35,892 bases of DNA. It comes from Sphingobacterium thalpophilum. Its GTDB lineage: Bacteria; Bacteroidota; Bacteroidia; Sphingobacteriales; Sphingobacteriaceae. The notes beneath the pieces were generated by a model. The model did no database searches. It had not been told where the DNA came from and saw only the letters and a list, made by a program, of their open reading frames with translations. Position 1 is the first letter of the stretch, and the number at the start of each line of letters is the position of its first letter. Positions 1-35,892 of the stretch are shown here, piece by piece. The position numbers were made by a program, and so were the translations under genes. The stretch is from assembly GCA_945878525.1 (NCBI GenBank), contig CAMCTU010000013.1:1-35892 (forward strand). Direction: 5' to 3'.

Positions 1-930
1 GGCGGATACGGCGGTGGCCATATGAACATGGAAGATATCTTCAGTCAGTTTGGAGACATCTTTGGCGGTGGTACTGGTGGTAGTCCGTTTGATAGTTTTT
101 TTGGCGGCCAGCAACAGACCAGAGGTGGGCGTCGTGCTTCCAGAGGTAGTAACCTTAGAATTAAGGTTAAATTAAGTCTTGAAGAGATTGCTAAAGGCGT
201 TGAGAAAAAAGTAAAAGTAAACAAACAAGTTGTTTGTGACACATGTGACGGTAGTGGTGCAAAAGATAAATCCTCATTCAATACCTGTAATACTTGCAAC
301 GGAAGCGGGGCGGTAAGAAGGGTAACCAATACTATTTTAGGTCAGATGCAAACAACCAGCACCTGCCCTACCTGTAATGGAGAAGGATCTCAAATCACCT
401 CAAAATGTACGGTTTGCAATGGCGATGGACTAATCAGGGGTGAAGAAACTATTAGCATCAATATTCCGGCAGGAGTAAGTGAAGGAATGCAGTTGTCAAT
501 GAGTGGCAAAGGAAATGCGGCCCCAAGGGGAGGAATTCCGGGAGATCTCATTATTCTAATCGAGGAAACACCTCATGATTCACTAAAACGTGAGGGCAAT
601 AATGTTATTTGTGATCTTCACATCAGTTTTATTGATGCTACGATTGGCGCCAGTGTCGAGGTACCAACCATTGATGGAAAAGCAAAAATTAAGATTGATT
701 CAGGTACTCAGGGAGGAAAAATCCTCCGTCTCAAAGGAAAAGGTATACCGGAAGTAAATTCTTATCATAAAGGCGATCAACTCATTTATGTCAATATCTG
801 GACTCCAAAGGAATTATCAAAGGATGAGTATGAAATTCTCGATCGACTCAGACAATCTCCGAACTTTAAGCCCCAGCCAGGAAAAAATGAAAAGAGCTTT
901 TTCGATAAAATGAAAGAATATTTCGAATAA
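1..930 (+). CDS. dnaJ: Chaperone protein DnaJ, 5'-truncated by the window edge
   Basis: This is the Hsp40 co-chaperone that delivers unfolded substrates to DnaK and stimulates its ATPase. The frame is open from base 1, so the gene continues upstream. What is visible begins in the Gly/Phe-rich linker (GGYGGGHMNMEDIF). It continues through the zinc domain with all four CxxCxGxG repeats (CDTCDGSG, CNTCNGSG, CPTCNGEG, CTVCNGDG) and both C-terminal substrate-binding beta domains. The J domain with its HPD motif must lie outside the window. The gene ends at a TAA and is followed by a clear hairpin terminator. The four intact zinc motifs make this a type I DnaJ rather than CbpA. Any grpE partner would have to be upstream, out of view. 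Confidence 0.97.
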   Translation, partial: GGYGGGHMNMEDIFSQFGDIFGGGTGGSPFDSFFGGQQQTRGGRRASRGSNLRIKVKLSLEEIAKGVEKKVKVNKQVVCDTCDGSGAKDKSSFNTCNTCNGSGAVRRVTNTILGQMQTTSTCPTCNGEGSQITSKCTVCNGDGLIRGEETISINIPAGVSEGMQLSMSGKGNAAPRGGIPGDLIILIEETPHDSLKREGNNVICDLHISFIDATIGASVEVPTIDGKAKIKIDSGTQGGKILRLKGKGIPEVNSYHKGDQLIYVNIWTPKELSKDEYEILDRLRQSPNFKPQPGKNEKSFFDKMKEYFE

Positions 931-966
931 TGAAAATAAACGTCGCTGCATAATATTTTAACTGTT

Positions 967-995
967 AAAACCATTCAAAATCAGAATGGTTTTTT
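967..995 (+). terminator. Rho-independent terminator after dnaJ
   Basis: A perfect 10 bp inverted repeat (AAAACCATTC at 967-976 and GAATGGTTTT at 984-993) encloses a 7 nt loop, and the T run extends to 995. It lies 37 bases after the dnaJ stop and separates it from the TonB-dependent receptor. Confidence 0.85.
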
Positions 996-1148
996 CATTT
1001 AACAGAAATTCAAAAGAAATTTGCATCATTTCACTCAAAAATTTTACATCCATATTAAAGATATTCATTGTTTTGAGCAAAAAAGCGCAAGGAAGTTTTA
1101 ATAAATTAGCCGAGGCTAAAAAACTAAAAAAACAAATAAGAATAATAA

Positions 1149-3236
1149 ATGGGAATGAGCACAAACTTTAATAGCATTAGAATCAAATTATGTGTGATAC
1201 TCACATTAATAGTAAGCACAGGCTATGCCCAAGGCAAAGTTGATTCGGTTCAGAAAGTTAAAGAAATTGTAATCAGAGCATATCTCTCTGATCAGCCCAT
1301 ATTAAAAGTTCCTTCTTCTGTTAGTTTAATCAGTAACAAGCAATTGAGAGATCAACCCGGAATCACCATGTTACCAGCACTTAATGCTGTACCTGGAATC
1401 AGAATGGAGGAAAGATCTCCAGGAAGTTATCGACTTTCCATTCGCGGAAGCTCTCTCAGATCACCTTTTGGAGTAAGGAATGTAAAAATATATCTGGATG
1501 AATTACCATTAACAGATGCAGGAGGAAATACCTACTTGAACTTAATCGATGTAAACAGCATTAATAATATTGAAGTTCTTAAGGGTCCGGATGGCAGTCT
1601 GTTTGGGGCGAACTCCGGCGGGGTAGTGTTAATTAACCCCATAGACAAAAATGCGGACAGTACTTGGGCTTCTGCAGGTATAAGCAGCGGTTCTTATGGC
1701 TTGTTTCATGAAAAATTAGCAGTACAGAAAAAATTCAAAAACCAATATCTCAATATTAATCATTCCTATCAGAAATCAGATGGTTACAGGGAACATAGTG
1801 CGATGAGCCGTCATTATGCACAGCTTATGTATCGTATGAATTATGCCAAAGAAAGCCAGCTTCGGGTAATTGCCTTTTACTCTGATCTTCAATATAATAC
1901 TCCGGGCGGTTTGACCTTGGCTCAATATACTGCAAATCCACAGTCTGCCAGGCCATCCACTCCCACGGTAGCTGGTCCGGTTGCACAGCAAGCACGAATT
2001 GAAAATGAAACTTTATATGGAGGTGTTGTTAATGATGCAAAGATTACCGGTAACTTAAGACATGTTTTTGCTGTTTATGGTTCAAAAACAGATTACATGA
2101 ACCCTTTCATTACCAACTATGAGATTCGTGATGAATATACAGGTGGTATCAGAACTTATTTGGAATTATCCGGGAATAAAAAAAATGCGGTAGACTGGAA
2201 ATGGAATGCCGGACTTGAATTGCAGAGCACAAATGCTGATATTGCTAATTACAACAATCTCAGAGGAGTTCGCGGTACTTTACAGGCTCAGGATGATATC
2301 CTTTCACGTCAATTTTTCTACTTTACGCGGTTTTCTGCAAATATTGGCGAAAAGCTTACTGCTGAAGTTGCGGCCAGTTTAAACTATTACAAATATCAGT
2401 TTTCGAAAGATTTCAGTGCAAATACCTCAAAATTTGAACGTAATTTTGATCCGGAGCTAATGCCCCGATTCGCTCTTTCGTACCAAATATCAGATCTTCT
2501 CGCACTGCGCTCTTCCATTAGCAGAGGTTATTCTCCTCCCACAATTGCCGAAGTCAGGGCTTCCGATAATAAGATCAATAACACACTGGAATCTGAAACC
2601 GGATGGAACTATGAAGCTGGATTCCGGTTAAGAAATAACAATGATCGTCTTTGGATGGATGCCTCTATTTTCCAATACCGTCTTCAGAATGCAATTGTTC
2701 GTCGTGTAAATGCAGATGACACGGAATTTTATTTAAATGCCGGTGGAACCAGACAAACCGGATTGGAAACTCAGACAAGCTACTGGATTATCGAACCAGG
2801 TTCAAAAGGACTTTTAAGCGGACTACAAATTCAAAACAGCTTTACTCTAAGCAGATATTTTTTCAGAAATTATCAAAATGGCCGCACTAACTTTTCCGGG
2901 AACCGCTTAACAGGTACTCCGAGAAGTGTGGTAGTCAGCGGTTTGGATTTTAGGTTTCAAAAAAACTTTTTCTTATTCGTTCAACACAATTACACCTCAA
3001 AAATTCCTTTAAATGATGCCAACAGTGTCTATGCCGGAAGTTTTGACCTTGTACATTTTAAGGCAGGCTGGAGAGGTTCAAAACCTGGAAAACCAATTCT
3101 TGAATTTTATGCAGGAATTGACAACCTCTTGAATGAAACGTATAGCCTTGGCAATGACATTAATGCATTTGGAGGTAGATTCTTCAATGCTGCTGCAAGG
3201 CGGAATTTCTTTGGAGGTATAAAACTTACTTTATAA
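1149..3236 (+). CDS. TonB-dependent outer-membrane receptor
   Basis: Outer-membrane active transporter driven by TonB/ExbBD; the substrate cannot be told from sequence. It has 695 residues, close to the usual size of siderophore or cobalamin receptors and smaller than SusC. A signal peptide (residues 1-28, ending TGYAQG) is followed by a short TonB-box-like segment (VKEIVIRA). The plug domain (about 45-165) contains RLSIRGSSLRSPFGVR, VKIYLDELPLTDAGG and IEVLKGPDGSLFGANSGG, and the rest is a 22-strand barrel. The N-terminal carboxypeptidase-like domain common in Bacteroidota SusC proteins is absent. No SusD, TonB or siderophore gene lies beside it. No Shine-Dalgarno site is visible; Met1 and Met3 are both possible starts. 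I recognise the family, not the ligand. Confidence 0.93.
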   Translation: MGMSTNFNSIRIKLCVILTLIVSTGYAQGKVDSVQKVKEIVIRAYLSDQPILKVPSSVSLISNKQLRDQPGITMLPALNAVPGIRMEERSPGSYRLSIRGSSLRSPFGVRNVKIYLDELPLTDAGGNTYLNLIDVNSINNIEVLKGPDGSLFGANSGGVVLINPIDKNADSTWASAGISSGSYGLFHEKLAVQKKFKNQYLNINHSYQKSDGYREHSAMSRHYAQLMYRMNYAKESQLRVIAFYSDLQYNTPGGLTLAQYTANPQSARPSTPTVAGPVAQQARIENETLYGGVVNDAKITGNLRHVFAVYGSKTDYMNPFITNYEIRDEYTGGIRTYLELSGNKKNAVDWKWNAGLELQSTNADIANYNNLRGVRGTLQAQDDILSRQFFYFTRFSANIGEKLTAEVAASLNYYKYQFSKDFSANTSKFERNFDPELMPRFALSYQISDLLALRSSISRGYSPPTIAEVRASDNKINNTLESETGWNYEAGFRLRNNNDRLWMDASIFQYRLQNAIVRRVNADDTEFYLNAGGTRQTGLETQTSYWIIEPGSKGLLSGLQIQNSFTLSRYFFRNYQNGRTNFSGNRLTGTPRSVVVSGLDFRFQKNFFLFVQHNYTSKIPLNDANSVYAGSFDLVHFKAGWRGSKPGKPILEFYAGIDNLLNETYSLGNDINAFGGRFFNAAARRNFFGGIKLTL

Positions 3237-3318
3237 CTTGAGTTTCACTATAAGGGCGGGTTAAAATAATACAGTTAAAACTGATCAGTCAAGGCTTTAG
3301 AATGATTATTTTTTGAAC

Positions 3319-3479
3319 TTGGAAAGCAATACCTGCGTGTTATAGGTTAGTTCAGTCCTTTCCTCCGGGGTAGTTCCGGCAAGAAATCGCGTTCTACATC
3401 ATATACCAATAGCCGGAAGCTACCTCCTCCGGCAAGGTTTATTTAACCCGGTGTTGCATTTCATTGGGACGGGCAGTCC
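3319..3479 (+). repeat. Dispersed intergenic element, copy A
   Basis: About 160 bp in the 293 bp spacer after the receptor gene. It aligns by eye, at roughly 70 percent identity with few gaps, to the reverse complement of 31012-31172. Shared blocks include CGGCAAGAAATC, AAGCTACCTC, TTTATTT-ACCCG and GACGGGCAG. No transposase or long reading frame is conserved. The copies could be remnants of a mobile element or of a once-transcribed sequence. The rest of 3237-3529 shows nothing else that I can name. Confidence 0.7.
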
Positions 3480-3499
3480 AGTCCAACCGTATTATCCAT

Positions 3500-3518
3500 C
3501 TGAGGCCTTTAACCCCAG
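3500..3518 (-). other. Conserved 3' hairpin after phosphoesterase copy 1
   Basis: Read on the minus strand, CTGGGG pairs with CCTCAG through one G-U wobble across a 7 nt loop, 11 bases after the stop codon. The same structure follows the second phosphoesterase at 4529-4547, inside a shared block that starts ATTATCCATCTGAGGCC (3491-3507 and 4520-4536). The loop bases differ while the stem bases are kept. There is no good T run, so a terminator is not certain. Confidence 0.45.
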
Positions 3519-3529
3519 TTGAATAATTA

Positions 3530-4381
3530 TCAAACTAAATATTTAAGTTCCCCTTGTTTTTCAGTAGGATTCATCATGTAGGTAACCAAAGTACCATCAT
3601 TCAATAACTCTACCACTCTAAAGCCTCTGTAAGGCGTTCCCCAACTTCCTCCAACATGGGAATCAAATAAGAAAGGGATATTTTTAGCCATGACCACACC
3701 ATCCTGATCATGTAAATGACCATGAAATCCTGCTCTGATATTTGGATATTTATGGATTAATTCAAAAAATTTAGGAGCATAAATCGCTTGTTCAGTCCAT
3801 TCTTCTGGTGGAATGTGCAGAATCAGAAACACATTCTCTTTGCTTTTGTATTGTTCAAGCATCTGTTTTAACCATTGCAGATCTGGTGAAACATAAGTAC
3901 CCTGTTCATTAGAGGTATCTGCAAGTATAAACGCCGAACCTTTAGATTCAAAACTATGATTCAATGGCATTTTCCATACCTCATTCCATAATTCATCAGT
4001 CACCATATCATGATTTCCCCGAACAACATAACAAGGTACCTGCAGGTTATCAGTCCTCTTTTTAACCAACGGTAAGAAGTTCTTTTCGTCATGAATAATA
4101 TCACCATTAAGCACACAAAAATCAATACGATTACTCTTATTAAATAAATTAATCTGATTAATCACTTTATCAGTCATCTCATCGAATGCCGTGTTGGGCT
4201 GCCCATAATGAAAGTCGGAGGCAAGCACAAATCTCAGTTTAACTTTGGCCTTTAAGTCATAAACTTCCTCTGCAGAAAGATCGGTAATTTTACCAGTTAG
4301 CAATAAAGCAGAGGCAAATGAAATCTGCTGTATAAACCTCCTGCGAGTCTGTCTGCTTATATTTTTTTCCATATCCGCCAT
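3530..4381 (-). CDS. Tat-exported calcineurin-like metallophosphoesterase, copy 1
   Basis: Predicted periplasmic two-metal phosphoesterase of unknown substrate, 283 residues. The N-terminus carries a twin-arginine signal (TRRRFIQQ followed by a hydrophobic run, SFASALLLTG). The metallophosphatase motifs appear in order: DFHYG (D-x-H), NGDII, GNHD, LHIP and GFHGHLHD (GHxH). A C-terminal block (FDSHVGGSWGTPYRGFRVVEL) is very strongly kept between the two copies. It is the last gene of the minus-strand PSC1/PSD1 block and about 88 percent identical, by my hand count, to the next gene at 4558-5400. The ATG three codons in (4372) matches the start of the paralogue and is an equally good start. The function is inferred from motifs only. 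Confidence 0.88.
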   Translation of the reverse strand: MADMEKNISRQTRRRFIQQISFASALLLTGKITDLSAEEVYDLKAKVKLRFVLASDFHYGQPNTAFDEMTDKVINQINLFNKSNRIDFCVLNGDIIHDEKNFLPLVKKRTDNLQVPCYVVRGNHDMVTDELWNEVWKMPLNHSFESKGSAFILADTSNEQGTYVSPDLQWLKQMLEQYKSKENVFLILHIPPEEWTEQAIYAPKFFELIHKYPNIRAGFHGHLHDQDGVVMAKNIPFLFDSHVGGSWGTPYRGFRVVELLNDGTLVTYMMNPTEKQGELKYLV

Positions 4382-4528
4382 ATTTAAGATGAAGCAACCG
4401 TATGCGCTAGCCAGGGATTTTCAGGATTAAAGGAGCATGTAACATGCTTTATAAAACAAGAGAAAATCTTTAATTTAAATAGCTATGATTGATTTTATAT
4501 TGAACTCACTTCCTTTAAAATTATCCAT

Positions 4529-4547
4529 CTGAGGCCGTTGACCCCAG
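4529..4547 (-). other. Conserved 3' hairpin after phosphoesterase copy 2
   Basis: Counterpart of the hairpin at 3500-3518, here 10 bases after the stop codon of the second phosphoesterase. Its presence shows that the duplicated unit includes the 3' flank and not only the reading frame. Confidence 0.45.
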
Positions 4548-4557
4548 GTGAATTATT

Positions 4558-5400
4558 TTATGCCATGTATTTAAGCTCAGTTAGTTTTTCTGTTGGGTTC
4601 ATCATATAGGTAACCAAAGTACCATCATTCAATAACTCCACCACTCTAAAGCCTCTGTAAGGCGTTCCCCAACTTCCTCCAACATGGGAATCAAATAAGA
4701 AAGGGATATTTCTTGCCATGAACACACCATCCTGATCATGGACATGACCATGAAACCCTGCTCTGACATTTGGATATTTATGAATTAATTCAAAAAATTC
4801 AGGGGTATCTATTGCATGTTCAGTCCATTTAGCCTGCGGAATATGCAAAATAAGAAATACATTCTTCTTGCTTTTGTATTTTTCAAGCATTTCTTTTAAC
4901 CATTGCAAATCAGGTGAAACATAAGTACCCTGAATATTAGAGGTGTCTGCAAGTATAAATGCTGAACCTTTAGCCTCAAAACTATGATTCAATGGCATTT
5001 TCCAGACCTCATTCCATAATTCATCAGTCACCATGTCATGATTTCCCCGAACCACATAATAAGGAACCTGCAGGTTATCAGTTTTTTTCTTGACCAGAGG
5101 TAAGAGGTTCTCTTCGTTATGAATAATGTCACCATTTAGCACACAAAAATCAATTTGATTGCTCTTATTGAATAAATTAATTTGATCAATCACTTTATCA
5201 GTCATCTCGTCGAAAGCTGTGTTGGGCTGCCCATAATGAAAGTCGGAAGCAAGTACGAATCTCAGTTTAACTTTTGCTTTTAAACCATAAACTTCCTCTG
5301 CAGAAAGTCCGGTGATTCTACCAGTTAACAATAAAGCAGAAGCAAAGGAAATCTGCTTTATGAATCTCCGGCGGGTATCCCCGCTACTATTTTTTTCCAT
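4558..5400 (-). CDS. Tat-exported calcineurin-like metallophosphoesterase, copy 2
   Basis: Tandem paralogue of the gene at 3530-4381, 280 residues, with the same twin-arginine leader (TRRRFIKQ) and every metal-binding motif (DFHYG, NGDII, GNHD, LHIP, GFHGHVHD). The 34 or so differences cluster in the leader and in the middle (for example PQAKWTEHAIDTPEF against PPEEWTEQAIYAPKF). The final 50 residues are almost unchanged, which suggests recent gene conversion or strong constraint. It lies 93 bases downstream of the DUF2231-PSC1-LRR gene in the same direction. The 158 bases to copy 1 hold no gene. The two proteins may have diverged in substrate; which one is ancestral cannot be said. Confidence 0.88.
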   Translation of the reverse strand: MEKNSSGDTRRRFIKQISFASALLLTGRITGLSAEEVYGLKAKVKLRFVLASDFHYGQPNTAFDEMTDKVIDQINLFNKSNQIDFCVLNGDIIHNEENLLPLVKKKTDNLQVPYYVVRGNHDMVTDELWNEVWKMPLNHSFEAKGSAFILADTSNIQGTYVSPDLQWLKEMLEKYKSKKNVFLILHIPQAKWTEHAIDTPEFFELIHKYPNVRAGFHGHVHDQDGVFMARNIPFLFDSHVGGSWGTPYRGFRVVELLNDGTLVTYMMNPTEKLTELKYMA

Positions 5401-5493
5401 AACTTCTATTTTTTAAAAAATAAAAAATCTTCATTTAAAGATGCAGGTTAATATTAAGTTGCAGGTTAAATTCCCGTTAACATTCGAAAAATC

Positions 5494-6921
5494 CTATAAC
5501 TTAACTCTCGCAGATTTTAACTCCACCGTATCACTTTCAAGATATTTTAGTTTATATCCTCCAGTATCAATGACCGCTTTTGGAAAAATTTTATTGAGCT
5601 GACTGAATTCTTTACCAGAAATCGCTGTTTGATAAAGAAAAATTTGCCTGAGCTCTTTCAAGGGTTTTAACTGCATTAGCCCGTCCGCTGTTACTGATGT
5701 TCCAACAAGATTCAAATATGTTAGGTTTGGCAAACTTGTTAGCATTGCAATACCACTATCATTAACCGCAGTTCTTTCTATTGAAAGACGAGAAAGTGAG
5801 GATAATTTCAGAAGGAATTTAAGCTTATCATTATTCAGATTAGTATCACCAATTTTTAACCAAATTAGCTGTTTGCTTAATGACTGCAATAATTGCAGAT
5901 CATTATCAGTGATTGTATCCAAAGCAACAAAATTGACAGAAAGGTAATTACTGTTATGAGCAACGGGTATTACGGCAACTCCGCGGGCGAGTAGCTCCTG
6001 AACAACTTTTGTATCTGCCTGCTCTACTGCTTTTTCAGGAATATCAGATATCAATTCTTTTTCAAGCTTTTCCTCAGACTGTAATGATAAAAGAACCGGT
6101 TTGATCTTTTCGGTTTGGACAAGATCGGCCACTTTCTTATCAAAATCAGCCCCGCTGCTAACCCACCAATGAATCAGATCCAGCTCGGTTTTTGTAAGTT
6201 GCGGTTGTTCGATAGGTGGCATATGATCATCACTTTCCTTTGACAATAAGATTCGTTTGATCAATTCACTTTCATCAGTATTTCCGGCAATGATTGCTTT
6301 GCCCCCCTTACCTCCTTTTAAAATAAAATCGGGCATATCCAATCTAAGCTTTCCCTTCTGCTTATTTATACCATGACATTTATAACATTTTGAGGTGAGA
6401 ATTGGCTTAATGACATCCTGATAGGCCAGTGCCTGCTGAACATTGGGAATTGGCTTTCTTTTTTCTTCAATTTGATCTGTTTCCCCTTTAGTAAATGCAC
6501 GGGTCAGGTAATCAGAGCCATGCGTTATTGAACCACCCAAATGCCCGGTGATTACAATCAACAATACTATTAGAATAAAAATCCAAGTAATTTGTCTATC
6601 CTTCCTGTTTAAATACCATGCAATAACTGAAACTATCGCAAGGGCAATTCCTGACCATTGATGATTAAAAATAAGATTTTCATCATAATCACCAGAACCT
6701 GAAAGCAGATATCCGCTAATACAGGAGGCTATTGCACTTAGCATACCCAGAAATAAAGAAACATCAACAGCTGTACTCAGCGCCTGATATTTTTCCTTTC
6801 GGGACAATAATTTAAACAATGCTGCAAGCAGCAATATCCCGATTGGAAGATGTACAAAAAGAGGGTGAAAACTCCCGACCAAGTCAGTAAGATTAAACAA
6901 TAATATAGCTAATGTGCTCAT
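5494..6921 (-). CDS. DUF2231 membrane domain / PSC1 cytochrome c / leucine-rich repeat fusion protein
   Basis: Inner-membrane protein of 475 residues combining three modules. Residues 1-135 hold four hydrophobic segments of the DUF2231 type (LFVHLPIGILLLAALF, then near 52-73, 88-105 and 112-130). Residues about 165-257 form a planctomycete-type cytochrome c domain (PSC1), with one heme site at C179-C182-H183 (CYKCHG) and the typical HMPP and IHWWVSSGA elements. Residues about 345-450 form four leucine-rich repeats of about 24 residues (LIWLKIGDT, LSRLSIERT, LTYLNLVGT, LRQIFLYQT). It could pass electrons from exported partners to the membrane chain; that is inference. It follows the TIM-barrel gene after 15 bases, so co-transcription is likely. 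I know no characterised member. Confidence 0.86.
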   Translation of the reverse strand: MSTLAILLFNLTDLVGSFHPLFVHLPIGILLLAALFKLLSRKEKYQALSTAVDVSLFLGMLSAIASCISGYLLSGSGDYDENLIFNHQWSGIALAIVSVIAWYLNRKDRQITWIFILIVLLIVITGHLGGSITHGSDYLTRAFTKGETDQIEEKRKPIPNVQQALAYQDVIKPILTSKCYKCHGINKQKGKLRLDMPDFILKGGKGGKAIIAGNTDESELIKRILLSKESDDHMPPIEQPQLTKTELDLIHWWVSSGADFDKKVADLVQTEKIKPVLLSLQSEEKLEKELISDIPEKAVEQADTKVVQELLARGVAVIPVAHNSNYLSVNFVALDTITDNDLQLLQSLSKQLIWLKIGDTNLNNDKLKFLLKLSSLSRLSIERTAVNDSGIAMLTSLPNLTYLNLVGTSVTADGLMQLKPLKELRQIFLYQTAISGKEFSQLNKIFPKAVIDTGGYKLKYLESDTVELKSARVKL

Positions 6922-6936
6922 TCAGGCAAGATGAAA

Positions 6937-7872
6937 TCAAGAATATCGTTTTCTAAGCAAATGCATCATGTGCACATTAACAGCCCATTGATCAGACAAA
7001 GCCTGTTTGGTATATGGATAAGTAGGCATATAGTCAGGTGGACCAAATTCCGTTAAAAAAGTAACAGGCTCACCCTTCATTCTTTTCCTTTCCACTACTT
7101 TATCCCACCACTCAAAATGCTGCTTTACGGTTAATTCCCATTCAGGTGCACGGGGATCATTAACTTGAGGGCCTTCAGGATGGCCGATTCTGGCATGAAT
7201 ATGTTCAGTGCGTGTCAATGCCAGATCAACAGATTCTTTCTGGTCAGCCAGTAAGCTCTCATGCACATTGCACCAATGTGAAATATCTAAAGTCAGCTTC
7301 AGATCAGGATACTTCTCAAGGAAATTTCTGGTAACATGAGCAGCAAACAACATTCGGCCACGATGTGTTTCATGGCAAATTAAAAGTCCGGTTTCCTTTG
7401 CCAATGCCTGAGTATGCTCAATGAATTTCTTATTATCATCGAAACTAAAATAGTCCCTTCCAGAGTGATTGTTAATGTACAATGGTCTCTGAATATTTTG
7501 TTTCGCTGCCGCATCGATCATTTTTTTGTAGAAGTCAAGATGTGTAAGGGGGTCGGACTGAGATCCCCCGCAGAGGAAGCCTATTTCAAGATCATGCTTC
7601 TTCAGAGCAGCAAATAGTTCATCCTGGACCTTTTTATTATCTGTTGGCCACCACAATTCTATTCCGTCATACCCTTCCTTTTTGACCTTTGCACAAAAAG
7701 AATCTATCGTACCCTGATAACCCCACATGGTTGCCAGAATCTTTAGTTCATAATTTTTATTAAAAGTTGAAGTAGTCATTTCGGGTAAGGCAAGGGATTC
7801 TAGTGAGGATAGTAATAATCCTGCTGAACCAACAGCAGATGTTTTGATGAACTTTCTTCGGTCTTGTTTCAT
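6937..7872 (-). CDS. Tat-exported sugar phosphate isomerase/epimerase-like TIM-barrel protein
   Basis: Predicted exported member of the xylose-isomerase-like TIM-barrel (AP endonuclease family 2) group, 311 residues. The leader has a twin-arginine motif (DRRKFIKTSAVGSAGLLL). Barrel features include DGIELWWPTD, the metal-ligand-like CHETHRGRM and TLDISHWCNVHE, HIHARIGHPEG and FLTEFGPPDY. Acid and histidine residues at these strand ends are where the family binds a divalent metal. It sits between the DUF1501 gene (20 bases upstream) and the PSC1-LRR gene (15 bases downstream), so the three probably share one mRNA. Action on a sugar or sugar acid in the periplasm is likely; the substrate is unknown. 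Confidence 0.87.
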   Translation of the reverse strand: MKQDRRKFIKTSAVGSAGLLLSSLESLALPEMTTSTFNKNYELKILATMWGYQGTIDSFCAKVKKEGYDGIELWWPTDNKKVQDELFAALKKHDLEIGFLCGGSQSDPLTHLDFYKKMIDAAAKQNIQRPLYINNHSGRDYFSFDDNKKFIEHTQALAKETGLLICHETHRGRMLFAAHVTRNFLEKYPDLKLTLDISHWCNVHESLLADQKESVDLALTRTEHIHARIGHPEGPQVNDPRAPEWELTVKQHFEWWDKVVERKRMKGEPVTFLTEFGPPDYMPTYPYTKQALSDQWAVNVHMMHLLRKRYS

Positions 7873-7892
7873 ATAATTACCTCAAATTCAAG

Positions 7893-9398
7893 TTAAGCTA
7901 TAATATCGGAAATCACTTTTCCACCAACATCTGTCAAGCGGAATGGTCTGCCTTGTGATTCATAAGTGAACTTTTCATGATCAAAGCCCAATTGATTAAG
8001 TATAGTTGCCTGGATATCAAATGCTTCTGTTTTGCCATTCACAATATCATATCCAATTTCGTCTGTTTCTCCATATGTGGTACCACCTTTGATACCTCCA
8101 CCTGCCATCCACATATTGAATGCTCCCGCATGATGATCTCTACCCTTAAAAGGCATATCTTTTCCTTCTCTATTCTCCTGCATCGGGGTTCTTCCAAATT
8201 CAGCACCCCAAACTATCAGGGTTTCATCAAGTAAACCTCTTTGCTTTAGGTCAAGAATCAATGCGGTAATGGGTTTATCTACATTTCGGCATTTATTGAC
8301 CAGTCCAATATCAACAGATCCACTGGCTGAATTTCCATGCGTATCCCAACCCCAATCAAATAACTGAACAAAACGAACACCTTTTTCAACCAGTTTTCTG
8401 GCCAGTAATACATTATTAGCAAAACTTGTTTTACCTGGTTCTGTACCATACATCTCATGTATATATGCTGGTTCATCATTTATATTCATGACTTCGGGCA
8501 CTGAAATCTGCATTTTATAGGCCATTTCATATTGGGCGATGCGCGACAAAATTTCGGGATCTTTATACTCTTCGTATTGCTCCTGATTTATTTTGTTAAT
8601 GGCATCAATGGATGCTTTACGAAGATCTCTGTCCATACCTGCCGGATCTTTAATAAACAAGACCGGATCACCCTCCCCCCTGCATTGAACACCCTGGTAA
8701 ACACTTGGAAGAAAACCACTTCCCCAAACACTTTTCCCGGCATCCGGATTATTACCGCCGGAAGTTAAAACAACAAAGCCGGGCAAATTCTTATTTTCTG
8801 ATCCCATTCCATAAGTTACCCAGGCGCCAACACTAGGCCTTCCAAGTCGTGCTGAACCTGTATGCATGAGTAATTGCGCAGGTGCATGGTTAAACTGGTC
8901 GGTTGTGACAGCATTTAACATGGCAATCTCATCTGCAACAGTAGCAAGGTGGGGTAAATTATCCGAAAGCCATAAGCCACTATTGCCGTGCTGTTTAAAA
9001 TTCGCCTGCGGACCAAGCATTTTAGGTACTCCTCTTATAAATGCAAACTTTTTACCTTCGAGCAAAGACTGTGGACAATCCTGACCATCAAGTTTTGCCA
9101 ATTCTGGCTTATAGCTGAACATCTCGAGTTGAGAAGGTGCCCCGGCCATATGTAAATAAATGACTGATTTAGCTTTTCCAGGAAACATTGGAGGCCTTGG
9201 CGCAAGCGGATTGGAAGCATCTAACATTGCATTTGGGGCAGAAGATCCACCAAAACCACAGCTTCCAAGCAATGAGCCCAAAGCAAGTGCACCAAAGCCC
9301 ATAGCTCCTTCCTTCAAAAAATGACGACGGGTATGTAATTGCAAAGCTGCATGTTCGGCCTCCATTCTTAACTTTTGTACCTGAGCATCTCTCTTCAT
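7893..9398 (-). CDS. DUF1501 family exported protein
   Basis: Member of DUF1501, an alkaline-phosphatase/sulfatase-like superfamily, 501 residues. The N-terminus is a long Tat-type leader (RR at 24-25, TRRHFLKEGAMGFGALALG) ending in a lipobox-like LLGSC with Cys47, so it may be a lipoprotein. Family landmarks are FDWGWDTHGN, LIVWGAEFGRTPMQ, GRDHHAGAFNMWMAGGG and GGTTYGETDEIG; the Asp and His residues are the likely metal ligands. It lies 30 bases after the PSD1 gene, the classic PSD1-DUF1501 pair known from Planctomycetes, Verrucomicrobia and Bacteroidota. Hydrolysis of a phospho- or sulfo-ester is inferred from the fold; the real reaction has not, to my knowledge, been established. Confidence 0.92.
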   Translation of the reverse strand: MKRDAQVQKLRMEAEHAALQLHTRRHFLKEGAMGFGALALGSLLGSCGFGGSSAPNAMLDASNPLAPRPPMFPGKAKSVIYLHMAGAPSQLEMFSYKPELAKLDGQDCPQSLLEGKKFAFIRGVPKMLGPQANFKQHGNSGLWLSDNLPHLATVADEIAMLNAVTTDQFNHAPAQLLMHTGSARLGRPSVGAWVTYGMGSENKNLPGFVVLTSGGNNPDAGKSVWGSGFLPSVYQGVQCRGEGDPVLFIKDPAGMDRDLRKASIDAINKINQEQYEEYKDPEILSRIAQYEMAYKMQISVPEVMNINDEPAYIHEMYGTEPGKTSFANNVLLARKLVEKGVRFVQLFDWGWDTHGNSASGSVDIGLVNKCRNVDKPITALILDLKQRGLLDETLIVWGAEFGRTPMQENREGKDMPFKGRDHHAGAFNMWMAGGGIKGGTTYGETDEIGYDIVNGKTEAFDIQATILNQLGFDHEKFTYESQGRPFRLTDVGGKVISDIIA

Positions 9399-9428
9399 AT
9401 AAATTATTTTACAATTGCTAAAACCTAT

Positions 9429-12161
9429 TTAATTTTTGTTGAGCCATTCATCCATATTTAACATGGCACCGGCAACAATTACCAATGATGCTGTTTCAGG
9501 ATCTGGAGTTCTATCTTTTGAACCCATTAATTCAATAACGGCTGTTTTATCTTTTTTATATTTCTTTAAGGCTTCAAAATACAGCTCAGATAATGCCTTT
9601 AATTTTTTCTCCGAAATCGGTTTAAACATCATGGCTTCATAAGCCTTACTGATTTGGGTTTTTGTTTCCTTCCCTCCTAACTCTTTCATACGCAGTGCCA
9701 AACTCCTGGAAATTACCAATGTTGTAGAGTCATTCAGTGAGGTTAAAGCTTGCAAGGGAGTATTCGTCCTGATTCTACGGGGCAGGCATGATTCTCTGGC
9801 ACTTCCGTCAAAGGTCATCATGGAAGGATAAGGAGCTGTACGCTTGAGATAGGTATAAACTGCTCTTCTGTACTGATCCTCCCCCTGACTCATTATCCAT
9901 TTCTCTCCGTTATATGGCGACCTCCAGATACCTTCAGGTTGAAATGGCATTACACTAGGTCCATACATTTTATTACTTAACACCTGACTTACTTCCAAAC
10001 CCTGATCTCTTAGCTGCTCTGCTGAAAGTCTGATTCTTGAAGCTCTTGAATAAAACTTATTATTAGGATCAATCTCTAATTTTTCTTCTGTAACTGCAGA
10101 ACTCTGTCTGTATGCCGCAGACATGACAATCTCCTTTAGAAGACTTTTCATGCTCCAATTATGCTCATTCATGAATTTCCATGACAAATGATCCAGTAAT
10201 TCCTTATGAGTTGGCGCAATTCCTTGTGAGCCAAGGTCCTCAAGTGTTTCAGCAATCCCAAATCCAAATAACTGCTCCCATAATCTATTCACCATAGTCC
10301 TGGCGACAAGCGGATTTTTCTTATCAGTTAACCATAAGGCCATTCCTAATCTATTCTTAGGAACATTTGCAGGCATTGGATTCATGATGTCCGGAACACC
10401 AGGTTCAACCTTGTTTCCTTTAACCATCCAATTTCCACGTTCAAAAACTTGGGTAGTTCTGTATTGTTCGTGGTTATTTTCGATCATGATAGGTGTTTCA
10501 TCTACCCTGGCTTGCATCAGCTGGTTGAAATTACTTAGAGCAAGTTCATAACCTGGTTTTCCTTTGCCGGGAAAAGGCACATCAAACTGAAACCACTCAA
10601 ACAGTACACCGGTATCATCGGGGTTTTTAATTGCCGGACTGAAATATTTAAAAAACAGGTTATGTTTTCCGGTTTCGGCGGGTATTGGCAGCATTACAAT
10701 TTTCCATTCACCTTTTGTGTTCGCAAGGGGAACAGTCGTTAATAATTGGCCATTTAAAGCATCCAGATAAATAGACCATTTGCCCCCATCAAAATTGGTT
10801 TTATAACGAAACATGAGTTGTGTCTTATTTTCTAAAACAACATCCTTCAATCGACAGGTACCGTTATTTCGCAGTCCGGCAAACCAGCTGCTAATCAAAG
10901 CAGCATTCACAAACTGATCACATTGCAGTGAATTAATTGTTGGCTGCCATGTTTTAAGAAAGTTAAAGTATTTTTTCGCCTGACTTTCTGTTGTGTTACT
11001 TTTTAACCATTCAATCAGCTTTACCAGCTTAATGCTATCCTGAGAATTATATTGGCGTAATAATGGATAATCTGCATTAGTATCTTCATCCCTCGTATTG
11101 TTGAAAAAAGCCAGAAACTTATAATATTCATCACTCTTAAACGGATCATAAGGATGACTATGACATTGTACACAGTTGAAAGAAGTTCCCATTGTAGCAC
11201 TCCATGTTGTATTTACCCGATCCATCACTGCCGAGGTTCTGAATTCTTCATTATCAGTTCCACCTTCATCATTAGTCATGGTGTTCCTGTGAAATGCTGT
11301 TGCTATATATTTTGCATCATCAGGATTTGGCAAAAGATCACCTGCAAGTTGCTCAATAAGAAAATCATTGTATGGCTTATCTGAATTATATGATTTGATT
11401 AACCAATCACGGTATTTCCAAATAATTCTACCTCGGTCGGCCTCATATCCTCTTGTATCTGCATAGCGAGCAAGATCAAGCCACAGGCTTGTCCATCTTT
11501 CACCATAACGAGGAGAAGATAATAAATCGTCTACAAGATTCTCGTAAGCTTTATTGGAATTGTCCTGAAGGTATTTCTTTGAAGTTGCAGACGATGCTGG
11601 GAGACCGATAAGATCAAGACTAAGTCTTCGCAATAGAGTTGCCTTATCAGCTTCTGGAGAGGGATCCAATTTCTGTTCCTCCAGTTTTTCATAAATAAAT
11701 CTATCAATATCATTTTTAACCCATTTATTATTAATATTCGGAATATCCTGTTTTTTAACGGATACGTAAGCCCAATGCTCTCCCCATTTTGCACCTTCTT
11801 TAATCCATTGCCTGAAAACTTCAATCTCTTCTTTAGAAAGTGCTTCATGCTTATAAGGCATTCTTTCTTCAGGATCCTTATTAGTAATTCTTTTAATCAA
11901 TTCACTGCCCTCAGGATCACCCGGAATGATTGCAGGTTTTCCTGAGTCAGTGAGTCCTAATGCCTCTTCCTGAAAGAGGAGACTGAATCCGGCTTCCTGC
12001 TTAACTCCACCATGGCAAGCGATACATTTCTTATTGATAATTGGCTTGACATGAGCATTGTAATCCACTTTCTGATTAGAAAGTGACAACTTATATAATG
12101 CACCTACCACCATCAGTAGTGCAATTAACACAAGGATTTTTTTCGAATTGAACTGTACCAT
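9429..12161 (-). CDS. PSC1/PSD1 (DUF1549-DUF1553) cytochrome c protein with CBM6-like insert
   Basis: Large exported di-heme protein of 910 residues. A single hydrophobic anchor (KKILVLIALLMVVGALY) is followed by PSC1 with heme site C46-C49-H50 (CIACHG), then DUF1549 (about 140-345) with a second heme site C330-C333-H334 (CVQCHSHPYDP). About residues 444-529 look like a CBM6-type jelly roll (WSIYLDALNG, GEWKIVMLPI, GKHNLFFKYF, LFEWFQF), and DUF1553 fills the rest (NPLVARTMVNRLWEQLFG, TPLQALTSLND). A longer frame would start at a TTG at 12194; the ATG at 12161 directly precedes the anchor and is preferred. It heads the minus-strand operon. Redox chemistry on a carbohydrate is the natural reading, but no biochemistry is known to me. 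Confidence 0.92.
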   Translation of the reverse strand: MVQFNSKKILVLIALLMVVGALYKLSLSNQKVDYNAHVKPIINKKCIACHGGVKQEAGFSLLFQEEALGLTDSGKPAIIPGDPEGSELIKRITNKDPEERMPYKHEALSKEEIEVFRQWIKEGAKWGEHWAYVSVKKQDIPNINNKWVKNDIDRFIYEKLEEQKLDPSPEADKATLLRRLSLDLIGLPASSATSKKYLQDNSNKAYENLVDDLLSSPRYGERWTSLWLDLARYADTRGYEADRGRIIWKYRDWLIKSYNSDKPYNDFLIEQLAGDLLPNPDDAKYIATAFHRNTMTNDEGGTDNEEFRTSAVMDRVNTTWSATMGTSFNCVQCHSHPYDPFKSDEYYKFLAFFNNTRDEDTNADYPLLRQYNSQDSIKLVKLIEWLKSNTTESQAKKYFNFLKTWQPTINSLQCDQFVNAALISSWFAGLRNNGTCRLKDVVLENKTQLMFRYKTNFDGGKWSIYLDALNGQLLTTVPLANTKGEWKIVMLPIPAETGKHNLFFKYFSPAIKNPDDTGVLFEWFQFDVPFPGKGKPGYELALSNFNQLMQARVDETPIMIENNHEQYRTTQVFERGNWMVKGNKVEPGVPDIMNPMPANVPKNRLGMALWLTDKKNPLVARTMVNRLWEQLFGFGIAETLEDLGSQGIAPTHKELLDHLSWKFMNEHNWSMKSLLKEIVMSAAYRQSSAVTEEKLEIDPNNKFYSRASRIRLSAEQLRDQGLEVSQVLSNKMYGPSVMPFQPEGIWRSPYNGEKWIMSQGEDQYRRAVYTYLKRTAPYPSMMTFDGSARESCLPRRIRTNTPLQALTSLNDSTTLVISRSLALRMKELGGKETKTQISKAYEAMMFKPISEKKLKALSELYFEALKKYKKDKTAVIELMGSKDRTPDPETASLVIVAGAMLNMDEWLNKN

Positions 12162-12194
12162 TGGATGTCTTTGTTTTAAAGATATAAATTCCAA

Positions 12195-12435
12195 GATAAA
12201 AAAAAGTGCAGCTGCTTATTTTTGACCATAATTACCATAATATGAAAGAAAAAATAACATACAATCGATACAGATACTATTGAAAATACTGAAACACAAA
12301 TTTTCAAGTACCTTTAGAATACGTTCTATTAATCCCCATTAAGCTAAAGCATACAATGTTTTTGAATCAGAGACAAGAACATAAATGTGTAACAAAATCA
12401 GCAGAAGAGTATCCAACAGGTAATAATACGATTAT
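12195..12435. other. Divergent intergenic region between the PSD1 operon and the ABC exporter
   Basis: This AT-rich 241 bp spacer must hold promoters for both directions. The best minus-strand candidate is a weak -7-like TATCTTTA at 12184-12177, which has no TTG at the right spacing. I see no convincing TAnnTTTG box for the ABC genes and no RNA gene. Confidence 0.4.
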
Positions 12436-13332
12436 ATGCTAAGCATCAGAAATATAGTAAAACAATATGCTAAACATCGGGCATTAGACGATGTTTCGAT
12501 TGAAATTGAAAAGGGTTCGGTTTTCGGACTCCTGGGTCCAAACGGTGCTGGAAAAACCTCTCTAATTCGAATAATCAATCAGATTACCGCGCCTGATCAA
12601 GGTGAAATATTATTAAATGGCGAAAAATTAAACCCTTCCCACATTTCAAAAATTGGATATCTGCCTGAAGAAAGGGGATTATATAAAAAAATGGAGATCG
12701 GTGAACAAATGTTGTATCTGGCGCAATTGAAAGGTTTATCAAAAGCAGATGCAACAAACAGAATCAAATACTGGTTTGAGAAAATGGGTATCCAAAATTG
12801 GTGGAGCAAAAAGGTTGAAGATCTGAGCAAGGGTATGCAACAAAAAGTACAATTTATTGCTACTGTTGTTCATGAGCCGGAATTGATTATCCTGGATGAG
12901 CCATTCTCGGGATTTGACCCAGTAAATGCCCAATTAATAACCAATGAAATTCTGGAGTTGAACCAAAAAGGAGCTACCATTATCTTCTCAACTCACCGGA
13001 TGGAATCTGTTGAACAATTGTGCGACAGTATTGCTCTTATCCATAAATCAAAGAAAATTCTCGACGGGAAGGTGAAGGATATAAAGGATCTTTACAGAAA
13101 CAATACTTACAAGATAGCATATTCAGGTGTTTTGGATTCCGTTGAATCTTTGCTGTTCACAATCAATGAGGAGAAGAAAAACGAAAAAGGCACGCATCTA
13201 ACCATTCAAATCAATCCGGGATATTCTTCAAATGATGTTTTGAAATTTTTAATCCCAAAGGTTCAGGTTACCGAGCTAACTGAAATTGCACCCAGCATGA
13301 ATGACATTTTCATTCAAAACGTAAAAAACTAA
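12436..13332 (+). CDS. ABC transporter ATP-binding protein, NatA-like
   Basis: ATPase subunit of an ABC-2 type exporter, 298 residues. Walker A is GPNGAGKT (about 34-41), the signature is LSKGMQQK, Walker B with its catalytic Glu is LIILDEPFSGFDP, and the H-loop is FSTHRME. A C-terminal extension of about 80 residues resembles DUF4162, as in NatA/YhaQ proteins. The permease gene follows after 8 bases, so the two form one operon. NatAB-type systems export sodium or small molecules; the cargo here is unknown. It is not CcmA: that protein is shorter, lacks this extension, and pairs with CcmB. Confidence 0.93.
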   Translation: MLSIRNIVKQYAKHRALDDVSIEIEKGSVFGLLGPNGAGKTSLIRIINQITAPDQGEILLNGEKLNPSHISKIGYLPEERGLYKKMEIGEQMLYLAQLKGLSKADATNRIKYWFEKMGIQNWWSKKVEDLSKGMQQKVQFIATVVHEPELIILDEPFSGFDPVNAQLITNEILELNQKGATIIFSTHRMESVEQLCDSIALIHKSKKILDGKVKDIKDLYRNNTYKIAYSGVLDSVESLLFTINEEKKNEKGTHLTIQINPGYSSNDVLKFLIPKVQVTELTEIAPSMNDIFIQNVKN

Positions 13333-13340
13333 TCTGACAA

Positions 13341-14645
13341 ATGAACAAGATCATACTAATTATAAAAAGAGAATATTTTAGCAGGGTAAAAAAGAAATCA
13401 TTTTTAGTAATGACATTTCTGGTACCCATCTTAATCATTGGCATGTACGCTCTTATTTTTGCACTATCGTTGCAAGGTGGCGACAATATACCAGCAGTGG
13501 AAGTAATTGACGACAGCGGGATTTTCAATAAGGGACTGGAAGATAAAAAGGCGGCCACATTTCGCATATCAGAACTGACCCTGGCAGATGCTAAACAGAA
13601 AGTTATCAAAAACGAAGATGCATTCGTACTCTACATTCCGAAGAACATTACTAGCGGAGGACCTATTGAAATGTTCTCCCAGAAAAAGGCGGGCATATCA
13701 GTAATTAGTACCATTGAAAACCAGTTAAATGATCAGATGCGAACCAAAATGCTGGCTGATGCAGGCATTGATGTGCTTACCCTGGATAAGATAAAACCAA
13801 AATTATCTGTTGTATCAAAGGAATTAACTCTTGAAGGAGAAAAAGATAGTAGCTCGGGAGCTGCTATGGCCGTTGGATTTGCAGCAGCAATTTTGATCTA
13901 TATGTCTCTCTTTATTTATGGAATTCAGGTAATGAGGGGGATTATTGAAGAAAAAACCAGCAGGATCGTGGAAGTTATTATTTCATCAGTAAAACCTTTT
14001 CAGCTGATGATGGGAAAAATTGTAGGTATTGGACTAGTTGGTCTGACACAATTCCTGCTTTGGATTACACTTTCAATAGGACTGATGACAGTTGCAAGTC
14101 AGATAATATTTAATGGCAAAATGGATCAGGTAAAATCTGAAATGCCAATGAATAAACAAGCTGCTTCAGTAAACAATGATAGCCCGGGAATGGACATCAT
14201 AAATGCTCTCCAAACGGTTGACTGGACATACATCCTTCCAATATTTATTATATTCTTTCTTGGTGGATATATGCTTTATAGTGCCCTATTTGCCGCAGTA
14301 GGATCTGCCGTTGAAAGTGATACTGAAACTCAGCAATTCATGCTTCCCATAACTCTGCCGCTGCTATTTACCTATATCATGTCGTTCAGTTTCATTGTCA
14401 ACAACCCAGATAGTAGTCTGTCGTTCTGGTTAAGCATTATTCCTTTCACATCACCAATTGCAATGATGGTGAGATTACCCTTTGGAGTTCCGAATTGGGA
14501 ATTAGCTTTATCAATAACCCTGCTCATAGGAGGATTCATTTTCACTACTTGGGTAGCATCCAGAATTTATCGTGTGGGTATTTTGATGTACGGTAAAAAA
14601 GTGAGTTTTGCTGAGTTGGGGAAATGGTTTATGTATAAAGAATAA
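13341..14645 (+). CDS. ABC-2 type permease, NatB/YhaP-like
   Basis: Membrane subunit partnering the ATPase just upstream, 434 residues. A first membrane segment (SFLVMTFLVPILIIGMYALI) is followed by a soluble domain of about 140 residues. Next come at least five further segments, with the family motif EEKTSRIVEVIISSVKP after the second and LGGYMLYSALFAAVGSAVE later. This layout (one helix, large extracytoplasmic loop, helical bundle) is typical of ABC2_membrane_3 proteins. Nothing in the sequence indicates the cargo. Confidence 0.92.
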   Translation: MNKIILIIKREYFSRVKKKSFLVMTFLVPILIIGMYALIFALSLQGGDNIPAVEVIDDSGIFNKGLEDKKAATFRISELTLADAKQKVIKNEDAFVLYIPKNITSGGPIEMFSQKKAGISVISTIENQLNDQMRTKMLADAGIDVLTLDKIKPKLSVVSKELTLEGEKDSSSGAAMAVGFAAAILIYMSLFIYGIQVMRGIIEEKTSRIVEVIISSVKPFQLMMGKIVGIGLVGLTQFLLWITLSIGLMTVASQIIFNGKMDQVKSEMPMNKQAASVNNDSPGMDIINALQTVDWTYILPIFIIFFLGGYMLYSALFAAVGSAVESDTETQQFMLPITLPLLFTYIMSFSFIVNNPDSSLSFWLSIIPFTSPIAMMVRLPFGVPNWELALSITLLIGGFIFTTWVASRIYRVGILMYGKKVSFAELGKWFMYKE

Positions 14646-14738
14646 GCTGAAAGGTGAAAGATAAAAGCTGAAGGTGAAATTTTAAAAGCTAAAAGTTACA
14701 TCCGATGTTGAGAAACGACATCGAGGAAATTTAAAATA
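14646..14738. repeat. Degenerate direct repeats and a small dyad before the DUF1648 gene
   Basis: The 93 bp spacer starts with imperfect repeats of AGCTGAAAGGTGAAA and AAAGCTAAAAG words. It then holds a 6 bp dyad (CGATGT at 14703-14708, ACATCG at 14718-14723), 15 bases before the next ATG. The dyad has no T run, so it is not a standard terminator. Confidence 0.5.
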
Positions 14739-15239
14739 ATGGAAGAAAGACCAAAAATAAAACTAGAGCACACCAAAGCCGACAAGGCATTCGAAATTAT
14801 TGGTTGGGTTTTGGTTATTTCTGTTTGGGGTTTCACCGTTAAAAACTACGCAGACTTACCTGACACTATTCCAACACATTATAATATAGCAGGAGAAGCG
14901 GACGGCTTTAACGGAAAAGTTACTATTTTGACTTTGCCACTACTAGCAACAGCTCTATTCGTCGGACTTACATTTCTAAATAAGTTTCCTCACATTTTTA
15001 ATTATCCGACCAACATAACACAACATAACGCATTAAGACAATACACAAATGCAACAAGAATGATTAGATATTTGAAACTTGTTATTGTTGTTATTTTTGG
15101 ATTAATTGCTTTCAAGACAATTCAAAATGGAAATGGAGAAGCGAACGGACTTGGAATTTGGTTTTTGCCTTTGACATTGGGGCTAATTTTTATTCCTCTG
15201 ATTTATTTTTTGATTAAATCATTCAAGACAAAACAATAA
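14739..15239 (+). CDS. DUF1648 domain membrane protein
   Basis: Small membrane protein of 166 residues with four predicted helices (about 19-36, 63-82, 105-125 and 140-158). The region after the first helix carries the DUF1648 pattern: LPDTIPTHYNIAGEADGFNGK. Related domains occur in SdpI-like immunity proteins, but the SdpI C-terminal part is missing, so immunity is only a possibility. Flanking spacers of 93 and 158 bp differ from neighbouring DNA, and the downstream one resembles cassette-type repeats. The gene may therefore have arrived independently between the ABC operon and the ppx gene. No partner gene is visible. Confidence 0.8.
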   Translation: MEERPKIKLEHTKADKAFEIIGWVLVISVWGFTVKNYADLPDTIPTHYNIAGEADGFNGKVTILTLPLLATALFVGLTFLNKFPHIFNYPTNITQHNALRQYTNATRMIRYLKLVIVVIFGLIAFKTIQNGNGEANGLGIWFLPLTLGLIFIPLIYFLIKSFKTKQ

Positions 15240-15397
15240 CGAAAACACAAAGTACTGGCTATAAAAAGCACCTGCCTAAAATGCGGGGTTTCGTGTTTCA
15301 AATCAAGCTTTGTGGTAAAAGTTCTACCCTTCGGATAGCTGCAAAACGTGAAAACTTAAGGTAAAAGCATAGTCCATTTATAAATATTACTCAAAAA
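15240..15397. repeat. Cassette-like intergenic sequence after the DUF1648 gene
   Basis: Right after the stop codon comes AACGAAAACACAAAGTACTGG, then ATGCGGGGTTTCGTG, AGCTTTGTGGTA, GTTCTACC and GCTGCAAAACGTG. From memory, similar strings flank lone accessory genes in other Bacteroidota, usually with a matching inverted end (GAATCCCGCAT) that is eroded or absent here. Assignment to that family is unverified. Confidence 0.4.
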
Positions 15398-16324
15398 ATG
15401 AATTCCGTTGCAATACTCGATCTGGGTACAAATACTTTTCAGTTATTGATTGCAAACATCATTAAAAATAAGCCTATGCTCGTTTATACTGAAAGCATAG
15501 CAGTAAAATTAGCTGAGGGGGGAATCCAAAAGGGCTATATCAGTGAGGCGGCTTTTGATCGCGGACTCACAGCATTGAAAGAATTCAAAAAATCAATAGA
15601 CCTTTATCAGGTTAAAACGGTGAGGGCTGTAGCAACATCGGCGCTCCGGACTTCCATCAACGGGCTAGAGTTTTTAGATAGAATCAAATCAGAAACAGGA
15701 ATCAACCCTGAAATCATTACCGGAGATCAGGAGGCAGAATTGATTTATCTCGGTGTTAGTTCGGCTATTGATGGTGTTGATGAAAAATATCTAATCATTG
15801 ATATTGGTGGTGGAAGCGTTGAATTTATTATCTGTAATCAGAAAGAAATATTCTGGAAAAGAAGTTATGATATTGGGGCGGCCCGACTCATGGAACAATT
15901 CCACCATTCAGATCCTATTTCTGAGGCGGATAAAAATAAACTGAATTTATATTTGGAAAGCACACTTTCTGAACTCAAAATCCAGTCAAATATCCATAAA
16001 CCAGAACTACTCATCGGTTCTGCTGGAGCGTTTGAAAGCTTCGCAGCACTAATTGATTCAAAATTTGAGGTCAGATTTAAAAATCCTGAAACCATTATTG
16101 AATTGAAGGATTTTGCAGCTATTTCGGAAATCATTCTGAATAGTACACACACAGAACGCAGTAAAAACGAAGCCATCATCCCGGTCAGAACAGACATGAT
16201 TGTAATGGCTACGCTGATCACCAAGTATGTTATTGATCAATTTGCCTTTAAATCGTTTAGGTTATCGACCTATTCATTGAAAGAAGGCCTGCTATTTGAA
16301 TACCTAAGAAACAGAACCTTGTAA
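15398..16324 (+). CDS. Ppx/GppA family exopolyphosphatase / pppGpp phosphohydrolase
   Basis: Actin-like fold phosphatase that trims polyphosphate or converts pppGpp to ppGpp, 308 residues, so a short two-domain form without the C-terminal HD-like domain of long GppA/Ppx. The phosphate loops are AILDLGTNTFQLLIA near the N-terminus and LIIDIGGGSVEFII around 130, with the catalytic-Glu region in ITGDQEAELIYLG. A C-terminal VIDQFAFKSFRLSTYSLKEG is typical. The stop codon abuts the stop of maf on the other strand with no base between. Ppx and GppA cannot be separated from sequence alone. Confidence 0.92.
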   Translation: MNSVAILDLGTNTFQLLIANIIKNKPMLVYTESIAVKLAEGGIQKGYISEAAFDRGLTALKEFKKSIDLYQVKTVRAVATSALRTSINGLEFLDRIKSETGINPEIITGDQEAELIYLGVSSAIDGVDEKYLIIDIGGGSVEFIICNQKEIFWKRSYDIGAARLMEQFHHSDPISEADKNKLNLYLESTLSELKIQSNIHKPELLIGSAGAFESFAALIDSKFEVRFKNPETIIELKDFAAISEIILNSTHTERSKNEAIIPVRTDMIVMATLITKYVIDQFAFKSFRLSTYSLKEGLLFEYLRNRTL

Positions 16325-16900
16325 TTATTCAGATAAATTACAGAGCTCAGTGTATAAACGATGCGTAGGTAAGCCAACAACATTGCTGTAAGAGCCATTT
16401 ATCTTATCAACTGCCACTAATCCAATCCATTCCTGGATCCCATACGCACCCGCTTTATCCATTGGCTTGCAGGTATTAATATAATATCGAATCTGTTCAA
16501 CACTGATCTCCTTAAAAAACACTTCTGTAAGTTCATAGAAACTGGAAATACTATGATTCTTCAGGAGACTTACACCTGTAATGACATCATGTTTCTTACC
16601 GGATAATGCCGAAAGGATTTCAAAGGCGTGATCTTCATTTTCGGGTTTACCAAGAATTTTACCATCAAGCGAGACAATCGTATCTGCCGTAATCACGACT
16701 TCGTTTTCAATCAGTAGATCGAATGCTCTTGCCTTTTTTTCTGAGATAAAAACCGCAATTTCAGATGGCGATAGGTCAGGAGGATAACTTTCGTCAACTT
16801 CTCTTAGAACCACCTGAAAATCAAATCCCATGAGTTTCAATAGTTCCTGTCTGCGTGGCGATTTGGATGCTAAAATAATTGACGGAAATTGTTTGATCAT
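16325..16900 (-). CDS. maf: Maf family nucleoside triphosphate pyrophosphatase (dTTPase/UTPase type)
   Basis: House-cleaning enzyme that hydrolyses non-canonical or excess NTPs to NMPs, 191 residues. Maf motifs are ASKSPRRQELL, DESYP, KKARA, VITADTIVSLDGKILGKP, DKAGAYGIQE and GSYSNVVGLP. The KAGAYGIQ form points to the YhdE-like dTTP/UTP class. A frame six codons longer begins at a TTG (16918). That TTG is the tail of a perfect -7 promoter box TATTTTTG, so the ATG at 16900 is the better start. It is convergent with the ppx gene. Confidence 0.94.
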   Translation of the reverse strand: MIKQFPSIILASKSPRRQELLKLMGFDFQVVLREVDESYPPDLSPSEIAVFISEKKARAFDLLIENEVVITADTIVSLDGKILGKPENEDHAFEILSALSGKKHDVITGVSLLKNHSISSFYELTEVFFKEISVEQIRYYINTCKPMDKAGAYGIQEWIGLVAVDKINGSYSNVVGLPTHRLYTELCNLSE

Positions 16901-16915
16901 ATCATTAGGTTTTGC

Positions 16916-16923
16916 CAAAAATA
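16916..16923 (-). promoter_or_regulatory. Candidate -7 promoter box for maf
   Basis: TATTTTTG on the minus strand fits the Bacteroidota consensus TAnnTTTG and lies 15 bases before the chosen ATG. No TTG is found 17-23 bases upstream. The match decides the start, because the rival TTG start is part of this box. Confidence 0.5.
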
Positions 16924-17004
16924 AGAAATTAGGTGGCCGCTTTAAATACTATCAAAGTGCTTCTTTGGATGGATTATTATTTAATTATTTGGAAATATAC
17001 TATT

Positions 17005-17096
17005 GAGCTCCTTTTCAAGGTATTCCCGCTTTTCGCTCATACGCCACAGGCCTTGAGCACAGGCCGGTATCCGCTACAATCGGGTTTAAAAACATC
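17005..17096. repeat. GC-richer intergenic repeat-like segment
   Basis: Within the 230 bp spacer between maf and the Spy-like gene, one segment is GC-richer than its surroundings. It shows CACAGGCC twice, five bases apart, and the related GGTATTCCCGCT and GGTATCCGCT. Similar strings occur, to my recollection, in spacers of other Bacteroidota. No coding potential is apparent. Confidence 0.4.
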
Positions 17097-17148
17097 AGAC
17101 ACTACAATTAATACCTGATATATCCTAAACTCAATCAAAATAGGTTTA

Positions 17149-17514
17149 TTAGTTATTCCGCATTCTGGCACGACGCTCTTCAAGAATAGCTTCATAAGCT
17201 TTCTTTTGTTCATCGTTTAGTAATGCATTGATTTTATTTTTGGTCTCGGATTGAAGGGGTACCATTTTAGCACGTAAGGCCTGAAAGTCACCCCCTTCAG
17301 TTAAAGTCGTTCTTACACTGTCGGAACGCTTTGCCGACCAGATAAATACTTCTTTTAATTTTGATTTTTGTTCAGCTGAAAGGTTTAAAGTTGCTAATTG
17401 AGTAATTTGCCGCTCAGCTCTTTCCTCAGGTGTACCCATTTGTTGGCCTCCCTGTGCATTGGCGAACGTTGCAATACAGAGGATCAAGCACATGGCAGTA
17501 ATTAATTTTTTCAT
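17149..17514 (-). CDS. Secreted Spy/CpxP-like (LTxxQ) small protein
   Basis: Exported protein of 121 residues with a clear signal peptide (MKKLITAMCLILCIATFANAQ). The mature part is almost all charged alpha helix: ERAERQITQLATL, LSAEQKSKLKEVF, RAKMVPLQSETKNKINALL, LNDEQKKAYEAI. The two LsxEQ-type motifs match the LTxxQ family of periplasmic chaperones and stress sensors such as Spy and CpxP. It lies 61 bases downstream of kdsC on the same strand and could be co-transcribed or have its own promoter. A chaperone or sensor role is inferred from the family. Confidence 0.8.
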   Translation of the reverse strand: MKKLITAMCLILCIATFANAQGGQQMGTPEERAERQITQLATLNLSAEQKSKLKEVFIWSAKRSDSVRTTLTEGGDFQALRAKMVPLQSETKNKINALLNDEQKKAYEAILEERRARMRNN

Positions 17515-17575
17515 ATTTACTGGTTTTTCGATTTGATTAATAATAAAGCAAAAGGTTTAAATCTGAATGGAATAA

Positions 17576-18106
17576 TCAGATTCTGCTACCATCAGTGGCA
17601 GAATTATCTGAATTGGCCCACAGATTCTGGATCTTTAATACTTTTTCAACAATATCTCTGACGCATGATTCACCGCCATTTCTTGGAGAAATATAGTGGG
17701 CAACAGCTTTGATCTCCTCTACTGCATCAGCCGGACAGACTGCAAGACCTGCCATCTTCATAAGTTCCAGATCGGGAATATCATCGCCCATAAAGAGTAC
17801 TTGCTCAGGCAATAATCCATTCTGTTCCAGAAACTCGTTATAGGCAGCGGTTTTCGAGTCTAAACCAAGATAAATATCGGTAATACCAAGCCCTCTCAAG
17901 CGATGCTCCACTCCTTTAGATCTTGCACCCGAAACAACGGCTATTTTAAATCCTTGCTTCACTGCCAATTGAAGGGCATAGCCATCTTTAATATTAAATT
18001 GCCTCAAAAATTCTCCGGATTCAGTAACCAACAGTAAACCATTGGTCATAACGCCATCTACATCCAGAACAAATGCTTTGATATGCTTTAGTTTTTCTAA
18101 GAACAT
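17576..18106 (-). CDS. kdsC: 3-deoxy-D-manno-octulosonate 8-phosphate phosphatase, KdsC-type HAD
   Basis: Cytosolic HAD hydrolase releasing phosphate from KDO-8-phosphate in lipopolysaccharide core synthesis, 176 residues. Motif I is LDVDGVMTNG (nucleophile Asp plus acid Asp), motif II is VSGARSKGVEHR, and motif III/IV is MGDDIPDLELMKMAGL. The short cap-less length and IYLGLDSKTAAYNEFLEQ match the tetrameric KdsC family. The C-terminal tail after about 155 is unlike typical KdsC and may be neutral. NeuA-linked and phosphoserine-type HAD proteins are close alternatives but fit less well. Confidence 0.88.
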   Translation of the reverse strand: MFLEKLKHIKAFVLDVDGVMTNGLLLVTESGEFLRQFNIKDGYALQLAVKQGFKIAVVSGARSKGVEHRLRGLGITDIYLGLDSKTAAYNEFLEQNGLLPEQVLFMGDDIPDLELMKMAGLAVCPADAVEEIKAVAHYISPRNGGESCVRDIVEKVLKIQNLWANSDNSATDGSRI

Positions 18107-18112
18107 GGGGTT

Positions 18113-18178
18113 TAGATATGAGATGTAATATTGAGGTCTGAGATCTGACTTGACATCAGACTTCAGACATCAGACTTC
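18113..18178. repeat. Degenerate TCAGACATC/GAGATCTGA short-word repeat
   Basis: Most of the 85 bp spacer between iscX and kdsC consists of overlapping variants of GAGATCTGA, ACATCAGACTT and CAGACATCAGACTT. Related tracts lie at 30872-30917, 31442-31469 and 35533-35569. Confidence 0.6.
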
Positions 18179-18191
18179 GGTCCTCCGCCCC

Positions 18192-18434
18192 CTATTGATT
18201 ATCGCGCCACTCGTACACCCATGCTGTCTGAATTTGCTCCAGATGTCCTTCGTTGGACTGCTCGCGGGTACCAGCGAAATTAGGAAGGCTTAAAATCCAG
18301 TCGAGAAGTTCGGTAAATCGTATTCTATAGATTTGAGATTCACCAAAATCGTCACCAAATTTCTCATAGAGACCCATAGCTATATCTTCATAATCATTCC
18401 AATAAATTGGTAATTCAAAACTTTCTTTCGCCAT
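18192..18434 (-). CDS. iscX: Iron-sulfur cluster assembly protein IscX
   Basis: Small acidic protein of 80 residues that binds IscS and iron and tunes ISC-type cluster assembly. The family core is visible: IYWNDYEDIAMGLYEKFGD, RIRFTELLDWILSLPNFAG, and SNEGHLEQIQTAWVYEW, matching the W-x-D...RFT...W...SNE..LE.IQ..W plan of IscX/YfhJ. It starts 18 bases after the ferredoxin stop, the same pairing as in proteobacterial isc operons, but iscS, iscU and hscB are not in the window. Confidence 0.93.
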   Translation of the reverse strand: MAKESFELPIYWNDYEDIAMGLYEKFGDDFGESQIYRIRFTELLDWILSLPNFAGTREQSNEGHLEQIQTAWVYEWRDNQ

Positions 18435-18452
18435 TGCTCTTTTATAATTTTA

Positions 18453-18785
18453 TTAATGTCCTAAAAACTGATGTTGGTCCGGAAGCGTTACTTCAATATC
18501 GCCATTTATTACAACACATTGACATCCCAAACGCGAATTGATCCTTGGATTGATAGCACGATCAATAAAATCTTCTTCCTTTTCAGATATCTCCTGAATG
18601 TTATCCATCCCAAAATTAACATAGACCTGACAGGTACTGCATCCGCAAACTCCACCACAATTATGTTGTAATTCAATACCATTATCCAGACAAACATCAA
18701 GAACGGATTCGCCTTCTGCTATTGGAAGCTCAATTACTGACTTTAAAGCCTCCTCAAAATTGATTTTTAATTTAAAAATGTTCAT
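18453..18785 (-). CDS. fdx: Adrenodoxin-type 2Fe-2S ferredoxin (ISC-associated)
   Basis: Electron carrier of 110 residues thought to supply electrons for Fe-S cluster assembly. The cluster ligands are in NCGGVCGCSTCQ (C-x5-C-x2-C, with one extra Cys) and the fourth in LGCQC. The surrounding acid patch (MDNIQEISEKEEDFID) is typical of vertebrate-type ferredoxins such as Fdx of the isc operon. Placement directly before iscX supports that role. It sits 24 bases after the DUF2520 gene and may also have its own promoter, since TACTTTTA lies five bases before the ATG. Confidence 0.93.
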   Translation of the reverse strand: MNIFKLKINFEEALKSVIELPIAEGESVLDVCLDNGIELQHNCGGVCGCSTCQVYVNFGMDNIQEISEKEEDFIDRAINPRINSRLGCQCVVINGDIEVTLPDQHQFLGH

Positions 18786-18809
18786 TAGTGTAAAAGTAGC
18801 ATTTTATCT

Positions 18810-19586
18810 TCAGCCTTGAGAACGCTTATGCAAATTGACTATGCTTTGACTGAGTTTAATGTAGAGTTCTGATAAATCGGGATTATGTTTCAGAAGTTCA
18901 AGATGAGCCTGAATGGTAGTTTGATCCTCCCTGATGGCAGGTCCGGTTTGAACAGAAACCGGACTATTGATTTCAATTTTGTTGAGCGTTTCTTCAATCA
19001 GGGGTTTCAAAAGCTCATAATCTAAGCCCTTTTCTTCTAATAACTCTTGAGCAAGCCCAAAAAGATGATTTGTAAAATTACAGGCAAAAACTGCTCCAAT
19101 ATGGAGTGTCTTACGTTGCTCTGAATTTAATTCAATTACCTTTTCTGACAAACGATCTGCAATTGCCCGAATAATTGCCAGAACTTCAGGAACATTTGCT
19201 TCAATAATAATTGGTATATTTCGAAAGTCAATAGATTTGATCTTTGAAAAAGTCTGCAGTGGATAAAAAACTCCGATTTTTGTGGATGCACCTTCAAGAG
19301 CTGAAAGTCCGGTTGAACCCGAAGTATGTAAAAGAAGCTGATCGCTGAGCTTCAATTCAAGGGCAATCTTCCTAATAGCTTCATCGTTTACAGCAATAAT
19401 AAACAAGTCTGCTGTACGATCAAGGTCAATCATACTGTCGATAGCCTCTGCAGCCAAAGTATCTGCCAAAACACTAGCCTTTGTAATATCACGGCTCCAG
19501 ACTTGGGAAATAGTTTGTCCGGCCATTTTAAATCCACGGCCTAGATGCGTAGCTATGTTACCGCTGCCTAATATGACAATATTCAT
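18810..19586 (-). CDS. Rossmann-fold DUF2520 protein
   Basis: Protein of 258 residues with an N-terminal NAD(P)-binding fold (IVILGSGNIATHLGRGFK, then LLLHTSGSTGLSALEG) and a C-terminal helical DUF2520 domain (TLHIGAVFACNFTNHLFGLAQELLEEKG). It resembles ketopantoate reductase and F420-dependent oxidoreductases, but the substrate is unknown. Its ATG shares one base with the ccmF stop (TGATG), so translation is probably coupled. In many Bacteroidota I recall it near kdsC and maf, as here. Confidence 0.87.
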   Translation of the reverse strand: MNIVILGSGNIATHLGRGFKMAGQTISQVWSRDITKASVLADTLAAEAIDSMIDLDRTADLFIIAVNDEAIRKIALELKLSDQLLLHTSGSTGLSALEGASTKIGVFYPLQTFSKIKSIDFRNIPIIIEANVPEVLAIIRAIADRLSEKVIELNSEQRKTLHIGAVFACNFTNHLFGLAQELLEEKGLDYELLKPLIEETLNKIEINSPVSVQTGPAIREDQTTIQAHLELLKHNPDLSELYIKLSQSIVNLHKRSQG

Positions 19587-22051
19587 CAGGCTTGCTTAAT
19601 TTCCTTATTTCTTCTGAAAATGGATAGTATAAATCCAATCACCATAATGATTGTGCCACCCCAAAATAAATTTATGTATGGAAATTCTATTGCCTTTAGA
19701 ACTACCCAATCTTTCTCAGCTTTAGGTTTCTGATAAACCATCAGTTCAAGCTTGTCTTTATCGGGATAAACATTTGAAAAGCGCAATTTTAAACCCTTTT
19801 CCTCTACCGTTTTTCCAAAATCAAATTTGGAGCCATCCTTTAATAAGTAAATTGGCTCTGAAGGAATCACCTGACCGTCAGAAATTACATCCAATTGCAA
19901 GCCTATAGCGATATCACGTTCACCGACAGGAATATTCTGAATTTTCGCATCACGGTTAATACCCTTAACTAAAATATAACCTTCTCTGAAACGAACCGTG
20001 TCGCCTACATTCACTTCATAGGTAACGGGCTTCTCATATTTCTCGTCCTCAGAGTGTCCTTCATGTTCTTCATGGTCTTCTTCTTTAAGCGGAACGCTGC
20101 TTACATGGGTGTAAACATCATGAAAAAGATAGTGACGGGTATCCGGAGAAGCAATAATTTGCCTCATCTTTGCATTTTGTTGTGCATTAGGATAGAGTGT
20201 AAAGTTCTCTTTAATAGTACCACCAGCCTCATCAATAACCTTATAATTAATTCTGTAATAAGTATTTACACCTTTTGTGGAGTCTCCCAAATAAGTAACT
20301 GTGTAGCGATCCATCTTGGTAGGCTCATCCTTATAAAGAATAATATTTTCGCGAGGATTGTTACTCTTTGCGAACTCATCTCCAAAACCAATGCCGGTAT
20401 TATTGATCGAAATAATTTTATTTGTTGCAGCGGCAACCAGTGCTCCAACAAGCAATAAAGCGAAACCGATGTGTGCTACTGCAGAACCTGCAAGTCTCCA
20501 CTTTCCTTTAAATGCTTCACCTAGAATTCTAGCATTGGCCATTATCGAAAACACGGAAGCAAACGTAAGAATGATGTACATCACGTTGGTATAAATATTC
20601 ATTACATATACTGCTGCTGCTGTAATGAATACCGAAACAAGAAGTGATATTGAAATACTCACAAAAAACTTCTTTGGATCAGTCTTTTTATATTTTAGGT
20701 ATTGCGAAAATGCTGAAATGAACGCTATTACAACAGCAAATGGAACCTGCCATTTGTTGTAATGCGCTATAACATCAGGCGGTGGAGCGATCTCTGTTCC
20801 AAAAATGGCATTGAATACCGGTACAGAGGTGGTAGCAAGTATTTGAACGCAGGCGATTGACAAAACCAAAGCTCCTATAAACAGCCAGAACTCACGCGAA
20901 TACGTTTCTTCATCCTTTTTGGTTATTGGAAGCTCTTTCCAGCGAATAACAAGAAAGAAAATAGCGATAAAAAGGAATGCAACTACATATAGAACTAAAT
21001 GCCAGAACATACCTAAATCGGTAAAAGCATGGACTGAGGTTTCACCCAGAATTCCACTTCTGGTAAGAAATGATGCATAAAGTACTAGTACAAAACTAAT
21101 CAGAACAAGGAAGGTAGCTGTAAAATAAGAATGACCGGAATTTCTATATGCAATCAGTACGTGAACCGCAGCAATCAAAGTCATCCATGGTATAATGGAA
21201 GCGTTCTCTACCGGATCCCATGCCCAGAAGCCTCCAAAATTCAGTGCTTCATAGGCCCAGAATGAACCCATTATAATACCTGTACCCAGAATCATTACCG
21301 CAAACAGGGTCCATGGCAAAGCAGGAGTAATCCATTCAGCATATTTTTTCTCCCAAAGACCGCCAATGGCATAGGCAAAAGGTACAATCATGGAAGCAAA
21401 ACCAAGAAATAAAGTGGGTGGATGTATAACCATCCAGTAGTTTTGAAGCAATGGATTTAAACCATTCCCATCTGTAACCATATTCAGATAATCACCTCGA
21501 GCGAAGATTGGCCCCGGAACCGCATCCCTTAAAAGAATAAATGGTGAACTTCCAATTCTTAGTCCGAAAACCTCAACCCCAACCAGCATGGATGCAATAA
21601 ATGCCTGAGAAAGCATGATTGTAGTCATGACTGAATTTTCCCAGCGCTTGCCCTTTGAAAGAATAATTGTTCCTAAAAAAGCCTGCCAGAACATCCAAAG
21701 CCAGAAACTTCCTTCCTGACCTTCCCAAAAAGATGAAATAATATAGTAAACCGGTAAAATCTTCGATGAGTGAGCCCATGCATAATGGTATTCAAACAAA
21801 TGATTATAGATGATGTAATAAAGGCAAGATCCAATTCCGATTACGGCCACTGTATTTAAACGAAATGCAATTCTTGCGATACGTTTCCAGCCATCAGAAC
21901 TTGCCTGAACAGACTGGTCTTTTGAGAGTGCAGTGCTGGTCGCGAAATAATAGGCAATTGTTGACAGAAGAGCTGTACAAAACGAAAGTATGATAAAGAA
22001 CTGTCCTAACTTCCCGGGAAGAAGGTTTTCGCCAATGTATTGTATTTCCAT
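19586..22051 (-). CDS. ccmF: Cytochrome c heme lyase subunit CcmF
   Basis: Large membrane protein of 821 residues that takes heme from holo-CcmE and ligates it to apocytochrome. The heme-handling tryptophan-rich WWD segment is at about 273-290 (GGFWAWDPVENASIIPWM). Conserved His residues are found in YNHLFEYHYAWAHSS, WMVIHPPTLFLG and near FTDLGMFWHLVLY. About 14 membrane helices are followed by a soluble loop (about 560-790) containing an acidic/His stretch (EEDHEEHEGHSEDEK) and a last helix. The ccmE gene ends 6 bases upstream. No ccmH or ccmG is present here. Confidence 0.93.
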   Translation of the reverse strand: MEIQYIGENLLPGKLGQFFIILSFCTALLSTIAYYFATSTALSKDQSVQASSDGWKRIARIAFRLNTVAVIGIGSCLYYIIYNHLFEYHYAWAHSSKILPVYYIISSFWEGQEGSFWLWMFWQAFLGTIILSKGKRWENSVMTTIMLSQAFIASMLVGVEVFGLRIGSSPFILLRDAVPGPIFARGDYLNMVTDGNGLNPLLQNYWMVIHPPTLFLGFASMIVPFAYAIGGLWEKKYAEWITPALPWTLFAVMILGTGIIMGSFWAYEALNFGGFWAWDPVENASIIPWMTLIAAVHVLIAYRNSGHSYFTATFLVLISFVLVLYASFLTRSGILGETSVHAFTDLGMFWHLVLYVVAFLFIAIFFLVIRWKELPITKKDEETYSREFWLFIGALVLSIACVQILATTSVPVFNAIFGTEIAPPPDVIAHYNKWQVPFAVVIAFISAFSQYLKYKKTDPKKFFVSISISLLVSVFITAAAVYVMNIYTNVMYIILTFASVFSIMANARILGEAFKGKWRLAGSAVAHIGFALLLVGALVAAATNKIISINNTGIGFGDEFAKSNNPRENIILYKDEPTKMDRYTVTYLGDSTKGVNTYYRINYKVIDEAGGTIKENFTLYPNAQQNAKMRQIIASPDTRHYLFHDVYTHVSSVPLKEEDHEEHEGHSEDEKYEKPVTYEVNVGDTVRFREGYILVKGINRDAKIQNIPVGERDIAIGLQLDVISDGQVIPSEPIYLLKDGSKFDFGKTVEEKGLKLRFSNVYPDKDKLELMVYQKPKAEKDWVVLKAIEFPYINLFWGGTIIMVIGFILSIFRRNKEIKQA

Positions 22052-22057
22052 TAAGAT

Positions 22058-22468
22058 CTAAATTTTTGCGGTGGTGGCAGTTACTTCTGTAACTTCTACC
22101 TCATCTGTGGTATATTTTGAAGGGCACTTCATTAAAATCTTTGAAGCATGAAATTCTTTGCCAATCATTTTTCCTGTTAGCACAATCTGTTCTGAACGTT
22201 CAAAATCCTGTGGTTTTGAGCCATTAAAGACCACTTTGCACTCTTTCCCTTTATTATCCTTCATGTAGAATGCAAAGTAATTGGCATCCTGTTGTGGCTT
22301 ATAAAAAAGCTCCTTTTCCTTATTCAGTTGTCCAACAACATGTAACTCAGAACTACTCTCTATGGCGTCTGTAAATGAGCCATAAGTGCTTGAATCGGCG
22401 TAGGTGCTAATAATTATACCAATTGCTAATGCAATGATAACTATACCGGCAATGGAACTCTTCTTCAT
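22058..22468 (-). CDS. ccmE: Cytochrome c maturation heme chaperone CcmE, CxxxY variant
   Basis: Periplasmic heme chaperone of 136 residues with an N-terminal membrane anchor (IAGIVIIALAIGIIIS) and the OB-fold barrel (ELHVVGQLNK, FYMKDNKGKECKVVF, QIVLTGKMIGKEF). Classical CcmE binds heme covalently through His in HxxxY. The aligned position here reads LMKCPSKYT, with Cys115 and Tyr119, so it is the CxxxY type described for the reduced Ccm system of some Desulfovibrio and archaea. It is followed by ccmF at 6 bases. A promoter candidate and a 7-1-7 palindrome lie upstream. Confidence 0.92.
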   Translation of the reverse strand: MKKSSIAGIVIIALAIGIIISTYADSSTYGSFTDAIESSSELHVVGQLNKEKELFYKPQQDANYFAFYMKDNKGKECKVVFNGSKPQDFERSEQIVLTGKMIGKEFHASKILMKCPSKYTTDEVEVTEVTATTAKI

Positions 22469-22505
22469 AAATCTGCTTTTTAAATAATCCTACCAAATGC
22501 AACTA

Positions 22506-22538
22506 CAAAAATACTAATTAGTTCAATTTAGAATTCAA
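22506..22538 (-). promoter_or_regulatory. Candidate promoter of the ccmE-ccmF operon
   Basis: On the minus strand a TTG (22538-22536) lies 22 bases before TATTTTTG (22513-22506), fitting the Bacteroidota pattern TTG-N17-23-TAnnTTTG. The box is 37 bases before the ccmE ATG. Confidence 0.5.
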
Positions 22539-22559
22539 TATAACAAGAATGTTTCTATA

Positions 22560-22574
22560 TTAGAATCATTCTAA
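22560..22574. promoter_or_regulatory. Perfect 7-1-7 palindrome, Fur/PerR-box-like
   Basis: TTAGAATCATTCTAA is an inverted repeat of seven bases each side of one central base. The spacing and ATT/AAT core match operators of Fur/PerR family repressors (PerR: TTATAATnATTATAA). It lies 22 bases above the -33 element of the ccmE promoter candidate. Confidence 0.45.
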
Positions 22575-22623
22575 ATAAAAAGGAAAACCAAATGATCTCC
22601 CTTTGAATTTTACGCTGAATTAA

Positions 22624-24060
22624 TCATGGCCAGATACCCATATTCATATAGGAAATGGCAACTTTATCAATGGCACCGACAAATGCTGCGGTTCTCAATC
22701 CGTCAATTTTAGAATTGGCCATTTGTATATCACGTATCTCATGGTATGACCGGATCATCGTATCTTCAAGTCCGGAATTAACTAATTCAAGCTCTGTGGC
22801 TCCTTTAACGATTATACTCTTTTGAGCTGAATCAAGTGAAATGCCAGTAATCTTTTCAACCATGTTAACGAGGTTCTGGTTGGCGTTTTCTTCGTACCGC
22901 TTATCCATGCGGCCAAATGCCACGTGCGAAAGGTTTTTAAGCCATTCGAAATAAGAAACTGTAACACCACCGGCATTACAATACATGTCAGGAATTAAAA
23001 TGCAACCTCTTTTAATCAGGAAATCAGCTGCATCGGGGGTAGTAGGACCGTTGGCAGCTTCAGCAATAATTTTTGCTTTAATATTGGCAACATTGGCCAT
23101 GGTGATTTGATTTTCTAAAGCAGCAGGAACCAAAACATCGCAATCCTGTTCAAGGCCTTCAGCAGAATTATTGAATTCTTTTGTTGATCCGGCAAAACCT
23201 AGAATCGAACCTGTGGATTTGCGATGGTTGAATACCTCATCCAGATTTAGTCCGTCAGGATTGTAGATTGCACCCTCATACTCACAGATACCAACTACTG
23301 TAGCACCAAATTCAATAAGATATTTAATGGTATGGTAGCCTACATTACCTAATCCCTGCACGATCACCCGCTTACCCGACAAACCAGTACTCAGTCCGAG
23401 TTTATTCATATCCTCTGTGATATCTACACACTCCCGTATGGCAATGGCAACCCCCCGGCCAGTGGCTTCTCTCCGACCGGCAATTCCATGCAAGGCTAAT
23501 GGTTTTCCGGTAACGCAACCTAATGCATCCAATTGACCAGGATTCATGGTTTGATAAGTATCTGCAATCCAGCTCATTTCACGTTCCCCTGAGCCATAAT
23601 CAGGAGCAGGAACATCAATACCCGGACCAATAAAATTCTTTTTTATTAATTCAACAGTATATCGACGGGTAATAGTTTCAAGTTCAGCAATAGAATAATC
23701 TTTCGTTCTAATCTTGATTCCCCCTTTTGCACCACCGAAAGGAACATTAACAATCGCACATTTATAGGTCATGAGTGCAGCAAGCGCCATCACCTCATCC
23801 TCATTTACCATTTCACTATAACGAATACCGCCTTTTGTGGGTGATTTATGATGGGAATGTTCTACTCTCCAAGCATCAATTACCTCAAAACCATTCTCAC
23901 GACGAATTGGAAAACGGAAGCGGTAAACACTATTGCAAGACCTGATCTGGTCAAGCAATCCTTCCGGGTGAGAAGTAAATTTTGCTGCATGATCAAAAAA
24001 CTGGCAAACGTCACCAAAAAACGAAGTTTCTGAGTGCGCTGCGTCTATAGACTTAGCCAT
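22624..24060 (-). CDS. Glutamate dehydrogenase (Glu/Leu/Phe/Val family)
   Basis: Cytosolic enzyme interconverting glutamate and 2-oxoglutarate plus ammonia, 478 residues from the chosen start. The catalytic region is VPFGGAKGGIKI, with the active-site Lys, followed by DVPAPDYGSGEREMSWI. The nucleotide-binding fold shows VIVQGLGNVGYHT. Substrate-pocket residues in KSPTKGGIRYS are typical of GDH rather than leucine dehydrogenase. An upstream GTG at 24099 would add 13 residues; the ATG at 24060 is preferred. It interrupts the ccm cluster, between the ccmD-like gene and ccmE, with spacers of 143 and 155 bases, so it is probably its own unit. Confidence 0.93.
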   Translation of the reverse strand: MAKSIDAAHSETSFFGDVCQFFDHAAKFTSHPEGLLDQIRSCNSVYRFRFPIRRENGFEVIDAWRVEHSHHKSPTKGGIRYSEMVNEDEVMALAALMTYKCAIVNVPFGGAKGGIKIRTKDYSIAELETITRRYTVELIKKNFIGPGIDVPAPDYGSGEREMSWIADTYQTMNPGQLDALGCVTGKPLALHGIAGRREATGRGVAIAIRECVDITEDMNKLGLSTGLSGKRVIVQGLGNVGYHTIKYLIEFGATVVGICEYEGAIYNPDGLNLDEVFNHRKSTGSILGFAGSTKEFNNSAEGLEQDCDVLVPAALENQITMANVANIKAKIIAEAANGPTTPDAADFLIKRGCILIPDMYCNAGGVTVSYFEWLKNLSHVAFGRMDKRYEENANQNLVNMVEKITGISLDSAQKSIIVKGATELELVNSGLEDTMIRSYHEIRDIQMANSKIDGLRTAAFVGAIDKVAISYMNMGIWP

Positions 24061-24203
24061 AAGAAAAGATTTTAATTTGAATAATTGGTTATATGCCACA
24101 AAGTTGATGGAAATAAACCGTTACTAAAAATGTAAATCACTTAGTATACAAAATAAATTTCATCAACTGAGCAGAAACTCAATTTAAAGAACTTTAAAAG
24201 AGA

Positions 24204-24422
24204 TTATTTAGTATTTTGTTTTTCAATTTTTTTTAATCGGCTATCAATTGAAAAGAGATAAATAGCCAGTCCGATGAATACAACTGAAATAACTGATACA
24301 ACAACATAAATCTTTCCGGAGCTTCTCAGGGCATCAGCCATCTCCACGCCAATAGAATTTTGTGCCAGAAGATTTAATGTAAATGAGAGCATAAAGCTTA
24401 AAATAAGGATAAGTTTTTTCAT
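24204..24422 (-). CDS. CcmD-like small membrane protein
   Basis: Protein of 72 residues with a signal-peptide-like N-terminus (MKKLILILSFMLSFTLNLLA), a single later membrane helix (IYVVVSVISVVFIGLAIYLF) and a short basic tail (IDSRLKKIEKQ). CcmD proteins, which hold CcmC and heme-loaded CcmE with CcmAB, have one helix and a basic C-terminus like this; the Bacteroidota form adds the leader. Position downstream of ccmB and ccmC on the same strand supports the assignment. Sequence identity with proteobacterial CcmD is negligible, so topology and context carry the call. Confidence 0.75.
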   Translation of the reverse strand: MKKLILILSFMLSFTLNLLAQNSIGVEMADALRSSGKIYVVVSVISVVFIGLAIYLFSIDSRLKKIEKQNTK

Positions 24423-24533
24423 TGTGCCGAAAATAAATTTATAGTTTTTGTGTTTACCGCTAATAAAAGTGGTTGTTTATTATCTGTTGTCAGTAAATTG
24501 CATTAAACATCAAATATGTTCTCCAATTGTTAA

Positions 24534-24643
24534 CCCAATAGCTATCGGGTGTTAACTTAGCTGCTAATTTCCCTCCAGCGTGGGGATGACAACTTACTAT
24601 ATTTCACGCAACATTCTCCACTGTCATCCCGATGGCTATCGGG
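24534..24643. repeat. Paired CCCRATRGCTATCGGG hairpin repeats
   Basis: Two near-identical dyads lie in the 230 bp spacer between ccmC and the ccmD-like gene: CCCAATAGCTATCGGG (24534-24549) and CCCGATGGCTATCGGG (24628-24643). Between them GGGATGACA (24583-24591) and TGTCATCCC (24622-24630) form a further inverted pair. This looks like a mosaic of an extragenic palindromic repeat family. The ccmC stop lies just beyond the second hairpin. Confidence 0.65.
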
Positions 24644-24652
24644 AGTCAATTC

Positions 24653-25318
24653 TCAATTAATCAAGTTCTGTCTGTTCTCCAACTTTCTTATCCTATACCT
24701 TATGATAGTAATCCATACACTGATAAGTATCCAACCCAACACAGCAGGATAAAACACCGGACGCAATTCGGGTGCCATATCTTTGGTATTAAACCCAGGG
24801 TTACCCCCATTGCCGGGATGGAGTGAATCGGTCATACGTGGCAATATAAATAGCAATACCACCATAATCGGAAATGCAAAAATATTATAGACTGCAGAAA
24901 TTTTTCCTCGTTTCTGTTCTTCCTCAAGAGAGTTTCTTAGCACGAGATAAGCCAGATAAACAAGCAAGGCTATTGCTGCACTATTTTGTTTAGGGTCATT
25001 ACTCCAGGCTTCACCCCAGGTATATTTAGCCCAGACAGCACCGGTAACCAGACCCAGAATACCGAAAATGATTCCAACATTGGCACTTTCAACAGCCATC
25101 AGATCATCATTTTCATTGGCTGAATTCAGATAGCGTATGCTGTAAATGAAGGAAACGGTTAAGATGACAATCATGGCAAACCACATGGGTACATGGAAAT
25201 GAATGTTCCGGATGGTTTCGTTTAAGATTGGCTTTGCAGGCACATGAAATAAAAACCCCGCAATAATTGAGTACAGCACAAGAACTGTGGCCAGGATTTT
25301 CCACCAGTTTTTATTCAT
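24653..25318 (-). CDS. ccmC: Heme-handling protein CcmC
   Basis: Inner-membrane protein of 221 residues that loads heme onto CcmE. Six helices are predicted. The two conserved His regions are NIHFHVPMWF and DSLHPGNGGNP. The tryptophan-rich loop reads KYTWGEAWSNDPKQNSA, a shortened form of the WGxxWxWDxR motif with the second W replaced by N and no Arg. ccmB lies 12 bases upstream, so the pair is an operon. The ATG at 25318 gives a natural basic N-terminus. Confidence 0.93.
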   Translation of the reverse strand: MNKNWWKILATVLVLYSIIAGFLFHVPAKPILNETIRNIHFHVPMWFAMIVILTVSFIYSIRYLNSANENDDLMAVESANVGIIFGILGLVTGAVWAKYTWGEAWSNDPKQNSAAIALLVYLAYLVLRNSLEEEQKRGKISAVYNIFAFPIMVVLLFILPRMTDSLHPGNGGNPGFNTKDMAPELRPVFYPAVLGWILISVWITIIRYRIRKLENRQNLIN

Positions 25319-25330
25319 AAGGTTCTTGAA

Positions 25331-25993
25331 TTAATCCTTCCAAAGGTAAGGAAATAACAATAAAGAAGTAGTGATCACGATGATATTTATGGCTATTAGA
25401 ACTCCTATTTCATCATAGGATACCGAGCGATCCAGACCGTCCATTGCGTTTTTAGACAACTTGATCAGGACTACCAAAAGGGGAATTATGACCGGAAAAC
25501 TTAAGATTGCCATTAGCCCTCCTGCATTATTTGCTTTGGAAGCAATTCCTGAGATCATCGTAAATACCGATGCGAAACTAATGCTACCCAGCAATACGGC
25601 AAAAAAATAGAATAGTGGATCACCAAGCAGATTTTTAAAAACCAGAGTATAAAAACCTAATGCAATTGCTGAGAGTAGCAGCATCAGAAAGATATTATAA
25701 ATGATCTTAGAAATAATGATTGCCTGGGCACTGGTGATTGTGTAATAATAGAGTTGCCTGCCTTTGCTTTCCTGTATAAAACTTTTTGTGATCGCATTGA
25801 CAGAAGCGAAAAGCATTATGATCCAAAAGAGGGCATTCCAGGTTGGCGGACTGGTGATCTCGCGAAAAGCCAGATAACATACAAAAACTGTTGACACTAC
25901 GTAAAGTAAAATGCCGTTCAAAGCATATTTTGAACGCCATTCCAACATGATTTCCTTACGGATCAGAAATTTAACCTGACTCAATAAATCCAT
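25331..25993 (-). CDS. ccmB: Heme exporter / release subunit CcmB
   Basis: Integral membrane partner of the CcmA ATPase, needed to release holo-CcmE from CcmC; 220 residues with six predicted helices. Family landmarks are LIRKEIMLEWRSKYALNGILLYV at the N-terminus (amphipathic, then first helix), FIQESKGRQLYYYTI and MAILSFPVIIPLLVVLIKLS. A GTG two codons upstream (25999) overlaps the last G of a TATATTTG promoter box, so the ATG at 25993 is chosen. No ccmA lies next to it. Confidence 0.92.
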   Translation of the reverse strand: MDLLSQVKFLIRKEIMLEWRSKYALNGILLYVVSTVFVCYLAFREITSPPTWNALFWIIMLFASVNAITKSFIQESKGRQLYYYTITSAQAIIISKIIYNIFLMLLLSAIALGFYTLVFKNLLGDPLFYFFAVLLGSISFASVFTMISGIASKANNAGGLMAILSFPVIIPLLVVLIKLSKNAMDGLDRSVSYDEIGVLIAINIIVITTSLLLFPYLWKD

Positions 25994-25998
25994 TTCCA

Positions 25999-26006
25999 CA
26001 AATATA
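25999..26006 (-). promoter_or_regulatory. Candidate -7 box for ccmB, nearly leaderless
   Basis: TATATTTG on the minus strand matches TAnnTTTG and ends five bases before the ATG at 25993. Transcription would start at or within a few bases of the start codon. Confidence 0.5.
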
Positions 26007-26076
26007 GAATTTGCTTTTCAGTTTCGGGTATTCAATCCTCTGCAATAAATGAAATGGATATTTGTTCTTATTTTGC

Positions 26077-26559
26077 ATGATGTTTTTTTCAATACTTGAT
26101 AGTCCGATCGGACAAATGGTCATTGAGGCCAACGAAAATGAAATTTGTTCAATTAATTTTACTTCGAATATTCCTTTAGAATATCCTAATGAAATTTCTG
26201 AACTGGCCAAGGTGCAGTTCATGGAGTATTTTGATGGAAAAAGAATGAATTTCGATTTTCCTATGGTTCAGACCGGTACTGATTTTCAGCAAAAGGTATG
26301 GGAAGAACTCAGTAAAATCAATGCCGGTACACCCATAAGCTATACCGCCCTGGCAAAACGAATGAAAAACCCTTTGGCCATTCGCGCTATCGCTTCGGCA
26401 AATGGCCGCAATAATTTGATAATCGCCATACCATGTCACCGTGTAATTGGCAGTAATGGCGATCTCGTAGGTTTTTCTGCAGGATTATGGCGTAAGAAAT
26501 GGCTGCTTGAACACGAAGCAAGAATGAGCTCCACGGGGCAGTCAACTTTGACGTTCTGA
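26077..26559 (+). CDS. Methylated-DNA--protein-cysteine methyltransferase
   Basis: Suicide DNA repair protein (Ogt/MGMT) that moves the methyl group of O6-methylguanine to its own Cys, 160 residues. The active site is IAIPCHRVIGSNGDLVGF. The helix-turn-helix with the Arg finger is in NPLAIRAIASANGRNNL, preceded by FQQKVWEELSKI and GTPISYTALAKRM. The frame can be extended to a TTG at 26062, but the ATG pair at 26077/26080 gives the usual start just before FSILDSPIGQMVIEA. It is divergent from ccmB with an 83 bp gap. Confidence 0.94.
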   Translation: MMFFSILDSPIGQMVIEANENEICSINFTSNIPLEYPNEISELAKVQFMEYFDGKRMNFDFPMVQTGTDFQQKVWEELSKINAGTPISYTALAKRMKNPLAIRAIASANGRNNLIIAIPCHRVIGSNGDLVGFSAGLWRKKWLLEHEARMSSTGQSTLTF

Positions 26560-26606
26560 AATCCTCAGAGCCTGTCATTGTAGACCTGATCCGCAATCAG
26601 ATCGGG

Positions 26607-26661
26607 CTTGATCCATTGTCAGTCCGGACTTGATCCAATGTCAGTCCGGACTTGATCCGGA
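26607..26661. repeat. 22 bp tandem repeat, two and a half copies
   Basis: CTTGATCCATTGTCAGTCCGGA occurs at 26607-26628 and again with one change at 26629-26650, followed by half a unit at 26651-26661. The repeat crosses the 3' end of the BadF-type kinase gene and supplies its last residues and stop codon. Confidence 0.85.
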
Positions 26662-27513
26662 CCTCGGTGCCAATTCAACATGATACCTCACAAGATCATC
26701 TATTGGAGAACGAATGATCTTACCCACTTTCATGCCGTATTCTATTGCAGTCTCCTCCAGTACATTTCTGAAATTATATCCTACAGAACCGATACAGTTA
26801 AAAGTGTGGTCTTTATAGTTTGGATAATGTGTAACCAGATTTTGGAAAAAATCAACAAAAGAAGTTTTTACGATTTTTCTTGAGTATTCAGCATGAACAT
26901 TATTATCATAAACGAACTTGGCAAAGCTGGCACAAAAACGATTGGCCAAAGGCTTTGTATAAACATGATCAGTTACTTCATCCGGAGTTAGCTTATATGT
27001 TTCCCAAAAGCGTTCTCTGACTACTTCGGGCATATAACCTCTCAAATAATCCGTGAGAAGCTTTTTACCAATATAACAACCGCTGCCCTCATCACCCAAT
27101 ATGTATGCTGCAGAATCAATGTTAAGAGAAATGTCCTTGCCGTTATAGAGTCCTGTATTAGTTCCAGTTCCTAAAATAGCAGCAAAACCACTATCTAAGC
27201 CTAGTAATGCCCGTGCTGCAGCAAGAAGGTCATGTCCAACATAAACACTGGCGTTGATAAATACTGCAGACATAGCCTCTTCAACTATCTGCACCTTATC
27301 TTCAGTGGAGCAGCCTGCACCATAATAATTCACCTCATGAATATCAGAAAGATCGAGATCGCTTGGCAATCCTTTTTTGAGTGAATTAATGATATACTCT
27401 GCGCTAACAAAATATGGATTATATCCTTCAGTGTTGAAATAGATTTTTTGACCAGATTTATTCAATAAACACCAATTAGTCTTGGTAGACCCTCCATCTG
27501 CAATAACAATCAT
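26641..27513 (-). CDS. BadF/BadG-type kinase, N-acetylglucosamine kinase-like
   Basis: ATPase of the actin/hexokinase/Hsp70 superfamily, 290 residues, most like eukaryotic-type N-acetylglucosamine kinase. The N-terminal phosphate loop is IADGGSTKTNWCL, the second is AAILGTGTNTGLYNGK, and the adenosine region includes YILGDEGSGCYIGKKLL; FNCIGSVGYNF belongs to the C-terminal domain. Amino sugar phosphorylation for cell wall recycling is the likely role. The last seven residues (RSGSSPD) are encoded by a 22 bp tandem repeat, so the native C-terminus probably ended near IDDLVRYH. It is divergent from the threonine aldolase gene. Confidence 0.87.
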   Translation of the reverse strand: MIVIADGGSTKTNWCLLNKSGQKIYFNTEGYNPYFVSAEYIINSLKKGLPSDLDLSDIHEVNYYGAGCSTEDKVQIVEEAMSAVFINASVYVGHDLLAAARALLGLDSGFAAILGTGTNTGLYNGKDISLNIDSAAYILGDEGSGCYIGKKLLTDYLRGYMPEVVRERFWETYKLTPDEVTDHVYTKPLANRFCASFAKFVYDNNVHAEYSRKIVKTSFVDFFQNLVTHYPNYKDHTFNCIGSVGYNFRNVLEETAIEYGMKVGKIIRSPIDDLVRYHVELAPRSGSSPD

Positions 27514-27538
27514 AGCTCTATAAATATTTTTAAAAAGC

Positions 27539-27567
27539 TAAATGTATGAATTTATACTAATTGTCAA
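27539..27567 (-). promoter_or_regulatory. Candidate promoter of the BadF-type kinase gene
   Basis: On the minus strand TTG (27567-27565) is followed after 18 bases by TACATTTA (27546-27539), one base from the TAnnTTTG consensus. It ends 25 bases before the ATG. Confidence 0.45.
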
Positions 27568-27690
27568 GAGTACGCAATAAAATATCGGGTTAATCTCCTC
27601 TTTTACACCAAGAGTGAAAAAAACAGAGGATAATCTATTGAATGTGATAAAAATAGTTTCTTAAGACAAGTATAAAATATAATTTTAGGC

Positions 27691-28725
27691 ATGAATGATA
27701 ATAAAATGATTGTTGACATGCGAAGTGATACAGTGACGCGGCCAACACCCGGAATGCTGGAGGCCATGCATAGTGCAAAAGTTGGAGATGATGTCTTAGA
27801 CGAAGATGAAACAGTCAACGCATTACAGGAAAAAGTTGCGGAAATTTTTGGCATGGAAGATGCCCTTTTTTGTCCATCCGGAACAATGACCAACCAAATT
27901 GCAATCAAACGTTTTACCAATCCGATGGAAGAAGTGATTTGCGATGAAACCGCGCATGTTTATCGATATGAGGGTGGCGGTATTGCCTATAATTCGATGT
28001 CTTCGGTCCGTTTGCTATACGGTGACAGAGGCCTGCTAAATGCCGATCTGATAGAGCCTCATATCAATCCGGATAATGTTCATTACCCAAAAACTAGTCT
28101 GGTCGTTCTTGAAAATACCGTAAATCGCGGTGGAGGAAGCTTTTACACCCTGGATCAGATTGAACCTATTTATCACCTTTGCCGCTTAAAAAATCTTTTT
28201 CTGCATCTTGACGGAGCCCGAATCTTCAATGCTTTAACGGAGTCGGAGGATGATCCCAAGGAATATGGAAGAATGTTTGATGGAATATCCGTTTGTTTAT
28301 CAAAAGGATTAGGCGCACCTGTTGGTTCAGTTTTGGTTGGCAGCAGAGAAACCATTTATCATGCAAGAAGAATCAGAAAAGTTTTTGGTGGTGGTTGGCG
28401 GCAAGCGGGTTATCTTGCGGCAGCAGGAATTTATGCCCTCGATCATCATGTAAATCGACTGAAGATAGATCATAAGAATGCTAAAACGCTGGCTGATACA
28501 CTAATCAGTCTGCCATTTGTAAGCAGTATTATGCCAGCGGATACAAACATTATAATATTTGAACTCCACAAAAAATATAATCCGGATGAGTTTGTTGAAA
28601 AATTAAATCATCGTGGAATAAAGTGTAATACTTTTGGCAAACAAATGATCAGGTTTGTAACCCACTTGGATATTAATGACGATCATATTGGCCACACCAT
28701 TGAGGTTTTAAAGAAATTCCACTAA
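27691..28725 (+). CDS. Low-specificity threonine aldolase
   Basis: PLP-dependent enzyme cleaving threonine or allo-threonine to glycine and acetaldehyde, 344 residues. Typical blocks are VDMRSDTVTRPTPGMLEAM, VGDDVLDEDETVNALQ, LFCPSGTMTNQIAIK, HLDGARIFNA (the PLP-contacting Asp) and the Schiff-base Lys in VCLSKGLGAPVGSVLVG, followed by RKVFGGGWRQAGYLAAAG. Length and motifs fit LtaE/GLY1. Serine hydroxymethyltransferase and beta-eliminating lyases of the same fold are less likely given the NTVNRGGG and GGGWRQ signatures. It is 57 bases before accC in the same direction. Confidence 0.94.
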   Translation: MNDNKMIVDMRSDTVTRPTPGMLEAMHSAKVGDDVLDEDETVNALQEKVAEIFGMEDALFCPSGTMTNQIAIKRFTNPMEEVICDETAHVYRYEGGGIAYNSMSSVRLLYGDRGLLNADLIEPHINPDNVHYPKTSLVVLENTVNRGGGSFYTLDQIEPIYHLCRLKNLFLHLDGARIFNALTESEDDPKEYGRMFDGISVCLSKGLGAPVGSVLVGSRETIYHARRIRKVFGGGWRQAGYLAAAGIYALDHHVNRLKIDHKNAKTLADTLISLPFVSSIMPADTNIIIFELHKKYNPDEFVEKLNHRGIKCNTFGKQMIRFVTHLDINDDHIGHTIEVLKKFH

Positions 28726-28771
28726 ACTTATTTAAATCAAATTTCCAAAAATAGTGTAGCAGCTAAATAAA

Positions 28772-28779
28772 TACATTTG
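28772..28779 (+). promoter_or_regulatory. Candidate -7 box for accC, nearly leaderless
   Basis: TACATTTG matches TAnnTTTG and lies three bases before the ATG at 28783. The TTG inside it is in frame with accC and could be taken for an earlier start. Confidence 0.5.
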
Positions 28780-28782
28780 CAT

Positions 28783-30267
28783 ATGGAAAAGATTCTGATT
28801 GCCAACCGGGGAGAGATTGCACTGCGTATTATGCGTTCAGCCAGGGAAATGGGAATCAAAACTGTGGCAGTATTCTCTGAAGCTGACCGCAATGCATTGC
28901 ATGTAAGATATGCTGATGAAGCTATTTGTATTGGTCCAGCCCCTTCTTCTCAATCCTACTTATCAGGAGAGCGGATAATAGAAGCATGTCTCAAAACAGG
29001 AGCTAAAGGTATTCATCCTGGGTATGGCTTTCTTTCTGAGAATGCTGCTTTTGCAAGAATGGCCAAAGAAGCCGGACTGATTTTGATCGGGCCTTCTCCT
29101 GAAGCCATGGAGATCATGGGAAATAAACTTTCGGCTAAGGCTGCGGCAATGAAATTTAACATTCCTATGGTTCCCGGAACCGAAGAAGCAGTTACTGATA
29201 TACAAATCGCACAAAAAAAAGCTCAGGAAATTGGCTTTCCAATTCTTATAAAAGCGGCAGCAGGTGGAGGTGGTAAAGGTATGCGGATTGTCGAAAAGCA
29301 GTCTGAGTTTGTTGAGCAAATGGATTTAGCAGTATCAGAAGCATTATCCTCATTTGGAGATGGTTCTGTATTTATTGAACGTTATGTTTCTTCACCCAGG
29401 CACATAGAAATTCAGATTCTTGGTGATAATTACGGCAATATTGTGCATTTGTTTGAACGGGATTGTTCAATTCAAAGGAGGTACCAGAAGGTTGTTGAAG
29501 AAGCCCCTTCATCCGTTTTAAGTGAAGAACTTAGACAAAAAATGGGTGAAAGTGCGGTAAATGCTGCAAGATCCTGCAATTATATTGGAGCCGGAACAGT
29601 AGAATTTATTCTGGATGAGAACCTTGATTTTTTCTTTCTTGAAATGAATACGCGCTTACAGGTTGAACATCCGGTTACGGAAATGATAACTGGTGTTGAC
29701 CTTGTAAAAGAACAGATCAAAATTGCAAGGGGTGAGAAATTAAGTTTTAAGCAGGAAGACCTGAAAATCAGAGGTCATGCTATGGAATTGAGAGTTTATG
29801 CTGAAGACCCGGCGAATAATTTCCTACCTGATATAGGCAAACTTCAAACCTATATTACTCCAAAAGGTCCGGGTGTTCGCGTAGATGACGGATTCGAACA
29901 AGGTATGGAAATACCTATTTATTATGATCCTATGATTGCTAAGCTGGTAACTTATGGAAAAGACCGTACCGAAGCAATAGAACGAATGATCAGAGCAATT
30001 GACGAATACAAAATTACCGGAATTGAAACTACACTGAGTTTCGGGAGATTTGTTATGCAGCATGAAGCATTTATTTCCGGGAACTTTGATACCCACTTTG
30101 TGAGCAAATACTTTCTTCCTGAATATTTGGGAGATGAAAATGAAGATGAAGCCATGATAGCTGCATTAATTGGAGCTGAGTTTATGACACAAAGTAATGC
30201 AGGTAGCACAACAAATACCAATCAAAGTTCGAGATCATCTGCCTGGATAAAAAATAGAAAATCATAG
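28783..30267 (+). CDS. accC: Biotin carboxylase subunit of an acyl-CoA carboxylase
   Basis: ATP-grasp enzyme that carboxylates biotin on its carrier protein using bicarbonate, 494 residues. The N-terminal domain is EKILIANRGEIALRIMRSA, followed by GIHPGYGFLSENAAFA. The ATP-grasp loop is KAAAGGGGKGMRIV, and the catalytic and metal region is FFLEMNTRLQVEHPVTEMITG. About 45 residues past the usual AccC end are low-complexity (SNAGSTTNTNQSSRSS), as in longer forms tied to propionyl- or acetyl-CoA carboxylases. No biotin carrier or carboxyltransferase gene is adjacent, so the complex cannot be told. ribE follows after 20 bases. Confidence 0.92.
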   Translation: MEKILIANRGEIALRIMRSAREMGIKTVAVFSEADRNALHVRYADEAICIGPAPSSQSYLSGERIIEACLKTGAKGIHPGYGFLSENAAFARMAKEAGLILIGPSPEAMEIMGNKLSAKAAAMKFNIPMVPGTEEAVTDIQIAQKKAQEIGFPILIKAAAGGGGKGMRIVEKQSEFVEQMDLAVSEALSSFGDGSVFIERYVSSPRHIEIQILGDNYGNIVHLFERDCSIQRRYQKVVEEAPSSVLSEELRQKMGESAVNAARSCNYIGAGTVEFILDENLDFFFLEMNTRLQVEHPVTEMITGVDLVKEQIKIARGEKLSFKQEDLKIRGHAMELRVYAEDPANNFLPDIGKLQTYITPKGPGVRVDDGFEQGMEIPIYYDPMIAKLVTYGKDRTEAIERMIRAIDEYKITGIETTLSFGRFVMQHEAFISGNFDTHFVSKYFLPEYLGDENEDEAMIAALIGAEFMTQSNAGSTTNTNQSSRSSAWIKNRKS

Positions 30268-30287
30268 TAAATTTCAGAATATAAAAT

Positions 30288-30893
30288 ATGTTTACCGGTA
30301 TAATTGAGAAAGTAGGAACAGTTTCCAACTTAAAAAAGGAGCGGGATAACCTCCAAATGATTATTCAATCTGAGTTTTCAAACGAATTGAAGATCGACCA
30401 GTCTGTTTCACATAATGGTGTCTGCTTAACAGTGGTAGCAATAGGTACGGGAACTCATACTGTAACTGCTATAACTGAAACATTGAACAAGACAAACCTG
30501 GGTAAACTCAAAGAAGGTGATCTGGTTAATCTTGAACGATGTATGCAGATCAATGGAAGGCTTGATGGGCATATAGTGCAGGGTCATGTTGACCAGACAG
30601 GAATATGCACAGAAGTAATTGAAAAGAACGGTAGCTGGGAATATACCATTAGCTATGATTCTACAATTGGAAACATAACTGTCGAAAAGGGTTCTATCTG
30701 TGTTAATGGTATAAGTCTGACAGTTGTTAACTCCAGAGAGAATTCTTTTTCTGTTGCGATTATACCCTATACCTACGAACATACCAATATGCAAAGTCTC
30801 CGGATTGGCGATACTGTAAATCTGGAATTTGATATTATTGGAAAATATATTGCCCGTTTAGCCCGTCAAAAAGATGGGAGATGGGAGAAATGA
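30288..30893 (+). CDS. ribE: Riboflavin synthase, alpha chain
   Basis: Dismutates two 6,7-dimethyl-8-ribityllumazine molecules to riboflavin, the last step of vitamin B2 synthesis; 201 residues. Two internally similar lumazine-binding barrels are seen: MFTGIIEKVGTV with VSHNGVCLTVVAIG, and GHIVQGHVDQTG with ICVNGISLTVVNS, followed by IPYTYEHTNM. The final DGRWEK is encoded by GATGGGAGATGGGAG, the start of a repeat that runs past the stop codon, so the C-terminus may have been remodelled. It probably shares an mRNA with accC. Confidence 0.96.
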   Translation: MFTGIIEKVGTVSNLKKERDNLQMIIQSEFSNELKIDQSVSHNGVCLTVVAIGTGTHTVTAITETLNKTNLGKLKEGDLVNLERCMQINGRLDGHIVQGHVDQTGICTEVIEKNGSWEYTISYDSTIGNITVEKGSICVNGISLTVVNSRENSFSVAIIPYTYEHTNMQSLRIGDTVNLEFDIIGKYIARLARQKDGRWEK

Positions 30894-30917
30894 GATGTTA
30901 GATATGAGATGGGAGAC
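30872..30917. repeat. Degenerate GAGATGGGA/TGAGATGTTAGA repeat crossing the ribE stop
   Basis: GATGGGAGATGGGAGAAATGAGATG and further variants span the last codons of ribE and the first 24 bases after it. Confidence 0.6.
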
Positions 30918-31011
30918 GAAGTCGAAACCATCGTAATTTCAATCAAAAACAATTCCTTGAGAAAATAAGCAAGATAGTCTACCGGGTTTATTGCAAATGC
31001 TAGTTTACCTG

Positions 31012-31172
31012 TGCTGCCCGTCATCATGAAAAACAACAACGGGTAAAATAAACTTTACCGCATGAGGTAGCTTACGGATATTTTATAATTTGATATAAAT
31101 CGGGATTTCTTGCCGTTACTAGCCTGAACGAAAGGTCTGAACTGAGCTTTATAACACAGTTATAGTTTTCCA
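31012..31172 (-). repeat. Dispersed intergenic element, copy B
   Basis: Reverse-oriented relative of 3319-3479. Both copies keep the order GTTATA..TTCAG.CCTTTC, CGGCAAGAAATC, AAGCTACCTC, GTTTATTT.ACCCG.TGTTG, TTTCAT and GACGGGCAG. Stop codons interrupt every frame of both copies at different places, so a conserved protein is unlikely in the present form. Confidence 0.7.
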
Positions 31173-31441
31173 AAATTAAATCGTGTTTGTCCCAGAGTAC
31201 TAACCAAGCAATTATAATCTCTGTCTGTAGAATTTCCGAAAATTCATCATAGCATTGATTCTGCAAAAATTAGAGTATGAGTAAATTAAATTAGGCTGTA
31301 TTTTACAGAAATCTTTAGGCAAATAAGAAAAATGGCTATGAAAAAGATAACCCTCATAAAAACCTCCGAGATGGTTTAACAATTAAATAGAGTTGGTAGA
31401 ACAAGGAGCAATGATTCAGGAAATAATCAAAATTTCAAACT

Positions 31442-31469
31442 CTCATCAGACATCTGATATCAGACATCA
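31442..31469. repeat. TCAGACATC short-word repeat after hscA
   Basis: CTCATCAGACATCTGATATCAGACATC variants begin four bases beyond the hscA stop codon, in the same spirit as the tract at 18113-18178. Confidence 0.55.
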
Positions 31470-31472
31470 ATC

Positions 31473-33323
31473 CTATTCTATCGCCTTCCCCTTCATTGCT
31501 GAAGAAATTGCGGTGTTCATCAATCGCTCAGCAAAAGGCCTGGTGAATTCATTAAGCTCATCAATACTTTTGTGGATCAGATCCTTATCCCCGGAGCTTA
31601 AAGAAGATTTTAGATCACTGATTAATTTCTGGGTATCCTTTTCTTCCTGTTCGGTAACCTGTGCGCTATTCTTTTCCAAAAATCGCTCAACTGTATAAAC
31701 CATTTGTTCACCCTCTGTGCGGGCTTCTATTATCATTCTTTTGCTCACATCTTCCTTGGCATTCTGGATGCTGTCTATCAGCATTTTTTCTACCTGTTCA
31801 TCGGTAAGACCATAGGTTGGTTTTACTTCAACTTCCTGTTTAACTCCTGATCTCAGTTCGACAGCTTCAACGGTTAATATTCCATCCGCATTCAACCTGA
31901 AATTAATATCCACTTTTGGAAAACCAGCAGGCATTGCCGGAATTCCTTTCAATTCAAATTCAGCCAGTTTCCGATTTTCAGTCACAAGATCCCGCTCGCC
32001 CTGATAAACAGAGATTTTTATATTGACCTGACCGTCTATTGATGTAGTGTACTGTCTCCCAGCTTTGGAAGGCACCTTTGCGTTGCGCGGTATAATTACA
32101 TCCATTAGTCCGCCCATGGTTTCAATACCCAATGAAAGTGGTGTAACATCCAGCAGTAAAATATCCTTCCTGTTTCCGGCCAGAATATCCGACTGAATGG
32201 CAGCCCCTAATGCAACTACTTCATCAGGATTGATTTGATCATGAACATCTTTCCCGAAAAACTCTGCGACCATCTGTTTAACCAATGGTGTACGCGTTGA
32301 GCCTCCAACCATTACAACTTCCTGGATATCAGTTGTAAGCAGGTCTGCATCTTTCAATGCATTTTTACAGCAAGTTATGGTTTGCTCAACACGTGAAAGA
32401 ATTAGTTCTTCAAATTTTTGCTTCGTTATAGCACAGGAAATATTTTCAACAGTATCATTAAAAATATTTTGAGTCGTTAATGCTTTTTTTGCTTCCTCAG
32501 CCTTCAAACGTAAGGACTGGCTAAGTGAAGAAGTCAGAAGGTCATCACCCAATTGATTCTGTTGAATCCAGTAATTTACTATTGCCCTGTCGAAATCATC
32601 TCCACCCAAAAATGTATCCCCATTTGTTGAAAGGACTTCAAAAATTCCATTTTGGATTTTTAATATTGACACATCGAAAGTTCCACCACCCAAATCATAA
32701 ACAGCAATAACTTTTTCCTCTTCAGGATTGAGTCCTATACCATAAGCCAGACTTGCAGCTGTTGGTTCATTGAGAATTCGCAAAACATCGAGTCCGGCAA
32801 GTTTACCAGCATCACGGGTTGCCTGACGCTGACTATCATTAAAATAAGCCGGCACAGTAATCACCGCACGGTTTACTGCAGTTTTCAAAGCGTGCTCGGC
32901 CCTTTCCTTCAATTCTTTCAAAATCATACCTGAAAGTTCAATCGGCGTATAATATTTATCTCCTGCTTTTATCTTGACCAGAGTTTCACTGTCCTCGTCA
33001 ATAATTTTATAAGAGAATAAATCGCTGTGCTCCTGAATATCTTTAAAAGAACGGCCTAGAAGTCGCTTCACGGAAAAGATCGTATTTTGAGGATCAGAAA
33101 TTAAATATTCTTTCGCTTCATTTCCAACAATAAGACCCCCGTCTGTTTGGAAATGAACCACTGAGGGTACAAGCACACCTTTACCTGTATCATTTATTAC
33201 CTGTGGCTTCCCCTCAGGATTAATAAATGCGACCAGGCTATTCGTTGTACCCAAATCGATCCCAACAATTACTTCTTCCTTCTGTACAGAACCGGTTGCA
33301 ATATTAATAGAAACTTTAGCCAT
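31473..33323 (-). CDS. hscA: Hsp70-type chaperone HscA for Fe-S cluster assembly
   Basis: Specialised Hsp70 that, with HscB, helps transfer clusters from IscU; 616 residues, shorter than DnaK. The nucleotide-binding domain shows [62 protein letters not shown] and [13 protein letters not shown]. The substrate domain includes [19 protein letters not shown]. An N-terminal extension ([17 protein letters not shown]) before the ATPase start, and the lack of the long acidic DnaK tail, favour HscA. iscX and fdx elsewhere in the window fit an ISC system. hscB is not adjacent. Confidence 0.87.
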
Positions 33324-33343
33324 AGTTGCTTGTTAACAAGCCG

Positions 33344-33351
33344 CAAAGGTA
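33344..33351 (-). promoter_or_regulatory. Candidate -7 box for hscA
   Basis: TACCTTTG on the minus strand, followed by C, matches the Bacteroidota consensus and ends 20 bases before the hscA ATG. No well-spaced TTG is visible upstream. Confidence 0.5.
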
Positions 33352-33454
33352 GGTAGTTTAGCAACAATACAGAACTATTCAATTCAATTAGAATTATTAT
33401 TACAATTTGATTAGTTTTTGGTAAAACAGAGCCCGGTTCTTAATCTAAATAATC

Positions 33455-33473
33455 GTATGTTTAATCAACATAC
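33455..33473. promoter_or_regulatory. Palindrome at the 5' end of dinB
   Basis: GTATGTT and AACATAC form a perfect 7 bp inverted repeat around TAATC, ending ten bases before the preferred ATG. It overlaps the alternative ATG at 33457, which would then lie inside the dyad. It could be an operator or a small RNA hairpin. Confidence 0.4.
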
Positions 33474-33483
33474 CCGCCAAATT

Positions 33484-33978
33484 ATGAAATCACTTCTATT
33501 AAATTACCTGCAATACAATCATTGGGCAAATGAGAAAATGTGTAATTATTTATCGGGGGTTGATGAGGACGAAATCCTTGCAAATAAAAAGGCGGAATAC
33601 CAGACAATTAAAAAAGTAATCCTTCATGTTGCAGATTCTGAGCAAACCTGGCTTGCCCGCCTAAACGGAAAAAACATTCCCCATATGCACAAGCTCGATT
33701 CTTCAGGAAGTTTTGCTGGTATTTGTAGTACCATTAGAAATAACTCGGCAGATTTTATCGAATTTATATCCGCAAAGGACGATCAATTCTTTTTGTTGGA
33801 TACACAATACATCAATTTAAAAGGGAAGACTTTCAACCAGAACAATGCAGAAATAATCCTTCATTGTATGAATCACTCCACTTTTCACAGGGGACAAGTA
33901 ATGTGTATGCTCAGGCATGTGGGATATACTGATCATTCTGCCAGTGATTTTATTATGTTTTTGAGAGAAAAAGGCTGA
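33484..33978 (+). CDS. DinB family protein
   Basis: Four-helix-bundle metalloprotein of the DinB/YfiT superfamily, 164 residues from the chosen start. The three metal-ligand His positions are represented by ILHVADSEQTWLARL and the pair in HCMNHSTFHRGQVMCML. The N-terminal LLNYLQYNHWANEKM is the usual opening, which is why the ATG at 33484 is preferred over the ATG at 33457 or a TTG at 33418. Members act as thiol transferases or damage-induced proteins; the reaction here is unknown. The stop lies within the first copy of a 20 bp tandem duplication. Confidence 0.88.
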   Translation: MKSLLLNYLQYNHWANEKMCNYLSGVDEDEILANKKAEYQTIKKVILHVADSEQTWLARLNGKNIPHMHKLDSSGSFAGICSTIRNNSADFIEFISAKDDQFFLLDTQYINLKGKTFNQNNAEIILHCMNHSTFHRGQVMCMLRHVGYTDHSASDFIMFLREKG

Positions 33979-34006
33979 TAGGGTTTAAAAAAGGCTGACA
34001 GGGTTT
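33968..34006. repeat. Tandem duplication at the dinB 3' end
   Basis: AAAAAGGCTGATAGGGTTT is followed directly by AAAAAAGGCTGACAGGGTTTT. The first copy encodes the end of DinB (Lys-Gly-stop); the second makes one arm and the T run of the pyrC terminator. Confidence 0.75.
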
Positions 34007-34023
34007 TGAACATTGTCTGCCTT
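33987..34023 (-). terminator. Rho-independent terminator after pyrC
   Basis: On the minus strand AAGGCAGACA (34023-34014) pairs with TGTCAGCCTT (34000-33991) with one mismatch around a 13 nt loop, followed by TTTTTT (33992-33987). It begins two bases after the pyrC stop. Confidence 0.7.
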
Positions 34024-34025
34024 AA

Positions 34026-35360
34026 TTACCGGTTAAACACCATCCTTTTCCCAAATATGCCATCAATAAGTTTACCATTTTCGTATACCAGATTTCCTGA
34101 AACAATTGTACTTACTACGGTAGAACCAAATGTTTGCCCTTCAAAAGGACTCCAGCCACATTTGTAAAGCAGATTTGATTTACTGACCGTTTGTCTCTTA
34201 TTTAAATCAACCAATACCAGGTCAGCCCAGTAGCCCTCTCTTATAAATCCACGATTCTCAATTTGAAAGCAGATTGCGGGTCTATGAGCCATTTTTTCAA
34301 CAATCTTCTCAAGGGATATTTTACCTTGCTTATAAAATTCCAGCATTGCTATCAATGCATGTTGCACCAAGGGTCCGCCGGATGGTGCTTTTGAATACGA
34401 TTGTGATTTCTCCTCGATCGTATGCGGTGCATGATCTGTTGCAATAACGTCTATCCGATCATCCAATACCGCCTTAAATATTTCATCCCGGTCGGCAGAA
34501 GTTTTTATAGCGGGATTCCATTTAATCCAATTACCCTTTTTAGCATAATCGGCATCAGAAAACCATAAATGATGAATACAGGCTTCAGAAGTTATCCTCT
34601 TTTTTTCAAGAGGGATTGAATTATCAAAAAGAGAGGTCTCAATCGCAGTGGATATATGAAGAATATGCAGGCGTGTATTGAACTTTTTTGCAAGCCCAAC
34701 CGCTAAAGAACTTGAAATATAGCAGGCTTCTGCATTTCTGATCATGGGATGCATTTCGGATGTTAAATTATCTCCATACTGCATTTTGAACTGGGCGGAA
34801 TTGGCCCTGATGGTAGCCTCGTCTTCACAATGTGTAGCAACCAGCATAGGCGTCTTACTAAAAATACCTTCAAGGGTCTTCTCATTATCAACAAGCATAT
34901 CACCAGTGGAAGAACCCATAAACACCTTAATCCCACATACATTTTTGGGATCTGTTTTTAATACTTGGTCGAGGTTATCATTACCGGCACCCATAAAAAA
35001 AGAATAATTACCAGCGGAAGTCTGCCTTGCAATCTGATATTTATCTTCGAGTAAGTCTTGTGTCAAGGCATTGGGAACTGTATTGGGCATCTCCATGAAG
35101 GAAGTGATACCACCGGCAACTGCGGCACGGCTCTCGGTAAAAATATTCCCCTTATGAGTCAATCCAGGTTCCCTGAAATGAACCTGATCATCAATACACC
35201 CCGGAAAGAGATGCAGACCCTCTGCGTTGATCTCCTTATCAGCTGCACTATTAAGACTTGAACCTATTTGTTCAATCAGTCCGTTTTTCACAAAGACATC
35301 CCCAATAAATGTACGGCCTTCGTTGACTATAGTTGCAGATTTGATGATTATTGAAGACAT
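34026..35360 (-). CDS. pyrC: Dihydroorotase (amidohydrolase superfamily), QxH variant
   Basis: Cyclic amidohydrolase of pyrimidine synthesis that closes carbamoyl-aspartate to dihydroorotate, 444 residues, of the class I type. Metal and substrate regions are PGCIDDQVHFREPGLTHKG, VFMGSSTGDML, VATHCEDEA, LHILHISTA and VIATDHAPHT. The canonical HxH of the first motif is here Gln59-x-His61, so one metal ligand is changed while all later ones remain. As I recall, related Cytophagales and Flavobacteria proteins share this Gln, whereas Bacteroides have His. It could be an active variant or a divergent paralogue. It ends at a terminator shared with the dinB tail. Confidence 0.87.
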   Translation of the reverse strand: MSSIIIKSATIVNEGRTFIGDVFVKNGLIEQIGSSLNSAADKEINAEGLHLFPGCIDDQVHFREPGLTHKGNIFTESRAAVAGGITSFMEMPNTVPNALTQDLLEDKYQIARQTSAGNYSFFMGAGNDNLDQVLKTDPKNVCGIKVFMGSSTGDMLVDNEKTLEGIFSKTPMLVATHCEDEATIRANSAQFKMQYGDNLTSEMHPMIRNAEACYISSSLAVGLAKKFNTRLHILHISTAIETSLFDNSIPLEKKRITSEACIHHLWFSDADYAKKGNWIKWNPAIKTSADRDEIFKAVLDDRIDVIATDHAPHTIEEKSQSYSKAPSGGPLVQHALIAMLEFYKQGKISLEKIVEKMAHRPAICFQIENRGFIREGYWADLVLVDLNKRQTVSKSNLLYKCGWSPFEGQTFGSTVVSTIVSGNLVYENGKLIDGIFGKRMVFNR

Positions 35361-35532
35361 TATCTGAGGTTTAAATTTATATACAGATGCAAATTTCGGT
35401 ATTATTTTGCTTAATTCTTTGTCAATATTGTGGGATTATACATTGAATTCGGGATAGTGATAAAATAATTGAACAAGCAACAAGGAAGAAGGATTAAAGA
35501 AAGGGAATCACTGAATTGTAATCGTTTACTTT

Positions 35533-35569
35533 TTCAGACAACCGACAACAGACAACTGATATCAGACAT
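35533..35569. repeat. Degenerate CAGACAAC/TATCAGACAT short-word repeat
   Basis: CAGACAACCGACAACAGACAACTGATATCAGACAT lies in the 257 bp spacer between pyrC and the helicase gene, 37 bases before the helicase -7 box. The rest of the spacer shows no gene. Confidence 0.55.
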
Positions 35570-35605
35570 AAAAACCCTTAATCCCTAATCTAAATTCCAA
35601 ATCCC

Positions 35606-35613
35606 TACCTTTG
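35606..35613 (+). promoter_or_regulatory. Candidate -7 box for the DEAD-box helicase gene, nearly leaderless
   Basis: TACCTTTG matches TAnnTTTG and is only four bases before the ATG at 35618. No TTG lies at the expected distance upstream. Confidence 0.5.
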
Positions 35614-35617
35614 TTAA

Positions 35618-35892
35618 ATGTCATTATCCTTCGAAGATTTTAAGTTGAACAGGCAAATTCTTAATGCTGTTGATGATGCAGGTTATACTCTGCCCACTCC
35701 GATCCAGGAAAAAGCGATCATGCCAATCTTATCCGGTCAGGATATAATGGGTATCGCGCAAACAGGAACCGGTAAAACCGCAGCTTTTGTGTTGCCAATT
35801 CTTATGAAGCTCAAATATGCTCAGGGAAATGATCCAAGGGCATTAATCATCGCTCCTACCCGCGAACTGGCCATGCAGATCGAAGAAAATGT
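35618..35892 (+). CDS. DEAD-box RNA helicase, 3'-truncated by the window edge
   Basis: First 91 codons of an ATP-dependent RNA helicase (RhlE/DeaD type). The Q motif region is FEDFKLNRQILNAVDDAGY followed by TPIQEKAI, motif I (Walker A) is AQTGTGKT, and motif Ia is APTRELAMQ. The frame is open to the last base, so the DEAD, SAT and C-terminal RecA motifs lie outside the window. The start is the only ATG that gives a full Q motif. Confidence 0.93.
   Translation, partial: MSLSFEDFKLNRQILNAVDDAGYTLPTPIQEKAIMPILSGQDIMGIAQTGTGKTAAFVLPILMKLKYAQGNDPRALIIAPTRELAMQIEEN

What the first reader, a model, noticed from the sequence alone, without database searches (positions are those of the whole stretch)
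22058..22468. CcmE has CxxxY instead of the heme-binding HxxxY
The aligned motif reads LMKCPSKYT. CxxxY CcmE is known from a natural Ccm variant lacking CcmH and CcmG (Desulfovibrio-type), and no ccmG or ccmH is seen here. A Bacteroidota version would bind heme through Cys rather than His.
Basis: partly seen in the sequence, partly recalled or inferred. Interest (0 to 1): 0.6.

Follow-up and report, generated by a model that had tools for sequence, protein, structure and literature searches.

The report
Cysteine-type heme chaperone across Bacteroidota
This gene makes CcmE, the protein that ferries heme to cytochromes, in a form that holds heme with a cysteine instead of the textbook histidine; that form is a known variant, and every one of the 144 Bacteroidota genomes checked has it, so it is the normal state of the phylum and not an oddity of this genome.

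Summary
The ORF at 22058-22468 (-) is a CcmE, and C115 of its CPSKY motif aligns with the heme-binding His130 of E. coli CcmE; Y119 aligns with the iron ligand Tyr134. It is the only CcmE in the genome. The genome has no detectable CcmH and no ResB (System II), but it has ccmB, ccmC, a ccmD-like gene, ccmF and many c-type cytochromes. This fits the published cysteine variant of Ccm, System I*, in which CPSKY is the commonest motif. It is not special to this genome: 144 of 144 sampled Bacteroidota CcmE read CPS[K/R]Y, none HxxxY, including the 30 weakest family matches. The System I* review I could read does not list Bacteroidota.

Beyond the finding, the partner CcmF (821 aa; E. coli 647) carries a second, cysteine-free copy of its periplasmic beta-cap domain. 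Its predicted fold matches the beta domains of Thermus CcmF and of System II CcsB. The three CcmF proteins compared from CcmH-bearing loci lack it. It is a candidate for the unexplained compensation for missing CcmH, but untested. No dedicated CcmA was recognised. Covalent heme attachment was not tested.

The parts
22058..22468 (-). ccmE, 136 aa, membrane-anchored OB-fold heme chaperone, Cys type
   Evidence: PF03100 E=7e-13; sole CcmE in the genome
22112..22126 (-). CPSKY motif; C115 is the predicted heme-binding residue, Y119 the predicted iron ligand
   Evidence: aligns with E. coli H130/Y134; CPS[K/R]Y in 144/144 Bacteroidota genomes
19586..22051 (-). ccmF, 821 aa, cytochrome c synthase subunit (WWD motif region and histidines H210, H297, H341, H527 present)
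   Evidence: PF01578 and PF16327; model pLDDT 87, matches T. thermophilus CcmF 6zmq Z 36.9, 573/589 aligned; the four His invariant in 49 CcmF
20096..20356 (-). first periplasmic beta-cap domain of CcmF (aa ~566-652), as in other CcmF
   Evidence: sequence alignment to 6zmq up to its residue 606; model
19721..20047 (-). extra second beta-cap domain of CcmF (aa ~669-777), no cysteine, absent from CcmF of E. coli, Psychrobacter and Metabacillus
   Evidence: alignment; domain model pLDDT 93; 6zmq cap Z 10.4, 96 aligned, rmsd 2.7; CcsBA 7s9y Z 8.2, 89 aligned, rmsd 3.4
24204..24422 (-). ccmD-like small membrane protein, 72 aa
   Evidence: size, predicted topology and conserved position between ccmC and ccmE; no Pfam test made
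24653..25318 (-). ccmC, 221 aa; H42, H167, W96, W101, W105, D108 align with E. coli heme-handling H60, H184, W114, W119, W123, D126
   Evidence: PF01578 E=5e-24, TIGR01191 E=6e-22
25331..25999 (-). ccmB, 222 aa
   Evidence: PF03379 E=6e-8, over cut-off

Best explanation
The gene encodes the heme chaperone of a System I* (Cys-type) cytochrome c maturation pathway, which is the standard and apparently only maturation route of this bacterium. CcmB/C/D present heme on the periplasmic side. CcmE takes it up covalently through C115, with Y119 as iron ligand, and hands it to CcmF, which attaches it to CXXCH motifs of apocytochromes without CcmH. Shown here: gene content, the residue register, phylum-wide conservation of CPS[K/R]Y, absence of CcmH and ResB by profile, and an extra beta-cap domain in CcmF. 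Inferred from D. desulfuricans and M. acetivorans work: covalent attachment at Cys and CcmH-independent function. Speculative: that the extra beta cap of CcmF takes over the substrate-holding part of CcmH's role, while thiol reduction comes from unlinked thioredoxin-like and DsbD-type proteins.
For: CcmE family match; C115/Y119 aligned with H130/Y134; single CcmE; 144/144 Bacteroidota CcmE with CPS[K/R]Y, weakest matches included; ccmB-C-D-(gdh)-E-F order conserved in Sphingobacteriaceae, and ccmB-C-D-E-F without the gdh gene in others; no CcmH; no ResB; CcmC and CcmF heme-handling residues intact; 27 cytochrome c domain matches in the genome and PSCyt1 domains in this window, so there are clients to mature; DsbD-type protein present. 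Published: C120 of the CXXXY motif in M. acetivorans CcmE is needed for heme attachment (PMC9084895); the Desulfovibrio Ccm operon without CcmH/CcmG made holocytochrome c in E. coli with heme bound covalently to the Cys-type CcmE; CPSKY in 25 of 36 cases (PMC3601427).
Against: No experiment on any Bacteroidota CcmE was found. No ccmA was recognised at the locus, and none of the genome's ATPases passes the TIGR01189 cut-off, so the release step for holo-CcmE lacks an assigned ATPase. CcmH absence rests on one Pfam profile.
Confidence: 0.87

Rival explanations
1. The cysteine is not a heme ligand: it forms a disulfide or serves thiol exchange on apocytochrome c, and heme is held noncovalently or through another residue.
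For: CcmG and CcmH are not at the locus, so a thiol on CcmE could take a redox role. A covalent Cys-heme bond would be a stable thioether, hard to break (remark in PMC3601427).
Against: The Cys sits exactly at the heme-binding position with the Tyr partner kept. The only other cysteine of this CcmE, C77, is not conserved in more distant Bacteroidota CcmE, so a conserved disulfide is not possible. The same motif binds heme covalently in Desulfovibrio and requires Cys in Methanosarcina.
Confidence: 0.07
2. CcmE here is a decayed or accessory paralog and a canonical His-type CcmE or another maturation system does the work.
For: Some relatives carry a second CcmE-like protein without any heme motif.
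Against: One CcmE only in a 99% complete genome, no ResB, motif invariant across the phylum; in the relatives read with a motif-less copy, the CPSKY copy is also present.
Confidence: 0.02
3. Ordinary Ccm in which a divergent CcmH was missed and the extra CcmF domain has nothing to do with CcmH.
For: PF03918 gives weak matches in 11 of 395 Bacteroidota genomes. One profile can miss a short divergent protein.
Against: Five of the weak-hit genomes were fetched; the hits inspected lie among small CPLC/CPIC proteins in metal-resistance surroundings, not at ccm loci. No small CXXC protein recurs next to ccmE/ccmF in the neighbourhoods listed.
Confidence: 0.15

Closest known systems
System I* (Cys-type Ccm) of Desulfovibrio desulfuricans and D. 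vulgaris (CcmE structure 2KCT)
   Same: CxxxY-type CcmE (CPSKY is the commonest form of the motif), CcmH absent, CcmB/C/D/F present
   Different: different phylum; order ccmB-C-D-(gdh)-E-F with no ccmA, ccmG, ccmH or ccmI attached; the D. desulfuricans CcmF was not available here to compare for the extra beta cap
Archaeal Ccm of Methanosarcina acetivorans (CcmABCEF1F2)
   Same: CXXXY CcmE, no CcmH/CcmI
   Different: archaeal set lacks CcmD and has a split CcmF; here a ccmD-like gene is present and CcmF is one chain
Canonical System I of E. coli (CcmABCDEFGH)
   Same: homologous CcmB, C, E, F with the same heme-handling histidines in CcmC and CcmF
   Different: His instead of Cys in CcmE; has CcmG and CcmH; CcmF is 647 aa with one beta cap
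System II CcsBA synthase
   Same: shared WWD core and a beta-cap domain of the same predicted fold as the extra CcmF domain (7s9y Z 8.2)
   Different: no CcmE-like chaperone in that system; no ResB gene in this genome

Membership tests
System I* (Cys-type Ccm) | cysteine at the heme-binding position of CcmE | tested here: met
   C115 aligned with E. coli H130; conserved in 144/144
System I* (Cys-type Ccm) | CcmH absent (original definition; later found in only about two thirds of Cys-CcmE bacteria, PMC3601427) | tested here: met
   no PF03918 match in the genome
System I* (Cys-type Ccm) | CcmB, CcmC and CcmF present with heme-handling residues | tested here: met
System I* (Cys-type Ccm) | CcmA ATPase partner of CcmB | tested here: inconclusive
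   37 ABC matches, none over the TIGR01189 cut-off, none beside ccmB; the ATPase may be unlinked and divergent
System I* (Cys-type Ccm) | heme bound covalently through the CcmE cysteine | not testable with these tools
   needs heme stain and mass spectrometry
Canonical System I | HxxxY CcmE | tested here: not met
   sole CcmE has CPSKY
Canonical System I | CcmH/CcmG synthase partners | tested here: not met
   CcmH absent; no ccmG at the locus, though thioredoxin-fold proteins occur elsewhere
System II (CcsBA/ResBC) | ResB/CcsB protein | tested here: not met
   no PF05140 match in the genome at E<=0.001

The most novel reading that the evidence does not exclude
Bacteroidota carry a CcmH-free cytochrome c synthase in which CcmF has duplicated its periplasmic beta cap (two copies here, three in some relatives). 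The second cap, which has no cysteine, takes over the apocytochrome-holding role of CcmH, bringing the synthase close to System II CcsBA in architecture while it is still fed by a Cys-type CcmE.
Probability: 0.3. Interest if true: 0.6.

Novelty: new member of a known kind. Interest (0 to 1): 0.4.

Why it matters
System I* has been described from deltaproteobacteria, some Firmicutes and Chloroflexi, and archaea. If it is the rule in Bacteroidota, it is a mainstream pathway and not a rarity, and genetically tractable members of the phylum become models for it. The extra CcmF domain gives a concrete, testable candidate for the question left open in the System I* literature: what, if anything, compensates for missing CcmH.

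Tried and rejected
Second HxxxY CcmE: none. System II backup: no ResB. CcmH: none; the weak phylum matches that I inspected are small CPLC/CPIC proteins among metal-resistance genes. CcmA: the best TIGR01189 matches in the genome read by eye like LolD-, LptB-, GldA- and FtsE-type ATPases, none over the cut-off; one relative (G298, L213 3760-4383) does have an ATPase overlapping ccmB, so the gene is unlinked or replaced in the window's family, not proven absent. Internal repeat of the two CcmF beta domains by sequence: weak only (hhalign P 0.005, probability 7%); it is supported by structure instead and by the third copy in 957-958 aa CcmF proteins (24% identity, E ~1e-7). My claim that the extra cap tracks loss of CcmH rests on few points outside Bacteroidota: E. 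coli, Psychrobacter and Metabacillus (CcmH present, cap absent) and Natronorubrum (no ccmH at the plasmid locus, CcmF 778 aa with extra residues in the same loop but not shown to be the same fold).

Full report
WHAT IS THERE. The ORF at 22058-22468 (-) encodes a 136-aa protein with an N-terminal membrane anchor and a CcmE domain (PF03100, E=7e-13). The motif LMKCPSKYT is present as described. Aligned with E. coli K-12 CcmE, the heme-binding His130 falls on C115 and the iron ligand Tyr134 on Y119; the profile search against solved structures gives the same register. The window lies in a Daejeonella-like Sphingobacteriaceae genome: the best named match is a Daejeonella sp. MAG with 96% identical CcmE. 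The genome is 99% complete in 242 contigs.

CONTEXT IN THE GENOME. Reading along the minus strand: ccmB (25999-25331), ccmC (25318-24653), a ccmD-like gene (24422-24204), a glutamate dehydrogenase gene (24099-22624), ccmE, ccmF (22051-19586), then a DUF2520 protein. CcmC keeps the heme-handling residues of E. coli (H42, H167, W96, W101, W105, D108). CcmF keeps four histidines (H210, H297, H341, H527) that are invariant in 49 aligned Bacteroidota CcmF; H210, H297 and H341 align with E. coli H173, H261 and H303, and H527 with the AHLG histidine near residue 491 of E. coli CcmF (residue 461 as printed in PMC8975832 is a Trp in the K-12 sequence). There is no second CcmE, no CcmH and no ResB in the genome. 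Cytochrome c domains are abundant (27 matches). A DsbD-type protein and several thioredoxin-fold proteins exist elsewhere and could supply thiols; none can be named CcmG from sequence.

IS IT UNUSUAL? No. CcmE occurs in 253 of 395 sampled Bacteroidota genomes. I read the motif in 144 of them: 111 from the listed matches (109 CPSKY, 2 CPSRY), then 33 more, including the 30 chosen as weakest family matches to avoid picking only typical sequences (all CPSKY). None has His. The 80 named loci are not counted, because that search was seeded with the motif itself. E. coli CcmE, run through the same home-made profile, was found and shows His, so the method could have shown a His. Cysteine is therefore the standard of the phylum as far as sampled.

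WHAT IS KNOWN. Cys-type CcmE defines System I*. The 2011 review (PMC3601427) reports CPSKY in 25 of 36 examples; names deltaproteobacteria, Chloroflexi and Firmicutes, but not Bacteroidota; notes that about one third still have CcmH; and says no compensating feature has been found in other Ccm proteins. The Desulfovibrio operon made holocytochrome c in E. coli without CcmH and CcmG, with heme covalently on the Cys-type CcmE. In M. acetivorans C120 of the CXXXY motif is needed for heme attachment (PMC9084895). The original reports (Allen 2006, Goddard 2010, Aramini 2012) could not be read (the latter two were looked up and are not held), so an earlier mention of Bacteroidota cannot be excluded.

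BEYOND THE FINDING: CcmF. The window's CcmF has 821 aa against 647 in E. coli. Bacteroidota CcmF range from about 760 to 958 aa. The AlphaFold model (pLDDT 87) matches T. thermophilus CcmF 6zmq along its whole length (Z 36.9, 573 of 589 residues), leaving an extra segment, about aa 645-777, before the last helix. Folded alone, aa 566-793 give a confident model (pLDDT 93) of two beta domains. The second, extra one superposes on the beta domain of 6zmq (Z 10.4, 96 residues, rmsd 2.7) and on that of CcsBA 7s9y (Z 8.2, 89 residues, rmsd 3.4), both above the remaining rows apart from one S-layer domain at 7.4 that is tied with 7s9y. Pfam ResB matches CcmF in several members (13 of 49 at E<=0.01, best 2e-10 in L221 at 703-760). 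In two CcmF of 957-958 aa a third copy is visible by sequence (E ~1e-7). The literature already notes that CcmF and CcsB share a beta-stranded cap over the active site (PMC10663686); I found no mention of a duplicated cap. The extra domain has no cysteine, so it cannot replace CcmH's thiol chemistry, at most its substrate-holding role. CcmF proteins encoded beside a CcmH (E. coli 647 aa, Psychrobacter 682, Metabacillus 660) lack the domain, Metabacillus even though its CcmE is CPSKY. This suggests that the cap goes with CcmH loss and not with the cysteine, but the comparison is small and the phylum is one lineage.

OPEN POINT: CcmA. No ATPase sits beside ccmB in the window or in most relatives read, and no ATPase of the genome passes the ccmA cut-off (only 13 of 395 genomes have one that does). 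One distant relative has an ATPase overlapping ccmB (L213). Either CcmA is unlinked and divergent here, or another ATPase serves.

VERDICT. Covalent heme at C115 remains inferred.

Noticed in passing
L221 5112-5528 (-); L217 6410-6760 (+); L017 438-797 (-); L029 1078-1452 (-); L279 and L280 (genomes G062, G294): A second CcmE-like OB-fold protein that stops just before the heme motif, in several cases lying between ccmE and ccmF; a possible accessory of the pathway.
   Followed up: partly
L137 7540-7923 (+), Mucilaginibacter lacusdianchii: A motif-less CcmE-like protein with a lipoprotein-type signal directly upstream of the CPSKY ccmE.
   Followed up: no
L136 8001-8822 (+): Two tandem ccmE genes in a Mucilaginibacter MAG, both with CPSKY.
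   Followed up: no
L196, L208 (also CcmF of similar length in L205, L206, L211): CcmF of 940-958 aa with a third copy of the beta-cap domain (shown by sequence in L196 and L208).
   Followed up: partly
L237 1258-1713 (-), Natronorubrum bangense plasmid: An archaeal CcmE reading HEGEH at the heme motif, although archaeal CcmE is described as almost always CXXXY.
   Followed up: no
window 22624-24099 (-): A glutamate dehydrogenase gene is inserted between the ccmD-like gene and ccmE; the insertion is shared by many Sphingobacteriaceae and absent in other Bacteroidota.
   Followed up: partly
window 3530-4381 and 4558-5400 (-): Two tandem, closely similar calcineurin-like phosphoesterase genes with twin-arginine-like leaders.
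   Followed up: no
window 5494-12194 (-): A cluster with planctomycete-type cytochrome c domains (PSCyt1/PSCyt2/PSD1); these are c-type cytochrome clients of the Ccm system in the same window.
   Followed up: no
L230, L231 (PF03918 weak hits): Small periplasmic His/Met-rich proteins with a CPLC/CPIC motif score weakly as CcmH in some Bacteroidota; they look like metal-resistance proteins.
   Followed up: partly
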